Shown here: positions 1-64,000 of the stretch, piece by piece
Layout of the letters: each line of letters starts with the position of its first letter
How positions within the stretch are numbered: position 1 is the stretch's first letter
Source of the DNA: Syntrophomonas sp.
GTDB taxonomy: Bacteria; Bacillota; Syntrophomonadia; Syntrophomonadales; Syntrophomonadaceae
NCBI GenBank assembly: GCA_016841245.1
Contig: JAENZN010000004.1
Location: 1 to 64,000, forward strand
DNA length: 64,000 nt
Direction: 5' to 3'
The notes under the pieces: generated by a model
What the model saw: the letters and a program-made list of their open reading frames with translations, nothing else
Told to the model about the DNA's origin: nothing
Database searches by the model: none
Program-made: the position numbers and the translations under genes

Positions 1-52
1 CACGTACGGTTCCGTGAGAGACTGCGGGTGAAACTCCCGCGGTCTACTCGAC
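1..52 (+). mobile_element. 3' end of a group II intron (domains V/VI), cut by window start
   Basis: The first bases read as the 3' half of a domain V hairpin (CACGTACGGTTC), followed by a domain VI-like hairpin with arms around ACTGCGGG and CCCGCGGT and a tail CTACTCGAC. This is the usual 3' terminus of bacterial group II introns. The 5' part of domain V lies outside the window, so the intron cannot be judged complete. The sequence after it looks like the start of another intron rather than a normal 3' exon. Confidence 0.7.
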
Positions 53-345
53 TGCGACCAAACCCAGGTTGTGAAGTTTAGCAGGTGGAAATCCTGCTTG
101 TAAAGACACCAGCCGAGTCACCAATAGCGAGTCTTGGGTGTCTGGGAGTAATCGCAGACACTAAGCGTAGACAGTCAGGTAGTAGGCCTGAAAGTGACTG
201 AGCCTCGAAAAGAGTAAACCGGGAAGGTTGACGGCGTCGAAAGTTTGGAAAACTTGTATGACAAGGCATAATGGAAGGGCCAGCCACTCAGATAGCGAAA
301 CGTAGGTTATACTAAGCCGTACAGAGCTACAAGCTAAAGGAGGAG
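53..345 (+). mobile_element. Possible 5' fragment of a second group II intron (domain I)
   Basis: Directly after the first intron end the sequence starts TGCGACC, close to the GUGYG start of group II introns. It continues as GC-rich structured sequence without a reading frame (AGCAGGTGGAAATCCTGC is a hairpin; later GATAGCGAAACGTAGG). A similar GCGTAGGAACGGCG segment occurs in the intron fragment near 21.95 kb. No reverse transcriptase gene follows; the element ends before the recombinase scrap at 428. Assignment rests on pattern recognition only. Confidence 0.45.
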
Positions 346-427
346 CTAGCCAAATATGAAGTATACCAAATATCTGGGACTTGAGAATCGGCTTGGCATT
401 ACCGACGTCAACCATCAATCGGAACAG

Positions 428-529
428 AATAACCTTGATTGAGCCTTTACGTTCCGATATATCTATATCTTGAAGCTTTATATTGCAAAGTTCACTCACC
501 CTAAGCCCTGTACCCAGCAATAATTCCCT
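428..529 (-). pseudogene. Tyrosine recombinase (XerC/phage integrase) fragment
   Basis: On the minus strand a stretch reads RELLLGTGLRVSELCNIKLQ followed by DIDISERKGSIKV. This is the box I region of tyrosine recombinases, where the Arg of GLRxSEL is catalytic. Nothing matching the family precedes or follows it, so it is a piece of about 34 codons. It abuts, in opposite orientation, the 5' end of the terminase remnant, marking a recombination junction near 528. Confidence 0.6.
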
Positions 530-1953
530 TTGACCGAGAATTTGGCAGCTTTCACAGAGAATTGTTTCAAGAATTAAAATATATGCTGGATAATACGGGG
601 TTGATTGAGGCTTTTGGATTACCAAGAGAACACGGTAAAAGCACAATCAACTCTTTTCTATTTCCGTTATATTCTACTCTTTACGGAAAATCACAGTTCA
701 CGCTGATAATATCGGCAACAGAGCAGATAGCCCTGCCTTTTCTTGATATGATAAAGGACGAACTTGATAACAACCAACTATTAATAGAAGATTTCGGTAT
801 ATATAAAGGCAGCCGTTGGAACAACAATGAAATATGGATTAGAAGTAGAAGTGGCATAGATGCCTGTATAATGATTCGGGGAATAGATGGTTCTCTTAGG
901 GTATCCACTTTAAACACCATCGGCCACAGCTGGTTCTATTGGATGATCTTCTAAAGGATGATACCGCAAAGTCGGAAGCAAAGAGGGAACAGGTTAAAAA
1001 TACTTTCACTGATGTTGTAATTCCTATAGGAACCAAAGACACCAATATACTGGTGGTTGGAACTATCTTGAACGAAGAAGACCTGATGGCAGATTTGTTA
1101 AAAGGTAAGATTCCAGGAGTACGCAGTATTAAGAAAGCATTAATTATAAATTGGTCTGCAAGAGATGACCTCTGGGCTGAGTGGGAAGGAAAATATAATA
1201 ATCTTCAGGACTTGGATAGAATTGAAACTGCCAAGTCCTTTTTTTATGGCAATCAGGATGAAATGCTGGAAGGGACTGAAATATTATGGTCTGATTATCT
1301 TGATTATTATTATCTGATGTGCAAGAAACAGGCGATGGGGGACAAGAGTTTCTATAAAGAAATGCAGAACGATCCCCGCAGCACTGATGATTACATATTC
1401 CAAAACATATCCTTCTGGGAGAAGCTACCCGACTTTGAAGAATTGGAAATCACAATGTATATTGATCCGGCAATTAAAGCGGCAAAAAGAAATGATTATT
1501 CGGCTATTACAATTCTTGGTCAACACAAGAAAACCAGTCAGATGTATGTTATTGATGGCAGTATACATAAACTCTTGCCTGATGATCTTTTCCAGGTTGC
1601 AATTGAAAAGTTGCAGTTGTTTCCGGTAGATAAAATTGGCTTTGAAGCTACCCAGGCTCAGAGCTATATGAAGCAAAAGTTTGAAGAACAGTTGTGGCAG
1701 AATAAAATCTATACTCCTGTTGATGAAGTGGTGGCCAGAGGCCAGAAACATGAGAGAATTATTACCCTGGAGCCGGATGTTAAGAAGGGACACATCTTAT
1801 TAAACTCTTCCAAATATAGGATACAATAACCAGTTAAAGGATTATAATAAAGGTGCAAAGCATGATGACGCTCCGGATAGTTTGTATGGTGCTGTGCAAC
1901 TGGTGCAGGGTGTGCAGCGGATTAGGTTTTTTGATAGGAAACTATTGTTTTAG
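529..1953 (+). pseudogene. Phage terminase large subunit, broken by two frameshifts
   Basis: Terminase large subunits cut and pump phage DNA into the prohead. The first frame carries an ATPase motif like Walker A (LPREHGKST). A frame change near 890-915 leads into RPQLVLLDDLLKDD, the Walker B region. The second frame holds the nuclease half (MYIDPAIKAAKRNDYSA with the metal-binding Asp), ends at 1829, and the family sequence resumes one base out of frame (NQLKDYNKGAKHDDAPDSL, with the conserved HDDAPD) to a stop at 1951-1953. The 5' end is lost at the recombinase scrap near 528; the remaining frame has no good start. With two frameshifts and a missing amino terminus it is a dead gene. It belongs with the portal gene downstream as a prophage packaging remnant. 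Confidence 0.85.
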
Positions 1954-2027
1954 GATGTATTTATATAAAGATTATTGATAAATATCATAGAAATCCTATC
2001 TATAAGATTGCGAAGGGGGTAGCTGTA

Positions 2028-3131
2028 TTGACTGAAAGGTTTATAAGTAATCATAATGGTAATAGCTGTATTGGGGATGTATTAGAAGTTTTATTTAATC
2101 AGGCGGAGGAAGAAATTCTCATTGTTGCACCATATATTACAGAAAACCATATAATTAAAAATTTTGTAAATTTAAAAGCTAATACAATAAAAATACTCAC
2201 TCGATTATCATTAAATGATTTTATTAACCGTGCCTCGGATATTAGTATTATATTGAAATTGATTAGAGACAAAAGGGTAGAGGTTCGGTACTTTTCTAAT
2301 CTTCATGCAAAGATTTACTTATTTGATCGTAAGCAAGCGGTTGTTACTTCAGCAAATTTTACTGCAAATGGGCTTTATCATAATCTTGAATATGGTGTTC
2401 TCGAATGTGAATATACAGAATCATTGTCACAAGACATATCAGCATTGTGGGATAAAGCAGAAATTGTTGATGAAAATTTATTACTAAAGATTATGAATGA
2501 AATATCAACTGCTAATGACGAGAGGGAAGTTGCTGCCAAAGTAAGAAATGAATTATCTGCTATTGGAAACGAAATTATCAAGAAGAATATTAGTCATAAA
2601 ATTAAATCTAAAAAAATTCATGCAACAAATCAAGAGAAGGTGATGTTTGCTGAAAATGATGCTTTAGGTTTAGTGATTAATTATTACAAATTTGAGAAAG
2701 ATGATTCAGAAAAATTTAGGCTTGCTTATGAGCTAATAAAAATGAATATTCCTGAAGAAATTCGAGAACTATGTTCATTTAGGTATAGGGCTAAAAAAGA
2801 TGTAGACATTGCATGTAATGTTATGAATTACAGATTGTTCTTGTTGCCATACAGAAATAATATTGTTCAATTAATTTATCCACGAGAAGAAGTCTCTAAA
2901 CTGACCCCTATATTATCTCAAGATCATAAGAAAAAGAATAAAGAAGATTGGATATTTAAAAATTGTGATTGTGATATTTTGTTTTTTACTTTTGATGAAA
3001 TTTTACTTTTAGAGCCTATTCAATGGGAATTGTTTGGTATTGCATGCAACAGGGCTTTTAACGCAAAGAAAACAAGAGTTAGAGAAGAAAATATTTTTAT
3101 TAATTGGGATATTAAAAATATAGGGATTTGA
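2028..3131 (+). CDS. Phospholipase D-like (single HKD motif) protein, possible nuclease or effector
   Basis: A 367-residue protein with one HKD motif: His93, Lys95 and Asp100 in NLHAKIYLFD, then SANFTANGL (108-116) and a Glu near 121. Single-HKD proteins of the Nuc/BfiI type usually work as dimers and cut phosphodiester bonds; membrane lipids or nucleic acid could be substrates. The C-terminal 200 residues are charged and I do not recognise a domain. The TTG start follows AAGGGGGTAG at good spacing. The gene is intact and AT-rich, sitting between the broken terminase and portal genes where phages often carry cargo such as anti-phage genes. Defence function is inferred from position and fold; a plain repair or restriction nuclease is equally possible. 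Confidence 0.7.
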   Translation: MTERFISNHNGNSCIGDVLEVLFNQAEEEILIVAPYITENHIIKNFVNLKANTIKILTRLSLNDFINRASDISIILKLIRDKRVEVRYFSNLHAKIYLFDRKQAVVTSANFTANGLYHNLEYGVLECEYTESLSQDISALWDKAEIVDENLLLKIMNEISTANDEREVAAKVRNELSAIGNEIIKKNISHKIKSKKIHATNQEKVMFAENDALGLVINYYKFEKDDSEKFRLAYELIKMNIPEEIRELCSFRYRAKKDVDIACNVMNYRLFLLPYRNNIVQLIYPREEVSKLTPILSQDHKKKNKEDWIFKNCDCDILFFTFDEILLLEPIQWELFGIACNRAFNAKKTRVREENIFINWDIKNIGI

Positions 3132-3182
3132 GCCATATCTGTTAAAGGTTTGGCTTTTAATTTTTAGAAAGGAAGTGATACC

Positions 3183-4490
3183 TTGCAAATAAACGAAACC
3201 CTGATAAACCAATGCTTAGCGGAGTTGAACCATAACTCCAGCACCAAGCAGAAATATAAAGACTATTACGAAGGCAACCACAGCATCCTCAAAAACTATG
3301 ATATGCAGGACAGCCGCAGCAATAGAAAGCTTATATTCAACTTCCCCCGTAAGTTTATTGACAATGAAACAGGTTTCCTTTTGGGGAAGCCTGTTAATTT
3401 TATATCCAAATCCGATGACAATACCATAATTGACTGCATCGACAAAAACACCAGCCATTGGGACAAGGAGCATAATATAAACCTTCGCAAGCAAAGCGAA
3501 ATCTATGGAGAGAGCTATGAACTAAATTATATCAATACTGAGGGAGAGTTCTGTGCAACAGTCCTGACTCCACTAGAATGCTATGTTTTGGAGGATGGTA
3601 CTGCTGAGAGGAATATAATGTTGGCGATTCACAAATTCAAGAAAAGGTTCGATGATACCGCATATCTCGATGTATATACTGATTCTGAGATTCTGCATTA
3701 TAAAATAATGGGCAGCGAACTACAGCCAATTGGCAGTCACAGTCATATCTTCGGCAGCGTGCCGGTTACCATCTGCCCAGCCAATAGTGAGCGTGAAAGC
3801 GGATTTGAAGATGTAATCAGCCTGTTTGATGCATATAATGCCTTAAATTCAGACCTGGTTAATGAAATTGCTGACCATAGAAACGCTTATCTGATTATTG
3901 AAAATGCCAAGATTGAGGAAGAGGATTTACTGAAAATGAAATCTATGGGCATTATCCAAGTGCCAAAGGGTGGTGCGGTCAAATGGCTCACCAAAGATAT
4001 TAATGATTCCTTCGTGCAAAATGAGCTGGATAATATTGAACGTAAAATCTATGACATGATGGATCAGGTGAATTTCAATGAGAATTGGGCTTCAAACACA
4101 TCCTCCCTGGCTTTACGCAATAAACTGCTTAATCTTGAGAACCGGGTAGCAATGCGAGAAACCTTTATGGAAAAGGTGATCAAGGAAAGACTCAAGAATC
4201 TATTCACCTTTGTTGTCAAAAAAGAAGGCCGGGTCTTTGATTATAGAGATGTGGCAGTTAAGTTTTCTAGAAATCTACCTACCGATCTGGTCGGGCTTGC
4301 CGATGTAATAGTAAAACTTAAAGATGTATGCTCATAGGAGACATTACTCACAATCCTGCCATTTATCGAAAATCCCAAAGTTGAACTGGATAAGTTTCAT
4401 GCTGAACAACAAAGAAATAATGCCATCTTCCAGCGCATAAGGGATATAGACCGGGCGGGGATGAATGCCCCCCAAAAAAACAGAAATTGA
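3183..4490 (+). pseudogene. SPP1-type phage portal protein with premature amber codon
   Basis: The product resembles SPP1 gp6-family portal proteins, the ring through which DNA enters the phage head: KYKDYYEGNHSIL near the start, then NFPRKFIDNETGFLLGKPV, and later ALRNKLLNLENRVAMRE. A TTG start follows AAAGGAAGTG. Translation stops at TAG 4335-4337 after 384 residues, but the same frame continues as ETLLTILPFIENPKVELDKF and more, up to a TGA at 4488-4490. The family sequence clearly runs through the stop, so this is a nonsense mutation, and the truncated product lacks the usual C terminus. Belongs with the terminase remnant. Confidence 0.8.
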
Positions 4491-4726
4491 TTCCGGTATT
4501 GGAAGTGGCTTTGGAAATGTATGCGCGCGGCTTTAAATTCGCACCGGTAAATATTTACGAATCAGATGCCAAGAAATTTCGCATAATCGATAATGGCCTT
4601 TTAGTTCCATTTTCGGGGCTTCCCAATGTAGGCATGAATGCGGCTCAGGGAATAGTTGATTCAAGGGGGGACAAGAAGTTTATTTCGGTGGAAGAATTTT
4701 CAGGATATATCCTAGGATTCTGCTAA
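4487..4726 (+). pseudogene. DNA polymerase III PolC C-terminal fragment
   Basis: The frame reads VLEVALEMYARGFKFAPVNI, then YESDAKKFRIIDNGLLVPFS and GLPNVGMNAAQGIVDSR...FISVEEF. This matches the C-terminal region of Gram-positive PolC, in which a helix-hairpin-helix-like GLGxNAA segment lies. Only about 75 codons are present. The catalytic palm is absent and the last residues (SGYILGFC) are not family-like. The frame overlaps the end of the portal remnant, so two unrelated genes were joined here. It has no role as a polymerase. Confidence 0.6.
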
Positions 4727-4757
4727 GGCACTGCAACGAACTCCTAGCACTAGAATT

Positions 4758-4859
4758 ATGTACACCTGGGTTGCCAAAGTTAGGTCAAACGTCTATGATA
4801 TTCAAAGGTCTGTGAACCATGAAAGCATCAAGGCGGGTTATTCGCATTTGGAGGATTAG
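4758..4859 (+). pseudogene. Possible C-terminal scrap of a tyrosine integrase
   Basis: A 33-residue frame ends with VYDIQRSVNHESIKAGYSHL. The pattern IQxxxxHxSIKxxYxHL resembles the box II end of tyrosine recombinases, with the final Tyr as nucleophile, though the expected Gly before His is Asn. It stops two bases before the transporter start. With the recombinase scrap at 428-529 it would bracket the phage remnant. Evidence is short and could be chance. Confidence 0.35.
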
Positions 4860-4861
4860 AT

Positions 4862-6079
4862 ATGGATGAATTCTATGCCAGTACCCAAAAATATTTAGGT
4901 AAGAAAGGTCTTATGGTTTTTCTCATATTAATGAATATGCTGATCCCTTTGTCGACTGACCTAAATCTTCCCGCTTTGCCTAAGATGAGTGGATATTTTG
5001 GATGTAATGTTGCAGCAACCAATTTGACGTTAAGTGTTTTTTTCATATTCTATGCCTTTGCGACTTTGGTCTGGGGTCCATTAAGTGACAAGTATGGACG
5101 TAAACCCGTTATTATGGTGGGAAGCATTGTTTTCATTTTTAGCAGCACTGCTTGTGCATTATCAACTAGTATTTATTTCCTCATTGCTGCCAGACTTTTT
5201 CAGGGAATCGGTGCCGGGGGGATTACGGCGGCATCGATTACAATAATTAAGGACTGTTTTACAGGGAAAAAAAGAGAAACAGTTTTAGCTGTTGCACAAT
5301 CGGCTGCGATGCTGGCACCGATGTTAGCACCCATAATTGGAGCATGGATTTTAAAATTCGCTAATTGGAAAGGAACTTTCTGGGCTTTAGCTGCAATAGG
5401 GGCCATTAATTTGCTGTTAACGATTCTATATAAGGAAACTTTACGAGATGATGAAAGATACCGAGGAACCGTAATAGGTTCCATGAACCGTCTGATTGTA
5501 GTCGGTAAAAACCCTAGCTTTATGGTTCCGACGATTATATTTTCATCCAGCGCACTGTCGATGTTAGGATATATAGCTATTTCATCCTATATTTATGTCG
5601 ATTATTTCGGCCTAAGTGAACAAGTTTTTAGCTACTATTTTGCTGCTAATGCCTTGGTTTCTATTATAGGACCGATTATATATATCCGCTTTTTTACCGG
5701 TTTCAATAAATCTATGCTGACAAACGTGTGCTTTGGGTTAGCAGCTTGCAGCGGAATCTTAGTAATGACCGTTGGAACGTTATCTCCAGTTCTATTTATG
5801 ATACCGATCATAATCATGAGTTTAACAAGTACTTTTCTTCGTCCATTCAGCACAAACCTCCTTCTTGAACAACAAAAAGGAGATACGGGTTCAATGTCTT
5901 CAATCATCAATACTTGCTTTACATTGTTTGGCAGTTTAGGAATGGCATTAGCATCTATGCCATGGGGAAATATTGTTGTTGGATTAGGTGTCTTGATAAT
6001 CCTTGCTTCAAGTGTTTCAATTATTTCCTGGCATTTATTTATAAAATCTAGCATTCCCTGTGTTGGTCTTAAAGAATAA
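4862..6079 (+). CDS. MFS multidrug exporter, Bcr/CflA type
   Basis: A 405-residue, 12-helix major facilitator. The first helix carries LIPLSTDLNLPALP, the signature of the Bcr/CflA drug:proton antiporters (family motif with the charged Asp in TM1). Motif A is GPLSDKYGRKP (about residues 73-83) and motif C-like GxxxxPMLAPIIG lies in TM5. It acts in the cytoplasmic membrane, probably as a proton-coupled exporter. The ATG follows GGAGG in TTTGGAGGATTAG. A LysR gene follows 230 bp downstream on the same strand and may control it. The substrate cannot be told from sequence. Confidence 0.85.
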   Translation: MDEFYASTQKYLGKKGLMVFLILMNMLIPLSTDLNLPALPKMSGYFGCNVAATNLTLSVFFIFYAFATLVWGPLSDKYGRKPVIMVGSIVFIFSSTACALSTSIYFLIAARLFQGIGAGGITAASITIIKDCFTGKKRETVLAVAQSAAMLAPMLAPIIGAWILKFANWKGTFWALAAIGAINLLLTILYKETLRDDERYRGTVIGSMNRLIVVGKNPSFMVPTIIFSSSALSMLGYIAISSYIYVDYFGLSEQVFSYYFAANALVSIIGPIIYIRFFTGFNKSMLTNVCFGLAACSGILVMTVGTLSPVLFMIPIIIMSLTSTFLRPFSTNLLLEQQKGDTGSMSSIINTCFTLFGSLGMALASMPWGNIVVGLGVLIILASSVSIISWHLFIKSSIPCVGLKE

Positions 6080-6154
6080 AGTCTATCGAATTAAACATTG
6101 AACTTCAATATGAATAATTCCGTTAAAGTAATTTTACCATGCGTTATATTTTGA

Positions 6155-6170
6155 TGTGAACGTGTTCACA
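6155..6170. promoter_or_regulatory. Palindrome TGTGAAC-GT-GTTCACA upstream of the LysR gene
   Basis: A perfect 7-bp inverted repeat with a 2-bp centre lies 140 bp before the LysR start. Around it the 11-mer GCGTTATATTT occurs twice, at about 6141 and 6211. Such dyads in front of LysR genes are often autoregulatory sites. No target was tested; the call rests on symmetry and position. Confidence 0.4.
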
Positions 6171-6309
6171 ATACAGGAAATATGAACAAGATGTAGAAAC
6201 TGTATACAAAGCGTTATATTTCTGTTGTAGTATGGAGTAAGTAATTTCTTGGTTTATAGAAAATAGAAAGGCATATTCCATTTGCTGCCAGTAACAAGGG
6301 AGGCTGATT

Positions 6310-7224
6310 ATGAACATCAGGAGATTGCAGTACTTCATTAGCGTGGCTAAAAACTTAAATTTCACAAAAGCAGCGGGAGAATGCTATGTGGCTGAGACGG
6401 TGATAAGTCGTAATATTGCGGTACTTGAAGAAGAGGTCGGGTTTAAGGTATTTAAGAGAAATAACCGCAGGGTTGAACTAACCCAGGCGGGGGAAGTTTT
6501 TTATAAACAAGCAAAGTCTATTATAGAACGATATGAAACGGCTGTCCGTGATTGTCAGGATATCGCCTCAAAAAACAAGAATGTTTTAAATATGAGTTTT
6601 ATAAGCTTATTTGAAAGAGGGGTAATTTCTGAAACTCTAAAAGGATTTACAGAGGATTATCCAGATATTTATTTGCGTATTAAGCAAAGTACCTATAATT
6701 TAATAATTGAAGATATAAAAAATGAGGAAGTGGATATTGCTTTCTTTTCACCGCCTTATATTATTGAACCCTTGTCGGGGGTAGAAATAAAACGGGTATT
6801 TGAAGAACCATATTGTATTGTAATGCCCCAAAATCATGAATTGGCCAGCCATAAGACATTGTCTTTAAGAATGATCGCCAACGAAAACATTATTCTCAAC
6901 TATCCTGATTGGGAAATCCCAAACATTTCTGAACGGAATAAAAAGTATTGCAGAGATTTCGGCTTCAAGGAAGAAAACATAATTCCTTGTTACGGTGGTG
7001 TTGAAGCTGCTTTACTTATGGTTGAGTTAAATAAAGGAATTCATCTGATAGCTTCAAGCATGAAAAACCTTCTTGAAGGGATGCTTGTATATGCAGACGC
7101 AGATGAAAGCTTCGCAAAATGCGAAGTGGTAGTCGCATATTCCTCATTCAATAAGAAAAAAAGTGTGATATCTTTTCTGGACTATGTAAATACGCAGAAT
7201 CCAAACCTGCAAAGTAAGACGTAG
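6310..7224 (+). CDS. LysR-family transcriptional regulator
   Basis: A 304-residue LysR protein. The N-terminal winged helix-turn-helix is MNIRRLQYFISVAKNLNFTK through FKRNNRRVELTQAGEVFY (residues 1-65). The C-terminal periplasmic-binding-like effector domain has IAFFSPPYI and related strands (about 90-295). It would bind DNA as a tetramer and respond to a small molecule. ATG follows GGGAGGCTGATT. It lies downstream of the Bcr/CflA exporter and upstream of the 44-bp element region, so it could serve either; nothing in the sequence decides. A strong terminator follows. Confidence 0.85.
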   Translation: MNIRRLQYFISVAKNLNFTKAAGECYVAETVISRNIAVLEEEVGFKVFKRNNRRVELTQAGEVFYKQAKSIIERYETAVRDCQDIASKNKNVLNMSFISLFERGVISETLKGFTEDYPDIYLRIKQSTYNLIIEDIKNEEVDIAFFSPPYIIEPLSGVEIKRVFEEPYCIVMPQNHELASHKTLSLRMIANENIILNYPDWEIPNISERNKKYCRDFGFKEENIIPCYGGVEAALLMVELNKGIHLIASSMKNLLEGMLVYADADESFAKCEVVVAYSSFNKKKSVISFLDYVNTQNPNLQSKT

Positions 7225-7292
7225 CGTGTTTCTTTAATGGTTAATGGTCCTTTTAATTAAGGGCTGTAAATTTCAATCGTATGTTTTGTCAT

Positions 7293-7334
7293 ATTGTCTG
7301 ACATTGTTTTCACATTGTCAGACAATATTTTTTT
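7293..7334 (+). terminator. Rho-independent terminator after the LysR gene
   Basis: Perfect 11-bp arms ATTGTCTGACA and TGTCAGACAAT around a 12-base loop, followed by a run of seven T. It ends the LysR transcript and insulates the SMP-30 unit. Confidence 0.85.
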
Positions 7335-7453
7335 ATAGGAAGAAGGTACAGACCGTATTCCTTTAAGGCAGATTACTCGGGGATATGGTGGATACGAAAA
7401 TATATGGTATTTAGAGGCCGGTTGTTTTTGACCCTGTGTCTATGTGAAACACT

Positions 7454-7497
7454 TTAAGCACCTTTTGCTATAGCATGATGCAAATAATGTATTGTAC
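7454..7497 (+). promoter_or_regulatory. 44-bp shared element, copy 1 (before the SMP-30-like gene)
   Basis: It begins TTAAGCACCTTTTG, continues CTATAGCATGATGC and ends AAATAATGTATTGTAC. It aligns without gaps to copies at 14695-14738 (minus), 14955-14998 and 18037-18080; by hand count 30 of 44 columns are identical in all four. It contains dyads TTTGC-N11-GCAAA and GCAT-G-ATGC. It lies 190 bp upstream of the preferred start codon at 7687. Probably promoter plus operator for a common regulator. Confidence 0.75.
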
Positions 7498-7686
7498 TTT
7501 TCCTGCCGTAAAAGGTTAATTTATAATAAAGGTGTTCACATATATTCACATCACCGAAGGCTTGACGCGCGCCTGATGAAAGTTATTTACTGATAGGCTG
7601 GGCACTATAAGATCAAACTAATTTCTATTTAATCCGCTTAAAGTTATTCCATTTAGCGGGGAACGAGCAGTGAAAGGATGGGTCAG

Positions 7687-8793
7687 ATGAAAAGGAACTC
7701 ATGGTTGTCTAACAGGTTATTACGATTCATAGTGTTATGCATCGCTTTTTTAGTTCCTCTTACGGCTTCCTATTCGGTGTTAGGCGCGGCGGCAAATTCT
7801 ACCGCAACAGAAGTGCCTGCACTGTCAATTAGTGCCAATCCTGGGGGGGCGGATCCTGTACTAAGCGGGGAAACATATCTTCAAACCATTACTGCCGTAC
7901 CATGGTTAAGTACCGTGTCCGACAAAACGAATGCGTTGTTAGAGGGAACGGTCTTTGACCGGCAGGGCAATCTCTATTTTCTTGATTCTTTTAATAGCAC
8001 AGTTTACAAGGTTACCCCGGAGAAAAAGATTTCTACAGCATTTGTGACACCAAAAGACTTAACTCCAGCAACAATCAAAATCAGTAAGGATGGGAGACTG
8101 TTCATAGCCGGATTAGGCGATTTTAAAAGCACAGGCAGTATCGTTGCCTGCAATCCAGATGGGTCCAATATGAAAGTGATTATTCCCCCTTCCGCAGGTT
8201 ATGTTATTGATGAACTTGTGTTCGACAATAAAGGCGGTTTCTATTTTGCTACTGTTAAAGGAACTCCGACCGAACCCACCGGCGGGGTGTACTATATGTC
8301 TCCGGATTTTAAAAATATCACACCCGTTTTAAAGAATCTATGTTTCCCCAATGGACTAGTTTTAAGCGCGGATCAAAAGATGCTTATTGTTACTGACATG
8401 GCTTCGGGCCGTCTGATTCGGGCCGAGTTGTTATCCGATGGTGTAACCGTAGCTCCGGCGGCGCAAGGTGGAGAAAATATCCCTTATTACTTTACGGGTT
8501 CACCAGGGCCTGATTCAGCGACTATAGATAGTAATGGCAACATCTATGTGGCAATGTTTATGCAGGGAAGGGTGCTGGTGTTCAACAAGATGGGCTTCCC
8601 GATAGGACAAATATTAATACCTGGCAGGGAAACCGGCAGTAATTTGTTTTCATCGCATGTGGCATTTATTCCAGGAACTGATCAAATGATTATCTGTACC
8701 TCCGACGGACCTGGAACACCGGGTGGAAAAGGTGGCAGGTTATTCACTGCCAGAGGGTTTGCCAAAGGGGCGCAGGAATACCAATTCCAATGA
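7687..8793 (+). CDS. Exported SMP-30/gluconolactonase-like beta-propeller protein
   Basis: A 368-residue protein with a signal peptide (KR, hydrophobic LLRFIVLCIAFLVPL, likely cleavage after VLGA). The rest has repeated propeller strands: GTVFDRQGNLYFLDSFNSTV, VFDNKGGFYFATV, LVLSADQKMLIVTDM, TIDSNGNIYVAMF. This is the six-bladed SMP-30/Drp35/gluconolactonase fold, whose members hydrolyse lactones or other esters with a bound divalent metal. It would work outside the membrane. I chose ATG 7687, since AAAGGATGGG gives it proper spacing; ATG 7678 is too close to the same site. It is preceded by copy 1 of the 44-bp element, linking it to the dehydrogenase cluster. The substrate is unknown. Confidence 0.75.
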   Translation: MKRNSWLSNRLLRFIVLCIAFLVPLTASYSVLGAAANSTATEVPALSISANPGGADPVLSGETYLQTITAVPWLSTVSDKTNALLEGTVFDRQGNLYFLDSFNSTVYKVTPEKKISTAFVTPKDLTPATIKISKDGRLFIAGLGDFKSTGSIVACNPDGSNMKVIIPPSAGYVIDELVFDNKGGFYFATVKGTPTEPTGGVYYMSPDFKNITPVLKNLCFPNGLVLSADQKMLIVTDMASGRLIRAELLSDGVTVAPAAQGGENIPYYFTGSPGPDSATIDSNGNIYVAMFMQGRVLVFNKMGFPIGQILIPGRETGSNLFSSHVAFIPGTDQMIICTSDGPGTPGGKGGRLFTARGFAKGAQEYQFQ

Positions 8794-8845
8794 AAATATC
8801 TGGAGAGCCTGGTTTTATGGGGAGCTTAATTAAAGGCACATTAAG

Positions 8846-8872
8846 GAAGCGGCTGACAAGGCCTCTTCTTTA
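8846..8872 (+). terminator. Weak terminator after the SMP-30-like gene
   Basis: GAAGCGGC and GCCTCTTC pair with one mismatch around a 7-base loop, followed by TTTATT. Placement about 50 bp after the stop codon fits a terminator. The stem is short. Confidence 0.4.
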
Positions 8873-9073
8873 TTGTCTGCATAATTACATCCAATTGCCA
8901 CCGCTAACTAAAGTCATACCCGTTCATTCGGAACTTATTATTTTAAAAGATTCTATCGGCACCGGATAAATGTTGAATACCTGCAGGATGCTGTTAGATT
9001 TGACAAATGCCTACTGTATATTTTAGATGTGGATAAATCTATAGCTTAGCAAGATAGGGGGACACAGTTTATT

Positions 9074-10216
9074 ATGAGGTTTACTACAGATAATGTGGAA
9101 ACATGGAAAAAAACTATTGCTTCAATGGTTGATTTAATACCAGGCGGTGCAATCTTCGCTATTAATGACAAATAATGTCTTACCTGGAAACTACCGTCAA
9201 AGGCTTTCGACATTCCTCAGTTTGCGGTCGGACTGGCGATAAGAGTAGGCGGGGCTGCATACCAGTGTATGCAGAGCGAAGAAGAAGAACGCGAAACCAT
9301 ATACCGCAGTGTATATGGGATACAGTTGCTTATGGTTGCCAACCCAATATTTGATGAAGACAAAGTAGTGGGAAGTGTTGTTATGATCTTTCCCGACATT
9401 CATCCCGTAGCCGCGGCCTTTGATAATTTTGCTCCGATGATAGCCGAGATGTTTCCTGAAGGTGCGTCAATGTATATTACCAGCCAGACAGAATTTACCT
9501 ATCGCTATGACTCCAAAAAATTCGGGTTACCCGATATAGTAGTAGGTTCCCCATTAAAAGATGGTTCGCCGGACAAGGAAGCCATTACTACTAGGCAGCC
9601 TGTAGTTAGGGAACTGCCGTTCGGTTTTTACAATAAACCGATACAAGTGATGAGTTATCCTTTATTTGAAGGTAACGAGGTAAGCGGTACTTTTGGTATG
9701 GCTTTACCCCGTCAGAACGCTGCCGATTTAAAAGAAATGGCCAATAATCTGACCAGAGGTTTGGAAGAAATATCAGCGGTTATTGAACAGATGGCGACTT
9801 CGGCTATGCAGATAACCAACAACGAGAGTAAGTTGAACAGTAATATTAATGATATTTTGCATCTATCGGAAGATATTAATGAAATTACGGGATTTATCAA
9901 GCAAATAGCTGATGAAACTAAAATGCTGGGATTAAACGCTGCTATTGAAGCTGCCCGGGCTGGCGATGTGGGGAAAGGATTCGGGGCAGTGGCAGCAGAG
10001 ATCAGGAAGTTGTCGGATGAGTCCAAAGATACGGTAGCTAACATTAAACAATCGACGGATAAAATAAAGAGAAAAATAAGTGAAACCAGCAAAGTCAGCG
10101 AGCTTACTCTGCGCTCCAGCGAGGAACAGGCAGCGGCTTCTCAGGAAATAACCGCTAGCATTGAAGAAATACTCAGCCTGGCGGATAAACTGGATTCTAT
10201 CGCCAAGGATATATAG
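9074..10216 (+). pseudogene. Soluble methyl-accepting chemotaxis-type receptor with in-frame stop
   Basis: The frame starts at ATG 9074 and reads TTDNVETWKKTIASMVDLIP, then GGAIFAINDK, a TAA at 9173-9175, then CLTWKLPSKAFDIPQFAVG and onward. The family-like sequence is continuous across the stop, so a single ochre codon splits it at residue 34. The downstream part has a sensor domain (to about residue 220) and the signalling hairpin tip KMLGLNAAIEAARAGDVGKG ending in AEIRKL. There are no membrane segments, so the ancestor was cytoplasmic, as in other clostridial receptors of this kind. A shorter protein could start at ATG 9269 but would lack the beginning of the sensor domain. Confidence 0.7.
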
Positions 10217-10223
10217 GTAAGAC

Positions 10224-10281
10224 TAAAGTCCCTTGGGCACCAACTATGCTACACTGTAAAATATCGGTGCCCAAAGGACTT
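10224..10281. terminator. Long hairpin between converging genes
   Basis: Arms AAGTCC-c-TTGGGCACC and GGTGCCCAA-a-GGACTT form a 16-bp stem with one mismatch and a 26-base loop. It lies between the converging chemoreceptor and MFS genes and may stop transcription from both sides. T-runs are weak, so it could instead be a small repeat. Confidence 0.5.
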
Positions 10282-10312
10282 CTTGTAAGGCAAGCCGGTA
10301 AGATAGTATCGC

Positions 10313-11497
10313 CTAAACCAGCTTCGTCTCAGTCCTGCAATATACCCAGAATGCGTTGAGCAGCATAAATGCACTTGTTACATAGAATACACTTCTTATA
10401 CCGCAGTAAGCTGCTACCTGACCGCCTAATATTGAACCGAAAAATATACCCAAATTCTGTGCCGACAACATCAGCGAAAAGATTATACCTAAGTGAGTAT
10501 TGGGTGTGATGCGCTTAATACAAGCATTGATTGCGGGAGGTAGTCCTGCAATTGCGATCCCTACCAGAAAACGTAGCGCCATCAACTGCCAGGGATTGCA
10601 CACAATGGCCTGGGGTATAAAGATAATCCCTCCCGCAAAAAGTGATATTAATATTATCTTCTTCGATCCGACCTTGTCAGAAAGTCTTCCCATCCAGGGG
10701 GCTGCTATGATACTTGACATCCCAGAGATTGAAAACGTTAGACCGGCAATCAAGGCGATATGACTTAAGTTACTCGACAATTCAGTGATATATACCGTTA
10801 CAATTGGTTCAATGGTGTTTAGAGCCAGCTGCAAGGTAAAAAATGTTGTAAACATAGTAATGGTTAACCCGACTTCCGGGATGCTTTTAAATACATCCTT
10901 CAGATTGTGTGGAATTTCGTCATATCGGATAAATTTCTCTTTTACAAAAACCAGGGTAGCTGTAAAGCTAATCAATAGCAGGCAACCAGTGACAAAAAAT
11001 ACATACTGCATCCCAAGTTTTTCAACGATAAAGCCGCCTACCATAGGTCCTAGCAGAGAACCTGCAAGGAATGCTGTAGAAAGAATACCCAGAGACCAAC
11101 CTGCATGATCGTTGTCTGTCTGGGCTGCTATTAAAGCAGTGCAGGTTGGACTGTATCCCGTGATAAACCCTATTAACAATCTGAATACAATCAGTTGAGC
11201 CACATTTTCTGCAAAACCGGTCAAAAAAGTAATGATTGCCATCCCGAGACTACTTATGAGCAGTATCAGCTTTCGCCCGTACCTGTCCCCGATAAAACCC
11301 CAGATTGGGGTAAAAAAGGCAGCAACGATAAAGGTAATACCGAATGAAATGCCTGAAAATTGTTCAACCGCAGATGTATCCTGAATTCCGAGTTGTTTGA
11401 TATAGAGCGGAAGTACAGGAGCAATCTGGCTGAGTCCCAACACAGTCACAAACGTTCCAAACCAGCAAACAATCAAATTCCTTTTCCAAACATTCAT
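10313..11497 (-). CDS. MFS transporter, MdtG-like exporter
   Basis: A 12-helix major facilitator of 394 residues from the preferred start. TM1 has LIVCWFGTFVTVLGLSQIAP; motif A is GFIGDRYGRK; the second half repeats it as GRLSDKVGSKK. This resembles MdtG/YwoG-type drug:proton exporters. I prefer the inner ATG (MNVWKRN), because GAAAGG lies 7 bases before it; an upstream in-frame ATG at 11530 has no good site. It is the last of three MFS genes on the minus strand. A hairpin at 11654-11687 separates it from the other two and no 44-bp element precedes it directly, so its membership in the regulon is uncertain. Confidence 0.8.
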   Translation of the reverse strand: MNVWKRNLIVCWFGTFVTVLGLSQIAPVLPLYIKQLGIQDTSAVEQFSGISFGITFIVAAFFTPIWGFIGDRYGRKLILLISSLGMAIITFLTGFAENVAQLIVFRLLIGFITGYSPTCTALIAAQTDNDHAGWSLGILSTAFLAGSLLGPMVGGFIVEKLGMQYVFFVTGCLLLISFTATLVFVKEKFIRYDEIPHNLKDVFKSIPEVGLTITMFTTFFTLQLALNTIEPIVTVYITELSSNLSHIALIAGLTFSISGMSSIIAAPWMGRLSDKVGSKKIILISLFAGGIIFIPQAIVCNPWQLMALRFLVGIAIAGLPPAINACIKRITPNTHLGIIFSLMLSAQNLGIFFGSILGGQVAAYCGIRSVFYVTSAFMLLNAFWVYCRTETKLV

Positions 11498-11653
11498 TGG
11501 TATACCTTTCTTTTTGCTCACGTCCAGCATGTCAGGTGATGTTGCCGCTCATATACGTATCATTGTGTTAAGTTATTACTTTTAATCTTACGGAAGTATA
11601 CTGGTGCCCTTTGATTTACGTCATGTCTTCTCGATAAGAAATGCGCATGTATA

Positions 11654-11687
11654 GGCATAGGAGCGGTCATTAGACCGCTCCTATGCC
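11654..11687 (-). terminator. 15-bp perfect hairpin at the end of the second MFS gene
   Basis: GGCATAGGAGCGGTC and GACCGCTCCTATGCC pair perfectly around a 4-base loop. On the minus strand the stem overlaps the last codons of the MFS gene. The following T-run is poor, so termination may be partial. Confidence 0.55.
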
Positions 11688-13064
11688 TTTTGAGGTTGTT
11701 ATTGAATCTATTGAATCCTTAATATTAACTGTAATAACCATTACGGTCAACATAACAGCCACTATCAGGGAGATTAGTAGCGCCGACCGCCCCGGGACCG
11801 AAGCGGTACCGGTAATAAAGTGAATCAGATCATAAATCCAGGGCTGACAAAAACCGCCGACGCTACCAAGGCACAAGGGTAGTGAAATTGCCAATGCCCT
11901 CCATCTATCATTAACGATACTGGAACACTTTGAGATTACAGATGTCAGGTCAAGCCCCTGCGCAATACCTATGAATAGGCACATCAGGCACATCGAAAAG
12001 AGGGTATGCCCCCAGTAGCCCACAGCAAAACCTGCAATGCTGATAATGAAAGCAAGAGGAAGCACGTTGTAATTCAACCTTTTGAATATCTTGCCGAACA
12101 AAAGAGATGAAATAAAGCTGCCAAAGGACATGAGTGCCAGCGCTATCCCTGCGCCGCCCGCGCCGGATATGTTCTCACCAACTATGATACTGGACGTGTT
12201 AGTTATTACAGCAAACACGCACATAAAGAAGAGCATGTGGAAAATCGTATAAGCCCACCCTGTAAAGGGCATTGACAATTTATTCATAACACGCACGCCT
12301 TCAGCGGAAGCAGATTCGGCTACAAAATCCATTTCTACATCTACACTATCTTCACTATAGTAATTTGAATCAGACGGGTATGGTGACGTATTTTTGATCT
12401 TCTCGGGCTCAGGCAAACAGTAAAGGGAAATGGCAAAGAAGAGAATACTGATCAAGTAGGCAAAAAAGCAGTAATGCCAGTCGATGTTTGCAAGAAATCC
12501 TCCAACGACCTGAAGCAGTACTCCACCCAAGCTCATGGCCCCGTTTACCCAACCAAGCATGGTCTGCCTTTCTTGCCCTTCAAAGAAATCGCAGACCAAG
12601 TCAGACCCCATTGGTATCATAAACGCGATGCTTATGCCCTGAATCAACCGCATGATCAAGATTAAATATACATTATTCATAAAAGCCGGACTGATTCCGC
12701 TTACAATGAAAGAAATGGCGCAAAACCATAAGACTGTTCGTTTCTTCATGTGCTCCTGCAGTTTCGCATAAAGAGGACAAAATATAATCATACACAGGGA
12801 AGGAATCGTGGAAAACATCATTATTATGCTTGGGTCGATTGTCGGAAAAGCTCTCATTATATGTTCCAGAGCTGGTGTTGTCGCACCTGAACCCTGATCC
12901 TGTACACTTATGCACATAATGGACAGTTTTAACAGGCTTCTGTTGACTTTGCGCCCGTCAACCACCAAATGCTTTTCCCTAGATATTATCGTTTCCACCA
13001 TAGTAGATCCGGACCACCTTCCAATGCTAGACTCGAAATTGGATGACATCCAGAAGAAATGCAC
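11670..13064 (-). CDS. MFS transporter, 14-helix-like or extended, unknown substrate
   Basis: Up to 464 residues; an inner ATG (MVETIIS, around 13001) may be the true start, leaving 443. Helices include IMMFSTIPSLCMIIFCPLYA, LILIMRLIQGISIAFMIPMG and LGWVNGAMSLGGVLLQVVGG. An acidic loop (SDSNYYSEDSVDVEMDF) separates the halves. The pattern resembles the neighbouring gene upstream (shared NIDWHY/AIDWHY segments after TM6), so the two are paralogues. It lies 44 bp after that gene on the same strand, likely one transcript driven from the 44-bp element at 14695-14738. Both could import a substrate of the dehydrogenases or export a product. Confidence 0.75.
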   Translation of the reverse strand: MHFFWMSSNFESSIGRWSGSTMVETIISREKHLVVDGRKVNRSLLKLSIMCISVQDQGSGATTPALEHIMRAFPTIDPSIIMMFSTIPSLCMIIFCPLYAKLQEHMKKRTVLWFCAISFIVSGISPAFMNNVYLILIMRLIQGISIAFMIPMGSDLVCDFFEGQERQTMLGWVNGAMSLGGVLLQVVGGFLANIDWHYCFFAYLISILFFAISLYCLPEPEKIKNTSPYPSDSNYYSEDSVDVEMDFVAESASAEGVRVMNKLSMPFTGWAYTIFHMLFFMCVFAVITNTSSIIVGENISGAGGAGIALALMSFGSFISSLLFGKIFKRLNYNVLPLAFIISIAGFAVGYWGHTLFSMCLMCLFIGIAQGLDLTSVISKCSSIVNDRWRALAISLPLCLGSVGGFCQPWIYDLIHFITGTASVPGRSALLISLIVAVMLTVMVITVNIKDSIDSITTSKGIGAV

Positions 13065-13108
13065 AGGATAATAATAATCCTGACATTTCTCCCGGAAAAG
13101 CTATTAAC

Positions 13109-14353
13109 TTATATGGATTCCGCCATTTCCCTGCTCAGTCTTTCATCTTCAAGGGACTGCTCAGTTGCCTGTTTAAAGGATTCGGAAGTCGCGATGTTGA
13201 AGATTAGCGCAATAACAGCAACCACTACCATGCTAGTGGCAGCATACATAAAAATACCTCTTATAGAACCATGAGACAGTTGTGAGAATATCATGGCCGT
13301 ATAAGTCGATGTGAAAAAACCTAGGTACTGAGCCGTGGAAACATTAGAAATAGCCTGGGTCTGCAATGCTCTAGGCACGCACTGTGCCGCCAGTGACTGA
13401 GTTGCACAAAGGACCAGAGCCATTGATAAACCTTGGAAACAGCAACCGATATAGAAAACGGTTAGATTTGTTGCGATACCGTATAAGAAGTACGTTACTG
13501 CAAGCAGGCCGAGGCCAACGGGCAGGGTCTGTCTCTTAAGGAACCTGAAGAAGAAAATGAACAATGCATTGAAAATCATAGCCGAACCCGTGGTAAAGGA
13601 GCCTGCTATCCCGGCTTGCACCGCGTTGCCGAGATGTTGACTCTCAATGAAAGTGGAGGATAGAGTCATAAAGATCATTGCGATACTCATCCACAGGAAA
13701 TTGAAGATTACAAACGACCAAGCGAAAATGTTGAGACGGGGCTTTTCCGCACCTTCTCCCAGATTTTCAGTGGCATGCATCGTCTTATCTTCCTTCTCAG
13801 GCGGAACACTTGGAAGTGTGAATAATTGGAAAATAAACACGAGAACAAATACCGCGGCAAAATAAAAGGAATAATGCCAGTCTATAGCTCCAAGCAGTCC
13901 GCAAATAATACCTGCCGACGTTGATACTACAGCACCGAGCGCGTAACCTAAGCCGACATATTTCGGGGTTTCGCTCTTCCCGAAAATCTGCGCGATCATG
14001 GCCGGTGCCAAAGGGAAGATCACACCAGCACCGAGTGCGGCGGTTGCCCGCATTACTATAATAAAAACGAGATTGTTGCTGAATCCGCAAGCCAGCGAAC
14101 TAAAAATAAATAGGATCGAACCAATATTAATAATTGTTCTCTTGTTCATATATCTGGCCAGAATCCCCGCAATGATTGTTGCAGGGATAAAAGGTAAGGC
14201 TGACAGCGACATTACATAGGGAACCAGCGCTCCTTGATTGGGAAAGGCCTTGGCGATATCCCCCATAATCGGCTGCGCAAATGTTGCACATGTGGTCGAA
14301 TAAGAGAAAAGTAACAAAATTACAGCCTTTGTGGCTAATCCGACATTCTTCAT
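13109..14353 (-). CDS. MFS transporter, paralogue of the next gene
   Basis: A 414-residue major facilitator: FSYSTTCATFAQPIMGDIAK in TM1, PYVMSLSALPFIPATIIAG, motif A-like GILARYMNKRT, MRATAALGAGVIFPLAPAM, and CGLLGAIDWHYSFYF. Helices continue to VVAVIALIFNIA. The ATG follows AGGATGGTGTATAG. It is first in a probable two-gene unit on the minus strand with a 340-bp leader that starts at copy 2 of the 44-bp element. It sits divergently from the short-chain dehydrogenase gene at 15104, which has its own copy of the element, so transport and oxidation-reduction are probably induced together. Confidence 0.8.
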   Translation of the reverse strand: MKNVGLATKAVILLLFSYSTTCATFAQPIMGDIAKAFPNQGALVPYVMSLSALPFIPATIIAGILARYMNKRTIINIGSILFIFSSLACGFSNNLVFIIVMRATAALGAGVIFPLAPAMIAQIFGKSETPKYVGLGYALGAVVSTSAGIICGLLGAIDWHYSFYFAAVFVLVFIFQLFTLPSVPPEKEDKTMHATENLGEGAEKPRLNIFAWSFVIFNFLWMSIAMIFMTLSSTFIESQHLGNAVQAGIAGSFTTGSAMIFNALFIFFFRFLKRQTLPVGLGLLAVTYFLYGIATNLTVFYIGCCFQGLSMALVLCATQSLAAQCVPRALQTQAISNVSTAQYLGFFTSTYTAMIFSQLSHGSIRGIFMYAATSMVVVAVIALIFNIATSESFKQATEQSLEDERLSREMAESI

Positions 14354-14694
14354 CTATACACCATCCTAATTATTGAATTTTATCACTCTTGATTACTCCC
14401 CGCTCAAGCCATCCAATAAAAACAATTGGCAAATAGTAAAATCATATAATATTCGCTACCGGAGCCGACGTTTACCGTCAATAGTTACAAATGGATGGTT
14501 AAACGGATTTTCTCCAAACTATGTTGTTGGTAAAATTACCGAAACACCCACCTCCTAAAAATAGCCAACAGCGGCTAAACGCCCTGATGATTGTCTACAT
14601 CATACATAAGACATGTTGTCAAACATCTTACAGCCTAATACACATTTGCCCCACATTTCTTTCTAATACTAAGTTAAACTTGATTGCAAATGGT
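14354..14694 (-). other. Long leader of the MFS unit
   Basis: About 340 bases between copy 2 of the 44-bp element and the MFS start. I see no credible gene, and no riboswitch or T-box that I recognise. Confidence 0.4.
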
Positions 14695-14738
14695 GTACAA
14701 TACAACTTTCGCATCATGCTATGGCAAAAGTTGCTTAA
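14695..14738 (-). promoter_or_regulatory. 44-bp shared element, copy 2 (before the MFS unit)
   Basis: On the minus strand it reads TTAAGCAACTTTTG, CCATAGCATGATGC, GAAAGTTGTATTGTAC, aligning gap-free with the other three copies. It points towards the MFS genes at 14353 and 13064, 342 bp before the start codon. Copy 3 lies about 215 bp away pointing the other way, so this is a divergent control region. Confidence 0.75.
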
Positions 14739-14954
14739 TATTAATTCGGAAAACTGCGTACTTTATAAATTGCAATACTGCCAGATAATAATTCATGGAT
14801 TACCGTATCAACGGTCGTCGAGGAATAGCTGCACGTCATATTGATTAACCAGAAATATTTTCTTCTATAACATTTCTATTAAAACCCCCGAATTCCGCTG
14901 AGGTTTAACTTTTGCCCATAAACTCGCGACTTACTAAAGGGATTGATAACACCA

Positions 14955-14998
14955 TTAAGCAACTTTTGTTATAGTGTCATGCGAATAATATGTTGTAC
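14955..14998 (+). promoter_or_regulatory. 44-bp shared element, copy 3 (before the first dehydrogenase)
   Basis: Reads TTAAGCAACTTTTG, TTATAGTGTCATGC, GAATAATATGTTGTAC. It is the copy with most changes in the central part (TGTC for CATG), but both ends are kept. It lies 106 bp upstream of ATG 15104, leaving a leader of at most about 100 bases. Confidence 0.75.
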
Positions 14999-15103
14999 TT
15001 CTCCGATTGCTGTAGGATATCTTTAAATAAAGATATTCAATCAAATACGAAGTCTTATGCACAGAATTTTTGCCCCCAAAAATTAAAAAAGGAGGAAAAG
15101 ACT

Positions 15104-15862
15104 ATGGGAATTCAAAGAAAAGTTGCCCTTGTGACTGGAGCTGCAAAGGGAATCGGTCGCGGAATTTGTGAGAGATTGGCGGCCGATGGTCTAGTTATCG
15201 CGGCTGTGGACATCGAGCCATCGTCTGATACCGTAAAAAGTATTATCGATGTAGGCGGAAGAGCTGCAATGTACATCTGCGATGTCTCCAAGGCAGACCA
15301 AGTTAATGCAACGGTGGCTGCAATCGCAAGAGAACTCGGGCCAGTCGCTGTTTTGGTCAACAATGCGGGTATCCACCCCAATCCACCGACTATGACAAAG
15401 GACATGTCGGATGAAAGATGGCACCAGATGGTTGCCGTTGACCTTGACTCCATGTTCTATTTTGCTAGGGCATGTATTCCAATGATGCAGGAGTTCAAAT
15501 GGGGTCGTATAATCAACTTCTCCTCGGCCTGTTTTGACGGGTTTACACCTCCCGGTGCCACACACTACATGACCGTGAAGGGTGGCGCTGTCGGCTTAAC
15601 GCGCGGATTGTCTACCGAGTTGGGTTCCGATTTTATTACATGCAACGCGATTGCTCCCGGAACAGTTGACACACCGGGCCTGTCCGAAATGGATCCCACC
15701 GGCAGCGGTATGGTATTGAAGGCAGCGACGGCAAGCCAGCTGGTCCAGAAGATTACCAAGCCCCACAATATAGCCGCCGCAGTTTCATGGCTTGTCTCAG
15801 AAGAAGCGGACATGGTAACCGGACAAGTAATTCATATCGATGGAGGCGTAACCCGCACCTGA
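15104..15862 (+). CDS. Short-chain dehydrogenase/reductase, predicted NAD-type
   Basis: A 252-residue classical SDR. The cofactor loop is TGAAKGIG (residues 11-18); strand beta-2 ends VIAAVDIE, and the Asp there normally selects NAD(H). NNAG is present near residue 90, catalytic Ser lies in NFSSACF, and the YxxxK pair is YMTVK. The C-terminal part ends GQVIHIDGGVTRT as usual. ATG 15104 follows AAAAAAGGAGGAAAAGACT; an upstream in-frame ATG at 14990 lies inside the 44-bp element and is unlikely. Family members oxidise secondary alcohols or reduce ketones of sugars, fatty acyl groups, steroids and terpenoids; the substrate here is unknown. A second SDR follows after 157 bp. Confidence 0.9.
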   Translation: MGIQRKVALVTGAAKGIGRGICERLAADGLVIAAVDIEPSSDTVKSIIDVGGRAAMYICDVSKADQVNATVAAIARELGPVAVLVNNAGIHPNPPTMTKDMSDERWHQMVAVDLDSMFYFARACIPMMQEFKWGRIINFSSACFDGFTPPGATHYMTVKGGAVGLTRGLSTELGSDFITCNAIAPGTVDTPGLSEMDPTGSGMVLKAATASQLVQKITKPHNIAAAVSWLVSEEADMVTGQVIHIDGGVTRT

Positions 15863-16019
15863 TCACGTAATTAGGTTTTTTCGGTTTCGTCTATGCTATG
15901 TGCTATTACACCCAGGCTGTTTTGGTTCCACATCCTTAATTAAGGTCTTAGGAAGTATGGAGTATGAAGATCGAGGCATACACAAGACATCTGAAGTATT
16001 TAGAAGAGGAGATGATAGA

Positions 16020-16772
16020 ATGTCTTTAAAAATTTATGCACCCACGCGTTTAGAAGGAAAGGTAGCGATTATCACTGGAGCTAGTTCAGGAATTGGCTAC
16101 ACGACGGTTGAGCAGTTTGTCGGGGAAGGAGCTAAGGTTATAGCGGCTGGCCGTAGCGGCAAGCAGTTCGAGCTTGAGGAGAAATACCCGGGCTCAGTAG
16201 TCGCGGTTAAGTGTGAAGTCTCCGACGAAGAGCAGGTCAAAGCGATGGTACAGACCTGCATCGACAAGTTCGGACGCCTTGATTGCATGGTTGCCAACGC
16301 GGGAGCGACCGGAGCTCCAGCTAGATTCCACGAATATGAAAACGCGGAATGGGATAAAGTTTTTGATGGTAATGTAAAAGGGACCTTTTACTGTATAAAA
16401 TACAGCGTACCCCATATGATGAAGCAGGGCGGCGGCAGCATTGTTTTAGTTGGTTCGGTCTCGTGCTTTATTCACGCCGGTGGCTCCGCACCATATGCTC
16501 CGACGAAGGGTGCACTCTTACAAATGACCAAACAGGCGGCCCATCAGTATATCCACGATAACATCAGGGTAAATATCTGTTGCCCCGGCATTGTTGATAC
16601 ACCGATCTTTAATGGCGCTCCGGGTGGTGTTGCAGTTGCCACCGGGGATATTCCCTTGGGCCGCCCAGGCAGACCTGAAGAAATCAGTCCATTCATCGCG
16701 TACTTGGCCAGTGACGAATCTACTTTCGCTACCGGAGCTTCATTCCTTATTGATGGCGGTCAGTGTTCGTAA
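16020..16772 (+). CDS. Short-chain dehydrogenase/reductase, predicted NADP-type
   Basis: A 250-residue classical SDR: TGASSGIG (residues 19-26), beta-2 ending AAGRSGKQ, where Arg and Lys favour NADP(H), VANAGAT, the catalytic Ser in VGSVSCF, and YAPTK as YxxxK. It ends FLIDGGQCS. ATG 16020 follows AGAGGAGATGATAGA; an earlier in-frame ATG at 15900 has no ribosome site. It lies 157 bp after the NAD-type SDR on the same strand with no terminator seen between, so probably one transcript. A pair with opposite cofactor preference could invert an alcohol centre through a ketone, or couple two steps. This is inference. Confidence 0.9.
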   Translation: MSLKIYAPTRLEGKVAIITGASSGIGYTTVEQFVGEGAKVIAAGRSGKQFELEEKYPGSVVAVKCEVSDEEQVKAMVQTCIDKFGRLDCMVANAGATGAPARFHEYENAEWDKVFDGNVKGTFYCIKYSVPHMMKQGGGSIVLVGSVSCFIHAGGSAPYAPTKGALLQMTKQAAHQYIHDNIRVNICCPGIVDTPIFNGAPGGVAVATGDIPLGRPGRPEEISPFIAYLASDESTFATGASFLIDGGQCS

Positions 16773-17102
16773 TAATTTTACTATTCGACGACGTGACTAG
16801 TATCTTAGGATTCTTGATTCAGTTGCATTACAGAAATCATCAGCGCATGACGTGGTAGTCAACTCGGGTAGTACGTTAGAGATTTGAAGACAGATAATTA
16901 CCTTCCTCGATTGATTTAATAAACATAACCTTTCATCAACACAGCGGGGAGGGTGATTATTTTTATCACGAGTTTCAAGCAGGCAAACGAAAAAGCATAC
17001 AGGTATTGTATTGCGGATGCATATTCCGACAACTGAGCAGGGAAGTTGGAGGAAATAACCATTTTCTCCCTGCCAATTTTTCTATGAAAGTGGGGAAAAA
17101 AC
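16773..17102 (+). other. Intergenic spacer before the NmrA-like gene
   Basis: About 330 bases. No copy of the 44-bp element and no convincing terminator are visible. GTGATTATTTTTATCAC near 16952 is a short dyad. The following gene may be read through from the SDRs or have its own promoter. Confidence 0.4.
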
Positions 17103-17966
17103 ATGTCAATTGCTGTTACCGGCGCAACCGGAGAACTTGGAAAACTTGTGATCAAACACTTAATGGAGTCTCTGCCACCCAGTGAAATTATAGCTATTGT
17201 CCGCAATTCAGAAAAAGCTGCCCCTCTGGCTAACTTGGGAGTGGAGGTGCGATACGGCGATTATGACAGGCCAGAATCCCTTTTGTCAGCTTTTACCGGC
17301 GTGTCAAAACTGCTGTTTATTTCAAGCTCATCCATTGATGATACATTGCGGATTGTGCAGCATGCGAATGTTGTAAAGGCGGCGCGCGACTCAAAAGTAC
17401 AGCACATTGCCTATACCGGCTATGCTTTTGCCGAAAAATCGACTTTCCCACTGGCAAATGTGCATTTAGCTACAGAATACGCCATACTTGCCAGCGGCAT
17501 TCCATATACATTTCTGCGTAACGCTTTCTATCTGGAAGTATTCATCAACACGCAATTAAAACAAGATGTCAAACATGGAGTAATTACAACCAATACAGGG
17601 AGTGGAACTGTAAACGCGGCAGCACGCGAAGATTATGCGCGTGCTGCCGCCGCCGTTTTAACCCAAAAGAATCACGAAAACAAGCGCTACAACCTCACCC
17701 ATTCCGAGTCTTGGAGCTTTGACACACTGGCCAAGCTTGTTGCGGATATATCCGGCAAGCCTGTTTGCCATTTGAAGGTTTCTGATGCCGAGTATCGAGA
17801 AATGTTGCTTAAATTGGGCTTTCCCACTCCTGTGGTGAATATGCAAGTTGGTATCTTCAAGGCGGTGTCGCAGGGAGAAGTCAATAAATTGTCAGATGAT
17901 CTGCGGCGATTAATCGGGAATGTTACTCCGATAGGGGACATCGTCAAACAAGTGTTCCAAAGTTGA
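17103..17966 (+). CDS. NmrA/QorB-like NAD(P)-binding reductase
   Basis: A 287-residue atypical SDR. The dinucleotide loop is VTGATGELGKL (residues 5-15), and IVRNSEKA after beta-2 suggests NADPH. It lacks the YxxxK pair of classical SDRs. It resembles E. coli QorB (YtfG), an NADPH:quinone reductase, and NmrA-type redox sensors; LATEYAILASGIPYTFLRN is a family-like stretch. ATG follows GAAAGTGGGGAAAAAAC. It lies in line with the two SDRs. It could reduce a quinone-like compound or simply sense the NADP state. Confidence 0.8.
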   Translation: MSIAVTGATGELGKLVIKHLMESLPPSEIIAIVRNSEKAAPLANLGVEVRYGDYDRPESLLSAFTGVSKLLFISSSSIDDTLRIVQHANVVKAARDSKVQHIAYTGYAFAEKSTFPLANVHLATEYAILASGIPYTFLRNAFYLEVFINTQLKQDVKHGVITTNTGSGTVNAAAREDYARAAAAVLTQKNHENKRYNLTHSESWSFDTLAKLVADISGKPVCHLKVSDAEYREMLLKLGFPTPVVNMQVGIFKAVSQGEVNKLSDDLRRLIGNVTPIGDIVKQVFQS

Positions 17967-18036
17967 GTAGCAATACCATAGGAAGAGAAAGGGTATAAAC
18001 TTTGATTTTTGTTATTATAATGTTTTCTTCTGAAGA

Positions 18037-18080
18037 TTAAACAACTTTTGTTATAGCATGATGCAAATAATATATTTTAC
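18037..18080 (+). promoter_or_regulatory. 44-bp shared element, copy 4 (before the NAD kinase)
   Basis: Reads TTAAACAACTTTTG, TTATAGCATGATGC, AAATAATATATTTTAC. It lies 148 bp before ATG 18228. It ties NAD kinase and probably nfnAB to the dehydrogenase and transporter units. Confidence 0.75.
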
Positions 18081-18227
18081 GTCCTACATTTTAAAGTTTA
18101 TCTTTATTTAAGTGATTAGACGGTATATTAGGTTTGCATAAGAGGACGATGACGAACTCGGCAATAGAATGAGGATATATCCTGTGAGTTTGAACGGTTT
18201 AGCACGAGCCGAAAGAGGAGGATGGAC

Positions 18228-19037
18228 ATGAACATCCTGATCGTATATCGAAATCAGAACCGAGCTTATGCGCTAGCCAAAGAGTTTTCAACGGAACTAG
18301 CGGAACGGGGAGCGCAAGCCCGTATCATACCCATCTCCGAGCAGGCCTTTGACCACGGCTTGGACAACGACCTGGTTATTGTACTGGGAGGAGACGGGAC
18401 AATACTGGGAACTGCTCGTGCGTTGGCGGGAACCGGCATTCCCCTGCTGGGGGTCAATTTGGGCAGGATAGGCTTTTTGAGCAGCATAAATCCTGTTGAT
18501 TGGCCCCAGACCAGGGATAAACTGCTGAAAAAGCAATTTGATATAGAAGATCGTATGATGATTGATGTGGCAGTAGTTCACGAAGGTAGAGAAAACTATT
18601 TAGGGACGTCTTTGAACGATGCGATCATAAGGACACGGGTTCCGCATACCATAAGCGTGCATTTGGCAATTGATGATCAAATCTACGCCAGTTATCGAGG
18701 GGATGGCATAATATGTGCCACTTCCACCGGCTCTAGTGCCTACAATTATTCGGCCGGAGGCCCGCTTATTTATCATCAATTAGAGGCTCTGGCGGTTACG
18801 CCTATATGCCCTCAGTTGTCCTGTGCCCGTGCTCTATTGCTACCCGGGGATATGCAACTGAAATTTACAATAGATTCCAAATACGAGGTAGGTATAGCTC
18901 TAGATGGAAAAGAGGAGATGGCGCTGCGAAATGGAGACTGGGTTACGATAAATAAATCCGCTCAAACCACCTGCATTGCACGTATTAATACTGAAAGTTG
19001 CGTGAACAAAATTGCAAGATGCCGAAGCAAGATTTGA
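18228..19037 (+). CDS. nadK: NAD kinase
   Basis: Phosphorylates NAD to NADP in the cytoplasm, using ATP or polyphosphate. The 269-residue product has the GGDGT motif in VIVLGGDGTILGTA, the GVNLGRIGFLS segment, SLNDAIIR (the Asn-Asp or Asn-Glu pair of the family), and CATSTGSSAYNYSAGGP. Length is normal. GGAGG directly touches the first ATG (18222), so ATG 18228 is the better start. Copy 4 of the 44-bp element stands upstream and nfnA follows 100 bp downstream. NAD kinase next to an NADP-reducing complex suggests a unit that enlarges and reduces the NADP pool. It may be a second, inducible copy; the window cannot tell. Confidence 0.9.
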   Translation: MNILIVYRNQNRAYALAKEFSTELAERGAQARIIPISEQAFDHGLDNDLVIVLGGDGTILGTARALAGTGIPLLGVNLGRIGFLSSINPVDWPQTRDKLLKKQFDIEDRMMIDVAVVHEGRENYLGTSLNDAIIRTRVPHTISVHLAIDDQIYASYRGDGIICATSTGSSAYNYSAGGPLIYHQLEALAVTPICPQLSCARALLLPGDMQLKFTIDSKYEVGIALDGKEEMALRNGDWVTINKSAQTTCIARINTESCVNKIARCRSKI

Positions 19038-19137
19038 ATATCCGTATCTGAAGAGGATGATGGATGCTTTTTAGGCAGTTCTTTGATATAGATACAATCT
19101 CAGTCGAGTAAACAATTAAAACAGAGGAGGTATACAC

Positions 19138-19989
19138 ATGAATAGCATTTCGCAATATCGAATACGACGAAAGGAAGTTCTGGGGCCGGGACTGAAACTC
19201 ATGGATGTTGAAGCGCCGGAAATCGCGGCCAAAGGCCGTCCGGGGCAGTTCATCATACTGCGCACCTATGAGAACGGAGAACGTATTCCTCTCACTATTG
19301 CCGACCTTGATTCCATAGAGGGCATAGTGACCATAATATTTCAGGAAGTGGGACGCAGCACTAATGATCTAGGGGAAATGGAGGCAGGAGAATTTTTAGA
19401 GGATTTCGTTGGCCCCCTGGGACAGCCCTCAGAAATCAAGAAGTTTGGGACAATCGTATGTGTAGGAGGCGGAGTTGGAGTAGCACCCATATACCCAATA
19501 ACCCGGGCCTTACACCAGGCAGGTAACAAGATAATCAGCATAATCGGAGCAAGAAACGCCGGACAATTGATTCTTGAAGATGAGATGTGGCAAATAAGCG
19601 ATGAACTGCTGGTGGTCAGCGATGATGGCAGCATCGGAGAAAAAGCACTGGTAACGGTGCCTTTGCAAAGGATTCTAGAGCGGGAGAAGATAGATCGGGT
19701 GGTCGCCATTGGTCCTTTGGTAATGATGAAAGCAGTCAGTGAGGTGACAAAACCTTATGCGGTTCCTACTATCGTATCGCTTAACCCCATCATGGTAGAC
19801 GGCACTGGCATGTGCGGAGCCTGCCGGGTTGAGGTGGGAGGAGAAACTAAATTTGCCTGTGTAGATGGCCCTGAGTTCGATGGGCACAAGGTAGAGTGGA
19901 AATTGGCACAGCAGCGCTCGCGAATGTTTTTATCCCAGGAAAAAGAAGCATGTGAACACGGAGGGGGTAGATGCGGATGCCAGAAATAA
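19138..19989 (+). CDS. nfnA: NADH-dependent ferredoxin:NADP oxidoreductase, small subunit
   Basis: NfnA binds FAD, NAD and a [2Fe-2S] cluster and pairs with NfnB in electron-bifurcating transhydrogenation: NADH plus reduced ferredoxin reduce two NADP+. The 283-residue protein has the ferredoxin-reductase fold: RPGQFIILRTYENGERIPLT for FAD, then CVGGGVGVAPIYPI for the nucleotide, and cluster cysteines in GTGMCGACRVEV and FACVDGPEFDG. The ATG follows AGAGGAGGTATACAC. The end overlaps nfnB by 19 bases, implying coupled translation. Similar subunits occur in sulfide dehydrogenase and glutamate synthase-like complexes, but the pairing with NfnB makes this call strong. Confidence 0.88.
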   Translation: MNSISQYRIRRKEVLGPGLKLMDVEAPEIAAKGRPGQFIILRTYENGERIPLTIADLDSIEGIVTIIFQEVGRSTNDLGEMEAGEFLEDFVGPLGQPSEIKKFGTIVCVGGGVGVAPIYPITRALHQAGNKIISIIGARNAGQLILEDEMWQISDELLVVSDDGSIGEKALVTVPLQRILEREKIDRVVAIGPLVMMKAVSEVTKPYAVPTIVSLNPIMVDGTGMCGACRVEVGGETKFACVDGPEFDGHKVEWKLAQQRSRMFLSQEKEACEHGGGRCGCQK

Positions 19990-21371
19990 ATTATGTGCGA
20001 GAAGCTATGCCGGCACAAGATCCGGCCGAACGAGTATGTAATTTTACCGAAGTGGCCCTGGGTTACGATAAGGAAACCGCTGTAAAGGAAGCTCAACGCT
20101 GCTTGAACTGCAAGAAAGCGCCCTGCAAAGAAGGCTGCCCGGTTGAAATAGATATCCCCGCCTTTATTGAAATGCTAAAGAAGGAAGACTTTTCAGGAGC
20201 CATAGGTAAAATCAAGGAAAAGAACAATCTGGCGGCCATTTGTGGCCGGGTATGTCCTCAGGAGAGCCAGTGCGAGAAATACTGCGTGCTTGGCAAAAAA
20301 GGAGATGCAGTGGCAATAGGTCGCCTGGAACGGTTTGCCGCAGATTATGAAATGCAGCAGGGAACAGGTCAAGTAGCTCACCCGGCCACCTCTTCCGGAC
20401 ATAAGGTGGCTATTGTTGGCTCCGGACCTTCCGGCCTGACGGTTGCCGCTGACCTGTGTCAAATGGGGCACCAAGTAACCGTATTCGAAGCCCTGCATAC
20501 ACCGGGAGGAGTACTGGTTTATGGTATTCCTGAATTCCGGCTACCCAAGGAGATAGTACGCCGGGAGATTGAAGGCATAGAAAAAATGGGAGTTAATATC
20601 AGGACCAATATGGTAATAGGCAAAGTATATACCCTTGATGAATTGTTAAACTCTGGATATGATGCCATCTTTGTCGGAACCGGAGCGGGACTTCCATATT
20701 TTATGAACATTCCAGGAGAAAATCTGAACGGAGTCTATTCGTCGAATGAATTTTTAACCAGATCAAATCTGATGAAAGCCTATAAATTCTCAGATTATAT
20801 TACACCTATCGCGATTGGCGAAAAAGTGGCAGTAATCGGGGGCGGGAACGTGGCCATGGACTCGGCTCGTACAGCCCTGCGACTGGGGGCTCATGAAGTT
20901 TATATCGTATACCGCCGCACCGAGAAAGAGATGCCGGCCAGATGGGAAGAGGTGGAACATGCCCATGAAGAGGGAGTGCAGTTTTATTTTCTGACCTCAC
21001 CAACCGCCATCCTTGGAAATGAGGATGGATGGATAACCGGGATGAACTGTCTTCGCTATGAACTGGGTGAGCCGGATTCCAGCGGACGCCGCCGCCCGGT
21101 GCCCATCAAAGGATCCGACTTTCTCCTGCCAGTGGATACAGTGGTGATGGCTATCGGCCAGGGGCCTAATCCGCTAGTGCCTGAAACCACTCCAGACATG
21201 GAAACCAATCGCTGGGGTAATATCATAGCTGACGACGCTACCGGCAAGACTACTAAGACCGCGGTTTTCGCCGGAGGAGATATCGTTACCGGAGCCGCCA
21301 CCGTTATTCTGGCCATGGGGGCCGGGAAAAAATCCGCCCGAGCGATTGACGAATACTTAAAGGGACTTTAA
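19971..21371 (+). CDS. nfnB: NADH-dependent ferredoxin:NADP oxidoreductase, large subunit (GltD-like)
   Basis: A 466-residue flavoprotein homologous to the small subunit of glutamate synthase. Two [4Fe-4S] sites are built by CLNCKKAPCKEGCP and CGRVCPQESQCEKYC. FAD binds at VAIVGSGPSGLTVAADL, NADP at VAVIGGGNVAMDSART, with GRRRPVPIKGSDFLLPVDTV and VFAGGDIVTGAATVILAMGA near the end. With NfnA it forms the bifurcating NADPH-producing complex. The start is ATG 19971 or 19977 within nfnA. Directly after its stop the sequence passes into a reverse transcriptase fragment, so any native downstream region has been replaced. Confidence 0.88.
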   Translation: MRMPEINYVREAMPAQDPAERVCNFTEVALGYDKETAVKEAQRCLNCKKAPCKEGCPVEIDIPAFIEMLKKEDFSGAIGKIKEKNNLAAICGRVCPQESQCEKYCVLGKKGDAVAIGRLERFAADYEMQQGTGQVAHPATSSGHKVAIVGSGPSGLTVAADLCQMGHQVTVFEALHTPGGVLVYGIPEFRLPKEIVRREIEGIEKMGVNIRTNMVIGKVYTLDELLNSGYDAIFVGTGAGLPYFMNIPGENLNGVYSSNEFLTRSNLMKAYKFSDYITPIAIGEKVAVIGGGNVAMDSARTALRLGAHEVYIVYRRTEKEMPARWEEVEHAHEEGVQFYFLTSPTAILGNEDGWITGMNCLRYELGEPDSSGRRRPVPIKGSDFLLPVDTVVMAIGQGPNPLVPETTPDMETNRWGNIIADDATGKTTKTAVFAGGDIVTGAATVILAMGAGKKSARAIDEYLKGL

Positions 21372-21738
21372 CATCCATCCAGCTACGGATATCGCCCTAA
21401 GCGCTCCTGCCAGCAGGCAGTAGCCAAAGCAGAAAGATTCATGAACAAATACGGACTAAGACATGTAGTGGATATGGACTTATCCAAGTGCTTCGATCGG
21501 CTGGACCATGAACTGATATTAAAGGGCGTAAAACAAAGAATAAGCGATGGGAGCCTACTCAAGCTGATCAGGAAATTCCTGACAGCCGGGGTAATGAAAG
21601 ACGGGACATATGAAGAGACCGAAATCGGAAGTCCACAAGGTGGCGTAATTTCGCCGCTATTAACCAACATCTATCTGGACAGCTTTGATCAGAAAATGAA
21701 AGAGAAAGGCATCCGAATAGTCAGATATGCAGATGATA
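21372..21738 (+). pseudogene. Group II intron reverse transcriptase fragment ending at YADD
   Basis: From the base after the nfnB stop the frame reads HPSSYGYRPKRSCQQAVAKA, then VDMDLSKCFDRLDHELILKG, GSPQGGVISPLLTNIYLD and RYADD. These are the RT blocks of group II intron proteins. The N terminus is missing, and after YADD the frame enters another intron RNA starting GTGCG. The RT can have no activity. Three codon-level family blocks leave little doubt on identity. Confidence 0.85.
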
Positions 21739-22050
21739 GTGCGCCACGAGCGCACGCTTCCTGAAGGAAGCGGCGAGGCTGTACAGAAGATGATGGAAGG
21801 CCCATCGAAGCCGGCTTGTAGGAGCAGGCTTCAAACCACCTCAAGCTGCATAGGTAAAGAACCATTGTAGTGAGCGTTGCGGAAAAGGCAGTATAAAACT
21901 GTCAGGTGAGGAACAAGGAGACGAGCGCAAGCGAACCACTGACGAAGTGTCGAAAGCGTAGGAACGGCGTCAAAACCGGGGATTGTTGTATTGATACTGT
22001 AATAATACCAACAACCAATATATATAAGCGACGAGTCCAAGGCTCAGAAG
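21739..22050 (+). mobile_element. 5' part of another group II intron, inserted at the YADD codons
   Basis: Starts GTGCGCCACGAGCGCACGC, a canonical intron 5' end forming a hairpin, followed by structured non-coding sequence with GAAGCCGGCTTGTAGGAGC and GAAAGCGTAGGAACGGCGTC. It lies in the same orientation as the RT remnant it interrupts. No 3' domains V or VI are visible before the next gene, so it is truncated near 22050. Confidence 0.6.
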
Positions 22051-22065
22051 CTTATTTCTATTTTT

Positions 22066-22587
22066 TTGTGCAATAATGATAATGATATTGAAACTTTTTT
22101 AAAGGAAAGAGCGATTACTTTCGAAAAGTTGGGGAAAAGCCGAACATTCCTGATTTTTGATGAAGATGAGGAAGATTTTAAAATCCTAGCCTATTTTACA
22201 CTAGCGTTGCAAGTACTCAAAATCCCGGATAATTTATATAATCGTACGATTGAAAATCTAGATGGATTTAATGCCAAGATAAGAGGAGAAGTAATCACAG
22301 AACTCCCTACCATATTAATAGGTCAAATCGGTAAAAATGATACATACAAAGATGAAATTAGTGGTGATGACTTAATGCAATATTGCTTAAACATAATATT
22401 AGAAGGTCAGAGTCGTGTTGGCGGAAGAATTATAATGCTTGAATGCAAAGATATAAAAGTACTTACTGATTTGTATGAAAAGTTTGGATTTACTAAAGTT
22501 GATAAAGATTATGAAGAAGATGAATTAATACAGTACATAAGGATTTTGCAGGAAGATGAATTGATTGAAGTCGGTCAGGTAGAGTGA
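22066..22587 (+). CDS. GNAT-type acetyltransferase, N terminus probably rebuilt
   Basis: A 173-residue protein resembling GNAT acetyltransferases found in mobile elements: FLKERAITFEKLGKSRTFLI, then ELPTILIGQIGKND, ILEGQSRVGGRIIMLECKD (the acetyl-CoA region) and LYEKFGFTKVDKDY, a typical GNAT end. Some relatives are toxins acetylating tRNA-bound amino acids, but no antitoxin gene of the RHH type precedes this one. The TTG start has no clear ribosome site, and the frame runs back into the intron fragment, so the original N terminus is probably lost. A good terminator follows. Function is uncertain. Confidence 0.6.
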   Translation: MCNNDNDIETFLKERAITFEKLGKSRTFLIFDEDEEDFKILAYFTLALQVLKIPDNLYNRTIENLDGFNAKIRGEVITELPTILIGQIGKNDTYKDEISGDDLMQYCLNIILEGQSRVGGRIIMLECKDIKVLTDLYEKFGFTKVDKDYEEDELIQYIRILQEDELIEVGQVE

Positions 22588-22610
22588 GTGATTAGAACCT
22601 AAGATCTATG

Positions 22611-22641
22611 GCACCCAAAAAATATATAGGGTGCTTTTTTT
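22611..22641 (+). terminator. Terminator after the GNAT gene
   Basis: GCACCC and GGGTGC pair around 12 bases, followed by seven T. Typical rho-independent form. Confidence 0.8.
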
Positions 22642-22666
22642 ATGCCCATTTTTAGGAGGAATGATA

Positions 22667-22990
22667 ATGAGAATATCCTTGCTCTCGAAACTCTTCAAAC
22701 CAAGAGCAGGCCCTAAAAATACGTTCTGGCCAACGACCTACAGTTTTTTCTTTGGCAGTACTACCAGCGGCAAAACAGTTGATGAAAGAACACGGTTTAT
22801 GCCTGTGTAAGAATCCTGGCTGAAACCATAGCTAGCCTGCCGCTGAATACATACAAATATACAGACAGCGGGAAAGAAAAAGCCCTGGATCATCAGCTGT
22901 ATTATTTGCTACATGACGAGCCAAACCCTGAGAAGACTTCATTTGTGTTTCGGGAGGCACTCATGAGTCATCTTTTATTATGGGGCAATC
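22667..22990 (+). pseudogene. HK97-type phage portal protein, N-terminal remnant
   Basis: ATG 22667 follows TTAGGAGGAATGATA. The frame gives MRISLLSKLFKPRAGPKNTF and soon VDERT, then shifts near 22795 into VYACVRILAETIASLPLNTY and EPNPEKTSFVFREALMSHLL plus WGN. This is the start of an HK97 gp3-type portal. It stops resembling the family at about 22990. One frameshift and loss of three quarters of the gene make it dead. It is a different portal family from that at 3183, so it comes from another phage. Confidence 0.75.
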
Positions 22991-23262
22991 CCTCTATAGG
23001 TTTTTCTATGGAGCGCAAAACTATATTCTATTAATATAGAAAACAATTGAAAGATTATTAAGGTCGACTTCAAAGGGCATCTGCTTGGAATGGGCGGGTG
23101 CCCGTTCCATATTCTATAAAATGTAAAGGATGGGACGAAAGTGACGAACATTGAGGAAGTCAAAATAATATTTGCCTCCGATAGATTTTCACTGCCACGT
23201 ACGAAGTATTAGGTGAAGATGAAAAATCTACATGTAGAAATAAAGTCAATGGAGGTGGGAGA

Positions 23263-23808
23263 TTGAAAATAACTGAAGAAAACTTTGTCGCCCAGATGAA
23301 GATGAGAAATCAGGATACCTTGGCGTATGTCATTGATCATTATGCCTGGATTCTCAAAACCGTAATAAAAAAGCATTTATTTTACCTTCCCAATCTTTAT
23401 GAAGAGTGCATGAATGATTGCCTTTTGGCTATTTGGAATAATATTGGCCACTATGATCCTGAAAGAAACAGTTTTAAAAATTGGGTAGGGGGAATTGCCA
23501 AATATAAATCCATCGATTATGTAAGAAAACACTTAAAGGATTTAGATAATGAAAACTTAGAAGATATGACAATACCTGTGGAAGACAATTCTTTAAAGGA
23601 AGTATTAACCAGAGAACTTGAGGATGAAACGGAAAAAATTCTAAGCAGTTTATCTGAAGAAACCAGGGAAATATTTAAGCAATTATATTTTGAAGAGAAA
23701 GACATCAATGAATTAGCAGAGGCTACCGGATTCAGCAAGGCTGTTTTATACAACAGAATTTCCAGGGGAAAGAAGAAAATTCGTAAAGAACTACGAGGAG
23801 GGCATTAA
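23263..23808 (+). CDS. ECF-like sigma factor
   Basis: A 181-residue sigma-70 family protein: region 2 near LYEECMNDCLLAIWNNIGHY and FKNWVGGIAKYKSIDYVRKH, region 4 as ILSSLSEETREIFKQLYFEE with the helix-turn-helix INELAEATGFSKAVLYNRIS and RGKKKIRKEL. It directs RNA polymerase to a special promoter set. The TTG start follows GGAGGTGGGAGA. The next gene begins 1 bp after its stop and encodes a membrane protein of the anti-sigma type, so the two form a sigma/anti-sigma unit. A second unit of the same design lies at 42834-44739. Confidence 0.85.
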   Translation: MKITEENFVAQMKMRNQDTLAYVIDHYAWILKTVIKKHLFYLPNLYEECMNDCLLAIWNNIGHYDPERNSFKNWVGGIAKYKSIDYVRKHLKDLDNENLEDMTIPVEDNSLKEVLTRELEDETEKILSSLSEETREIFKQLYFEEKDINELAEATGFSKAVLYNRISRGKKKIRKELRGGH

Positions 23809-23809
23809 A

Positions 23810-24865
23810 ATGAAGAATACTGAAAATATATATGAACTCCTGAATTATTTATCTATTGATCTTGAGGATTACGTGAAGGAGGAACTTAGTGACATGGAAA
23901 AACAAAAGCTGAAAAGGGCATTTAGAAGAAAAAAGAATAGATCCAACTCCAAAAAACATGGGACGATTGCTGTCGCTTTGCTGTTGGCCGTAGTGATCTT
24001 TGCCCAAACGGGCTGGGGAAAAGCAGTGTATGCCGCAACAGAATCCAAGCTTGCAGAGATATCCTATTCCATTAGCGAAGCGCTTGGCATAGAAAGAAAC
24101 ATTGCACCCTATGCCAATGTCGTCAATCAAGTGGTCGAAAGTAATGGTACAGCGATGAAATTAACCGATGTCATCATCGATAAAGATGAATTGATTTTGT
24201 CGATCATCACCAGCATAAACAAACCGGTTCAAGGGATTAATTTTGATTACGATATTTTTATTAACGGTAAGAAAATCAGCAATTACAGCGCAACCGGACG
24301 CAGTGGACCGATTGATGATTCCCAAACCTGTTTTTCCAGCGCTTATTCGGTAAATATTGCCGGTATTGACGCTACGGGAGATGTCGATATCAAAGTCGTA
24401 TTAAAGAATCTAACTCATTATACGAGTGATGCCGCCTCGGAAAAAGTAAAAGGTAAATGGGAATTCGAATTTGTAGCAGACGGCAGCGAATTAATGGCCG
24501 ATACGTTTGCCCTGGCCTTGGACTATGGGTTTCATATCGGAGATGGAAAGTACACTTTGGAAGAATTTAGATATAATCCTGTCAATCAGAAAATATTCGG
24601 CAAAGTGAAAGACCGGTCTGAGCATTCTTACGAGATTGATTTAAGAGGCAAGAATAATTTGGGAAATGAAGTGGAATTTACCCTCACAAGCGTTTCAGGT
24701 GAAGACTTGATATTTAAATATCAAAATTTGCAAGGGGATTTGTCTAAGGAAATTACATCGATTACTCTAACTCCCTATGCAGCCAAACTTCCCGAAAAAG
24801 ACGGCAAGACAAGTGATGATTGGGAACAAGTTGGGGAGGCATTCACCATACATTTAGATCAATAA
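23810..24865 (+). CDS. DUF4179-type membrane protein, probable anti-sigma factor
   Basis: A 351-residue protein with a short cytoplasmic N-terminal part (about residues 1-45, basic RRKKNRSNSKK), one membrane helix (GTIAVALLLAVVIFAQTG) and a long extracytoplasmic domain of beta type. The layout and its place next to a sigma factor match the DUF4179 family, thought to hold the sigma factor at the membrane and respond to an outside signal. The cytoplasmic part would bind the partner at 23263. I see no catalytic motif. Confidence 0.75.
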   Translation: MKNTENIYELLNYLSIDLEDYVKEELSDMEKQKLKRAFRRKKNRSNSKKHGTIAVALLLAVVIFAQTGWGKAVYAATESKLAEISYSISEALGIERNIAPYANVVNQVVESNGTAMKLTDVIIDKDELILSIITSINKPVQGINFDYDIFINGKKISNYSATGRSGPIDDSQTCFSSAYSVNIAGIDATGDVDIKVVLKNLTHYTSDAASEKVKGKWEFEFVADGSELMADTFALALDYGFHIGDGKYTLEEFRYNPVNQKIFGKVKDRSEHSYEIDLRGKNNLGNEVEFTLTSVSGEDLIFKYQNLQGDLSKEITSITLTPYAAKLPEKDGKTSDDWEQVGEAFTIHLDQ

Positions 24866-24902
24866 TCAATGGGAGATAACCGATAACGTCAGGCAGAAGT
24901 AT

Positions 24903-24932
24903 GAGGCTATGTTGAAAATCATAGCCTCTTTG
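24903..24932 (+). terminator. Terminator after the sigma/anti-sigma unit
   Basis: GAGGCTATG and CATAGCCTC form a perfect 9-bp stem with an 8-base loop, followed by TTTG. Placement 40 bp after the stop supports it. Confidence 0.7.
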
Positions 24933-24935
24933 TTA

Positions 24936-25206
24936 GTGCGCCCGGCACGGGCGTAGTCTAACGGGTGAAGGTCTGGTACATATCGGTGTCGGGAATCATC
25001 AATATCGTTTCATTTATCCTGATGCCATTTGTGCCTTTTGTCAGATAAGGATATATCTGGGGTAAAGTGCCGTGATTAATACATTTGTAATGCTGCAAAT
25101 TATGTTCCTGCAGACGTAAAAAAGGGGTAGGATTGTGTGGGAGAATATGAATTGTGCAAATATATGGTAATTTAAAAAGTTGTATGAGCAAGAATAACAA
25201 TTTGAT
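24936..25206. other. Spacer without recognised gene
   Basis: About 270 bases. A minus-strand frame of 80 codons (25200 to 24958) exists, but I recognise nothing in it and it has no ribosome site. Probably non-coding or a scrap. Confidence 0.35.
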
Positions 25207-25246
25207 AATATAGTCATATTATGATATTGTATGACTATATTATAAT
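25207..25246 (+). promoter_or_regulatory. Operator and -10 box of a toxin-antitoxin operon
   Basis: AATATAGTCATA (25207-25218) and TATGACTATATT (25230-25241) are perfect 12-bp inverted repeats separated by 11 bp. TATAAT at 25241-25246 overlaps the right arm. Antitoxins of the Phd/YefM family repress their own operon by binding such palindromes, so this is the expected autoregulatory site. Confidence 0.8.
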
Positions 25247-25279
25247 GTGATTATTAAGTTATTGGAATGGGGTGATATC

Positions 25280-25558
25280 ATGAAAGCAGCAATTAGACCA
25301 TCGGTAGATTTAAGAAATCATTACAGTGAAATCTCCAGGCAGTGCAGAGAATCAAGAGAAGCTGTTATTATTACTGTAAATGGACGAGGTGATACAGCAG
25401 TTCTTGGTTTACAGGATTACTATCAGATGAAATCGGAACTGGAACTACTTAGAACACTTGCAGAGGCGGAAGATGATGTTAAAAATGGGAGATTGGCACC
25501 AATGCAGGATTCGTTCGATGATCTTCGTGCATCTTTAATGGAGAGGAAGGATGGATGA
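25280..25558 (+). CDS. Phd/YefM-family antitoxin
   Basis: A 92-residue protein: IRPSVDLRNHYSEISRQC at the N terminus is the Phd/YefM DNA-binding fold, and VIITVNGRGDTAVLGLQDYY is the typical second strand region. The C-terminal tail (LLRTLAEAEDDVKNGRLAPM onward) would wrap the toxin. ATG 25280 follows GGGGTGATATC. It overlaps the toxin gene by 4 bases (ATGA). The palindrome upstream is its likely binding site. Confidence 0.85.
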   Translation: MKAAIRPSVDLRNHYSEISRQCRESREAVIITVNGRGDTAVLGLQDYYQMKSELELLRTLAEAEDDVKNGRLAPMQDSFDDLRASLMERKDG

Positions 25559-25866
25559 AGTACAAAATATTACGAACGGATAAAGCGGAGGAACAGCTCC
25601 GTGAAATCATTTTTTATATTGCCGATGATTCTGGTGATATTGATATTGCACTTGAATATTTAGACAAGATTGATACAGCAATTAATCGTCTTCAGGAGTT
25701 TCCAGAGTCGGGAAGTGTTCCCCGATATTCCATTCTGAAAAAGCAAGGCTATAGAGTAGTGATTGTTGAAAGGCATCTTGTTTTTTATAAGATAAATGAG
25801 GCAGATAAGTTAGTAATTATATATGCCATTGTAGATGGAAGAAGAGAATATCGGAATTTGATATAA
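25555..25866 (+). CDS. RelE/ParE-family toxin
   Basis: A 103-residue protein: YKILRTDKAEEQLREIIFYI, then YLDKIDTAINRLQEFPESGS, GYRVVIVERHLVFYKI and VIIYAIVDGRREYRNLI. This is a ParE/RelE fold with the conserved late Arg-rich strand. ParE members poison gyrase, RelE members cut mRNA at ribosomes; the extended helical N terminus leans to ParE. It is translated by overlap with the antitoxin gene. Confidence 0.85.
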   Translation: MKYKILRTDKAEEQLREIIFYIADDSGDIDIALEYLDKIDTAINRLQEFPESGSVPRYSILKKQGYRVVIVERHLVFYKINEADKLVIIYAIVDGRREYRNLI

Positions 25867-25905
25867 AAGTTGTCAACCGGGCGTTAAAGAAGATAAAGAA
25901 TTAAT

Positions 25906-26315
25906 GTGTTTGCCGAGTTTCTCACTCAGGCAAGGCTCATCAATCCCGATTTAGATGAGGCGCTGAAATCCATGAAGCCTAAGATCGACAATGAAGTATT
26001 TCGGGAATGGTGCGATGCCATCAGCGACTGCCAGTATGACCGGGGCCTGAAAAGCACGCTGACACCCATTGTCAGCAAGCTCTCCGATATGCGTATCGTC
26101 AATGGAGAACTGGAATACCTCATTTTTGAACCACGCAAGGAATTCATTATTATGGCAATCCTCGTCATCGGCAATGTTCCGCTCATGTATTTTTTGAACC
26201 AATCCTGGTACAACACGCTGATGCACACGCCCATAGGCCAGGCCACCCTGGCGGTCTGCGCGGCGGCCATCTTTATTTCCACGGCTTTCGTCATCAAGTT
26301 GACCAAATCCCATAG
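25906..26315 (+). pseudogene. C-terminal fragment of a TadB/TadC-like (type II secretion F) protein of a conjugative element
   Basis: The frame reads FGEFLTQ-like FAEFLTQARLINPDLDEALK, WCDAISDCQYDRGLKSTLTP, IVSKLSDMRIVNGELEYLIF, followed by two membrane helices around FIIMAILVIGNVPLMYFL and LAVCAAAIFISTAFVIKL. This is the C-terminal half of an integral membrane GspF/TadB-type protein seen in Firmicute integrative elements. The N-terminal half is missing, and after KLTK the frame becomes unrelated. A matching N-terminal scrap lies downstream at 27204. Confidence 0.6.
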
Positions 26316-26453
26316 AGTACAGAAGGTAGCTGAAAGTACAAATTCACTCTGGCTGGTTTACAACGTGCAAAATCCTTGTTATGATGAAAACAAGGAAACA
26401 AAGAAAATTTAATAATTTTGCAATTGAAAGCATATTATAAAGGAAGAAGCCAT

Positions 26454-26828
26454 ATGGAACAGGCATCCGTTAGGAGTGAATCGAATATGGAAAGAAAAAT
26501 CATCAGTGTTTCAGTAAAACGTCAGGTGACGATTCCTCGAAAATATTTTGAAACGCTCGGCTTTAATAACGAGGCTGAATGCATTCTTCAAGAGGGCGGT
26601 ATCCTTATAAGGCCGATTCGGGATACAAACAGCGGAGAAATTTCCGAACAGATACTGGCTGATTTAATCTCTCAGGGGTTTTCAGGCCAAGAGCTGCTGG
26701 AAAGATTTAAGGAGCAGAGTAAAAAGGTACGCCCAGCCGTAAAGTTGCTCATTGCGGAAGCAGATGCCCTAGCAAAGAGCGGTGAGGGGAAAATATCGCT
26801 TGACGAAATGCTTCGCGCGGAGGATTAG
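26454..26828 (+). CDS. AbrB/SpoVT-like antitoxin
   Basis: A 124-residue protein with a swapped-hairpin AbrB domain: ERKIISVSVKRQVTIPRKYF and GFNNEAECILQEGGILIRPI (residues 12-60). The C-terminal helices (FSGQELLERFKEQSKK, and an acidic end ISLDEMLRAED) likely bind the toxin. ATG 26454 follows AAAGGAAGAAGCCAT; an inner ATG (MERKIIS) is possible. The toxin gene starts 3 bases after its stop. Confidence 0.8.
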   Translation: MEQASVRSESNMERKIISVSVKRQVTIPRKYFETLGFNNEAECILQEGGILIRPIRDTNSGEISEQILADLISQGFSGQELLERFKEQSKKVRPAVKLLIAEADALAKSGEGKISLDEMLRAED

Positions 26829-26831
26829 TAG

Positions 26832-27122
26832 ATGTATGAACTCCGTTTTGCGAAAGCAGCTGAGAAATATTTTAAAAAAATCAGGGAAAAAGGGTTAAAA
26901 ACAGCATACCGAACTGCTTTGCATAAGCTCAGCAGTGATCCGTATATCGGAGAGCTGAAAACCGGGGATCTGGCAGGAGTCTATGGTTATGATGTTTATT
27001 ATAGCAAGACCAATTACGAAATTGCCTATCGAATCTATGAAGAAGATGATAAGATTGTAGTTGTTATTCTTGCCGGAACAAGGGAAAATTTCTACAACGA
27101 ACTGAAACGCTATATGAAATGA
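26832..27122 (+). CDS. RelE-family toxin
   Basis: A 96-residue protein: ELRFAKAAEKYFKKIREKGL, HKLSSDPYIGELKTGDLAGV, YGYDVYYSKTNYEIAYRIYE and VVVILAGTRENFYNELKRYM. It fits the RelE/HigB-like endoribonuclease fold, with the late Gly-x-Arg-x-x-Phe-Tyr motif. Directly follows the AbrB-type antitoxin. A terminator lies 32 bp after the stop. Confidence 0.82.
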   Translation: MYELRFAKAAEKYFKKIREKGLKTAYRTALHKLSSDPYIGELKTGDLAGVYGYDVYYSKTNYEIAYRIYEEDDKIVVVILAGTRENFYNELKRYMK

Positions 27123-27153
27123 CAGACAAACTCAAAGATATTCGAAACCGAAG

Positions 27154-27179
27154 CCGTCACAGAGATGTGGCGGTTTTTT
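27154..27179 (+). terminator. Terminator after the second toxin-antitoxin module
   Basis: CCGTCACA and TGTGGCGG pair (one G-T) around 4 bases, followed by six T. Confidence 0.75.
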
Positions 27180-27203
27180 GCATTTCATGGAGGTGAAGCA
27201 AAT

Positions 27204-27395
27204 TTGATATACCTATTATTTTTATTCACAGTCCTGCTTGCAGTAGGGCTGTTCCTTATCCTGGCCGATGCGCTGAAACTGCCGACCCTCGGCGCGGCCA
27301 AAGCCATGCTAAGCGAAGGCAGGCAGGAGAAATAGACCGCCAAAACCATAGATGCATGGCTTATGTCGGCTGCTGTTAAGCTCGCAAAAGATTGA
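27204..27395 (+). pseudogene. N-terminal scrap of a TadB/TadC-like membrane protein
   Basis: TTG 27204 follows TGGAGGTGAAGCAAA. The frame reads LIYLLFLFTVLLAVGLFLIL then ADALKLPTLGAAKAML and stops at 27335. The family sequence continues in a shifted frame as AKTIDAWLMSAAVKLAKD to about 27395. One membrane helix is seen. It looks like the missing first part of the kind of protein whose C-terminal part is at 25906, but here it lies downstream of it, so order has been scrambled or two paralogous genes were cut. Confidence 0.5.
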
Positions 27396-27419
27396 CAAGG
27401 GGACGGAGTTGTTGACAAC
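27392..27419 (+). repeat. REP-like end, left side of RAYT 1
   Basis: TTGACAAGGGGACGGAGTTG with TTGACAAC after it. Its inverted counterpart lies just after the transposase gene at 28221-28248. The core CAAGGGGACGG recurs at 33881, 34781 and 38188. Confidence 0.75.
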
Positions 27420-27440
27420 ACCCTTAATCCAGGGTAATCT
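27412..27440 (+). promoter_or_regulatory. Promoter of RAYT 1
   Basis: TTGACA (27412-27417), 17-bp spacer, TAATCT (27435-27440). The -35 box is part of the REP-like repeat. The ATG of the transposase lies 19 bp after the -10 box. Confidence 0.6.
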
Positions 27441-27458
27441 TGGGTGGGGGTGTTTTTT

Positions 27459-28220
27459 ATGCCAAGAAAAGCAAGAAAAAGAAGCGAAACTGGGGTATAT
27501 CACATTGTAATGAGAGGGATAAACCGACAGAGTATTTTTGAAAATGAAGAAGATTATGAGAAATTCATGCAGACTATTTACAAATATAAAACAAAAAGTG
27601 GATATGAAGTCTATGCATACTGTTTAATGGGAAACCATGTACATCTTTTGTTAAGAGTAATTGAAGAACCGTTGGACCAAGTAATGCGCAGGATATGCGG
27701 AAGCTATGTTTATTGGTATAACAAGAAATATGATAGAATAGGAAATCTTTTTCAAGACAGATTCAAAAGTGAAGCAGTAGAAAAAGATGAATACTTAATA
27801 ACCGTACAAAGATACATTCATCAAAATCCCATTAAGGCCGGAATAGTGGGGAAGATTGAAGAATACAAGTGGAGCAGTTATCAAGAATATCTTAAAAAGC
27901 CTGAAGTGGTTGATATTGATTTCTTGCTGGAAATGTTTGATGATAACCGGGAAAATGCATTGTTGCGCTTCATTGAATTTAATAATGAAGTAAATGATGA
28001 TGTATGCCTGGAGCTGGAAGAAAAACGTGTAATAAAGGATGAAGAAGCACGGGATATCATAAGAAGAACGTGTAAAGTAAAAAATCCAATAGATCTTCAA
28101 AAAGCAGAAATAGCAGTTAGGAACAGCTGTCTAAAAAAGCTGAAAGAACAACATAAACTATCTATAAGACAAATTGAAAGGCTCACAGGCATCAATAGAG
28201 GGGTGATTTTAAAAGCATAG
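27459..28220 (+). mobile_element. Y1 transposase of the REP-associated (RAYT/IS200-like) type, copy 1
   Basis: A 253-residue protein: RKRSETGVYHIVMRGINRQS, AYCLMGNHVHLLLRV (the HUH metal-binding HxH pair), FQDRFKSEAVEKDEYLITVQ with the catalytic Tyr region, and YIHQNPIKAGIVGKIEEYKW. A helix-turn-helix-like tail (LSIRQIERLTGINRGVI) ends it. RAYT proteins nick and rejoin single-stranded DNA and are linked to REP palindromes. Inverted REP-like ends flank the gene. GGGTGGGGGTG gives a ribosome site before ATG 27459. Intact, so possibly active. Confidence 0.88.
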
Positions 28221-28248
28221 GGTGACAACAACCCCGTCCCCTTGACAC
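28221..28248 (-). repeat. REP-like end, right side of RAYT 1
   Basis: On the minus strand it reads GTGTCAAGGGGACGGGGTTG followed by TTGTCACC, the inverted partner of 27392-27419. Confidence 0.75.
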
Positions 28249-28355
28249 ACATAATTTTCGACAGAGTTAAGCACATTGAATATGGTAAATTAGTAGTACT
28301 ATTACAGAGAATACTGATATTAGAAATTATACTACAAAATAGGAGCATATCTGAG

Positions 28356-31300
28356 ATGATTCATGTTTCGGAAAAATACGAAATTTTGGAAACGGTTTAT
28401 CGTTCTTCCAGCAGCATTATTTTTCGTGCATTAGATATTACTACTAATAATAAGGTAATTTTAAAAACCCTAAACATAGACCTTTATGATATTGAGGCTC
28501 TCAATAAGCTGAAACATGAATACAAATTACTACAAGAATTACAGGGGGATTTTGTAGTAAAAGCCTTTGAATTTATAAGTATGGAAAACCGGTTTTCCAT
28601 GGTTATTGAAGATTTTGGAGCTATTTCACTGGCTCAATATATTGAAAGCAGCCAAATGGAAGTAAATGAATTTCTTAGTATCGCTATAAAAGTGTGTGAA
28701 TGCCTTGAAGTCATACACCAAAAAAATATTATCCATAAAGACATTAACCCATCTAATATAGTGTACAATCCTCGTACCGGCGTTATTAAACTGATTGATT
28801 TTGGTATTTCATCAGAATATTATTTTGAAAGCTTGCCGCTTATAAATCCAAATATTTTGGAAGGAACTATAGCTTACATGTCTCCCGAACAAACGGGAAG
28901 GATGAATAGACCAATAGATTACCGGACTGATTTCTACTCTCTGGGAGTCACTTTGTATGAACTAGCCACATTGCAACTACCTTTTGCTGCGATAAATCCA
29001 GCTGAAATGGTTCATTGTCATATTGCGGTTAATCCTAAGCCAGTGTGTGAAATAAACTCAGTTATACCTAAAGCTGTTTCTGCTATCATATCTAAACTCA
29101 TGTCAAAAATCCCTGAAGACAGATATAGAAGCTGCAAAGGTATTATTGCTGACTTAAAAAGATGTGCTGATAATCTGGATGAAAACCATGCTATGGAAGA
29201 ATTTAAACTGGCCTGCCAGGATATTTCGGGGTTATTCGAGATACCCAAAAAGTTATACGGGCGAGAATCGGAATTGAGTATACTTTTCAATAGCTTTGAA
29301 AACACACGCAGAGGCAATGCAGTATTTATATTTATTAGCGGCTATTCAGGGATAGGTAAGACCACACTGGTCAATGAATTACATAAGCCTATAGTAAAAG
29401 AGCATGGTATATTTGTATCGGGTAAGTTTGAACAGTATACCAGGAACAAACCATATTCAGCTATTTTACAGGCCATTGACCAATTTTGTGATTATGTTTT
29501 ATCTGAATCTGAGCGAGTAATAAAAACCTGGAAAAACCGAATATTGAAAGCGCTTGCTTCAAATGGAAGACTTATAAATGACGTTGTGCCTCGCATGGAA
29601 TTAATTATTGGGGTACAACCCGCTTTGCAGGAAGTTTCTCCTACTGAAGACCAGGCTCGATTTAAGCAGGCTATTAAAAACTTGATGCTGGCTATCTCCG
29701 AGTCTGAGTATCCGGTAGTTTTTTTTATGGACGATGTTCAGTGGGCGGATATAGCTTCACTGGATCTTATTGAAACCTTGGTATTGGATCAAAATACGAG
29801 AAAAGTGATGTTTATTGGTACATACCGGGACAATGAGGTTAATGCCTCACATCCTTTGTTAAGAAGTATTGAAAAGATTAATAAAAACAACGGAAATATA
29901 CAATATATTAAATTAGGAAACCTTAATATATCTGCAGTAGAGCAGATGATAGCTGATATTGTGAAGCAGCCAGAAGAGGAGGTCTTCTCACTTTGCAGGG
30001 TTATCTATAACAAAACCATGGGAAACCCTTTTTACACCAAACAAATCTTAGAACAATGTTATATAGACAATTTAATTTTTTATGATTTTACCCAAAATAG
30101 TTGGGCCTGGAAAACGAATAAGATAAATATGCATCATATTGCTGAAAATGTAGCCGATCATTTGATAAATAGAATCAATACCTTTCCAGACCTTACCAGG
30201 GAATTGATTTCAATAGCAGCCTGCATTGGGAATAGCTTCGATGACAGGATGCTGGCAGCTATATCCGGTAAAAACAGCCTGCTAATTAAAGAGGCGCTCA
30301 AACCTGCCGTTTCGGCAGAAATGATATATGTATCCGCAAATAAAAAAGGGGAAACTGAGGATAAACAGTTCACGTTTTGTCATGATAGATTTCAGCAAGC
30401 GGCCTATCAGAACTTATCAGAACAGTTCAGGCATTCAATTCATTTCAATATTGCCAGATATTATGAAAATATTATTGAAGAAGAAGGAATTTCAAATCTC
30501 TTTTTAATTGCTGAACATTATTCCAAGGCCCTGGATTATCTGCATTCTGCCCATGAAGTTGAAAAGGTAATAGAAATATTTTTCAGAGCAGCCCGGGCTG
30601 CAATTCTTTCCTCGGCATACACTACTGCCCGGCAATATCTGGAACTAATAATGGATATTGCCGGAGAAAAAGAGAAAAATAATTATTCTTTTTTAATGCG
30701 CCTGTATAGCGAATATCATCTGGTGCTTTACAGCCTGGCAGAATTTGAAGAAATGGATAAAATATATAATTTGATAGACAGAATAGTACATGATCCCCTT
30801 GATTTAGTAGATTCCTGCTGTATACAAGTGATTAGTTTATCCAATCGAAGCAGATTCAAAGAAGCCTTCATGCAGGGAACTGAGCTCCTGGGCAAGATGG
30901 GAGTATATTATTCTGAGGATGAGTTAACAGCTGTAATTGAAGAAAAAATTGATAAATATTATGAATATGAAAGAAGTGGCTTAGTTAAGAGTCTAGAACA
31001 AAGAGAAATGCTTAATGATAAACGGGGATCAGCTCTTGCCAAACTATTGAACAGGATAACACCGGCAGGTTGTTTTTTCAAACCCCTGGCTCAATATTGG
31101 GCCATTCTATCCAATGTCAATCTGTTAATAGAAAAAGGCTTTACACCATGGGGGCTGGAGTCTTCCGGTGAGTTAATTATGGTATTAATAGCTGCTAGAA
31201 ATGACTATTATAAAGGATATGAACTTGCCAAAAAAAGCATTCTTATAGCTGAAGAAAAGGGTTTAAGCAATGAATTATACAGGCTTTATCACCAGTTTGG

Positions 31301-33932
31301 ACTTTTTTCCTGTCACTGGTTTGAACCTCTGGAAAATGATATTTATTATGCTCATGAAGCCTATAAAGGAAATTTGCAGAAGGGAGAATTTGAATTTTCA
31401 TGTTTTAGTTATTTTACTTCACAGGCAGCTCTTTTGGAGATATGTGAATCCCTCTCAGAAATGCAGGATGAAGTGGCAGCTGCTTATACATTTGCAAGTC
31501 AAACCAACAATTTATTTGCTTTGTCATCTTTTGTAATTTTTCAACAGGTTTTAAAAGTACTAAGAGGGGAAACTTTCAGATACGGAAGCTTTAATGATCA
31601 AAATTTTTCAGAAAAACTGCATTGGCAGGAAATTGAGCACAATGCTATAGGCATATGTTATTACGGTATCTACAGCGCACTTTCAAATGTAATATTCGGT
31701 GATTATACGGCTGCTCTTTCATTTGCGGAGTCGGTAATACCGTATCTTCAGCATATGAGTGGGTTTTATACCACAGCCTTGCACTGTTTTTTATATTCTC
31801 TTTCTCTGTGCAAAATAATTGAAAACATGAACGATTCAGCCGCAATAATCGTTTTAGAAAAGAAATTGAATGATAACCAGGAATGGCTTAGACAAAGAGC
31901 ACATGATGCTCCTTTCAACTTCCAGCACTTTTATGATCTGATAGAGGCTGAAACAAAAGCCATTGAGGGAGATTATAAGGAATCCTTAAGATTATACGAA
32001 AAGGCTATTACGGGGGCCAGAGAAAATAGTAGACCTTATCATTACGCATTAGCATGTGAACTGGCTGGGCAGCGCTATATGCAAATAGGGGTAAACAATA
32101 TCGCAGCCTATTATATAAAAGAGGCCTATGCAAAGTTTTTATCCTGGGAAGCAACTGGCAAAACCGAATCAATGAAAGAACAATATCATCATATATTATT
32201 ACCTAAAATTGACGTAAAAAAGATTGAATTTTCTTCTGCAAGCAATAATACCAATTCTATAGATCTTGATGCGGTAATCAGGGCCAGCCAGGCTATTTCC
32301 GGAGAGATTGAAAGAAAAAAACTACTGAAAATATTGATGAACATCATCATAGAAAACTCCGGCAGCACTCAGGGTTGTATCCTGTTAAACGATAACAGCA
32401 GCTGGAGTTTGTCAAGCTATGAACTTATTAATGGAGAAGTTGAAATAATTATCGATGACATGATAATATGGCTCGATGATATAGATACTAAAACACTGGT
32501 TCCAGTTTCTATAATAACTTATGTTGCCAGAACCAGAGAATCGTTAATCATTGGTAGTGCTCAGGACAGCAGATTTATGTCAGATGAATATGTCAGGGTA
32601 AGAAAACCTGCATCACTGATGTGTTTTCCGATCATATCGCATAACACCTTACAAGGAATAGTATATTTAGAAAATGGCCTGTTAACTGAAGCCTATAACC
32701 AGGCACGATTGAAAGTATTAAATATACTGGCCTCCCAGGCAGCTATCTCCCTGGAAAACTCTTTTCTTTATTCCGAACTGGAAAAAAAGGTGGAGGAAAG
32801 AACCTTGGAGCTGCAAAAAGAAGTACTGGATCATAAAAAAACCGAGCAAGTTCTCCGCCAATCCGAAGAAAAGTTTTCAAACGCCTTTCATGCTATTCCG
32901 ATAATGATGATTTTGGCTACGGTTGATGAAGGACGATTCATTGATGTGAATGATGCGTTTTGCACAGGCACCAGCTTTAACCGTGAGGCACTTATTGGCT
33001 GTACCTCACTCGACATTGATCTTTTCAAAGATCCACAAAAAAGGCAGGATCTGAGAAATGAGCTGATGCAGTATGGCAAACTTGAAAATATTGACTTGGA
33101 AATACGCAATAAAACCGGGGAAATTCGTCAAGGTAAGATCTGGAGCAGATTATTTTACTATAATGAAAAACCATGTCATATAACAGGTTATATTGACATT
33201 ACCGAGCAGCAGCGGCTGGAGAAGGAAATGGCCCGCCTGGATCGGCTTAATTTGGTGGGAGAAATGGCGGCCAGCATCGGACATGAAATCAGAAATCCGA
33301 TGACTGCTGTCCGTGGGTTTCTCCAGATGTTAAAGGACAGGGAGAACTATAAAAAAGATTTTGCATATTTCAATATTATGATAGAAGAACTGGACCGAGC
33401 AAACGAGATCATTTCAGAATATTTGAACATGGCCAGGGATAAGAATGTCGACCTGCAGCCAAAATCCCTTGATTCAATTGTGAGATCTCTTTATCCGATG
33501 ATTCAGGCTGACGCCAATTATCAGGAAAAGAATGTTGAGTTGGATTTGGGTAACCCGACTACATCTTTAATTGACGAAAGTGAAATCCGCCAGATGATCC
33601 TGAATCTGGCTCGCAATGGGCTGGAAGCCATGTCACCCGGGGGAGTACTTACCATCGGAACAGCTTTTGAGGGAGACGAAATTGTGCTATTTGTCCAAGA
33701 TGAAGGTTACGGCATTGACCCCAATATTATGGAAAAATTAGGGACACCATTTATTACCACCAAGGAAAAAGGCACAGGTCTGGGCCTGGCAGTCTGCTAT
33801 AGTATTGCGGCCCGTCATCATGCTAAAATCGGGATTAAAACCGGCGCCAACGGAACAACCTTTTCAGTTTATTTTCAGAAGTGTCAAGGGGACGGTTCTC
33901 CTGACACCTTTTATTCCTTGGAGATAACATGA
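28356..33932 (+). CDS. Giant hybrid kinase: Ser/Thr kinase, AAA ATPase, GAF, PAS, histidine kinase
   Basis: An 1858-residue cytoplasmic signalling protein. Order: Ser/Thr kinase-like domain (1-280) with HKDINPSN near 127 and DFG near 148; AAA/NACHT-like ATPase with Walker A GYSGIGKTT near 328 and Walker B FFMDDVQWAD near 454; a helical TPR-like region (about 740-1290); GAF (1300-1480); coiled coil; PAS (1505-1620); HisKA with phospho-acceptor His near 1643 in GHEIRNP; and an ATP-binding domain with NLARNGLEAM, DEGYGIDP and GTGLGLAV. The glycine loop of the first domain is poor (VYRSSSSIIF) so its kinase activity is uncertain. No response regulator gene adjoins. I chose ATG 28356, which follows AGGAGCATATCTGAG. 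The last 17 residues come from a REP-like repeat. Such trifunctional proteins are known mainly in cyanobacteria, myxobacteria and some anaerobes. Confidence 0.88.
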   Translation: MIHVSEKYEILETVYRSSSSIIFRALDITTNNKVILKTLNIDLYDIEALNKLKHEYKLLQELQGDFVVKAFEFISMENRFSMVIEDFGAISLAQYIESSQMEVNEFLSIAIKVCECLEVIHQKNIIHKDINPSNIVYNPRTGVIKLIDFGISSEYYFESLPLINPNILEGTIAYMSPEQTGRMNRPIDYRTDFYSLGVTLYELATLQLPFAAINPAEMVHCHIAVNPKPVCEINSVIPKAVSAIISKLMSKIPEDRYRSCKGIIADLKRCADNLDENHAMEEFKLACQDISGLFEIPKKLYGRESELSILFNSFENTRRGNAVFIFISGYSGIGKTTLVNELHKPIVKEHGIFVSGKFEQYTRNKPYSAILQAIDQFCDYVLSESERVIKTWKNRILKALASNGRLINDVVPRMELIIGVQPALQEVSPTEDQARFKQAIKNLMLAISESEYPVVFFMDDVQWADIASLDLIETLVLDQNTRKVMFIGTYRDNEVNASHPLLRSIEKINKNNGNIQYIKLGNLNISAVEQMIADIVKQPEEEVFSLCRVIYNKTMGNPFYTKQILEQCYIDNLIFYDFTQNSWAWKTNKINMHHIAENVADHLINRINTFPDLTRELISIAACIGNSFDDRMLAAISGKNSLLIKEALKPAVSAEMIYVSANKKGETEDKQFTFCHDRFQQAAYQNLSEQFRHSIHFNIARYYENIIEEEGISNLFLIAEHYSKALDYLHSAHEVEKVIEIFFRAARAAILSSAYTTARQYLELIMDIAGEKEKNNYSFLMRLYSEYHLVLYSLAEFEEMDKIYNLIDRIVHDPLDLVDSCCIQVISLSNRSRFKEAFMQGTELLGKMGVYYSEDELTAVIEEKIDKYYEYERSGLVKSLEQREMLNDKRGSALAKLLNRITPAGCFFKPLAQYWAILSNVNLLIEKGFTPWGLESSGELIMVLIAARNDYYKGYELAKKSILIAEEKGLSNELYRLYHQFGLFSCHWFEPLENDIYYAHEAYKGNLQKGEFEFSCFSYFTSQAALLEICESLSEMQDEVAAAYTFASQTNNLFALSSFVIFQQVLKVLRGETFRYGSFNDQNFSEKLHWQEIEHNAIGICYYGIYSALSNVIFGDYTAALSFAESVIPYLQHMSGFYTTALHCFLYSLSLCKIIENMNDSAAIIVLEKKLNDNQEWLRQRAHDAPFNFQHFYDLIEAETKAIEGDYKESLRLYEKAITGARENSRPYHYALACELAGQRYMQIGVNNIAAYYIKEAYAKFLSWEATGKTESMKEQYHHILLPKIDVKKIEFSSASNNTNSIDLDAVIRASQAISGEIERKKLLKILMNIIIENSGSTQGCILLNDNSSWSLSSYELINGEVEIIIDDMIIWLDDIDTKTLVPVSIITYVARTRESLIIGSAQDSRFMSDEYVRVRKPASLMCFPIISHNTLQGIVYLENGLLTEAYNQARLKVLNILASQAAISLENSFLYSELEKKVEERTLELQKEVLDHKKTEQVLRQSEEKFSNAFHAIPIMMILATVDEGRFIDVNDAFCTGTSFNREALIGCTSLDIDLFKDPQKRQDLRNELMQYGKLENIDLEIRNKTGEIRQGKIWSRLFYYNEKPCHITGYIDITEQQRLEKEMARLDRLNLVGEMAASIGHEIRNPMTAVRGFLQMLKDRENYKKDFAYFNIMIEELDRANEIISEYLNMARDKNVDLQPKSLDSIVRSLYPMIQADANYQEKNVELDLGNPTTSLIDESEIRQMILNLARNGLEAMSPGGVLTIGTAFEGDEIVLFVQDEGYGIDPNIMEKLGTPFITTKEKGTGLGLAVCYSIAARHHAKIGIKTGANGTTFSVYFQKCQGDGSPDTFYSLEIT
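33881..33908 (+). repeat. REP-like end, left side of RAYT 2, inside the kinase gene end
   Basis: GTGTCAAGGGGACGGTTCTC followed by CTGACACC. Its inverted copy is at 34781-34808. Here it encodes the final residues of the kinase (KCQGDGSPD). Confidence 0.85.
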
Positions 33933-33968
33933 GTATAGGCATTCTTTGGATTATAGAGGAGGGAGCCC

Positions 33969-34763
33969 ATGCCCAGACAACAGCGGAAATTAAGCGAAAC
34001 CGGAATTTATCATGTAATAATGCGGGGAAACGAAAGAAAAAACCTGTTTTACGATGAAGAAGATAAAAACAGATTTATTCAAATACTGTTTAATAAAAAG
34101 AAAGAGAAAGGTTTTATAATTTACGCATATTGCCTTATGGATAATCATATCCACCTACTGCTAAAAGAAGGTGCAGAAGGGATAGCGGCCATGATGAAAC
34201 GTATCAATGTCAGCTATGCCTATTACTTCAATCAAAAGAACCATCGAGTAGGTCACGTCTTTCAAGATCGCTTTATAAGTGAAACTGTAAATGATGACCG
34301 ATATTTACTCGCTGTTATTCGATACATCCATAACAATCCTGTAAAAGCAGGGATTGTGGCGAAACCCGGGCAGTACAAGTGGAGCAGTTACAACTTTTAT
34401 ATTTTTCAACACAATTCGGAAACAAACATGATAAATACAGATTTCATCCTGTCTATTCTGGCAAATGATCGGGAAACAGCAATAAAGGAATTCAGACTAT
34501 TTTCGATGGAGAAAGATGAAAGAGAGTTCCTTGAGGTTGATGAACAAATCATCTGGACAGCAGAAACAGGAAAGACTTATCTGGAGGAATATCTTAAGCA
34601 GGAATGGCCAGGTAAAAGCTTGCGAGAATTAATTAACAACAAAGATACCCGTGCAGCACTGATAATCCACCTGAAGTTAAACACAAAACTGTCCATCAGG
34701 GTGATAGCTGATTTATTGGAGATCAATCGAGGAATAGTACAGAAAACTAAGGCCAAGAGATAA
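33969..34763 (+). mobile_element. Y1 transposase of the RAYT type, copy 2
   Basis: A 264-residue protein related to copy 1 but clearly diverged: RQQRKLSETGIYHVIMRGNE, AYCLMDNHIHLLLKE (HxH), VFQDRFISETVNDDRYLLAV and YIHNNPVKAGIVAKPGQYKW. The tail LSIRVIADLLEINRGIV matches that of copy 1. ATG follows AGAGGAGGGAGCCC. Inverted REP-like ends flank it. Its insertion cut the 5' part off the gene whose last codons remain at 34810-34923. Confidence 0.88.
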
Positions 34764-34780
34764 CTGCCACCTGGCGAAAA

Positions 34781-34808
34781 GGTGTCAGAAGAACCGTCCC
34801 CTTGACAC
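34781..34808 (-). repeat. REP-like end, right side of RAYT 2
   Basis: On the minus strand it reads GTGTCAAGGGGACGGTTCTT then CTGACACC, the near-perfect inverse of 33881-33908 (one base different in the core). Confidence 0.85.
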
Positions 34809-34809
34809 T

Positions 34810-34923
34810 ATTAGCGACGGGACCCAGGTGTGTGCAAAAATCGATCAGCAACTGTATCTGTTCGATTTATCTACAGAGGAATTAGCAGATGTTAATCAAA
34901 TCATCAAGTCGATTTTGGAATAG
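34810..34923 (+). pseudogene. C-terminal codons of an unidentified gene cut by RAYT 2
   Basis: Directly after the REP-like end the frame reads ISDGTQVCAKIDQQLYLFDL then STEELADVNQIIKSILE and a stop. It has the look of a real helical C terminus and is followed by a terminator. I do not recognise the family. The likely reading is that the RAYT replaced the upstream part. Confidence 0.4.
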
Positions 34924-34982
34924 TAGTAATCAAGACATTAGACTAGTATCAATATCGAGCGATGGTTTATCGTTATCTTGTT

Positions 34983-35015
34983 AGCCCGATAGCTTAAACG
35001 CTTTCGGGCTTTTTC
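34983..35015 (+). terminator. Terminator after the gene remnant
   Basis: AGCCCGATAGC and GCTTTCGGGCT pair (one mismatch, A opposite T position) around 6 bases, followed by TTTT. Confidence 0.7.
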
Positions 35016-35166
35016 TAATCTAAGCTGATGTAGTTCCCATTTCTCGTGCTGGAGGTTTGCCACTGACTTCCTTCAGATTTTATGTTACCACGAACACCGT
35101 TGTTTTAAGCTAACGGATACTGCTGGGATTTTATCCTGTAGTCAACGCCCCATGCCAGGCACGCAT

Positions 35167-35204
35167 AAACAAACGCCCGTGGTCGGATCTACGGGCGTTT
35201 GTTT
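35167..35204 (-). terminator. Strong terminator of the exported-protein unit
   Basis: AAACAAACGCCCGT and ACGGGCGTTTGTTT form a perfect 14-bp stem with a 10-base loop. The flanking A/T runs allow it to work in both directions; it lies about 40 bp after the minus-strand gene at 35243. Confidence 0.85.
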
Positions 35205-35242
35205 AGATTTAGATGCAACAAAATCTTATTATTTGGATTAAA

Positions 35243-35662
35243 CTATTTAGTATCTTCTGCTTTAAGCTCAGTTACATCAGCGGCACTTATTTCAAATGAA
35301 CCAATTATTGTTTTGCCATCCTTGTCATATAATGGTATTTCACGCGATTGAGCCTTATTTGTTTGAGTTATTGTAATAGCTTCCTCAAGAGTTTTCGGCA
35401 TATCACCATTCAAATCAGATTTCTTAACATATCCAGATTCACCTTTAGTACCACATGCCCAAATCAGATCAGGCTCAGTTTCTATAGATTCGGCTTTCAT
35501 ACTGGAACCATATGTTTCTCCGTTTTCATTAACCTGGTATTTAGGTGCTGAATTAGTATTCTCAGCCATTACCAAATTTACTCCATATGATCCTACTATA
35601 ATTCCCACACATAAAGCACTACTAATGGCTATAATCCGTAATCCTGTAGCTTGCATTCCCAT
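35243..35662 (-). CDS. Small membrane-anchored or exported protein of unknown function
   Basis: A 139-residue protein with a hydrophobic N-terminal segment (LRIIAISSALCVGIIVGSYG) that could be a signal peptide or anchor. The outside part contains WACGTKGESGYVKKSDLNGD and a C-terminal REIPLYDKDGKTIIGSFEI strand pair. Similar exported proteins occur in Bacilli and Clostridia; no function is known to me. ATG follows AAGGAGGGATATTAA. It lies 13 bp downstream of the next exported-protein gene, so both are co-transcribed. Confidence 0.65.
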   Translation of the reverse strand: MGMQATGLRIIAISSALCVGIIVGSYGVNLVMAENTNSAPKYQVNENGETYGSSMKAESIETEPDLIWACGTKGESGYVKKSDLNGDMPKTLEEAITITQTNKAQSREIPLYDKDGKTIIGSFEISAADVTELKAEDTK

Positions 35663-35675
35663 TTAATATCCCTCC

Positions 35676-36134
35676 TTAATATGGATTAACAGTTGGGCTT
35701 TGATATGTAGAATATGTATTATATCCGTCCCCATTATATGCTGCTGTATATCCTTTGCTATAAATTGCTACTCCACTCGAAACATCTTTTGATCCAATTA
35801 TACTATATACTTCATTGCTGTTATAGGCCCACGACCCTGTCCACATTAATTGACCATCATGCTTATATATATAAGGACGAACACCCATATATCCAACAGG
35901 TATAAGAGTAAGATCTGCAGTGGAAGCAACGACCCGGGAAGATACACCCATATCAAGATCGCTATAAGCTATTGCACGGTTTTTATAACTATACCCATTT
36001 ACTGGGCCATAATTTTTCCAGTCACTATAAGCAGTGACTGCATATGCCATTATCGAAGTAAAACCAAGAAAGATACCTAGTAACAATGCGCAAACTATCA
36101 ATTTAACATTATTATTCCTAATTGTCGAAACCAT
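35676..36134 (-). CDS. Secreted protein of unknown function, Tyr/Gly/Asn-rich
   Basis: A 152-residue protein from the preferred ATG (MVSTIRNN), which follows AAAGGAGGAAAGTTTA; a start 11 codons upstream lacks a site. A clear signal peptide (LIVCALLLGIFLGFTSIMAYA) precedes a mature part of about 120 residues with DWKNYGPVNGYSYKNRAIAY, VPVGYMGV-like IPVGYMGVRPYIYKHDGQL and SKGYTAAYNGDGYNTYSTYQ. It has no cysteines in the mature part and no lipobox. Similar proteins are found in Gram-positive genomes with small exported partners. A cell-surface or bacteriocin-like role is possible but unproven. Confidence 0.65.
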   Translation of the reverse strand: MVSTIRNNNVKLIVCALLLGIFLGFTSIMAYAVTAYSDWKNYGPVNGYSYKNRAIAYSDLDMGVSSRVVASTADLTLIPVGYMGVRPYIYKHDGQLMWTGSWAYNSNEVYSIIGSKDVSSGVAIYSKGYTAAYNGDGYNTYSTYQSPTVNPY

Positions 36135-36822
36135 TAAACTTTCCTCCTTTAACTGTACAAATTGCAAAAAAAAGTTTAAGTCTCATCTCTTTTCTGGTGA
36201 ATTTTGTATATTATTATTAAATATACCATAATTAAAATATATTAACAATTTTAAATATATGATTTCTTTACCTGACGCTTTTTTACGAACCCATGGTCAA
36301 GTATTCTCCGAGGGGTTCAGGTACCTCTGTATCTGGGCAGGGGTGCACAGGCATTTACAGATATTTATTGGCAATGATGTTCATTGATAATTTTATATAT
36401 CTGTATTAAAACAATTGTATTGTTTACTTATACTAATATTGACTAAAAGTTATGTAAAATCTATTGCATTCCACCTCCAAAATATCTACCGGCAATATGT
36501 TATATTTTGCTTAAGCTTTACTATAAAGTAATATATTACCATATTATTGTAAATGGTTTATGTCTGAAATCCCGGATTTGGTACCTGAAATCCCATATGA
36601 CTTATTATTTACTCTGAGCAAAGACTAATTTTCTACCTAATAACAGTGGTATTACAGTTACCTCTAACTGTTTATATCTTTTTGGTAAACCATCTCTACT
36701 AAGCAGTCAGTTTCCTCCCCTCAATCTGTTACTTTAATCCTAATTTGCAATAGGATTATTTTCCCCTTTTTATGTTTTTATAAAATCCATGGAACCTTTT
36801 GGTCTTCTAAATCGAGTATAGT
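36135..36822. other. AT-rich intergenic region
   Basis: About 690 bases with very high A+T, probably holding the promoter of the exported-protein pair and the lost left end of the IS1182-type element. GAAATCCCGGATTTGGTACC with GAAATCCCATATG at about 36567-36600 is a short imperfect repeat. I find no credible gene. Confidence 0.4.
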
Positions 36823-38163
36823 ATGAGAGTTTTATTTATAAAGAAGCGAAAATATGCTAAAAAGATTTTCAGTGATTATACTCATAACAGTTTGATCAAT
36901 CCTGAAGATGACCTTCCCGACCCCAGCCTACTTGCCAAGTTCAGAACCAAACGGCTTAAAGAAACCAGCCTGGATGACATTATTAAAGAAGTGGTCCGTC
37001 AATGCGTAGAAAAAGGCATAATCAAAAGCAACAATGGCATTGCCATAGATACCACTCACATTGAAGCAAACACAATCAAAAAAGTACCCGAGCGCATTAT
37101 GAAGCAGTTGGCTAAAAATATATTTAAAGCCATGGGGCAGGAGGAATATGAAATACCGGATTATACCCAGATAGAAGATCATGGTACAGCCAAACAAGTT
37201 ATGAAGGATTATCTGGAAAACCTGATAGAACAAACTGGTGACGAAAACTCAGAGGAAGTCAACCAAGCAGTCCAGGAGGCTCAGGAAATCTTAGAAAGCG
37301 ATCTATTCATAGAACAAAAAGGCATCCGTTCCCTGGTAGACAAAGATGCCCGAGTAGGGCACAAAAGCAAGACCCAGAATTTTTACGGCTACAAGGCGGA
37401 AATATGTCAAACTACTGACGGTAGTTTAATAACCAGCGTTACTGTAGAACCGGGTTCGTATGTTGATGGCAGCAATTTTAAAGAGCATCTTGAAGAAACC
37501 CGAAAATCCGGATTGACCGTAACCGGAGTATATGGCGACAAAGCCTATTTCCGTCCCGACATCCTTAACCTGATCAAGGAAAAAGGAGCTTCAGCCTATA
37601 TACCGGTAAGCGCCAGCGCTTACAAAATCGACGAAGAGTTGTTCAGCTACAACAAGGACAGTGACCAATGGTTTTGTATCATGGGAAATGAAACAGTAAA
37701 GGTAAAATCCAAAATACGTGAACGAAATGGTCAAAAAAGGAAGTACCTGGATTACAGCTTTGGACGTGAGCTCTGCCGGAACTGTCCTCATCGAAGCGAA
37801 TGCATGGGAAAGAGTAAACGGATAGCCAAGTTAATGACAATCAGCGTAAATACCCCTGAACTATATGAGTACAGCCAAAGAGCAAAAACCCCGGAATTTC
37901 TTGAGGAATACCGTAAGCGAGCGAAAATCGAACCCAAGAATGCAGAATTAAAAAGATTCCATGGACTAGACCGAGCCAGAGGCTACGGTCTACGAAGTAT
38001 CGGCATTCAGGCCAAACTAACGGCCCTGGCGGTAAATCTAAAGCGGATAGCCAAGCTGGTATCCGCTTTAAAAGGATTAAACTCTTATTTTCTGCGCTGT
38101 TCATCATGTTGCTTATTGATTATCCGACCAGCTTGGATTGGCTCTGACGTCCAAACGGTTTAA
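36823..38163 (+). mobile_element. IS1182-family transposase, N-terminally truncated
   Basis: A 446-residue DDE transposase. It joins the family at LINPEDDLPDPSLLAKFRTK and contains GIAIDTTHIEANT (first Asp), LVDKDARVGHKSKTQNFYGY, VTGVYGDKAYF (second Asp) and KRAKIEPKNAELKRFHGLDR (the Glu). A CxxCxxxxxC zinc-like CRNCPHRSEC is present. Family members carry about 80 further residues upstream; here the start (KKRKYAKKIF) is unrelated, so the element is 5'-truncated and probably inactive. The C terminus runs beyond the last family block and ends just before a REP-like half repeat. Confidence 0.85.
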
Positions 38164-38187
38164 AAAGGCTACTTTTTCAGTGGTTTC

Positions 38188-38205
38188 GAACCGTCCCCTT
38201 GACAC
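38188..38205 (-). repeat. REP-like half element
   Basis: On the minus strand GTGTCAAGGGGACGGTTC, identical to the start of the RAYT 2 end. No transposase of that type adjoins. The direct plus-strand neighbour ACTTGACAC repeats its edge and supplies the -35 box of the T-box promoter. Confidence 0.75.
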
Positions 38206-38208
38206 TAC

Positions 38209-38237
38209 TTGACACTTTTGGGCTGCGTCATTATAAT
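38209..38237 (+). promoter_or_regulatory. Consensus sigma-A promoter of the trpXYZ unit
   Basis: TTGACA (38209-38214), exactly 17 bp, TATAAT (38232-38237). Both hexamers match consensus fully. Transcription should start near 38244, at the beginning of the T-box leader. The -35 box lies in the REP-like repeat edge. Confidence 0.85.
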
Positions 38238-38243
38238 GAAATA

Positions 38244-38535
38244 ATTAAACCGATGATGTGGAGATAAAACCGTTTAAGCACCTACAGAGAGCAGGGGATG
38301 GTGGAAAACCTGCGGAGACGCTGTTCGGCAAATGGACCACTGAGGGCGAAGTGAACGGCATCTAGATAGTTTGAATCCAGTAGCTGAGACGTAAGTTGGC
38401 GTTAACAACAGAAGTATGCAGCATTCTTGGTGGGTATCAATAACTTTGCTGATAAGTAAAATTATTGAATCGAAATGGATTAAGGTGGTACAGCAGATAA
38501 TATCTGTCCTTAAATTGGACGGATTTTTTATTTTT
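38244..38535 (+). ncRNA. T-box riboswitch, tryptophan specifier (UGG)
   Basis: T-box leaders bind uncharged tRNA and allow read-through when the amino acid is scarce. Here AGAGAGC near 38286 and GGATGGTGGAAAACC (38296-38310) form the stem I elements; the specifier loop reads CAAATGGACC with TGG at 38333-38335 (Trp); the T-box core is AAGGTGGTACAGCAG (38482-38496); and a terminator hairpin CTGTCC/GGACGG plus T-run ends at about 38535. The antiterminator bulge with GGTG would pair the tRNA acceptor end. Downstream genes match a tryptophan transporter, which fits the specifier. Confidence 0.92.
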
Positions 38536-38652
38536 ATGGCTATTTTTTAATTAATATTTATTTTATAGCAAAAACATGATACCAGAAGGGATTACGGATC
38601 CTCAATTTTGCTTTGAGTATACAAAAACAATTTATTTGAAGGAGTGGGTATT

Positions 38653-39630
38653 ATGAAAAAGTTACTGGCACTATTACTCGTTCTCATTGTGGGACTGGGA
38701 ACAATAAGCGGATGCTCAAGCGAAAGCGAAACTAACCAGCAGGAAGTCTTTAAAATCGGTATTGTACAGCCAATGGATCATCCTTCCTTGAATCAGATCC
38801 GGGAGACGATAATTTCAGAATTGAAAGCACAAGGTATGGAAGACAAAGTTGAAATTATTTTCAAAAACGCTAACGGCGATATGAGCCTGTTGCCGTCTAT
38901 AATGCAAGATTTGCTGAATGATAATGTGGACATGCTGGTTCCAATTGCAACCCCTACTGCGCAGGCCGCACTGGCTTCTACTACCGAGGTGCCGATCGTG
39001 TTTTCCGCAGTAAGCAATCCTGTGGAAGCAGGCCTGGTTACTTCTTTTGAAGAAACAAGCGGAAATATAACCGGCGTTTCCAACTCTATTGCCATAGAAG
39101 ATATTTTTGAGTTAGCAGGTACATTAACACCAGAGGCAAAAGTATTCGGTTTTGTGTATAACAGCAGTGAAATAAATTCAACCACTGGAATTGAAAGAGC
39201 CAGGGCTTATTGTGATAAAAACGGCATTGAATACCAAGAAGCTACAATCACGGGTACCGCCGATCTGCAACAGGCTGCTGCTTCATTAGTCGACCAGGTA
39301 GACGCCTTCTTTACACCAAATGACAATACGGTAGCATCAGCCATGGCTACTTACGTTCAGGTTGCAACAGATGCCCAACTCCCTATTTATGCCGGCGCTG
39401 ATTCCATGGTTAAAGATGGGGCTCTGGCAACAGTAGGTATAGACTATACTGTATTGGGAAAACAGACTGCAGCCATGATTGTACGTATTTGTAATGGTCA
39501 AACTATCGAAGAAAATCATGTTGAGCAGATTGCTGAATATGCCAATATGATTAATATGAATACAGCGAACACGTTGGGGATAGCCATTCCCGAGGAATTA
39601 AAAGATCAATTTGTCATTCTTAGTGAATAG
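38653..39630 (+). CDS. trpX: Tryptophan ABC transporter, substrate-binding lipoprotein
   Basis: A 325-residue lipoprotein: signal LLALLLVLIVGLGTISGC with Cys20 as the lipidated residue. The rest is the ABC substrate-binding family formerly DUF534: FKIGIVQPMDHPSLNQIRET, VPIVFSAVSNPVEAGLV, GFVYNSSEINSTTGIERARA, and IYAGADSMVKDGALATVGID. Anchored outside, it captures the substrate and hands it to TrpY. ATG 38653 follows GAAGGAGTGGGTATT. Tryptophan as substrate is supported by the T-box specifier, not by the protein alone. Confidence 0.88.
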   Translation: MKKLLALLLVLIVGLGTISGCSSESETNQQEVFKIGIVQPMDHPSLNQIRETIISELKAQGMEDKVEIIFKNANGDMSLLPSIMQDLLNDNVDMLVPIATPTAQAALASTTEVPIVFSAVSNPVEAGLVTSFEETSGNITGVSNSIAIEDIFELAGTLTPEAKVFGFVYNSSEINSTTGIERARAYCDKNGIEYQEATITGTADLQQAAASLVDQVDAFFTPNDNTVASAMATYVQVATDAQLPIYAGADSMVKDGALATVGIDYTVLGKQTAAMIVRICNGQTIEENHVEQIAEYANMINMNTANTLGIAIPEELKDQFVILSE

Positions 39631-39663
39631 CAGCAACTGAAATAATAATAAAAGGAAAACAAT

Positions 39664-40575
39664 ATGACACTATTAATTGGGTCTTTACAGCTTGGTTTGC
39701 TGTATGCCCCCATGGCATTGGGAATTTATATAACATTTCGCATTCTGAACATGCCTGACCTGACTGTTGATGGCAGTTTCTCTCTTGGTATGGCTTGTGC
39801 TGCTGTGGCAACCATAAGCGGTCATCCTTTCCTGGCATTATTCATTGCAATTATAGCCGGCGCATCAGCCGGCTTAGCAACTGGTTTATTACATACCAAG
39901 CTGAGTATACACCCCATATTGGCAGGAATTCTGGTTATGACCGGCTTATATACCATCAACCTAGCATTTATGGGAGGAAAAGCAAATCTATCACTAGTTG
40001 GCAGTCAGACCATTTTTTCTGCTATGGAATCCATGATTGCTGTGCCGGGCGGAATGGGGAAAACCCTTTTGGCCTTGTTCATATGCATAATCATTATAGC
40101 TATACTTGCAATAGTCTTTAAAACAAGAGTTGGCTTTGCCATTAGGGCAACCGGGGATAATGAGGACATGGTTCGTTTGTCCTCCATAAATGCCAATGCT
40201 TCAAAATGTATCGCCCTATCAATGGGAAATGCCTGTGTTGCTTTATCCGGCGCTTTAATCTGTCAATACCAGATGTTCTCGGATGTGAATTCCGGAAGCG
40301 GCATGGTCATCATTGGCCTGGCATCTGTCATTATTGGTGAGACTATATTTGGCAGGCGTTCTGTTACCATCGGTTTAGTTTCAGCGGCAGTTGGTTCTAT
40401 TCTTTACAGAATTATTCTGGCATTTGCCCTGAAAATAGACATGTTCCCCGCATACTCATTAAAGCTGATTTCAGCAGTCATTGTAATTATTGCTCTTTCC
40501 GGGCCGACAATTAAAGCAGTCATACAGCAGAATAAAATCAGAAGGGAGGTTAACAACCATTTAATTAATAAATAG
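39664..40575 (+). CDS. trpY: Tryptophan ABC transporter, permease
   Basis: A 303-residue membrane protein of the branched-chain-type permease fold: LQLGLLYAPMALGIYITFRI at the start with LTVDGSFSLG, IHPILAGILVMTGLYTINLA, and GFAIRATGDNEDMVRLSSIN, the cytoplasmic coupling loop. About nine helices. It lies 33 bp after trpX and probably works as a dimer with TrpZ. Ends with a basic tail. A hairpin-like repeat separates it from trpZ. Confidence 0.88.
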   Translation: MTLLIGSLQLGLLYAPMALGIYITFRILNMPDLTVDGSFSLGMACAAVATISGHPFLALFIAIIAGASAGLATGLLHTKLSIHPILAGILVMTGLYTINLAFMGGKANLSLVGSQTIFSAMESMIAVPGGMGKTLLALFICIIIIAILAIVFKTRVGFAIRATGDNEDMVRLSSINANASKCIALSMGNACVALSGALICQYQMFSDVNSGSGMVIIGLASVIIGETIFGRRSVTIGLVSAAVGSILYRIILAFALKIDMFPAYSLKLISAVIVIIALSGPTIKAVIQQNKIRREVNNHLINK

Positions 40576-40616
40576 CTTACAGACCGTCAAAAAAGCCCAA
40601 TAAATGCGTTTTTAAC

Positions 40617-40682
40617 GAAGGCCCGTTCAATCAACGTACCTTATGTATGCCTCAATCACGTGCTTTCATTAATGCCTTGCTT
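40617..40682 (+). repeat. Repeat copy A between trpY and trpZ
   Basis: Shares GTTCAATCAACGTACCTTAT followed by GTAtGCCTCAATCACG with copy B at 41552-41625. The outer arms are decayed here (GAAGGCCC versus GTGCTTTC), so hairpin strength is low. It probably does not terminate strongly, which allows trpZ expression. Confidence 0.65.
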
Positions 40683-40728
40683 TTGAACTTTTTTGCTCGG
40701 ACTGATTTTATTAAATGGTTGATTTATT

Positions 40729-41520
40729 ATGTTGGATTTAATTAATGTAAGCAAAACTTTTTTTGCTGGAACTATAAATGAAAAAAAGGCTTTAAATTCC
40801 ATAAACCTCCATCTGGAACCGGGAGACTTTGTAAGCATAATCGGCTCAAATGGTGCCGGCAAGTCCTCCGTGTTTAATGCCATATCCGGAGCATTCTATA
40901 TTGATAGTGGTGCCATTCTTCTGGATAATAAGAATATTAGCATGATGGCGGACTATAAAAGGGCATATGACATGGGCAGGCTAATGCAGGATCCTATGAA
41001 AGGGACTGCTCCTTCATTGACTATTGAGGAGAATCTGGCTCTTGCTTACAGCAGAAAAGCCCATAAAAGCTTCTTTGCATTAAACAAGAGGGATTTGGAA
41101 TACTTTAGAGAATTATTGACCCGCCTTGATTTAGGTTTGGAAAAACGCATGAAAACCAAGGTGGGCAATTTATCAGGAGGTCAAAGGCAGGCCGTTACCC
41201 TGCTCATGTGCACAATATCATCACCTAAGCTGTTGCTTTTAGATGAGCATACTGCTGCCCTTGATCCCGAGACAGCACAAAAAATATTACAAATAACCAG
41301 GGATATTGTTGCTGAATCAAAAATAACCACCATGATGATCACCCACGATATCAGATCTGCCCTGGCTCTTGGTAATCGTACCATTATGATGGATGAGGGG
41401 GAGATCATACTGGATATCAAAGGTGAAGAACGCAGCAAAATGACCATTGAGGAATTATTAACCTACTACTCCCGGGAGAGAAAAAAACAGCTGACAGATG
41501 ATCGAATTTTACTAGCTTGA
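40729..41520 (+). CDS. trpZ: Tryptophan ABC transporter, ATPase
   Basis: A 263-residue ABC ATPase: Walker A GSNGAGKSS (about 39-47), Q-loop in MQDPMKGTAP, signature LSGGQRQAV, Walker B KLLLLDEHTAALDP (His at the D-loop-near position instead of Pro in DEP), and the switch His in MITHDIRSAL. It powers TrpXY uptake. ATG 40729 has weak upstream site (AAATGG). It is 150 bp from trpY, separated by repeat copy A, and is followed by repeat copy B. Confidence 0.88.
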   Translation: MLDLINVSKTFFAGTINEKKALNSINLHLEPGDFVSIIGSNGAGKSSVFNAISGAFYIDSGAILLDNKNISMMADYKRAYDMGRLMQDPMKGTAPSLTIEENLALAYSRKAHKSFFALNKRDLEYFRELLTRLDLGLEKRMKTKVGNLSGGQRQAVTLLMCTISSPKLLLLDEHTAALDPETAQKILQITRDIVAESKITTMMITHDIRSALALGNRTIMMDEGEIILDIKGEERSKMTIEELLTYYSRERKKQLTDDRILLA

Positions 41521-41551
41521 TTTAATAAAGTAATCAAAAAAAGCAAATAGA

Positions 41552-41603
41552 AGAAGCCCGGTTCAATCAACGTACCTTATGTACGCCTCAATCACGGGCT
41601 TCT
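41552..41603. terminator. Repeat copy B, terminator between trpZ and the dehydrogenase gene
   Basis: AGAAGCCCG and CGGGCTTCT form a perfect 9-bp stem; GTAC pairs inside. TTTAATTT follows on the plus strand. It lies between converging genes. Its inner sequence is the same as copy A. Confidence 0.75.
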
Positions 41604-41650
41604 TTAATTTCTTGCTCTTTATGTTTTTTGCTCGGCCGGTATATTCCTGA

Positions 41651-42604
41651 TTATATTTTATCTGCCAGAGAAATATGCTGGCGAATCACCTCACAGGATT
41701 CTTCAAATAACTTCTGTTCTTCCCCGGTTAAATGCAGTTCAATTATTTCCTCTATTCCATTTTTCCCAATAACAGCAGGCACACCGACATGTATTTCGGT
41801 TTGCCCATATTCTCCTTCTAATAAGGCAGATACTGGCATAACCCGATGTTCGTCATGAAAAATGGCTTTGACCATATCAGCAAGTACAGAACCGATTCCG
41901 AATTCCGTGGAATTTTTCCCGTTTATGATATCCATGCCAATAGTACGGGTACGGTGTAAAACATGTTCCAGATCAAGTTGGCCGAAAATATCCGGCTTTT
42001 CTTTCATTAACTCGAATAGAGGCTTGCCACCGATGCTGACATGAGAAAATGGTATCATGCTGGAATCTCCATGTTCTCCCAGGGAGAAACATTGGATGCT
42101 TCTGGAGTCTATTCCGATTTCTTCGCTAAATACACGCTTGAGTCTGGCAGTATCCAGGGAAGTCCCGGTACTGAACACTCTATGCTTGGCCCATCCGATA
42201 TGCTTTCGCATATAATTGGCGATGACATCGGCCGGATTTGAAATACAGATTAGAACACCTTCAAATCCCGAGTTTTTTAGCGGGTGAATAATCTCCTTCA
42301 TTACTCGGATAGAATCGCCCATGGTATCCAACCGGGTTTGTCCTGGTTTTCTCGGAACCCCTGCTGCTAAAACAACAATTGCTGCATCACGGCAATCCTC
42401 ATAATCTCCAGACCTTACGATAACAGGATGGGGCATAAAGCAGGCTGCATCTGCTATGTCACCGGCTTGTGCGGCCGCCTTTGGTTTATCTATATCAATA
42501 AAGACAATTTCACTGGTATCTCCCTGGGTGATTAAACTGAATGCACAATGAGAGCCTACATGTCCGGCACCAATAATTGCGATTTTTCTTGCTAGATTTA
42601 TCAT
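41651..42604 (-). CDS. Lactate/malate dehydrogenase family 2-hydroxyacid dehydrogenase
   Basis: A 317-residue NAD enzyme: IAIIGAGHVGSHCAFSL binds NAD, FIDID has the Asp of the NAD type, ISNPADVIANYM, GTSLDTARLKRVF with the substrate Arg, and SLGEHGDSSMIPFS with the catalytic His. The flexible loop reads AAGVPRKPGQTRLDT. The residue at the specificity position (Gln in most lactate, Arg in malate dehydrogenases) is Arg here, yet the overall sequence is lactate dehydrogenase-like. So the substrate may be malate/oxaloacetate or another 2-ketoacid. ATG follows GATCAGAATTAAATT; the site is weak. Single-gene unit. Confidence 0.82.
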   Translation of the reverse strand: MINLARKIAIIGAGHVGSHCAFSLITQGDTSEIVFIDIDKPKAAAQAGDIADAACFMPHPVIVRSGDYEDCRDAAIVVLAAGVPRKPGQTRLDTMGDSIRVMKEIIHPLKNSGFEGVLICISNPADVIANYMRKHIGWAKHRVFSTGTSLDTARLKRVFSEEIGIDSRSIQCFSLGEHGDSSMIPFSHVSIGGKPLFELMKEKPDIFGQLDLEHVLHRTRTIGMDIINGKNSTEFGIGSVLADMVKAIFHDEHRVMPVSALLEGEYGQTEIHVGVPAVIGKNGIEEIIELHLTGEEQKLFEESCEVIRQHISLADKI

Positions 42605-42784
42605 AATTTAATTCTGATCTCTAATAGCTAGAACATAATTGTTTCAGAAATCAGGCCTATTCACCTCTTTCATATTCATAATTCTATAACATTATCCGTA
42701 TCTAAGACACCCATTTTCTTATCAAATCCTAATTTATATGTGAAAGCCCGAAGCCCCCAGTATGGCAAAGGAAGATCTTTGCCA

Positions 42785-42818
42785 TAAAAATACCGGCAGA
42801 GGCTTAAAGCTCTGCCGG
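42785..42818 (-). terminator. Terminator of the second sigma/anti-sigma unit
   Basis: CCGGCAGAG and CTCTGCCGG form a perfect 9-bp stem with an 8-base loop. On the minus strand it is followed by TATTTTTAT. It lies 16 bp after the anti-sigma gene. Confidence 0.8.
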
Positions 42819-42833
42819 AACGAATATTTAAAT

Positions 42834-44201
42834 CTATTTCATATTGATCGTCCAGTTGCCATTCACAACGAAGACCGGCCAGGAGATATCCAGATCAAAG
42901 GCATCTACATCCTCATCGAACTCCAGAGTAACGATAGCTTGGTCACTGCTGAATTCGGCTGATATCTTCTTGATGTCATCGCTGAACATGCTGAAGCGGT
43001 TGATGCTGACATATTTATCAACTCCGGTGTTGAGCTGGAATGTAAGTTGAGCCGATGTAGGAGAGAGTCGTTTAATGTTCTCGATTATCGCCTTTTGAGC
43101 AAGAAGATCCACCTCCTGATGGAGTATGGTCTCCCCATCTGTGGGGATGTTGATTCTAACGTTAGCCACGGATTTTTCATAAGCGGCCATTAGGGCAGGC
43201 AGATTAATCGTAAGCCGGCTGTCTTGGGCGGTATTTATTTCAAAGGTGGTTATAGGCCTGGCCTTGGCATCGGCCGGGACGGTTAGCTGGTGTTTGCCCC
43301 CGGATTCATCAGTAGCATAGATTTCCACTGTCTCGTAACTGGTTGCAGAACCCACCACACCCCCTTTGTCAAGATTTTCGAGCGTGGTTTTGACAGTTGC
43401 CGCGACTGGTTGGCCGAAGGCAGCAAGTTTCATATTCTTATCCTTAAAAGCCGCGATGATCTGAACAGCTTGCTGTCCGTTATTTTCTATACTATTTACT
43501 CCGACCGTGACCAGATCGACTTTGTTTGACTCCGACTGGCCGACCGCCAGCTTCTGGGTGTCGTCAAGGCTCTTGGCTTCATTTAGAGTGATCGAATATG
43601 TTTTACCGCCCACCAGCAAATCAAAGGCTTGAAATGGTTTGATGTTAAAGTTTTTTTCCTTCTCATTTACAAAACTCATAAAAAACTTGTTGCTAGCATC
43701 CTTAGAATAGACACCTATAACACCCATATTATGTATGACATACTGAATATTTGGATCATCCTTCGGGATTATTTTCATAGGCCCCAGAACATTAGGGCTT
43801 AAATTTGAAGTACATTCCATATCAAGCCTGCCTTCGGAAACCATAATGCTGTCGATAGTCAAGTTGTCGTCTATCACCAGGTTGTTTTTCAAGTAATATG
43901 CCTTGCCATCCACCACGGTTGAATATATTGGGGTCTTGTTGAAAAAGCTCTTCATTGCCTGGGATATCTCATCAGCATACACAACAGTATTAATACCTAT
44001 GAGGCACAAGCAAACCGCTGCGGCGTATGGCAGGCGCTTTTTCAGTTTGGCTTTCCTGTTGTGCTTTTGAAGTTTTTGGTGTGCTTGTCTATTTATCGAT
44101 TCTATATCGCATTCAACTTCGTCCATGAGAATGTCTATCTCTTTTTCTATCAGATCATCGTCAATATTGCTCAGCATCGCGATTATTTTGTTTTCATTCA
44201 T
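42834..44201 (-). CDS. DUF4179-type membrane protein, probable anti-sigma factor 2
   Basis: A 455-residue protein with a basic cytoplasmic N-terminal part (about residues 1-55: KLQKHNRKAKLKKRL), one membrane helix (YAAAVCLCLIGINTVVYA) and a large outside part with beta domains. The layout matches that at 23810 with about 100 more residues. The outside half has two repeated domains in tandem, roughly 90-240 and 250-450. It overlaps the sigma gene by 8 bases. It likely restrains the sigma factor at 44194. Confidence 0.75.
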   Translation of the reverse strand: MNENKIIAMLSNIDDDLIEKEIDILMDEVECDIESINRQAHQKLQKHNRKAKLKKRLPYAAAVCLCLIGINTVVYADEISQAMKSFFNKTPIYSTVVDGKAYYLKNNLVIDDNLTIDSIMVSEGRLDMECTSNLSPNVLGPMKIIPKDDPNIQYVIHNMGVIGVYSKDASNKFFMSFVNEKEKNFNIKPFQAFDLLVGGKTYSITLNEAKSLDDTQKLAVGQSESNKVDLVTVGVNSIENNGQQAVQIIAAFKDKNMKLAAFGQPVAATVKTTLENLDKGGVVGSATSYETVEIYATDESGGKHQLTVPADAKARPITTFEINTAQDSRLTINLPALMAAYEKSVANVRINIPTDGETILHQEVDLLAQKAIIENIKRLSPTSAQLTFQLNTGVDKYVSINRFSMFSDDIKKISAEFSSDQAIVTLEFDEDVDAFDLDISWPVFVVNGNWTINMK

Positions 44202-44739
44202 AGTTCAAACCCTCCTTTATAAGCTTTCTTCCCCTCAGGAGCCTGTTATCAACAGCAGCCCGAGACAGATTGAAAGCCCTTGCAAGATCGCTGATTTCTT
44301 CACCCAGGAAAAATTTCCTGACAAATATCTCCCGATCGGTCTTTTCAAAGGAATTGATTATTTTAATGACCTGTTCCTGATCTTGTCTCAGGAAAATCTG
44401 ATTTTCGAGGTTGATATCATCCTTTATCTCGACATCTTCTATGTCCATGACATTGTTCAGGCGTTTCTTGCGTCTGCATGTTAGCGCTTTGTATTTTGTC
44501 AGAATCAACAGCCATGTTCTAAAGTTTGCCTTTTCTTCATCAAACTCAGAGATCTTTACCCATGCATCAAGAAATACATCGGCCACACATTCCTCTATAT
44601 CTTCCTTGCTGTGCGATCCTGACAAAATATTGTAAGCAAGGCTGTAAATCGTTTTTGTGTATTTGCCTATCATATACTCATAGGCAGCCGAATCCTTGTT
44701 TCTTAACTTCTGGACAAGCTCACCCTGCGAATACTGCAA
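44194..44739 (-). CDS. ECF-like sigma factor 2
   Basis: A 181-residue sigma-70 family protein: region 2 AAYEYMIGKYTKTIYSLAYN, EDIEECVADVFLDAWVKI and FRTWLLILTKYKALTCRRKK; region 4 IINSFEKTDREIFVRKFFLG with ISDLARAFNLSRAAVDNRLL. TTG start follows GAAGGGGGAGAGGCT. Same length and layout as the sigma factor at 23263 but clearly different in sequence, so a second pathway rather than a recent copy. Confidence 0.87.
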   Translation of the reverse strand: MQYSQGELVQKLRNKDSAAYEYMIGKYTKTIYSLAYNILSGSHSKEDIEECVADVFLDAWVKISEFDEEKANFRTWLLILTKYKALTCRRKKRLNNVMDIEDVEIKDDINLENQIFLRQDQEQVIKIINSFEKTDREIFVRKFFLGEEISDLARAFNLSRAAVDNRLLRGRKLIKEGLNYE

Positions 44740-44799
44740 AGCCTCTCCCCCTTCAAATTCATTTCATATATTACTACGCGTGAAGAACAACATTTCTCT

Positions 44800-44838
44800 T
44801 AAAAAATGAAGAAAAGTCAGAAGCGGATAGCTTCTGAC
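44800..44838 (-). terminator. Terminator downstream of the helicase gene
   Basis: GTCAGAAGC and GCTTCTGAC pair perfectly around 5 bases. On the minus strand TTTTC TTCATTTTTT follows. It lies about 120 bp after the helicase stop. Confidence 0.7.
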
Positions 44839-44956
44839 CGTGATATGCAATAAATGAAAATTATATAAGAAAAATACCAGGCGAGTAATAAAAGGGCAGT
44901 AATTCCCTGGTGGTAAGTATTTACTTACAAAAAAAACTAGCTGAATGTCAACAGCA

Positions 44957-46459
44957 TTATTTCCCCCATATGCGCTGTAGTACCCGCTGGAGGAAGGGTT
45001 TCCTGGTTTCAGAAGCTTGAACTTGCCCGATATCGGTGTTTGCCTTGGCCTGGATGGCATCCGCTTGTTTCTCAATAGGGGGGCCGGGTTTTATTATTAT
45101 GTGGACTGTTTTTATCTGTTCGGATGGAGTCACTATATTGACCCGTTGGGGCTTTTTCTCATCTGATCTTACCTGAATTGATCGTTCTCTGGGCTTCTCA
45201 TGCTGCCGGTAAGGGTTGGTGTGTGAACGTTTGGTTTGAATTTCTTTTGAATTGGAACCAGAAACTGCCAGAGATAAATTGCTCTGCTGTAAGTTGGCCT
45301 GTATCCATTTCTCCACTGAAGCTCTGCCTTTATCGATAACATCCTCCGAGGGCAATTCCGCTTCAGGAATCATAGCTCCGATATGTTCTTCTATCTCATA
45401 CAGGCTCATGATGTCTTCGCTTGTAACTAACGTAATGGCCCGGCCGCCGTTACCGGCTCTGCCGGTACGTCCGATCCTATGCACATAGCTGTCTTTTTCG
45501 ATAGGGACATCATAGTTGACTACCAGGGACAAATCATCGATGTGAATACCGCGGGCGGCAACATCTGTGGCTACCAGCAGATGAAACTGTCCCTGCTTGA
45601 ACTGCTGCAGGGTCTTGAGACGCCTGGACTGGGGGATATCTCCGTGTAATAACTGAGAAGCATACCCTTTTCGCGATAAAAAGCGCTGAACTTTATCAAC
45701 CGTGTTGCGAGTATTACAGAAAATTATACAACTTTCCGGCTGCTCTAGCAGAAGCAGACGGTTCAACTGCAGGTTCTTTTCGTTATTATTCACACGATAA
45801 TATGCTTGTTGGGTAGTATCAACGGTCATGGTCGGTGATTCGATTTCTATGGTTACAGGACTTTTCATATATTCCCGGCATATTTTACGGACTTCAGCAG
45901 GAATGGTGGCAGAAAAAAGGAGAGTTACCCTATCTTTGGGAAGGGTTTTGATAATTCTCTCCACCTGATCAAGAAAACCCATGTCCAGCATCCGGTCTGC
46001 TTCATCAAGTACCAGAAAACGTATATTTCTGGTTTTTAGGTTCCTTTGACGAATGTGATCAAATACTCGGCCGGGTGTTCCAGTAACAATGGAAACACCC
46101 TTATTTAGGGCCTGAATTTCAACATTCATATTGTGCTGTCCGTATACAGCCGTTGTCTTGTGTTGAAGATGTTTTGAAATCAGTTGGAGATCGCTGTCTA
46201 CCTGGACTGCCAGTTCCCGTGTCGGTGTGAGAATGAGGCCTTGGGGCCCAGACGCTCCGGACTCAGTCAGCTGCAGCATGGACACGCCAAAAACAGCAGT
46301 CTTGCCACTGCCCGTTTTTGACATGACGATTAGATCTTCCTGATTTAGAATATGAGGAATGGCCCTTCTTTGCACCTCTGTAGGTGACTCAAAGCCCATT
46401 TCTTCTAGGGCCTTTAATATAGGTGGTGAAACACCAAGGTTTCTAAAGCTACTGTTCAT
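44957..46459 (-). CDS. DEAD-box ATP-dependent RNA helicase
   Basis: A 500-residue RNA helicase. Motifs in order: Q motif FESPTEVQRRAIPHIL, Walker A SKTGSGKTAV, PTRELAVQ, TPGRVFDH, VLDEADRMLD, LFSATIP, IIFCNTRNT, VATDVAARGIHI and HRIGRTGRAG. Residues 385-500 form a basic, low-complexity tail (HEKPRERSIQVRSDEKKPQR) that would aid RNA binding, like CshA-type enzymes for ribosome assembly or mRNA decay. ATG follows AAAGAAGATTATA. Divergent from the PurF-like gene. Confidence 0.9.
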   Translation of the reverse strand: MNSSFRNLGVSPPILKALEEMGFESPTEVQRRAIPHILNQEDLIVMSKTGSGKTAVFGVSMLQLTESGASGPQGLILTPTRELAVQVDSDLQLISKHLQHKTTAVYGQHNMNVEIQALNKGVSIVTGTPGRVFDHIRQRNLKTRNIRFLVLDEADRMLDMGFLDQVERIIKTLPKDRVTLLFSATIPAEVRKICREYMKSPVTIEIESPTMTVDTTQQAYYRVNNNEKNLQLNRLLLLEQPESCIIFCNTRNTVDKVQRFLSRKGYASQLLHGDIPQSRRLKTLQQFKQGQFHLLVATDVAARGIHIDDLSLVVNYDVPIEKDSYVHRIGRTGRAGNGGRAITLVTSEDIMSLYEIEEHIGAMIPEAELPSEDVIDKGRASVEKWIQANLQQSNLSLAVSGSNSKEIQTKRSHTNPYRQHEKPRERSIQVRSDEKKPQRVNIVTPSEQIKTVHIIIKPGPPIEKQADAIQAKANTDIGQVQASETRKPFLQRVLQRIWGK

Positions 46460-46731
46460 TATAATCTTCTTTCAATATTGCTAGTAGATACTCTAATCAT
46501 ATCATTTGCTACTGAATTATTCCATAAGGTATTATCAATACGACCTGCATAGAAGCTCTGACGATTAAGGGTTTTATGGATTCCCAATATAAATTCCGTG
46601 GACGCATAGAGATGTATGAGGTATCCTTATTACTGTGGCATGAATATAAAATATTGTTGCTTATAATTAAAGTGCAATTATACATGGGCAAAACATGTCA
46701 GTTAAAAAGCATTTTAAGGAGTGTAGATACT

Positions 46732-48129
46732 GTGAGTGGATTTTTTGGTGTTGTATCAAAAGAAGATTGCGTTACAGATGTATATTTTGGTACCGATTAC
46801 CATTCGCACTTGGGAACTAGTACGGGTGGGATGGCGATTTGGAACGGAAACAGTTTTAACAGATCAATACATAACATCGAAAATACTCAGTTCAGAGCAA
46901 AATTTGAATCTGAACTGCCAAAAATAAAAGGCAATATGGGTATAGGCTGTATAAGCGATACCGAGCCTCAGCCTTTGACCGTGCGTTCACGTCTTGGTCA
47001 ATATGCGATCAGTACAGTAGGAAGAATCAATAATTTGTATGAAATAGCAGAAAAGGAATTGGATCGAAATATTCATTTTATGGAAACAAGCAAAGGTACT
47101 ATTAACCCAACCGAGTTTGTATCTGTAATTATAGATCAGGAAGACTCATTTAAGGATGGATTGTTAAAAGCACAGGAATTGATTGAGGGATCCTGTTCAA
47201 TTCTGCTTTTAACCCCGCAAGGGATTTATGCTTCGAGGGATAAACTGGGCAGAACGCCTTTAATAGCAGGTGAGAAAGAAGGTTCGTATTGCGTTTCCTT
47301 TGAGTCCTCAACTTTTACCAATCTCGGATATACATTCAACTATGAACTTGGCCCAGGAGAAATAATTTTTCTGACCCCGGATGGTATTGAGAAAATTGCG
47401 CCCCCGGGGGATAAAATGAAAATTTGTGCTTTTCTATGGGTCTATTATGGTTACCCATCATCAACTTATGAGGGAATGAACGTGGAGGTTATGCGTTATA
47501 GAAATGGTGCAGCCATGGCCAAAAAGGATGATGTGGAAATCGATATGGTTGCCGGAATACCTGACTCGGGTGTCGGACATGCCATTGGTTATTCTAACCA
47601 ATCAAAGGTACCCTTTGGACGACCTTTTGTAAAATATACGCCAACCTGGGCCAGGAGTTTTATGCCGCAGGATCAGCATATAAGAAATCTTGTTGCCAGA
47701 ATGAAACTTATGCCCATTCCGGAACTGGTTTCAGAAAAACGACTCCTCTTTTGCGATGATTCAATTGTTCGCGGCACACAGATGAGAGAAACCGTGGATT
47801 TGCTATATAAATGCAACGCCCGTGAAGTTCATATTCGGCCCGCTTGTCCGCCTCTTGTATTCGGCTGCAAATACTTGAACTTCTCAACTTCACGGTCAGA
47901 AATGGATCTTATAGCAAGACAGGCCATCATCGAACTGGAAGGGGAAGAACCGGAGTGCTATGATGGATATTGTGATCCGGACAATGATCAATATGATTGT
48001 ATGGTGAATAGCATCAAAAAACTACTTAACTTTTCCACGCTGAAATACCAAAACATTCATGACATGCTTGACGCAATCGGTATAGATAAGGATAGAATCT
48101 GTACTTACTGTTGGAATGGGAAGGGATAA
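46732..48129 (+). CDS. PurF paralogue (amidophosphoribosyltransferase-like) lacking the Cys nucleophile
   Basis: A 465-residue relative of glutamine PRPP amidotransferase, first enzyme of purine synthesis. The GTG start follows TTTTAAGGAGTGTAGATACT. Translation begins with SGFFGVVSKED where PurF has CGxxG; the N-terminal Cys nucleophile is Ser. Elsewhere the family is kept: SRDKLGRTPLIAG, AGIPDSGVGHAIGYSNQS, the PRPP loop LFCDDSIVRGTQMRETV, and Fe-S ligands (ICAFLWVYYG, FGCKYLNFSTS, ICTYCWNGKG). So the PRPP-binding half looks intact while glutamine use is doubtful; it may use ammonia or have another role. Longer frames upstream lack ribosome sites. Confidence 0.8.
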   Translation: MSGFFGVVSKEDCVTDVYFGTDYHSHLGTSTGGMAIWNGNSFNRSIHNIENTQFRAKFESELPKIKGNMGIGCISDTEPQPLTVRSRLGQYAISTVGRINNLYEIAEKELDRNIHFMETSKGTINPTEFVSVIIDQEDSFKDGLLKAQELIEGSCSILLLTPQGIYASRDKLGRTPLIAGEKEGSYCVSFESSTFTNLGYTFNYELGPGEIIFLTPDGIEKIAPPGDKMKICAFLWVYYGYPSSTYEGMNVEVMRYRNGAAMAKKDDVEIDMVAGIPDSGVGHAIGYSNQSKVPFGRPFVKYTPTWARSFMPQDQHIRNLVARMKLMPIPELVSEKRLLFCDDSIVRGTQMRETVDLLYKCNAREVHIRPACPPLVFGCKYLNFSTSRSEMDLIARQAIIELEGEEPECYDGYCDPDNDQYDCMVNSIKKLLNFSTLKYQNIHDMLDAIGIDKDRICTYCWNGKG

Positions 48130-48443
48130 TAATAGGTGCTCCGGCTGATAACATTGAAGCCAGCGAGAATTTCTCTATAACCAGATAGATGAGCATCGGT
48201 AGTGACGATAATAATATCCTGGCGGGCGGGGGAGAGGTTGGCAGAATACGAAACAATAAATTGGGCTTTGTAATATCTGGAATCATCAGAATTCGCAGAG
48301 CCTTTTTTTGATATGTCTTATAGAACAATACAGCGTTAATTGCGGATGATCCTGAGATTTGGTGTGTATAGTTTCCGGCTGAATGACCGATGCTGTCCAA
48401 TCAATTAAATTGGGGATGTATCGGGTTTAGGCTCATGACCCCC
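48130..48443. other. Spacer without recognised gene
   Basis: About 310 bases between the PurF-like gene and the regulator fragment. Frames exist on both strands, none with a good start or recognisable motif. A run of TTTTTTT at about 48304 follows a poor stem (CAGAATTCGCAG). Confidence 0.35.
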
Positions 48444-48840
48444 CTATGAACCATACAAGTAGCCAGTGGCTTCGAGAGAATCATATGTAATGAGAGCAAT
48501 AAAAAGATTAACCTGGTTTTCCGTTTTATTGAAATCGATATTTAGCAGTTCTTCAATCTTATTAACCCGGTATCTTAACGTATTAACATGAATAAATAGA
48601 TCATCGGCAGTCTTCTTCCAATTCATGTTGTTCTTAAACAGAATTCTTAAAGAGTCCAGCAATCCACTATCATTTGCCAAATCATACTCAAGTAGTATAA
48701 CGAGTGTGTCATAACAGTATTTCTTCAATAATTTGGCATCCAACATATATAATAATGAAAAGGGAGCAAAGTCGAGAAAATGTTTGTTGTCATGTTTATA
48801 ACCAAGCAGTCTGGATAGAAGCAGCAAAAAAAGTATATTG
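48444..48840 (-). pseudogene. C-terminal fragment of a PucR/CdaR-type regulator
   Basis: The minus-strand frame reads FSLLYMLDAKLLKKYCYDTL, LLDSLRILFKNNMNWKKTAD, DLFIHVNTLRYRVNKIEELL and NIDFNKTENQVNLFIAL. This is the helix-turn-helix (HTH_30) end of PucR/CdaR-family activators. The N-terminal sensory part is missing; the frame runs back into the KamA gene end. It directly follows the aminomutase gene and may once have been its regulator. Confidence 0.7.
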
Positions 48841-48843
48841 TTA

Positions 48844-50019
48844 TTAATGTAAGGGACTATCAGCTGTTTCATCCTCATGAATATTAGGGATGGTAGTAAT
48901 TTCACCACGATAATTTTGTAAAGTATATTTTTCCTCGTCTTTTTCAACGATATAATAATCAGGCATTAATGGAATCTTGCCTATTTTAGTTGCAATAACA
49001 TACATGGGCTGAGCTAAACCGGAAGTATGTCCTCTAATCGTATCCCTAATCAATTCAGCACCTTTTTCTACCGGGGTTCTAAAATGGTCAATACCAGGTG
49101 CTGGTTCTAAGTAGAAAACATAATATGGCCTAATTCTTATATTCAACAATTTTTGGTGCAGTTCTTTAAAAGACTTTTTATCATCATTTATTCCTTTTAA
49201 TAACACTGCCTGGTTACCTACATTAACTCCACAGGTTAATAATGCCCATACTGACTCAGCAGTTTTTTCCGTTATCTCATTGGCGTGATTGCATTGGGTA
49301 TTGAGCCAAATAGGCACTTTATGATATCTTCCTAAGACTCTCTGCAACCCTTTGGTAATACGGTGGGGAAGTACAATAGGAAGTCTGCTGCCAAAGCGAA
49401 TCATCTCTATATGGGGTATTTCTCTAAGTTTACAGATTATATAATCAATCTTTTCATCAGAAAGAAGTAGCGGGTCTCCACCTGTCACTAATACTTCTCT
49501 AAGTTCAGTATGTTCTCTAATCCATTCCAGCCCTTCATCAACATCAAATCTAAGCTGTAAAGATTTATCTACTACTAATTCTTTACGGAAACAGTGCCGA
49601 CAGTAAATTCCGCATTTATTCACAACGGTAAAGGCAATCCGGTCACGATATTGCCTGGCTATAGTATCGGGTCTCTCTTCATCTCCTGACCTATTTTCTT
49701 TATATACCAGGTAATTTTCGATACCATAAAGATTATTTTGTTCATGGATAGAAGGGACAACCTGTTTTCTAACGGGGCAGTTGGAATTGTTCGGGTCCAT
49801 TAGAGAAGCGAAGTACGGTGTGGTTCCCCATCTGGCCGTGGTTTCTTCTATGGCTTTTTCTTCCCCGGGCGTTATATTAATATATTTTTTCAATTCTTCC
49901 AAAGTATTTACCTGATTGCTCATCTGATACTGCCATTCTTCCATTTTATCTGCGTAGTTATATTTTACAACTTCTTCTGCCAGCGGAGTATTTATAGGTT
50001 GGTTCCGTAGGTCTTGCAT
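48844..50019 (-). CDS. KamA-family radical SAM aminomutase (lysine 2,3-aminomutase-like)
   Basis: A 391-residue radical SAM enzyme moving an amino group from C2 to C3 of an amino acid with PLP. The cluster motif is CGIYCRHCFR (about 136-145); LVTGGDPLLLSDEKI is the SAM-binding GGD; GNQAVLLKGINDD contains the first substrate Asp; HFRTPVEKG holds the PLP Lys. The second substrate Asp of lysine 2,3-aminomutases (in QCDLSEG) is replaced by Glu in FYLEPAPG. So lysine is possible, but another substrate such as ornithine or glutamate should be considered. ATG follows AAGGGACATTACAAGT. Confidence 0.82.
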   Translation of the reverse strand: MQDLRNQPINTPLAEEVVKYNYADKMEEWQYQMSNQVNTLEELKKYINITPGEEKAIEETTARWGTTPYFASLMDPNNSNCPVRKQVVPSIHEQNNLYGIENYLVYKENRSGDEERPDTIARQYRDRIAFTVVNKCGIYCRHCFRKELVVDKSLQLRFDVDEGLEWIREHTELREVLVTGGDPLLLSDEKIDYIICKLREIPHIEMIRFGSRLPIVLPHRITKGLQRVLGRYHKVPIWLNTQCNHANEITEKTAESVWALLTCGVNVGNQAVLLKGINDDKKSFKELHQKLLNIRIRPYYVFYLEPAPGIDHFRTPVEKGAELIRDTIRGHTSGLAQPMYVIATKIGKIPLMPDYYIVEKDEEKYTLQNYRGEITTIPNIHEDETADSPLH

Positions 50020-50607
50020 ACTTGTAATGTCCCTTCTGCCTTTATATTAAAGACTTAATTAATAATATTATCTGAATCTAGATTTCTGACATATATCAGT
50101 TTATATGAAATTTATCTTATAATTAGTTTCTATTTTTAATTGAAATTTAAGCATGCAATTATTGGAGATATTTTTAATCAGCAACAACTCACCAAAATAT
50201 ATTCTATTAACTAGATTTGATAGAGGTCAGTTTTTCTTGTTAATCCTTACTTCCTGAACATTACTGGCTACAACTCAGGAGGAGGAACGAACATTTACTG
50301 TATTTTTTCTCTGTAGTGGTAGGGCGAAATAAAGGAACTTGACTCCAGGGAATTAGAGCAGTACGCTTCTGACGATGTGTAAATCAAAGAAATGCTAAGA
50401 GCGAGCTGAAAAATTTGGAATGCAAATACTTTTAATTTTCAGGGAATTTTACCGGGGTAAAAAGGTGAAGTTAGAAAGGGCCCATCCTGCTTGTGTTTAT
50501 TGAATTCAGTTTTTTTGGTGCAATTTTGTTTAGAGAAAACATTGCTTTATAATACAATCACGGTTAAAATATCAAAGGTAAAATTTAAATTTAGAGAAAA
50601 GGGGATA
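50020..50607. other. Intergenic region, promoter of the aminomutase and leader of the small gene
   Basis: Nearly 590 bases, AT-rich to 50270. CTCAGGAGGAGGAACG at 50275 resembles a ribosome site but no long frame follows it. I recognise no RNA structure. Confidence 0.4.
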
Positions 50608-50799
50608 ATGAAAACTTTGGAAGAGCAAAACAAAAAAGTAAACTGGGCTGGGTTTGTAGAAACAACTATTGTGAATTTTTTTCAGGAAAATGAACTTGAA
50701 AAGCTTTCATTAGAAGACGGAAAAGGGAATAAGGCTAAATTGAGCAAACAAAAAGATAATGTAATTAAGGTTGAATATACTTCAACTACGACATTATAA
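50608..50799 (+). CDS. Small charged protein, unknown function
   Basis: A 63-residue protein: MKTLEEQNKKVNWAGFVETT, then FFQENELEKLSLEDGKGNKA and a C-terminal VIKVEYTSTTTL. ATG 50608 follows AAAAGGGGATA. The acidic-basic mix and a predicted strand end suggest a small soluble protein. I do not recognise the family. Confidence 0.55.
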   Translation: MKTLEEQNKKVNWAGFVETTIVNFFQENELEKLSLEDGKGNKAKLSKQKDNVIKVEYTSTTTL

Positions 50800-50997
50800 A
50801 TAAGAAGTTATAAGGTTTCCATTACGGCTGCGAAGTTCATCCAGGAAATTCTTTTCTATGCTTGAGCCTCTCAAGAATGCTCAAGGAGGTCAAAGTCTGA
50901 AACAGTAACCTGAAACACCTGTAAAAAAAGGCGCAGCCAAACAAGCCATCCGTTGATGACTTTTAAAAAAAGGTTTTATCAATAAGCAATCAAGAGG

Positions 50998-51370
50998 CTG
51001 CCATAATACGGTAACCTTGAGTTTTAAGTTTTTCAGCTTGTTAAGGCGTGATAAACCCATCGATGGCAAGCTCCAGTTCTGGGAGTTTATCTTTCATAGA
51101 ACCGTGAATGAGTGGTTCAATATCAAAACTGTTATCCAAAGGATTTAGCAAAAGCTCGTTGATGATGTTCATAGAACTTTTGCCAAAAGTATCTGAAACA
51201 ACATTTCCAAGTTGAATATTAGATACGGTTAAAGAGTTTTGTAGACGGTTTTTCTCGCTTGACATAAAGTTAGTCAGTTTAAAGCGGTAACGCATAAGGT
51301 CACGAAGCTGCCAGATAGCAAGAGGAGGCATAAAAAACAATAAGATTGGGGAAACGATTTTTAAAGCCAT
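50998..51370 (-). pseudogene. IS110-family transposase remnant
   Basis: The minus frame reads IWQLRDLMRYRFKLTNFMSS, EKNRLQNSLTVSNIQLGNVV, IHGSMKDKLPELELAIDGFI and then TP-stop-QAEKLK. The family sequence continues after the TAA at about 51041-51043, so that codon is a mutation (GAA to TAA would fit). Only the middle of the gene is left; the catalytic N-terminal and C-terminal domains are absent. Confidence 0.75.
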
Positions 51371-51672
51371 AGGGAAACTCCTTTCAAAAAATTATAGGGG
51401 TAGACAGCATTGACTGATTGTATGGCAATAAACGAGTAATGTTTATACAAAGATAAGTCTGCGTGCTCGAAGTCACACTTATTTGTGCTTGGAAAGGCAA
51501 TCTACACCTATAATTATGCGGTCACTCCAATGATGGAGCAGCCCACTCACCTCCCCGTGATTTGTAGTTAACTGTTATCCCTATAGCGGTAGAATAGTAA
51601 AAAAACAGCTCCGTGCCAATACGTTTCATTGCGTTTTGTGCCTTGAGTGAAACGAAAGGAATGGAAATAATT
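51371..51672. other. Flank of the IS110 remnant and lipoprotein promoter region
   Basis: About 300 bases. I see no gene. AGTCACACTTATTTGTGCTT near 51470 is a short imperfect dyad (CACA/TGTG). Confidence 0.35.
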
Positions 51673-52608
51673 ATGAACAAAAACCTGCTGTTGGTACTTG
51701 TTTTATTATTGAGTGTTTCTCTTTTTGGTTGTACTAATGAAAGTAATGAAGCTCAGCCGATAAAAGAAGCAGAACATTCGCAGCAAACCGATGAAGCAGA
51801 TAAAGAGGCAGTCGCGAGTTTGGTTGAAAGTTTTGGGAGCAAACTTCAAAACTTATCGCTGCAAGCTCCCCAGGATATATTAAATAAAAGTATACAGGAG
51901 AACTACAGCGATTATGTATCTCCTGCACTTCTGGCAGAATGGCTAAGCGATCCTCAAAATGTTCCCGGGCGGACGGGTTCAAGTCCGTGGCCGGACCGCA
52001 TAGAAATTCTTACTATTAATAAACTATTGGAGAATACGTACGAAGTTCAGGGTGAAATAATTGAAATAAGCAGCATGGAGAGTGTGAGCGGAGGGGTTGC
52101 AGCCAAGCGGCCGATTACTCTCGAAGTTAAAAAAGTCGAGAATCGCTGGCTTATTGATGCGGTTACGCTAGGTGCTTACCAAGAAAACAATACAATAGTA
52201 TACAAAAACACAGAATATGGCTTCAATTTTTCCCTGCCTAAAAGCTGGCAGGGTTATTCAATTTTAACTGATACCTGGGAGGGTTTTGCGGTTGAAGGTT
52301 CGCAGGGGGATGATCAAACCGGACCACAGATTTCCATCAGACATCCTCAATGGACATCCCAAAACCAGCGGCAGGATATCCCCATAATGATCTTCAGTCT
52401 TGCTCAATGGGAATCATTACAGCGAGAACAGTTCCATATTGGGGCAGCACCTGTGGGCCCCAGCGAACTTGGACGCAATACCAGGTACGTTTTTGCACTT
52501 CCAGCACGTTATAACTATGCATTCCCAACCGGATATGAAGAAGTGGTAAATATCCTGAAGAGTGATCCGCTTCAAGCGATAGACGATAAGCAAATGGATA
52601 AATTATAA
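51673..52608 (+). CDS. Lipoprotein with NTF2-like and PsbP-like layout, unknown role
   Basis: A 311-residue lipoprotein. The signal LLLVLVLLLSVSLFGC ends in a lipobox with Cys near 19. Residues about 35-175 contain repeated strand motifs resembling an NTF2-like fold (ILTINKLLENTYEVQGEIIE, ITLEVKKVENRWLIDAV). Residues 180-300 (YKNTEYGFNFSLPKSWQGYS, YNYAFPTGYEEVVNILKSD) resemble small surface domains common in Clostridia. ATG 51673 is chosen because GGAAATAATT precedes it; ATG 51661 in frame is the alternative. Function unknown. Confidence 0.65.
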   Translation: MNKNLLLVLVLLLSVSLFGCTNESNEAQPIKEAEHSQQTDEADKEAVASLVESFGSKLQNLSLQAPQDILNKSIQENYSDYVSPALLAEWLSDPQNVPGRTGSSPWPDRIEILTINKLLENTYEVQGEIIEISSMESVSGGVAAKRPITLEVKKVENRWLIDAVTLGAYQENNTIVYKNTEYGFNFSLPKSWQGYSILTDTWEGFAVEGSQGDDQTGPQISIRHPQWTSQNQRQDIPIMIFSLAQWESLQREQFHIGAAPVGPSELGRNTRYVFALPARYNYAFPTGYEEVVNILKSDPLQAIDDKQMDKL

Positions 52609-52701
52609 TATTACTAATTTTACCGCAAAACCTGAGGGTACCAAAACCATGAGATAGTCTTCTAATTGACAGGTTCTTTTTAATAGTATTATATTAATAG
52701 T

Positions 52702-52799
52702 GAGGTCATATGACTGACGGAAGTGGAATTAACCACGTGAAGTATGACTGATAGATGCCGACCGTCTGGGTAACAAAGCCTGGGTTGTCGGCTTTTTTA
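52702..52799 (+). ncRNA. ZTP (pfl) riboswitch with terminator
   Basis: The ZTP aptamer senses the purine intermediate ZMP/ZTP. Here AGGTCATATGACTGACGGAA matches the conserved first part (GUGACUGGCG in most), AAGTGGAATTAACCAC the hairpin, and ACCGTCTGGGTA the conserved second part (CCGCCUGGGCA). A terminator overlaps it: GCCGAC (52757-52762) pairs with GTCGGC (52787-52792), followed by TTTTTT. ZTP binding should prevent the terminator, turning on the AICAR transformylase gene. It ends 85 bp before that start. Confidence 0.85.
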
Positions 52800-52884
52800 T
52801 ACACAAAATGTGGTTAATACCAGGAGTAATTTGAGAATATAATGCAGGAAGCGTTACAAAATTTTATTAGGAGGAGAGTTCGAC

Positions 52885-54057
52885 ATGAATGAACTTAAAT
52901 TAAAGTATGGATGTAATCCAAATCAGAATCCGGCCAGAATATATATGAAAAACAGGCAATTACCTATCGATGTATTGAACGGAAATCCAGGATATATTAA
53001 CTTGTTGGATGCTTTTAACAGCTGGCAGTTGGTAAAAGAATTGAAAGAAGCCACAGGTCTCCCAGCAGCGGCTTCATTTAAACATGTAAGTCCGGCCGGA
53101 GCAGCAATAGCCGTACCCATGAGTGACACTTTAAAGAAGATATATTTTGTTGATGATCTGGAACTATCTCCTCTGGCTACAGCTTATGCCAGGGCTAGAG
53201 GGGCAGATAGGATGTCCTCTTACGGTGACTTTATTGCTTTATCTGATACCTGTGATGAGCAGACAGCAAGGCTGATAGCACGTGAAGTTTCTGATGGCAT
53301 AATTGCACCAGGTTATACAGGGAAAGCCCTGGAAATACTAAAAGGCAAACGTCAGGGCAGCTACAACATTATTCAGATGGATATTAATTATGAACCTGAT
53401 TCGGTGGAAACCAAAGAAGTATTTGGTATCACCTTTGAACAGGGGAGAAATGATATTAACATCTCAGAGGACCTTTTAAAGGAAAGACCTACTAGTAATC
53501 AGGAAATACCTGCAGATGCACAAAGAGACCTATTAATATCCCTGATTACTTTGAAATACACTCAATCCAATTCGGTATGTTATGTCAAAGATGGTCAGGC
53601 CATCGGCATAGGAGCCGGGCAGCAATCCAGAATACACTGTACTCGTCTGGCCGGCAATAAAGCTGATATCTGGTTCTTACGCCAGAACCCAAAGGTTTTA
53701 AACTTACCTTTTAAAAATGATATTCGAAGGGCTGACCGGGATAATACCATAGACATTTATATTTCTGAAGACCATATGGATGTGCTTGCTGACGGTACCT
53801 GGGAAAAATTATTCACCGAAAAGCCTGAAGCCTTGAACAGAGAAGAGAAAAAAGAATGGCTTGGAAAAATAACTGATGTATCTTTAGGATCAGATGCGTT
53901 TTTCCCATTTGGCGATAATATCGACCGGGCCTGGAAAAGTGGTGTTCGCTATATTGCTCAGCCGGGAGGTTCTATTCGAGATGATAATGTAATTGCAACC
54001 TGTGATAAATATAATATAGCTATGGCCTTTACCAGAGTTCGTTTGTTTCACCATTAG
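52885..54057 (+). CDS. Stand-alone AICAR transformylase (PurH C-terminal domain homologue)
   Basis: Converts AICAR and 10-formyl-THF to FAICAR, the ninth step of purine synthesis. The 390-residue protein has LKYGCNPNQNPARIY at the start, SFKHVSPAGAAIAVP with the catalytic Lys-His, SYGDFIALSDTCDEQTARLI, GIGAGQQSRIHCTRLAGNKA, and SDAFFPFGDNIDRAWKSGV plus GVRYIAQPGGSIRDDNVIAT. It lacks the IMP cyclohydrolase domain of bifunctional PurH, so a separate cyclohydrolase is needed. ATG follows TTAGGAGGAGAGTTCGAC. ZTP riboswitch control upstream agrees with the function. Confidence 0.9.
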   Translation: MNELKLKYGCNPNQNPARIYMKNRQLPIDVLNGNPGYINLLDAFNSWQLVKELKEATGLPAAASFKHVSPAGAAIAVPMSDTLKKIYFVDDLELSPLATAYARARGADRMSSYGDFIALSDTCDEQTARLIAREVSDGIIAPGYTGKALEILKGKRQGSYNIIQMDINYEPDSVETKEVFGITFEQGRNDINISEDLLKERPTSNQEIPADAQRDLLISLITLKYTQSNSVCYVKDGQAIGIGAGQQSRIHCTRLAGNKADIWFLRQNPKVLNLPFKNDIRRADRDNTIDIYISEDHMDVLADGTWEKLFTEKPEALNREEKKEWLGKITDVSLGSDAFFPFGDNIDRAWKSGVRYIAQPGGSIRDDNVIATCDKYNIAMAFTRVRLFHH

Positions 54058-54340
54058 AAAGAGGGTCAGGGCCTTACCTTATTTACTAGTACTCTATATT
54101 GGCAGGAGAAAGGATAAAATAACATGACGCGAAGATAAAAGATTGTTCCAGCTGTAAAAGTTAGTGCTGCTACAGGAAAGGGAAGGATTGTTATACAGAA
54201 GGCGGGAAGCATCGCAATAATTTTAACGAACTTAGTCACATAACATTAAGGCCTATAATCCTATGGATATTTGCATAAATGTATAATAGAATGAGAGCAT
54301 AAGACTAAAGTAGTGAATTGCACTAAAGGGAGGTACAATT
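54058..54340 (+). other. Spacer with a possible short cysteine-rich scrap
   Basis: About 280 bases. One frame reads KDCSSCKS-stop-CCYRKGKDCYTEG (54147-54207), a cysteine pattern like a metal-binding domain remnant, but with a stop inside and no start. Otherwise nothing recognisable. Confidence 0.3.
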
Positions 54341-55825
54341 ATGGATGATGGTCTCGCTCCCCAAAATGAAGATAAATTGCGTGCGCTAAGAAACAACCTG
54401 GAAAAGATATCACTTCAATCGGATTTTCGTAAGAAGGTAATTGGCGGATTGAGTGAGGAAGATGTGATAAAGTATATAGATGGTTTGAGACAGCAATCTC
54501 AAATGGTTGAGAATGAACTATCCCATTATATCGAAGAACTTGAATCTGCCACAGAAAAACTGCGCAAGGAGTATGAAGAATTCAGACAGGAAAGCCGGGA
54601 GGAAAAGGATAGGCTGCAGGAATTAGCAGATAGGAATGCCGCTGATTCAGCCAGGTTTATACAGGAGTATCAGGATCAGGCGGTCTTGTATAATTCAGAA
54701 ATTGATAAGATGACAGACGAGAACTATCAGCTTATGAATGAACGTAATGATTTAGCCGAACAAGTGCTGGAATTGGAACAGGAATTAAAGCGTTTAAACA
54801 CCTGCATTGCTGAATATAGCAATGAAAAAACCATTTATGTAAAACAGATCACTGACCTGGAACAGGATATCTTAGATAAGCATAATGAATTAGAGGCGCA
54901 GATTAAACTTGGTGAAGACATAGAACAGAAATTAGAATTTGAAAAAGCCCGTACTGCTTCAGCCGCTAAAGAGATGAACATTCTGAAACAAAAGATAGCT
55001 GCCGTTGAAGAAGATCTCATAGAAAGTCTGAACAAGATTGAAGAAGAACAGAAGAAAAATAGAGAATTAGAGCAAGAGCTGGAGTCGGAAAAAAATAAAG
55101 TTAACAGCGGTAAAGAGACCATCAACACTATGGCATCCAAAATTGGGGAATTGGAAGAGCAATTAATCGAGAACACGAAGATGGCCGAGGAATATCTTAA
55201 AATCAAAGAAGAATTGGAACAAGAGCTGGAGCTGGGGAAATTAGAGGTTAGCACCTGTAATGAGACTATCAACAATCAGATATTGAGGACCGTAGAGTTG
55301 GAAGAACAATTATTTGAAAACATGAGGTTGGCCGAGGAATATCTTAAGGCTAAGGAAGAGTTAGAACAAGAACTGAGTGCTGCCCGGGAAAATACCAGCC
55401 AGGCCAGCTCAAAAGTTATGAATTTTAAGGGAGAAGTTGACGTGATATATAAACAACTGGACAATATAAAAGTTCAGATTGATATAAATGATAAACTGCA
55501 GCAGCAGCTTGATTATGAACGTTCCCGAGCCGAAAAGGTGGAAAAAGATATGTCTCAATTCAGTGAATGGATATATAATCTTAAGGAGAAATTCCAGACC
55601 AATCAGCAGCAGTTGGAGGCTCAATTTAACAAAATAGAGGATAAACATAGAGCAATGCAGTCTGATATCAACGGATTGCGCAGCAATTTGGAAAGTTTCA
55701 GTGTCGGGACGGGTACGGAACTTGATAATTTGTGTGCTACCGTGGATTGTTCTAACCAAATGCCAGAAAATAAATGCGTAAAAATAGATCAATGGAGAGA
55801 AAAGACCGGAACCATTGCCAGATAA
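54341..55825 (+). CDS. Long coiled-coil protein with internal repeats
   Basis: A 494-residue protein, almost all predicted coiled coil from residue 60 to 460. The start (FRKKVIGGLSEEDVIKYID) resembles the N-terminal membrane-targeting type region of DivIVA/GpsB proteins, though the match is weak. Two near-identical blocks of about 45 residues occur: ELEEQLIENTKMAEEYLKIK (about 270) and ELEEQLFENMRLAEEYLKAK (about 316), each followed by EELEQEL. No membrane helix or signal is seen. A structural role in division or cell shape is a guess. ATG follows AAAGGGAGGTACAATT. Confidence 0.65.
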   Translation: MDDGLAPQNEDKLRALRNNLEKISLQSDFRKKVIGGLSEEDVIKYIDGLRQQSQMVENELSHYIEELESATEKLRKEYEEFRQESREEKDRLQELADRNAADSARFIQEYQDQAVLYNSEIDKMTDENYQLMNERNDLAEQVLELEQELKRLNTCIAEYSNEKTIYVKQITDLEQDILDKHNELEAQIKLGEDIEQKLEFEKARTASAAKEMNILKQKIAAVEEDLIESLNKIEEEQKKNRELEQELESEKNKVNSGKETINTMASKIGELEEQLIENTKMAEEYLKIKEELEQELELGKLEVSTCNETINNQILRTVELEEQLFENMRLAEEYLKAKEELEQELSAARENTSQASSKVMNFKGEVDVIYKQLDNIKVQIDINDKLQQQLDYERSRAEKVEKDMSQFSEWIYNLKEKFQTNQQQLEAQFNKIEDKHRAMQSDINGLRSNLESFSVGTGTELDNLCATVDCSNQMPENKCVKIDQWREKTGTIAR

Positions 55826-55838
55826 ATCAGAGTGCAGC

Positions 55839-56636
55839 TTATATTTGAATATCGCGTTTTTTCATAAACAGATAGGTGATGAAAGTAAAAAAGCTTACTA
55901 ATATAAAGGAAACAATCAATGTTGAAGTTTTATAACTGCGGGTCATGATAATATCTGCAGCTGGAAAATATTTAAAAGGTGTCACATAAATTAAAAAATC
56001 AATTTTCTGATATAGATCGATAGCTACAGAAATAATAAATGTAATCATCAATATTCCAGCGGCTAAGGAAGTCGCTTTTTTTATGTTTTTGCTTACAGCA
56101 GCAATACTCGCACCCATAGCAAGAAATATTAGCTGTATGATAAAAAGAGCCAGTATGAGCTGCACTATTATATCATTAATAGATTTACCGGTATTGAAAA
56201 TATCCACAAAAATAAGGGAAGCTATAAGGGTAGTAAGATTCAGGACAATTATATTGATAAGTGCTGCAGTCAATTTGCAGCTTACTATTTTAGACCGCAA
56301 TACCGGTTTAACAAATAAAAAATCGGCAGTTTTATCATGCTCTTCCTTGGATATAATTTCTGCACCCAGCATAACTGCATGTAAACCTGCCAGAACCATG
56401 AAGTATAAATAGAATATTGCATAAAAGCCAAGTATAGACGAAATATCCAGATCTCCCAGACCAAGAATGGACTTGACGGCAGATGGAAACTGATTGAAAA
56501 GTTCATTGACGCTTTCCCCTGCTCCAGCAAAACCCGAGTACTTTAGCATCCCGGCATAAATGAGAAATACCATGCCCATGCTCCAGATTATGAGGGATTT
56601 AAGATTCGCTTGTAATTCTCTCTTAAGAATATTCAT
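55839..56636 (-). CDS. ABC-2 type permease 2
   Basis: A 265-residue membrane protein with about six helices: LIIWSMGMVFLIYAGMLKYS, FYAIFYLYFMVLAGLHAVML, LIASLIFVDIFNTGK, IIQLIFLAMGASIAAVSKN, and FILVSFFTFITYLFM. The sequence SKEEHDKTADFLFVKPVLRS is the cytoplasmic amphipathic segment typical for this ABC-2 exporter family. Lies 20 bp after the first permease gene on the minus strand. Forms a heterodimer with it. Substrate unknown (drugs, peptides or Na+ in relatives). Confidence 0.82.
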   Translation of the reverse strand: MNILKRELQANLKSLIIWSMGMVFLIYAGMLKYSGFAGAGESVNELFNQFPSAVKSILGLGDLDISSILGFYAIFYLYFMVLAGLHAVMLGAEIISKEEHDKTADFLFVKPVLRSKIVSCKLTAALINIIVLNLTTLIASLIFVDIFNTGKSINDIIVQLILALFIIQLIFLAMGASIAAVSKNIKKATSLAAGILMITFIISVAIDLYQKIDFLIYVTPFKYFPAADIIMTRSYKTSTLIVSFILVSFFTFITYLFMKKRDIQI

Positions 56637-56656
56637 GCCTAAATATATCTGCCTCC

Positions 56657-57454
56657 TTATGCTGATGGTAGGTCTTTTCTTAGATATATAAGATAAGTGG
56701 AACCAGTAAAGACTAGAATAATAAGTAAATTGATAATCAGGAATGAGAGATGATAACCCCCATTATTGATGATGTCAGCAGCATTAAAATATGAAAATGG
56801 CGTAATGTAGACTAGTTTGGGATCATTTAAAGATTCACTAAGCATCTGCAGGATAAAGAAAACAAATACCACTGCCAGCGTGATCGGCAACACGCTCTTT
56901 AATTTCTTGATGATTACCGATAAAATGAAGCCTATCGCTGCAAAAAATAGCTGTACCTGGATCAAACTCAAGTCTAAAAGTATAAATGCTGCAGTATCAA
57001 AGGATTTTTCTTGATAGGCACTGACAATTAAATAAGACGTTATTATGAAGATAATGTTTTGAACTATTAAATTGCTCAGTACAGATAATATTTTGGCGCT
57101 GACTACGGTTTTGCGGCTCACCGGCTTAGACAGAAGAAAATCCACTGTTTTAGAACGTATTTCTTCCGATAGAACTGACATACCTGATTTCATCGCATAT
57201 ATAGACCCGATCAACAAAACATAGACAAAAATAAATCCGTAAAAACCCAGTAGTTGGGATAGGTTTAATGTTGTTATTCCCAGGGCTCTCCTTAATTCAA
57301 GGGGAAAATTACTTAAAATATTTTCTATTATTGCGGCATCTTTCGAAATCGGGGGATACATAAACATAAAGAAAAAAACGAAAAGAACCAGCGCCCCGGT
57401 CCAGGAAAGCATAGATGCAGCCGACATTTTCAGCTCTTGGTATAGAATATTCAT
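56657..57454 (-). CDS. ABC-2 type permease 1
   Basis: A 265-residue membrane protein homologous to permease 2: SWTGALVLFVFFFMFMYPPI, ITTLNLSQLLGFYGFIFVYV, SEEIRSKTVDFLLSKPVSRK, LNLIVQNIIFII-type helix NLIVQNIIFIITSYLIVSAY and FFAAIGFILSVIIKKLKS. ATG lies 3 bp after the stop of the ATPase gene, so translation is coupled. Equal lengths of 265 residues show the two arose by duplication. Confidence 0.82.
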   Translation of the reverse strand: MNILYQELKMSAASMLSWTGALVLFVFFFMFMYPPISKDAAIIENILSNFPLELRRALGITTLNLSQLLGFYGFIFVYVLLIGSIYAMKSGMSVLSEEIRSKTVDFLLSKPVSRKTVVSAKILSVLSNLIVQNIIFIITSYLIVSAYQEKSFDTAAFILLDLSLIQVQLFFAAIGFILSVIIKKLKSVLPITLAVVFVFFILQMLSESLNDPKLVYITPFSYFNAADIINNGGYHLSFLIINLLIILVFTGSTYLIYLRKDLPSA

Positions 57455-57457
57455 GTA

Positions 57458-58342
57458 CTAGGCCTCCTTCTCATAGTAGTGCATGAATATTTCTTCCAGC
57501 GCAGGTTCTTCCACGATCAGGTTATTGATCTTCTTGCTGTGAATAATATCGATCATTTTATTGATATCTCCTTTGAACAGGAAAGAAAAGCTATTTTTAT
57601 CAGCATATAGATTCGCAACTCCCTCTATATTAAAGTAATCATTGCTAACCGCTTCACCCATTTCGATTTTGAACTTTTTGTAGTTATTACTGCGCAGGGT
57701 TTTGATATCTTCGATACTCATTATTCGTCCTTCTTTAATTATGGCCACGCGCGAGCACAGTTTCTGCACCTCGCTTAAAATGTGAGAAGAAAATAATACA
57801 CTGGCACCATTCTTGTTTTCTTCTATTATTAGATTAAAGAATTTTTGCTGCATCAGCGGGTCCAGCCCGCTGGTGGGCTCATCAAGTATGATCAAGCGGG
57901 GGTGGTGAATCAGACCCTGTACTATACCTACTTTCTTTTTGTTGCCATAGGAAAGATCCTCGATTTTTCTTTTCAAATCCAGATCCATCATATCGGCCAG
58001 TTCATAAATTCGTTTCTGGTCGATGTTTTTATAAAAACTTGCCGAATATTTCAGTAAGTCGATCACTTTCATATTGTCATAATAGAACACTTCAGAAGGA
58101 AGATAACCGATTTCCTTGCGTATGGCTGCCCCTTCTTTAATACAGTCCTGGCCGAATATCCTGGCACTGCCGCTGCTGGGATATATCAAGGACAGCAGAG
58201 TACGGATGGTGGTTGATTTACCAGCTCCATTAGGTCCAATAAATCCGAATATCTCGCCTTCCATAACCGTAAAACTAACATCGATAATGCCTCTGGCTTT
58301 ACCATAATATTTGCTTAGATGGTCGAGTTCAATAACCTTCAA
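57458..58342 (-). CDS. ABC exporter ATPase
   Basis: A 294-residue ATPase from the TTG at 58342, which follows AAAGGGAGGATACTCTCG; an upstream ATG at 58381 has no site. Walker A GPNGAGKSTT, the signature LSYGNKKKVGIVQG (LSYGN instead of LSGGQ, typical of CcmA/NatA-type exporters), Walker B LIILDEPTSGLDP, and the switch His in FSSHILSEVQ. The C-terminal 80 residues form the extra domain of this family. Drives export by the two permeases. Confidence 0.85.
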   Translation of the reverse strand: MKVIELDHLSKYYGKARGIIDVSFTVMEGEIFGFIGPNGAGKSTTIRTLLSLIYPSSGSARIFGQDCIKEGAAIRKEIGYLPSEVFYYDNMKVIDLLKYSASFYKNIDQKRIYELADMMDLDLKRKIEDLSYGNKKKVGIVQGLIHHPRLIILDEPTSGLDPLMQQKFFNLIIEENKNGASVLFSSHILSEVQKLCSRVAIIKEGRIMSIEDIKTLRSNNYKKFKIEMGEAVSNDYFNIEGVANLYADKNSFSFLFKGDINKMIDIIHSKKINNLIVEEPALEEIFMHYYEKEA

Positions 58343-58684
58343 CGAGAGTATCCTCCCTTTAGAATCAGGTAGGTGGTTCATTGTAATTACAAGTATACTG
58401 TTTCCAATCAGCAGCGAATTATACCTCGGATACTAGCCCAAGGCCAGAGGACATGGCGTTCCATCTCCGTTAAGGACTAACCCATTAGCAATTTAATGTT
58501 AGGCTAAATAATAACTTGAATTGGGTATATTAATGTGAAAAATAGGGAATTATTTAAGCTGTATCGACTTGACATGAATTGTATTCTGAATTATATTTAA
58601 CATGCCTTAACACAATCAATTCTCCTTAGTGGAGATGTGAGTGAGTCGAGGGTTACATTTCCAGAAAGGGGATAATAAGACAAT
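58343..58684. other. Divergent promoter region
   Basis: About 340 bases between the ABC exporter and the zinc-ribbon gene. Apart from AT-rich promoter-like stretches (TTAATGTTAGGCTAAATAAT) I see no feature. Confidence 0.4.
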
Positions 58685-58987
58685 ATGGAAGACAAATATT
58701 TAGTATGTAAAGACTGCGGAGAAGAATTTCTGTTTTCAGCATCAGAACAGGAATTTTATGCAGAAAAAGGTTTCGAAAACGAACCTGGCAGATGCAGAAA
58801 CTGCAGAAGAGCTCGTAAGCAGGCCCGCGGCAACAGCGGAGATGGCCAAAGATTTAGAGACGACCGTCCGATGTTTAAGGCAATTTGCGCCGAGTGCGGT
58901 GAGGAGACCACAGTCCCCTTTGAACCGAGTGGAGATAGGCCGATATATTGTCGGGAGTGTTTCCGCAAAAGGAGAAACAGTTACTAA
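58685..58987 (+). CDS. Small zinc-ribbon protein
   Basis: A 100-residue protein with three or four CxxC pairs: CKDCGEEFLFSASEQEFYAE at 8-27, CRNCRRARKQARG, then AICAECGEETTVPFEPSGDR and IYCRECFRKRR. The first half is the zinc-ribbon family with FxFSxxEQxFYxxKG; the second is the CxxC-CxxC domain common in Firmicutes and Chloroflexi. Likely binds zinc and possibly nucleic acid or a protein partner. ATG follows AAAGGGGATAATAAGACAAT. A terminator follows. Confidence 0.8.
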   Translation: MEDKYLVCKDCGEEFLFSASEQEFYAEKGFENEPGRCRNCRRARKQARGNSGDGQRFRDDRPMFKAICAECGEETTVPFEPSGDRPIYCRECFRKRRNSY

Positions 58988-59010
58988 AGCAAGTATAACT
59001 GGTAATTATA

Positions 59011-59036
59011 AGAGGTCTGGATACAGGCCTCTTTTT
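59011..59036 (+). terminator. Terminator after the zinc-ribbon gene
   Basis: AGAGGTC and GGCCTCT pair (one G-T) around 8 bases, followed by TTTTTG. Confidence 0.7.
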
Positions 59037-59271
59037 GTTGTCTTTATAAATTGTATTTTGATGGCAGCTTAATTTGCATAAAAATATAGTCAAATTGTGT
59101 ATTGTATCGTATTATGTATACCAGTATAACGGGTAACAGTGGACTATTATCCACCCTATAGGGTGTGACCTGGCAGAAGGGTATATTATTTGTTAAAATG
59201 ACGACTTAATTCCGGGATTAGGAATATTCCAATTAATTGCTGAAGAACTGATAAAGTTGAAAGGAAGAGCT

Positions 59272-60603
59272 ATGGATTTAAAAACCGATTTCGCCGGCAG
59301 GTATCATATTCTAACCTACGGCTGTCAGATGAACGTACGTGATTCCGAGGTAATAGCCGGTATTCTGGAAGGAATTGGTTATGCAATGACTCCCGATTTA
59401 GACGACGCTGATTTAGTCGTTTTTAATACCTGTAGTGTGCGACATTCAGCAGAAAACAAGGTATATGGGAAGTTGGGGGAAGTAAGTCTTTTGAAAAAAA
59501 AGCATCCTGATTTGCTGATTGCTTTTGGTGGGTGTATGGCACAGTTAGACAACGTTAGAGCCAGGATAAAAAAACAAAAAGTCGATATTGTATTTGGTAC
59601 CCACAACCTTCACGAACTCCCCAACTTGATTGAACAGGTAAAAAGAACTGCCAGTCCGATAGTACAGGTATATGACCGGGCAGTAGGTATTGTTGAACAT
59701 CTTCCTTCACAGCGCCACGGAAATATAAGTGCTTTCGTAAATATTATGTATGGCTGCAACAACTTCTGCAGCTATTGCATAGTTCCCTATACCAGGGGAC
59801 GGGAAAGAAGCCGAATGCCTGGTGATATTGTCGCTGAAATAAGAGATTTAGCCGAGCAGGGATTTAAGGAAGTTACTTTGTTAGGGCAGAACGTAAACTC
59901 ATATGGACGAGGACTGAAGGAAGCATGTGATTTTGCGGAATTATTGCATATAGTTAATCAAATAGAAGGTATCGAAAGAATACGATTTACGACCTCGCAT
60001 CCGCGAGATATGACTGATAAGCTGATTGATGCCATTGCCGCAGAATACAAAGTTTGCGAGCATATTCATGTAGCTATGCAGTCAGGAAGCAATAGAATAT
60101 TAAAGCGTATGAATCGCGGCTATACCAGAGAACATTACCTGGATAGAACCAGAAGAATCAGGGAGGTAATTCCAACGGCGGCCATAACTACTGATATTAT
60201 TGTGGGGTTCCCAGGAGAGAATGATTCTGATTTCCTGGAGACTATTGATATGGTAAGTAAGGTGCGTTTTGATGCGGCCTTTACTTTCATGTATTCGGTT
60301 CGTACCGGAACCAAAGCCGCTGCGCTGGAGGATCAGATCCCATTGGAGGTGCGCCGGGAACGTCTGATAAGTCTTAACAAACTACAGTATTCCATCGCCA
60401 GAGAAATAAACCAGTCACTGGAAGGAACCATACAGGAAGTTTTAGTAGAAGGATTGAGTAAAACTGATAAAGAGAAGCTTACTTCCCGTACCCGCACGAA
60501 TCGCATTGTAATATTTTCTGGCCCAAAAGACTTAATTGGACGGCTAATAAATGTTAGAATAACAGAAGCAAAAACTTTTTCTTTATTTGGAGAAATGGTG
60601 TAA
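59272..60603 (+). CDS. miaB: tRNA-2-methylthio-N6-dimethylallyladenosine synthase
   Basis: Adds the methylthio group to i6A37 in tRNAs reading UNN codons. The 443-residue protein has the N-terminal UPF0004 domain with three Cys (TYGCQMNVRDSE, FNTCSVRHSAENK, GGCMAQ), the radical SAM motif CNNFCSYC, and a C-terminal TRAM domain (EGTIQEVLVEGLSKTDKEKL onward). RTRGRERSR-like YTRGRERSRMPGDI fits MiaB rather than MtaB. ATG 59272 follows GAAAGGAAGAGCT. First of the miaB-ylbF-mutS series. Confidence 0.93.
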   Translation: MDLKTDFAGRYHILTYGCQMNVRDSEVIAGILEGIGYAMTPDLDDADLVVFNTCSVRHSAENKVYGKLGEVSLLKKKHPDLLIAFGGCMAQLDNVRARIKKQKVDIVFGTHNLHELPNLIEQVKRTASPIVQVYDRAVGIVEHLPSQRHGNISAFVNIMYGCNNFCSYCIVPYTRGRERSRMPGDIVAEIRDLAEQGFKEVTLLGQNVNSYGRGLKEACDFAELLHIVNQIEGIERIRFTTSHPRDMTDKLIDAIAAEYKVCEHIHVAMQSGSNRILKRMNRGYTREHYLDRTRRIREVIPTAAITTDIIVGFPGENDSDFLETIDMVSKVRFDAAFTFMYSVRTGTKAAALEDQIPLEVRRERLISLNKLQYSIAREINQSLEGTIQEVLVEGLSKTDKEKLTSRTRTNRIVIFSGPKDLIGRLINVRITEAKTFSLFGEMV

Positions 60604-60638
60604 TTAATTTTATTAGGAATAATAAGGAGGATAAAAGT

Positions 60639-61016
60639 TTGCCAAAAGAGGATATTATTAAACTAGCATTTGATCTGGGTACATCTATAGGCGATTCTGA
60701 GGAAATTATTTTGCTTAAAGAATTGCAGAATAGATTAAATGAGGATTTTGAAGCATCTAACCTAATAGTAAAATATAAAGATGCAAAAATGAAATTAGAA
60801 CATAAGATGAATGATGGTCTGGTGATAACCAAAGGTGAAGAAGATCATATTGATATACTCGAGCAGCAGTTGAGTAATAATGCTTTACTGCAGGAAATGA
60901 TGTCGGCGCAGGAAAAATTTGATAATTTAATGCAGGCAGTGTATTTTGCTATGAACCAGGCCATTACCGGCAGCTGTGGTGGTTCTTGCGATGCCTGTAA
61001 CGGTGGTTGCTCATAA
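60639..61016 (+). CDS. YlbF-family protein with cysteine-rich tail
   Basis: A 125-residue helical protein of the YlbF/YmcA family: ELQNRLNEDFEASNLIVKYK, LEQQLSNNALLQEMMSAQEK and FDNLMQAVYFAMNQAITGSC. In Bacillus, YlbF, YmcA and YaaT form a complex that binds Fe-S clusters and acts with RNase Y. The tail here is GSCGGSCDACNGGC, five Cys in 13 residues. TTG start follows AAGGAGGATAAAAGT. It lies 35 bp after miaB. Confidence 0.82.
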   Translation: MPKEDIIKLAFDLGTSIGDSEEIILLKELQNRLNEDFEASNLIVKYKDAKMKLEHKMNDGLVITKGEEDHIDILEQQLSNNALLQEMMSAQEKFDNLMQAVYFAMNQAITGSCGGSCDACNGGCS

Positions 61017-61044
61017 TAATTAATAAGCAGCATATTTTGGAGCA

Positions 61045-61076
61045 GAAAGACCTGGGTCACCGGGTCTTTCTTTTTA
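61045..61076 (+). terminator. Terminator between the ylbF-like gene and mutS
   Basis: GAAAGACC and GGTCTTTC form a perfect 8-bp stem around 10 bases, followed by TTTTT. It should limit readthrough into mutS. Confidence 0.8.
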
Positions 61077-61123
61077 AGACGGATATTTTTACTGTGAATT
61101 ATATATTCTAGGGGGTTGCTGAA

Positions 61124-63703
61124 CTGGCTGCTAAATATACACCAATGATAGAACAATATCTGCAGGTAAAAGACCAGCACCAGGATTGTATACTTTTCTT
61201 TCGCCTGGGAGATTTTTATGAGATGTTTTTTGAAGATGCCAAGGTTGCTTCCAAAGAGCTTGATATAGTATTGACCGGACGAGATGGCGGACAGGAAAAC
61301 AAGATACCCATGTGCGGTATTCCTTATCATTCCGCCAATAATTACATAGCTAAATTGATTAATCGTGGGTATCGCATAGCTGTTTGCGAACAGGTGGAAG
61401 ATCCGAAATCTGCTAAAGGTATCGTAAAACGAGAGGTTATTAGAATAATAACCCCAGGAACGGTTATGGATGACAATATTTTGGATGAACACCAGAATAA
61501 CTACCTGGCTGCCATTGTTTGTGATCATAATAACAACGGTTTTGCCTATATAGATGTTTCTACTGGTGACTTTCGGGTAACCGAATTTAGCGGAGAAGAA
61601 AGAGATTTGAAGCTGCACAGTGAACTGCTTCGACTGACACCAGCAGAGATACTGATCAACATTGAATCAAGCCTGGAATTGGAATGGCAGAAGCCAGCTT
61701 TTTTATCTGATAGCATGGCAATCAGCAATATACCCGAAGATATTCTATACGATGATCGGGCTGAGGATATACTAACCCGGCATTTTGCTATTAACAGTCT
61801 GGAAAGTTTCGGGCTGAAGGAATATGGGGCGGCTGTTAAAGCTGCTGCAGCTATAATAGCATTTTTAAATAAGACCCAAAAAAGCAGTTTGAAGCAGGTT
61901 CAAAGTTTAAGGCTCTATAATACCGGATCATATTTGGAAATGGATTATTACACCCGTCGGAATCTCGAATTAACGGTTACTATGCGCGAGGGAAAAAGGG
62001 AAGGTTCCTTGCTGGCTGTGCTGGATGGATGCTGCACTTCGATGGGCAAGCGCATGCTTAAAAAATGGATAGAGCAGCCCTTGAAGAAGAAAAGGGAAAT
62101 AGATAACAGGCTAGATGGGGTTCAGGAATTAAAGGATAATCTGCTTTTGCGTGACCAGTTAAAATCCTTACTGGATAATGTTTATGACCTGGAAAGAATC
62201 GCCGGCAAAATAGGCAGCGATATTGCTAATCCTCGGGATTTGCTGGCATTAAAAAATACATTGCGGGCCTTGTATGAAATGCCGGATAGCTTTAATAATC
62301 TCAACAGTGACATACTGCGCAAAATAGCGGCTATGGATAAAATGCAGGATCTGTTTGATATGATAGATAACAGTATTGATGACGAGGCTCCATTGACCTT
62401 AAAAGAGGGAAATATTATCAAGACCGGTTATAATAGAGAAATTGATGAATTAAAACTTCTTTCTAAAGAAGGTACCGCCTGGTTAATGGATTATGAGGCT
62501 CGAGAAAAAGAACGGACCGGAATTAAATTCCTTAAAGTAGGTTTTAATAAAGTTTTTGGTTATTATATAGAGGTAAGTAAGTCCAATTTAAACCGGGTAC
62601 CGGCTGACTATGTTCGCAAACAGACTCTGGTAAATACAGAAAGATATATTAGCGAAGAACTTAAGAATTATGAAGATAAAATATTGGGTTCCAGAGAAAG
62701 ATTGTATGCAGTAGAATATGAGGCATTTATACAGATAAGAACTCAATTAGCTGATCATATACCCAGGATGCTGGGAACAGCACGAAAAGTGGCAGTCTTG
62801 GATGTTTTATTCAGCCTGGCAGAAACAGCTTATAAGAATGATTATGTTAGACCTGTTATCAGCAGCAGTGAAGCAATCGAAATAAAATCCGGACGCCACC
62901 CGGTGGTGGAAAAAAATTTAAGCGAGTCCAGGTTTGTCCCCAATGATACACGAATAGGAATTGATGATACTGCGTTTGCAATCATAACTGGACCTAATAT
63001 GGGGGGCAAGAGTACTTATATGAGACAAATTGCTCTCCTGGTTTTAATGGCCCAGATGGGCAGCTTTATACCCGCAGCATCGGCTAACATAGGGATAGTA
63101 GATAAGATTTTCACCCGGGTAGGAGCCTCAGATGATCTGGCCGCCGGATATAGCACTTTCATGGTGGAAATGGTTGAAGTCTCTAACATCCTGCACAATG
63201 CTACCCGGAAGAGTCTGATCATATTAGACGAAATCGGGCGAGGCACCAGCACTTATGACGGTATGAGTATCGCCCGGGCAGTCAGTGAATATATTCTGGA
63301 AAAGATTAAAGCTCGAACCTTGTTTGCTACTCATTATCACGAGATAACTGATCTGGCAGATAAATACTCCCAGGTAGTAAATTTATCTGTTTCTGTTCAT
63401 GAAACTGAAGATACGGTTGTTTTTCTTAAAAAAGTACTGCCTGGCAAAGCCGATAAAAGTTATGGCATTCAGGTGGCCAGGCTGGCAGGGCTGCCTCTTC
63501 CGGTTATTGAAAGAGCCCAGGCGGTGCTGCTGGGTTTAGAGGAGGGGCAAGTCCTGACTGGCGGTACAGATGTGGTTTCCCAACCATCATTGTTTGCACC
63601 CCAGAATCCGATCTTGAGTGAACTGGAAGAAATCAATGTAAACGAATTAACGCCCATGGATGCTATTAATATATTGTTCAAATGGAAACAGCTGTTAAGT
63701 TAA
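61124..63703 (+). CDS. mutS: DNA mismatch repair ATPase MutS
   Basis: Recognises mismatches and small loops. The protein has the mismatch-binding motif FFRLGDFYEMFFEDA (Phe-x-Glu is FYEM), connector, lever and clamp domains, then the ATPase with Walker A TGPNMGGKSTYMRQ, LDEIGRGTSTYDG (Walker B and signature) and TLFATHYHEITDL. Length about 859 residues is normal. The best N terminus is AAKYTPMIEQYL, which needs the CTG at 61124; AGGGGG lies 8 bases before it. ATG 61145 is the only in-frame ATG nearby and would remove 7 residues kept in the family. A hydantoinase gene follows 73 bp later. Confidence 0.93.
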   Translation: MAAKYTPMIEQYLQVKDQHQDCILFFRLGDFYEMFFEDAKVASKELDIVLTGRDGGQENKIPMCGIPYHSANNYIAKLINRGYRIAVCEQVEDPKSAKGIVKREVIRIITPGTVMDDNILDEHQNNYLAAIVCDHNNNGFAYIDVSTGDFRVTEFSGEERDLKLHSELLRLTPAEILINIESSLELEWQKPAFLSDSMAISNIPEDILYDDRAEDILTRHFAINSLESFGLKEYGAAVKAAAAIIAFLNKTQKSSLKQVQSLRLYNTGSYLEMDYYTRRNLELTVTMREGKREGSLLAVLDGCCTSMGKRMLKKWIEQPLKKKREIDNRLDGVQELKDNLLLRDQLKSLLDNVYDLERIAGKIGSDIANPRDLLALKNTLRALYEMPDSFNNLNSDILRKIAAMDKMQDLFDMIDNSIDDEAPLTLKEGNIIKTGYNREIDELKLLSKEGTAWLMDYEAREKERTGIKFLKVGFNKVFGYYIEVSKSNLNRVPADYVRKQTLVNTERYISEELKNYEDKILGSRERLYAVEYEAFIQIRTQLADHIPRMLGTARKVAVLDVLFSLAETAYKNDYVRPVISSSEAIEIKSGRHPVVEKNLSESRFVPNDTRIGIDDTAFAIITGPNMGGKSTYMRQIALLVLMAQMGSFIPAASANIGIVDKIFTRVGASDDLAAGYSTFMVEMVEVSNILHNATRKSLIILDEIGRGTSTYDGMSIARAVSEYILEKIKARTLFATHYHEITDLADKYSQVVNLSVSVHETEDTVVFLKKVLPGKADKSYGIQVARLAGLPLPVIERAQAVLLGLEEGQVLTGGTDVVSQPSLFAPQNPILSELEEINVNELTPMDAINILFKWKQLLS

Positions 63704-63776
63704 TAAAGGAATACAAGAAAAATGAAATTGTCTGGTAGTTATAGGCTAAAATGATATCAACAGGAGGTGACAATCA

Positions 63777-64000
63777 TTGTTAATTGGCATTGATGTCGGA
63801 GGCACCTTTACTGACGGGGTACTATTCAATCGGGGAGAGATAGTAAGCTCAGTAAAAAAGCCCACTGACGAGGAAAACTTAAAAAACAGCCTGTTGCAGG
63901 TATTGGATGAACTGCTGGATTACGGTGACCCAGCAGAAATCAATCGGATTGTTCTGAGCACTACTCTGGTTACCAACCTGCTGGCCACCGGGCGAGGAGA
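63777..64000 (+). CDS. Hydantoinase/oxoprolinase family protein, 5' part only
   Basis: The TTG start follows CAACAGGAGGTGACAATCA. The first 74 residues read LLIGIDVGGTFTDGVLFNRG, EIVSSVKKPTDEENLKNSLL and NRIVLSTTLVTNLLATGRGE. The GIDVGGTFTDGV phosphate loop and the STTLVTN segment mark the hydantoinase A/5-oxoprolinase family, an ATP-dependent ring-opening group. The gene continues past the window, so the exact subfamily (N-methylhydantoinase, acetone carboxylase-like or oxoprolinase) cannot be told. Confidence 0.85.
   Translation, partial: MLIGIDVGGTFTDGVLFNRGEIVSSVKKPTDEENLKNSLLQVLDELLDYGDPAEINRIVLSTTLVTNLLATGRG

Follow-up and report, generated by a model that had tools for sequence, protein, structure and literature searches.

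Among the closest described systems are the cyanobacterial proteins of the HstK or cbSTKIII family (PMC2176072), including Alr2258 (HstK) and Alr0709/Alr0710 (Pkn40/41), which combine an N-terminal Ser/Thr kinase domain, one or more GAF domains, and a C-terminal histidine kinase (HK). By domain order (Ser/Thr kinase-AAA_16-GAF-HK), the fungal hybrid kinases Chk1 of Candida and Mak2/Mak3 of S. pombe are alike, and a strong phenotype has been reported for Chk1 with its kinase and AAA_16 domains deleted (PMC9069115); their HK is a hybrid one that includes a receiver and serves a eukaryotic phosphorelay. The other relevant group comprises the Spo0-type orphan kinases, i.e., KinA-E and Dtox_1918 of Desulfotomaculum acetoxidans, in which a PAS domain precedes HisKA and six specificity residues follow the phospho-acceptor histidine. 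These residues read TAGFQL (KinA and KinE), TVGFQL, TSGFQI, TGGFQL, or TTGFQM (Dtox) in kinases of the phosphorelay, and NVSAQV, NISAQL, or SVGLQL in kinases acting directly on Spo0A (PMC6136694, Table 1).

In the present study, the window (the whole 64,000-nucleotide stretch analysed, positions 1 to 64,000 of contig JAENZN010000004.1 of Syntrophomonas sp., GCA_016841245.1) was found to encode an 1858-residue protein with features of both groups. Coordinates of the gene, its parts, and its flanks are listed in Table 1.

Table 1. Features of the kinase gene and of the flanking RAYT units (window coordinates)
Feature	Position	Strand	Basis or remark
Whole ORF, 1858 aa / 1858 codons	28356..33932	+	ORF listing, Pfam, sister comparison
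Ser/Thr kinase domain, residues 17-258	28404..29129	+	Pfam PF00069 Pkinase, E 9.7e-36
AAA_16 / STAND-type NTPase, residues 299-487	29250..29816	+	Pfam, E 1e-34
wHTH-like segment of STAND arm, residues 668-738	30357..30569	+	PF22560, 21.7 bits, under Pfam cut-off 27
Long segment taken to be a helical-repeat (TPR-like) sensor arm, residues 761-1300	30636..32255	+	Inferred; TPR_12 sub-threshold, E 0.08
GAF domain, residues 1321-1466	32316..32753	+	Pfam
Coiled-coil linker LYSELEKKVEERTLEL...	32754..32855	+	Junction where family members' outputs diverge
PAS domain, residues 1505-1600	32868..33155	+	Pfam
HisKA, residues 1635-1694, phospho-acceptor H1643, code TAGFQM	33258..33437	+	Pfam, E 4e-14; PMC6136694 Table 1
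HATPase_c, residues 1740-1841, N, G1, and G2 boxes intact	33573..33878	+	Pfam, E 3e-17
Last 18 codons, from left REP and leader of downstream RAYT unit	33877..33932	+	Sister-kinase homology stops at 33876; from 33880 it is the sister's RAYT unit
Upstream RAYT unit, RAYT ORF 27444-28220 between 25-nt inverted REPs	27393..28247	+	78.6 bits, just under cut-off
Downstream RAYT unit (RAYT2), RAYT ORF 33969-34763 between 33-nt inverted REPs (97%)	33880..34809	+	86.1 bits

Pfam searches agreed with the ORF coordinates and the domain order (Pkinase-AAA_16-GAF-PAS-HisKA-HATPase) given in a preliminary description of this DNA, whose domain list lacked the approximately 800 residues between AAA and GAF. 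The start codon (ATG, 28356) is preceded by a plausible AGGAG, and the ortholog in a sister species begins at the same codon. The AAA_16 domain carries a Walker A motif (GYSGIGKTT at residue 329) and a Walker B motif (FFMDDVQW at residue 456). Over the helical region, Pfam returned nothing beyond the sub-threshold TPR match, no solved relative was found by phmmer with residues 291-1298, and an AlphaFold model of residues 1-755 with two sequences as input had a pLDDT of 31.6. The sister ortholog, in a same-genus genome (G003, apparently Syntrophomonas sp. B5_bin.5), is a single 1848-aa ORF of the same architecture with 83% identity, and the dN/dS between the two was 0.23 overall and 0.13-0.27 in every domain, indicating a maintained gene with every part under selection.

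The protein is a member of the trifunctional Ser/Thr kinase/ATP-binding protein/histidine kinase (HstK-type) family. Its N-terminal Pkinase domain is followed by AAA_16 with both Walker motifs, its platform (kinase to GAF) aligns with the named plasmid members at 99-100% coverage and 29-34% identity, and it ends in HisKA and HATPase, though of other descent than those of the remaining members. Two of these plasmid proteins bear the NCBI name 'trifunctional serine/threonine-protein kinase/ATP-binding protein/sensor histidine kinase'. Plasmid-borne cyanobacterial members of the HstK/cbSTKIII group show homology over the full length of the platform (~32-34% identity), and the motif HKDINPSN...SPEQTGRMNR is common to this group and the 1858-aa protein, which differs from them in its Spo0 sporulation-type output HK and in its host, a Syntrophomonas relative within the Bacillota that has sporulation genes. 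The combination had been described as rare outside cyanobacteria and myxobacteria, a view at odds with the recovery of the platform from 33/398 genomes sampled across the phylum, as well as from 221 plasmid records, mainly of rhizobia, Pantoea, Paraburkholderia, Azospirillum, and cyanobacteria, many of them from Pseudomonadota. At lower ranks it is patchy, occurring in 2/5 Syntrophomonas genomes and 4/63 genomes of the order (the class-level search covered the same 63 genomes), so that the platform may have been transferred. Its presence in no more than 2/5 Syntrophomonas genomes also means that sporulation itself does not require the 1858-aa protein, a point against a role in this process.

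In the platform tree, three Bacillota proteins (L070, L071, and L074) are nearest, of which L071 and L074 group with the Syntrophomonas pair (99/90). They differ from the 1858-aa protein in having a diguanylate cyclase-type (GGDEF) output, read from sequence, in place of its histidine kinase. Cyanobacteria were rejected as the nearest source of a transferred platform on the basis of these relatives. The patchy platform is compatible with the transfer that the preliminary description proposed to examine by phylogeny, but the nearest relatives are Bacillota GGDEF proteins and the HK third is native. Other relatives of the platform end in a LuxR-type HTH, a HisKA_3-like kinase, a hybrid kinase with a receiver (these read from sequence), or an EAL domain (annotated). 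With such varied outputs behind it, the platform is a general-purpose sensor to which different outputs are attached, the joint being the coil that follows the GAF domain.

The output of the 1858-aa protein resembles the sporulation kinases in several respects. The six residues after H1643, TAGFQM, fit the pattern T-x-G-F-Q-L/M, a PAS domain lies ahead of HisKA, and among solved structures sporulation kinase B (KinB; 3d36) comes closest to the HK. The preliminary description had noted the lack of an adjacent response regulator, and indeed no receiver domain lies closer than 54 kb (distances were taken from the match coordinates of the genome searches); this absence is expected, since the orphan state is normal for Spo0-type kinases. 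Across the genome, all eight HKs with a T[AST]G[FY]Q[LMI] code are orphans with the nearest receiver at 4.9-71 kb, while each of the other 16 HKs examined has a receiver within 1.8 kb and none of these was found to have the phosphorelay code (the H-box of three was unread). The remaining seven coded orphan kinases (G000, contigs C21, C17, C3, C6, and C48), with open frames of 512-1075 residues, likely represent a large set of sporulation inputs in one genome. Moreover, the genome encodes the downstream components: the Spo0F gene is immediately followed by fba and tal, the Spo0B gene lies between rpmA and obg (SPOB_a match, E 7e-16), and both Spo0A and SpoIVA are present. A point on the other side is the Spo0F code, which reads QGVLELD versus QGILEVD, with two conservative changes. 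Unlike the known Spo0-type orphan kinases, the 1858-aa protein is fronted by a kinase-STAND-GAF platform of ~1480 residues. No mention of such a platform on a sporulation kinase was found in the sporulation-kinase literature searched, the limited reach of which leaves novelty unproven, and no functional study of such kinases in Syntrophomonas was found in the literature searched.

The two parts of the protein have different relatives. Over the last ~360 residues, stand-alone kinases encoded in the same genome and elsewhere in the Syntrophomonadaceae share about 45-58% identity with it, while the platform is 24-34% identical at most to anything outside the Syntrophomonadaceae. In the maximum likelihood tree of histidine kinase cores, the 1858-aa protein and its sister nest among stand-alone orphan-type kinases of the Syntrophomonadaceae (96/94), and every other platform protein in the tree has its HK placed elsewhere. 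Judged from this tree, the PAS-HisKA-HATPase output is foreign to the HstK-type family and native to the Syntrophomonadaceae lineage, showing a chimeric origin. A comparable case was found in another genome of the same bacterial family (G432), which has two platforms, G432:C121 (L137) and G432:C175 (L139 and L140), that are 74-91% identical to each other per domain and 52-65% identical to that of the 1858-aa protein. One of them is followed by a PAS domain and a TSGFQM-coded kinase, the other by PAS-PAS and an unrelated kinase (26-33% identity over PAS and HK); by these alignments, the two are platform paralogs whose C-terminal third was swapped after duplication. The Spo0-type HK of G432 did not group with that of the 1858-aa protein, and forcing them together cost 55 log-likelihood units. 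A single origin of both Spo0-type outputs was rejected by the AU test (p 0.001, a somewhat optimistic value as the group was chosen after the tree), and the plain reading of the trees is that the platform would have taken up, or exchanged, Spo0-type outputs more than once.

Taken together, the reading that we favour, with reasonable though far from full confidence, is that the 1858-aa protein is an HstK-type cytoplasmic sensor whose output was replaced by a Spo0-type orphan sporulation-kinase module predicted to feed Spo0F-Spo0B-Spo0A, and that it probably relays a signal into the spore-formation decision. The STAND ATPase and its helical arm would be the target of a ligand or partner; the oligomeric state would be set by ATP binding or hydrolysis, with the N-terminal kinase domain as gate or regulator, and the GAF domain and coiled coil would transmit this state to the PAS-HisKA-HATPase dimer. 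H1643 would then autophosphorylate and pass the phosphoryl group to Spo0F, Spo0B, and Spo0A, such that the platform signal would contribute to the sporulation decision. The sequence itself establishes the architecture, the motifs, the selection, the descent of the output, its code, and the Spo0 components, while every signalling step, including phosphotransfer, the direction of regulation, a ligand, and any Ser/Thr kinase activity, is inferred, and phosphotransfer to Spo0F in particular from six residues of a code that is partly degenerate. That PAS-HK exchange at the coiled-coil joint has connected a STAND/Ser-Thr-kinase platform to the endospore phosphorelay on more than one occasion, providing an NLR-like (STAND-gated) input, is in our view about as likely as not.

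To our knowledge, the triggering signals of sporulation kinases are largely unknown, and here a large ATPase sensor with an attached kinase domain appears to enter the same phosphorelay as these kinases. The HstK-type family is known; what appears to be new is a sporulation-kinase output on such a platform, whose outputs elsewhere are of the cyclic-di-GMP, transcription-factor, or ordinary two-component kind. Natural swap controls are available as like platforms with differing outputs in one genome, and as Spo0-type outputs with and without the platform. The family thus offers a tractable case for studying the gating of histidine kinases by STAND platforms and the addition of inputs to an old developmental switch.

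The sporulation assignment has to be weighed against other targets of the HK. The protein could be an ordinary HstK-type dual kinase whose HK serves an unlinked, non-sporulation response regulator, the likeness to sporulation kinases reflecting descent of the HK module only. Several family members adjoin ordinary response regulators, the genome has 52 receiver matches, and nitrogen source and iron affect how cyanobacterial members are expressed (PMC2176072), all in keeping with such a role; nevertheless, we consider it unlikely, given that TAGFQM fits the phosphorelay code, which neither a receiver-linked HK with a read H-box nor the HKs of other HstK-type family members carry. Alternatively, the HK could phosphorylate Spo0A itself and bypass Spo0F and Spo0B, as happens in Clostridium acetobutylicum. 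This would suit an orphan HK whose host is a Clostridia-like spore former, where direct transfer is known (PMC11210211). Such a route is more doubtful still, as the direct kinases have codes of the NVSAQV, NISAQL, or SVGLQL type and both Spo0F and Spo0B are present in their standard neighbourhoods.

A further question concerns the N-terminal domain, which may be a pseudokinase acting as a purely structural gate for the STAND ATPase, an alternative that is compatible with a Spo0-type output and that we rate at slightly under an even chance. The weak glycine loop from which the preliminary description had suggested a pseudokinase was confirmed, as the 1858-aa protein has no GxGxxG; however, none was found at this position in any aligned family member, so that its absence is not special to this protein. 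Many members of the family have lost catalytic residues; by contrast, in the alignment of 40 members the PEQTG segment is retained in 37-38/40, the Walker K in 39/40, and the Walker B D in 40/40. Given this retention despite the catalytic losses, the conserved role of the kinase domain across the family is probably coupling to the ATPase. The sister ortholog has DFD in place of DFG. In contrast, the 1858-aa protein keeps K37 (the VAIK lysine), E55 (helix C), D129 (catalytic), N134, and D148 (DFG) as well as the signature SPEQTGRMNR, its kinase domain is under purifying selection (dN/dS = 0.22), and catalytic residues are also kept in the nearest platform relatives (L070, L071, and L074) and in most cyanobacterial members examined. 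With the glycine loop alone missing, and missing family-wide, the pseudokinase suggestion does not appear to hold for this member.

Finally, the gene might be a decaying or misassembled fusion produced by REP/RAYT activity. As previously described, it is boxed by two RAYTs, the flanking ORFs scoring just below and above the 80-bit cut-off of the REP-associated transposase model and each lying between inverted REPs. Across the genome there are 50 occurrences of the REP core AAGGGGACGGTTC and none of the reversed control. Homology to the kinase gene of the sister extends from 28251 to 33876, to within three bases of a REP at both sides, giving the joins 28247-28251 and 33876-33880. Both ends of the gene thus abut REPs, the gene lies at another site in the sister, and the C-terminal tail has been altered by a REP, which may also count against the sporulation reading. 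Against this stand the intact 1858-codon frame, the dN/dS of each domain, and the intact 1848-aa ortholog; furthermore, the genome contains one copy of the RAYT2 unit, making repeat-driven misassembly unlikely. On these grounds decay or misassembly was rejected, and we regard it as highly improbable.

In the sister, the kinase gene lies between mdh and a purF-like gene, with the RAYT2 unit ~5 kb away, and in a third genome (G001) both of these genes are present with no kinase between them. The differing sites and the REPs at both ends indicate that the kinase gene has moved between the sister species with REP-bounded joins, possibly by REP-mediated relocation of a passenger gene. Several other elements were observed in this part of the window. 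Just left of the RAYT-kinase block are tandem toxin-antitoxin-like pairs (25247-25866 and 26418-27122), comprising Phd/YefM with ParE and a ParE-like toxin with a partner of no assigned family. Between RAYT2 and an IS1182-family transposase, the minus strand (35243-36167) encodes two small proteins that have signal-like N-termini and lack Pfam matches, a site at which the sister has no matching DNA. Within 36823-38200, the IS1182-family transposase ends just ahead of a solitary REP on the minus strand (38188-38200), and it is exactly at this REP that synteny with the sister begins again. In addition, an ECF-type sigma factor and, after it, a large protein that matches no Pfam family (42834-44739, minus strand) fall within the interval from mdh to the purF-like gene, where the sister has the kinase gene.

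Follow-up and report, generated by a model that had tools for sequence, protein, structure and literature searches.

A putative tryptophan T-box leader with no detectable stem III module upstream of a TrpXYZ-type operon in Syntrophomonas

We found that a trpXYZ-type operon of Syntrophomonas sp. is preceded by a leader (38244-38529, forward strand, as are all features below) with the anatomy of a tryptophan-specific transcriptional T-box and with no detectable RRRxG-stem III-AA module, and we consider it probable, at roughly two chances in three (about 0.68), that this leader works and senses tRNA charging without that module. The window, a 64,000-nucleotide stretch of contig JAENZN010000004.1, yielded the leader in a covariance-model scan of 601 bases as a match to the Rfam transcriptional T-box model RF00230 over its full length (model positions 1-219, 64.4 bits, E = 1e-13). 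Since the gathering score of RF00230 is 93, a scan of the window at the gathering level omits the leader, a warning for annotation that leaders of this type can score below the cutoff. It is one of 12 T-boxes in its own genome and has the lowest Rfam score among them, and the same leader precedes the orthologue in two congeners, with further occurrences in other genera. A chance match or a misread T-box is ruled out by the RF00230 E-value, the genome context of 12 T-boxes, the congener leaders, and the covariation described below, while folding of the whole leader was uninformative (z = -1.44).

Transcription is expected to start near 38244, behind a promoter read from the sequence as TTGACA-17-TATAAT (38209-38237), both hexamers of which are conserved in all six aligned relatives (L077, L080, L081, L082, L085, and L095). 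Stem I (38250-38345), assigned from the Rfam alignment, helices 1-6 of the covariation analysis, and identity to the congeners, comprises a K-turn, an AG bulge/GNUG loop, and the specifier loop. The stem II region (38346-38389; Rfam and leader alignments) has an S-turn, AGUA/GAA, and a variable upper part, and its pair 110-145 is GC in four, AU in three, and GU in one of eight leaders. Both helices of the stem IIA/B pseudoknot (38390-38409; helices 8 and 9) show compensatory changes. An extra hairpin (38410-38429; helix 10) lies between IIA/B and the antiterminator; its loop region AUGUGUUGGCAU recurs in relatives, and three of its pairs are changed on both sides, with the window-genus rows misaligned there. 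A linker (38430-38479) occupies the expected place of stem III and its AA, and it leads into the antiterminator (38480-38513), which consists of A1 (UUAAGG/CCUUAA), a 7-nt bulge, UGGUACA (38486-38492), and A2 (GCAGA/UCUGU) with a basal G-U wobble. The terminator claimed in the preliminary description is present at 38502-38529, with strands ATCTGTCC and GGACGGAT followed by T6; this 8-bp, U6-tailed intrinsic terminator (-11.0 kcal/mol) is exclusive with the antiterminator.

The same description had read TGG at 38333-38335 as the specifier of a tryptophan T-box, and both readings held up. In the frame that the Rfam alignment sets, UGG is followed by A and CCAC, and no other codon could be read in the specifier loop without leaving the stem I alignment. 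One-base shifts to AUG or GGA are contradicted by this frame and by the relatives, 32 of 33 of which keep UGG where the specifier region is present (29 scored by script and L059, L064, and L093 by eye; the cut-off L053 and the UUC-bearing second Gudongella leader lie outside this set). The same frame gave the expected codon in those T-boxes of the genome whose downstream genes were recognizable by eye, namely AUC for ileS, UUC for pheS, UGG for trpS, UGC for cysE-cysS, and GGC for glyQ-glyS, again from Rfam alignments. The host tRNA-Trp has anticodon CCA, which matches the UGG specifier, and discriminator G, and its G-CCA end can pair with the bulge UGGU through a U-G wobble; U occupies the UGGN position in 46% of Trp T-boxes (PMC7778990).

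It had also been noted that the core AAGGTGGTACAGCAG (38482-38496) departs from CCGCGG, which is true but merges a compensated helix strand with an unusual bulge. The GCAG strand, in place of GCGG, is paired by CTGT, likewise in canonical relatives; since the CUGU partner is present and GCAG is usual in this group, decay of A2 was rejected. The departure proper is in the bulge, which reads UGGU-ACA, with ACA at 38490-38492, versus the usual UGGN-ACC. By hand count, the 3' trinucleotide of the bulge among the 150 matches listed was ACC in 124, AAC in 19, AUC, AUA, and ACA in two each, and ACU in one. The pattern AAGGTGGNANNGCAG...CTGTCCTT occurred at 24 places in 22 of 398 genomes of the phylum, 21 with ACC and three with AYA, and all three AYA places belong to the genus of the window. 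Further orders were searched for the AYA core, with matches in 2 of 67 genomes and in 3 of 199; the matches beyond those in G447 and G448 (L152, L193, and L195) looked by eye like coding sequence and not T-boxes. All eight non-ACC leaders compared have the basal G-U pair, and all eight form A1 in five pairs. An alternative antiterminator, slipped so that its bulge is 4 nt long (AYAG/CUGU), is possible on paper but was less stable in each of the seven non-ACC leaders evaluated, at -2.3 to -4.3 kcal/mol versus -7.1 to -7.9 kcal/mol for the canonical form (L080 left out).

Using the Rfam alignment and a motif script, we did not find the RRRxG-stem III-AA motif before A1 in the window leader (linker 38430-38479). 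Among trpXYZ leaders, the motif was present in 25 of 25 with ACC compared to one of nine without it; this count includes L053, whose contig starts inside the leader, but neither L086 (core too close to the edge of the retrieved sequence) nor L069 (different A1 sequence), and L057, L067, L068, and L088 have no trpXYZ-type core. All 19 other ACC leaders sharing the same A2 helix carried it as well. The sole non-ACC match (L085_2) overlaps the extra hairpin, at a per-sequence chance of 0.17. Since the leaders are related, we set aside Fisher's p for these counts, and since a single clade for all non-ACC leaders was not rejected by a tree test (p = 0.131), the nine may represent one event. The script scored 51 other leaders, with the exception of L161, L163, L185, and L188, and with L175 being the L081 trpXYZ leader again; it found no hairpin-AA in the ACC leaders L069 (trpX set), L001, L181, and L189. 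Across the sequences compared, the tie between AYA and stem III loss is not general. Loss of stem III does not strictly follow from an A at bulge position 7, since two ACA T-boxes (L197 and L198) and one AUA T-box (L199) by eye retain a short hairpin and purines there. Nor does a non-ACC bulge generally mean no stem III: all seven AAC/AUC leaders outside trpXYZ have a hairpin and AA, five with the full motif and two without the purines. Stem III had gone unmentioned in the preliminary description.

The leader is conserved as a structure. On eight non-ACC leaders, 43 pairs were 97.6% paired with nine double-sided changes, and none of 500 shuffles was equally high. Identity to the two congeners was 99/103 and 98/104 in stem I and 34/35 and 33/35 in the antiterminator, while the spacer drifts (86/108 and 66/108). 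Leaders from other genera (L081, L082, and L085) keep UGGCAUAGCAGAT despite linkers that cannot be aligned; L082 is the leader of Alkalibacter mobilis.

In Gudongella, the non-ACC leader is duplicated, and the second copy precedes a second binding protein, so that one permease/ATPase pair goes with two binding proteins, one behind a Trp leader and the other behind a Phe leader. In the second leader, the specifier is changed from UGG to UUC and the bulge from UGGC to UGGU; the tRNA ends of this organism are G-CCA for tRNA-Trp and A-CCA for tRNA-Phe, so both contacts changed together, toward tRNA-Phe. Given this co-change of specifier and UGGN, the stem III-less variant probably works, and the pair provides a ready-made test of it with two tRNAs. 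More tentatively, and somewhat short of even odds, these leaders may form a conserved class of transcriptional T-box that senses charging without stem III or its purine string, through a bulge ending in AYA, and that arose in a trpXYZ lineage which moved between clostridial families and was duplicated with a switch from Trp to Phe.

In the mechanism that we propose, uncharged tRNA-Trp would pair through its anticodon CCA with the UGG of stem I and through its G-CCA end with the bulge UGGU, stabilizing the antiterminator and allowing RNA polymerase to read into the importer genes, while charged tRNA-Trp would be unable to do this, so that the terminator would form. Charging would be sensed by the A1 and A2 helices, the basal G-U pair, and the 7-nt bulge ending in AYA, without RRRxG-stem III-AA, and the place of stem III may be taken by another element, be it the extra hairpin, the lengthened linker, or the bulge with its AYA end.

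This leader could instead be an ordinary T-box with a displaced stem III, in which the extra hairpin or a variable linker hairpin acts with linker purines. The extra hairpin is conserved in both ACC and non-ACC leaders and covaries, 38437-38443 of the window linker can by eye pair with 38462-38468 (UCAAUAA/UUAUUGA), and bulge positions 6-7 vary elsewhere, with 26 of the 150 matches listed not being ACC by hand count. However, the extra hairpin and stem III occur together in canonical trpXYZ leaders and so are distinct elements; only about 20 bases separate the extra hairpin from A1 in L081 and in the second Gudongella leader; and no linker hairpin is common to the eight leaders. We regard displacement as unlikely. 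Slightly less likely still is a decaying T-box that no longer senses charging and terminates or reads through by default. Two relatives close to the window on the TrpX tree do carry decayed leaders: L078 no longer has the bulge or the 5' strand of A2, and in L079 the specifier region is damaged, with CGG in place of UGG. The window copy, with the lowest Rfam score in its genome, could thus be on the same path. On the other hand, the window and five relatives (L077, L081, L082, L085, and L095) retain an intact specifier, UGGN, A1, A2, G-U pair, and terminator, substitutions in the variable helices are compensated, and a dead copy would not acquire a matching specifier and UGGN as seen in Gudongella.

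Compatible with a working stem III-less T-box is the further possibility, appreciable though below even, that the RNA reads tRNA-Trp while the importer carries other or several aromatics (phenylalanine, tyrosine), tryptophan limitation being only the signal. The preliminary description had proposed the tryptophan transporter TrpXYZ, and gene order and families agree by profile match: a TrpX-like substrate-binding lipoprotein (PF04392, 38653-39630), a TrpY-like permease (PF02653, 39664-40575), and a TrpZ-like ATPase (PF00005, 40729-41520). The substrate is where that proposal weakens. Against the TrpX equivalog model NF041285 of NCBIfam, the binding protein scored 303.9 bits, below the cutoff of 390, and among solved structures its nearest relative is CD0873 (6hni), which binds tyrosine, with the tryptophan-binding 3lft ranking behind it. 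With CD0873 (Tyr), VC_1101 (Phe, 3lkv), and SP1069 (Trp, 3lft) it shares PF04392 and the pocket layout; its selectivity residues are Ala, as in VC_1101 and SP1069, and Tyr, as in CD0873 and VC_1101, a phenylalanine-type pair that is without the Gln tied to tryptophan (PMC6816091). The indole-facing Gln-284 of SP1069 is replaced by the Tyr of GIDYTVLG. Together, these findings leave only the T-box pointing to tryptophan, and TrpXYZ substrate calls here depend on the leader and not on the protein. The Gudongella arrangement, in which a Trp-led and a Phe-led binding protein share one permease/ATPase pair, also fits a broader substrate range, while conservation of the Trp T-box before the operon across several families speaks against it. 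Tyr occupies the selectivity position in 37 of 38 binding-protein rows (L069 has Phe), and UGG leaders precede most of these proteins, so the rule of two residues, which was derived from three proteins (PMC6816091), may not hold in this group.

T-boxes before trpXYZ are already known as such (PMC9382623). The Streptococcus suis leader in that report, which was tested by mutants and a reporter, shares UGG, UGGN, the terminator, and the three-gene operon with the window, but is described there as having a stem III, of which we found none in the window leader; S. suis has UGGC where the window has UGGU and a bulge ACA, and Q273 of its TrpX is Tyr in the window protein by motif alignment. Compared to class I T-boxes (RF00230; discriminator as in PMC7583486), the window leader shares stem I, the IIA/B pseudoknot, A1, A2, the basal G-U pair, UGGN, and the terminator, but lacks a detectable RRRxG-stem III-AA beside A1, has ACA and not ACC in the bulge, and falls below the gathering score. 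Within the order, the trpXYZ T-boxes L051-L066 and L073 share UGG, the GCAG-type A2, the extra hairpin, and the binding-protein family, and differ in having ACC and stem III-AA and in preceding a TrpX of another lineage, with binding proteins about 45% identical. PMC7583486 describes the charge-sensing core as essentially invariant across all known T-boxes and stem III as indispensable, the antiterminator alone having barely bound tRNA. A natural, conserved leader without stem III would make that claim directly testable, and a sensor end without a textbook-required part may reveal a different way to build a charging sensor; it could also represent the smallest set of components with which an RNA checks for an amino acid on a tRNA.

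Repeat comparison further revealed a dispersed hairpin repeat that has inserted into the trpY-trpZ interval (40619-40700), and the same repeat family recurs behind trpZ (41555-41640) as a hairpin followed by a T-rich stretch.

An Rfam scan of 601 bases matched the whole RF00230 model at 38244-38514 (64.4 bits, E 1e-13), and since this score lies under the gathering score of 93, the leader was missing from a gathering-level scan of the window. It is the weakest of the 12 T-boxes in this genome and is preceded by a promoter, TTGACA-17-TATAAT (38209-38237). The preliminary description had proposed UGG at 38333-38335 as the specifier, and we confirm this: in the Rfam alignment UGG falls on the specifier position and is trailed by A and then CCAC, the strand closing the specifier loop, and the same frame yields fitting codons in those of the genome's T-boxes with recognisable genes, whose names were read by eye (ileS AUC, pheS UUC, trpS UGG, cysE-cysS UGC, and glyQ-glyS GGC).

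The core had also been described as odd, which holds for one half. The GCAG half is ordinary, being the A2 strand paired by CUGU, while the antiterminator bulge is truly unusual, with ACA rather than ACC 3' of UGGN. When 398 phylum genomes were searched with the A2-helix pattern, ACC was present at 21 of 24 places in 22 genomes, and the other 3 were the window and its two congeners. The trinucleotide is AUA in L077 and L095 (Syntrophomonas MAGs), L081 (Clostridiales MAG AS22), L082 (Alkalibacter mobilis), and both L085 leaders (Gudongella), and GCU in L080 (Eubacteriaceae MAG W4). A hand count of 150 cores among the matches listed for 25 phylum genomes (further matches exist) gave 124 ACC, 19 AAC, 2 AUC, 2 AUA, 2 ACA, and 1 ACU, so ACA and AUA are rare, not unique. 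A review (PMC7583486, Table 1 and section 12) credits the 3' ACC with stabilising the discriminator and with making contact to the purine string of stem III. Another T-box of this genome, L011/L201 (G000:C18:71842-72074), has an AUA bulge and an AUC specifier upstream of ferredoxin-oxidoreductase-like genes, and its likely orthologue in genome G042 (L199) likewise has AUA.

The same review describes the RRRxG-stem III-AA motif as highly conserved in T-boxes and tRNA as hardly bound by an antiterminator without stem III. Among 34 scored trpXYZ leaders, which are related to one another, we found a hairpin followed by AA before A1 in 25/25 with ACC versus 1/9 without it. The sole non-ACC positive comes from the second Gudongella leader, where the match overlaps an extra hairpin (per-sequence chance, 0.17); only about 20 bases separate the extra hairpin from A1 in this leader and in L081. 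Stricter earlier scoring, which also required the purines, gave the full motif in 24/25 ACC versus 0/9 non-ACC leaders, one of these nine (L093) being a mis-scored ACC leader. The hairpin and AA are also present in 19/19 other ACC leaders sharing the same A2 helix and in 7/7 AAC or AUC leaders outside trpXYZ. Partly by eye, a short hairpin is kept at the stem III place in ACA leaders L197 and L198 and AUA leader L199, and is lacking in L011. On the TrpX tree, ACC leader L083 stands beside AUA leader L081, and because the test did not reject a tree uniting all non-ACC leaders in one clade (p 0.131), the loss of ACC and stem III-AA in trpXYZ leaders may have been one event. The trpXYZ tryptophan T-box is known and was tested by mutation in Streptococcus suis, where it has stem III (PMC9382623), whereas the motif was not found in the window leader. 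Beyond the review, the open-access literature, outside which most subscription papers fall, yielded no paper on a T-box without stem III (the large 2008-2009 surveys being represented by part of PMC2494555) and none on T-boxes in Syntrophomonas.

Across eight non-ACC leaders (window, L077, L095, L080, L081, L082, and two from L085), a hand-written T-box structure had 97.6% of 340 cells paired, and 9/43 pairs had both sides changed, above every one of 500 shuffles, in a test biased towards the structure, since these sequences had been among its sources. Compensated pairs occur in stem I, stem II, both IIA/B pseudoknot helices, and the extra hairpin; A1 is invariant, and the only variation in A2 is a single unpaired cell and a single gap. 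All 8 leaders have the basal G-U wobble, the main charge sensor according to PMC7583486. The antiterminator's 3' strand is also part of the window's terminator, which has 8 bp plus U6. The extra covarying hairpin, at 38410-38429 and in other trpXYZ leaders between IIA/B and antiterminator, has a loop like UGUUGG. We would call the variant T-box functional, a reading from sequence favoured by four lines of evidence. First, between congeners the antiterminator and stem I are conserved while the spacer drifts, and second, the core UGGCAUAGCAGAT is conserved across genera despite unalignable linkers.

Third, the Gudongella operon encodes binding protein 1, binding protein 2, permease, and ATPase, each binding protein being preceded by its own leader of the window's variant type. 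Leader 1 combines UGG with UGGC and leader 2 UUC with UGGU; in that genome, tRNA-Trp ends in G-CCA and tRNA-Phe, read by eye from a gene interrupted by a contig end, in A-CCA. Specifier and UGGN thus changed together, which argues against a dead element. Leader 2 (L085, 4515-4766) likely reflects a switch from tryptophan to phenylalanine, with the oddity that C, not a purine, follows UUC. U occupies the variable position of UGGN in 46% of tryptophan T-boxes (TBDB, PMC7778990). Fourth, genuine decay looks different: L078 (the same locus as L050) and L079 lack the bulge or its UGG and the specifier region. These decaying leaders upstream of trpX retain a promoter, and by eye a new 8-bp stem, CCCAGGUG/CACCUGGG, is possible around the former specifier in L079. 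We therefore filed the window leader as a T-box in mode of action and in ancestry, but one lacking two features described for the discriminator.

The proposed TrpXYZ transporter fits in part. Its domains (PF04392, PF02653, and PF00005) are clear, but the binding protein scores 303.9 against the NCBI TrpX cutoff of 390. Its closest solved relatives are 6hni, 3lkv, and 3lft, which bind Tyr, Phe, and Trp, with selectivity tying Glu to tyrosine and Gln to tryptophan (PMC6816091); at these places it has Ala, positioned by pairwise alignments with the solved relatives, and Tyr, like the Phe binder. Because Tyr stands at the Gln-type place in 37/38 rows, most behind UGG leaders, the two-residue rule may not be valid in this group. 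The genome has trpA beside a trpB-like gene, and the organism can therefore probably make tryptophan as well. Window TrpX shares 93 and 89% identity with its counterparts in two Syntrophomonas MAGs, 84 and 79% with those in another two MAGs, and 55-76% with clostridial relatives from other families, the set with which it clusters on the tree. Identity to most TrpX within its order is lower, at only about 43-48%; transfer between families would be the simplest reading.

A dispersed two-step hairpin repeat (GCCCG..CAATCA-CGTAC..GTACG-CTCAATC-CGGGC) occurs at 40619-40700 and 41555-41640. It has 29-34 copies in this genome, mainly intergenic and often close to gene ends, and matches 10/31 sampled relatives (20 and 31 copies in two congeners, 26 in genome G058). 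Since L077 lacks the copy between trpY and trpZ, with a gap of 44 bases, that copy looks like a recent insertion, which might lower trpZ expression. The T-box promoter follows the end of an IS1182 transposase (36823-38163) by less than 100 bases, and the protein at 33969-34763 presumably resembles a REP-associated (Y1-type) transposase. Two group II intron pieces (21792-21907 and 88-328) and a ZMP/ZTP riboswitch (52700-52778) scored above gathering.
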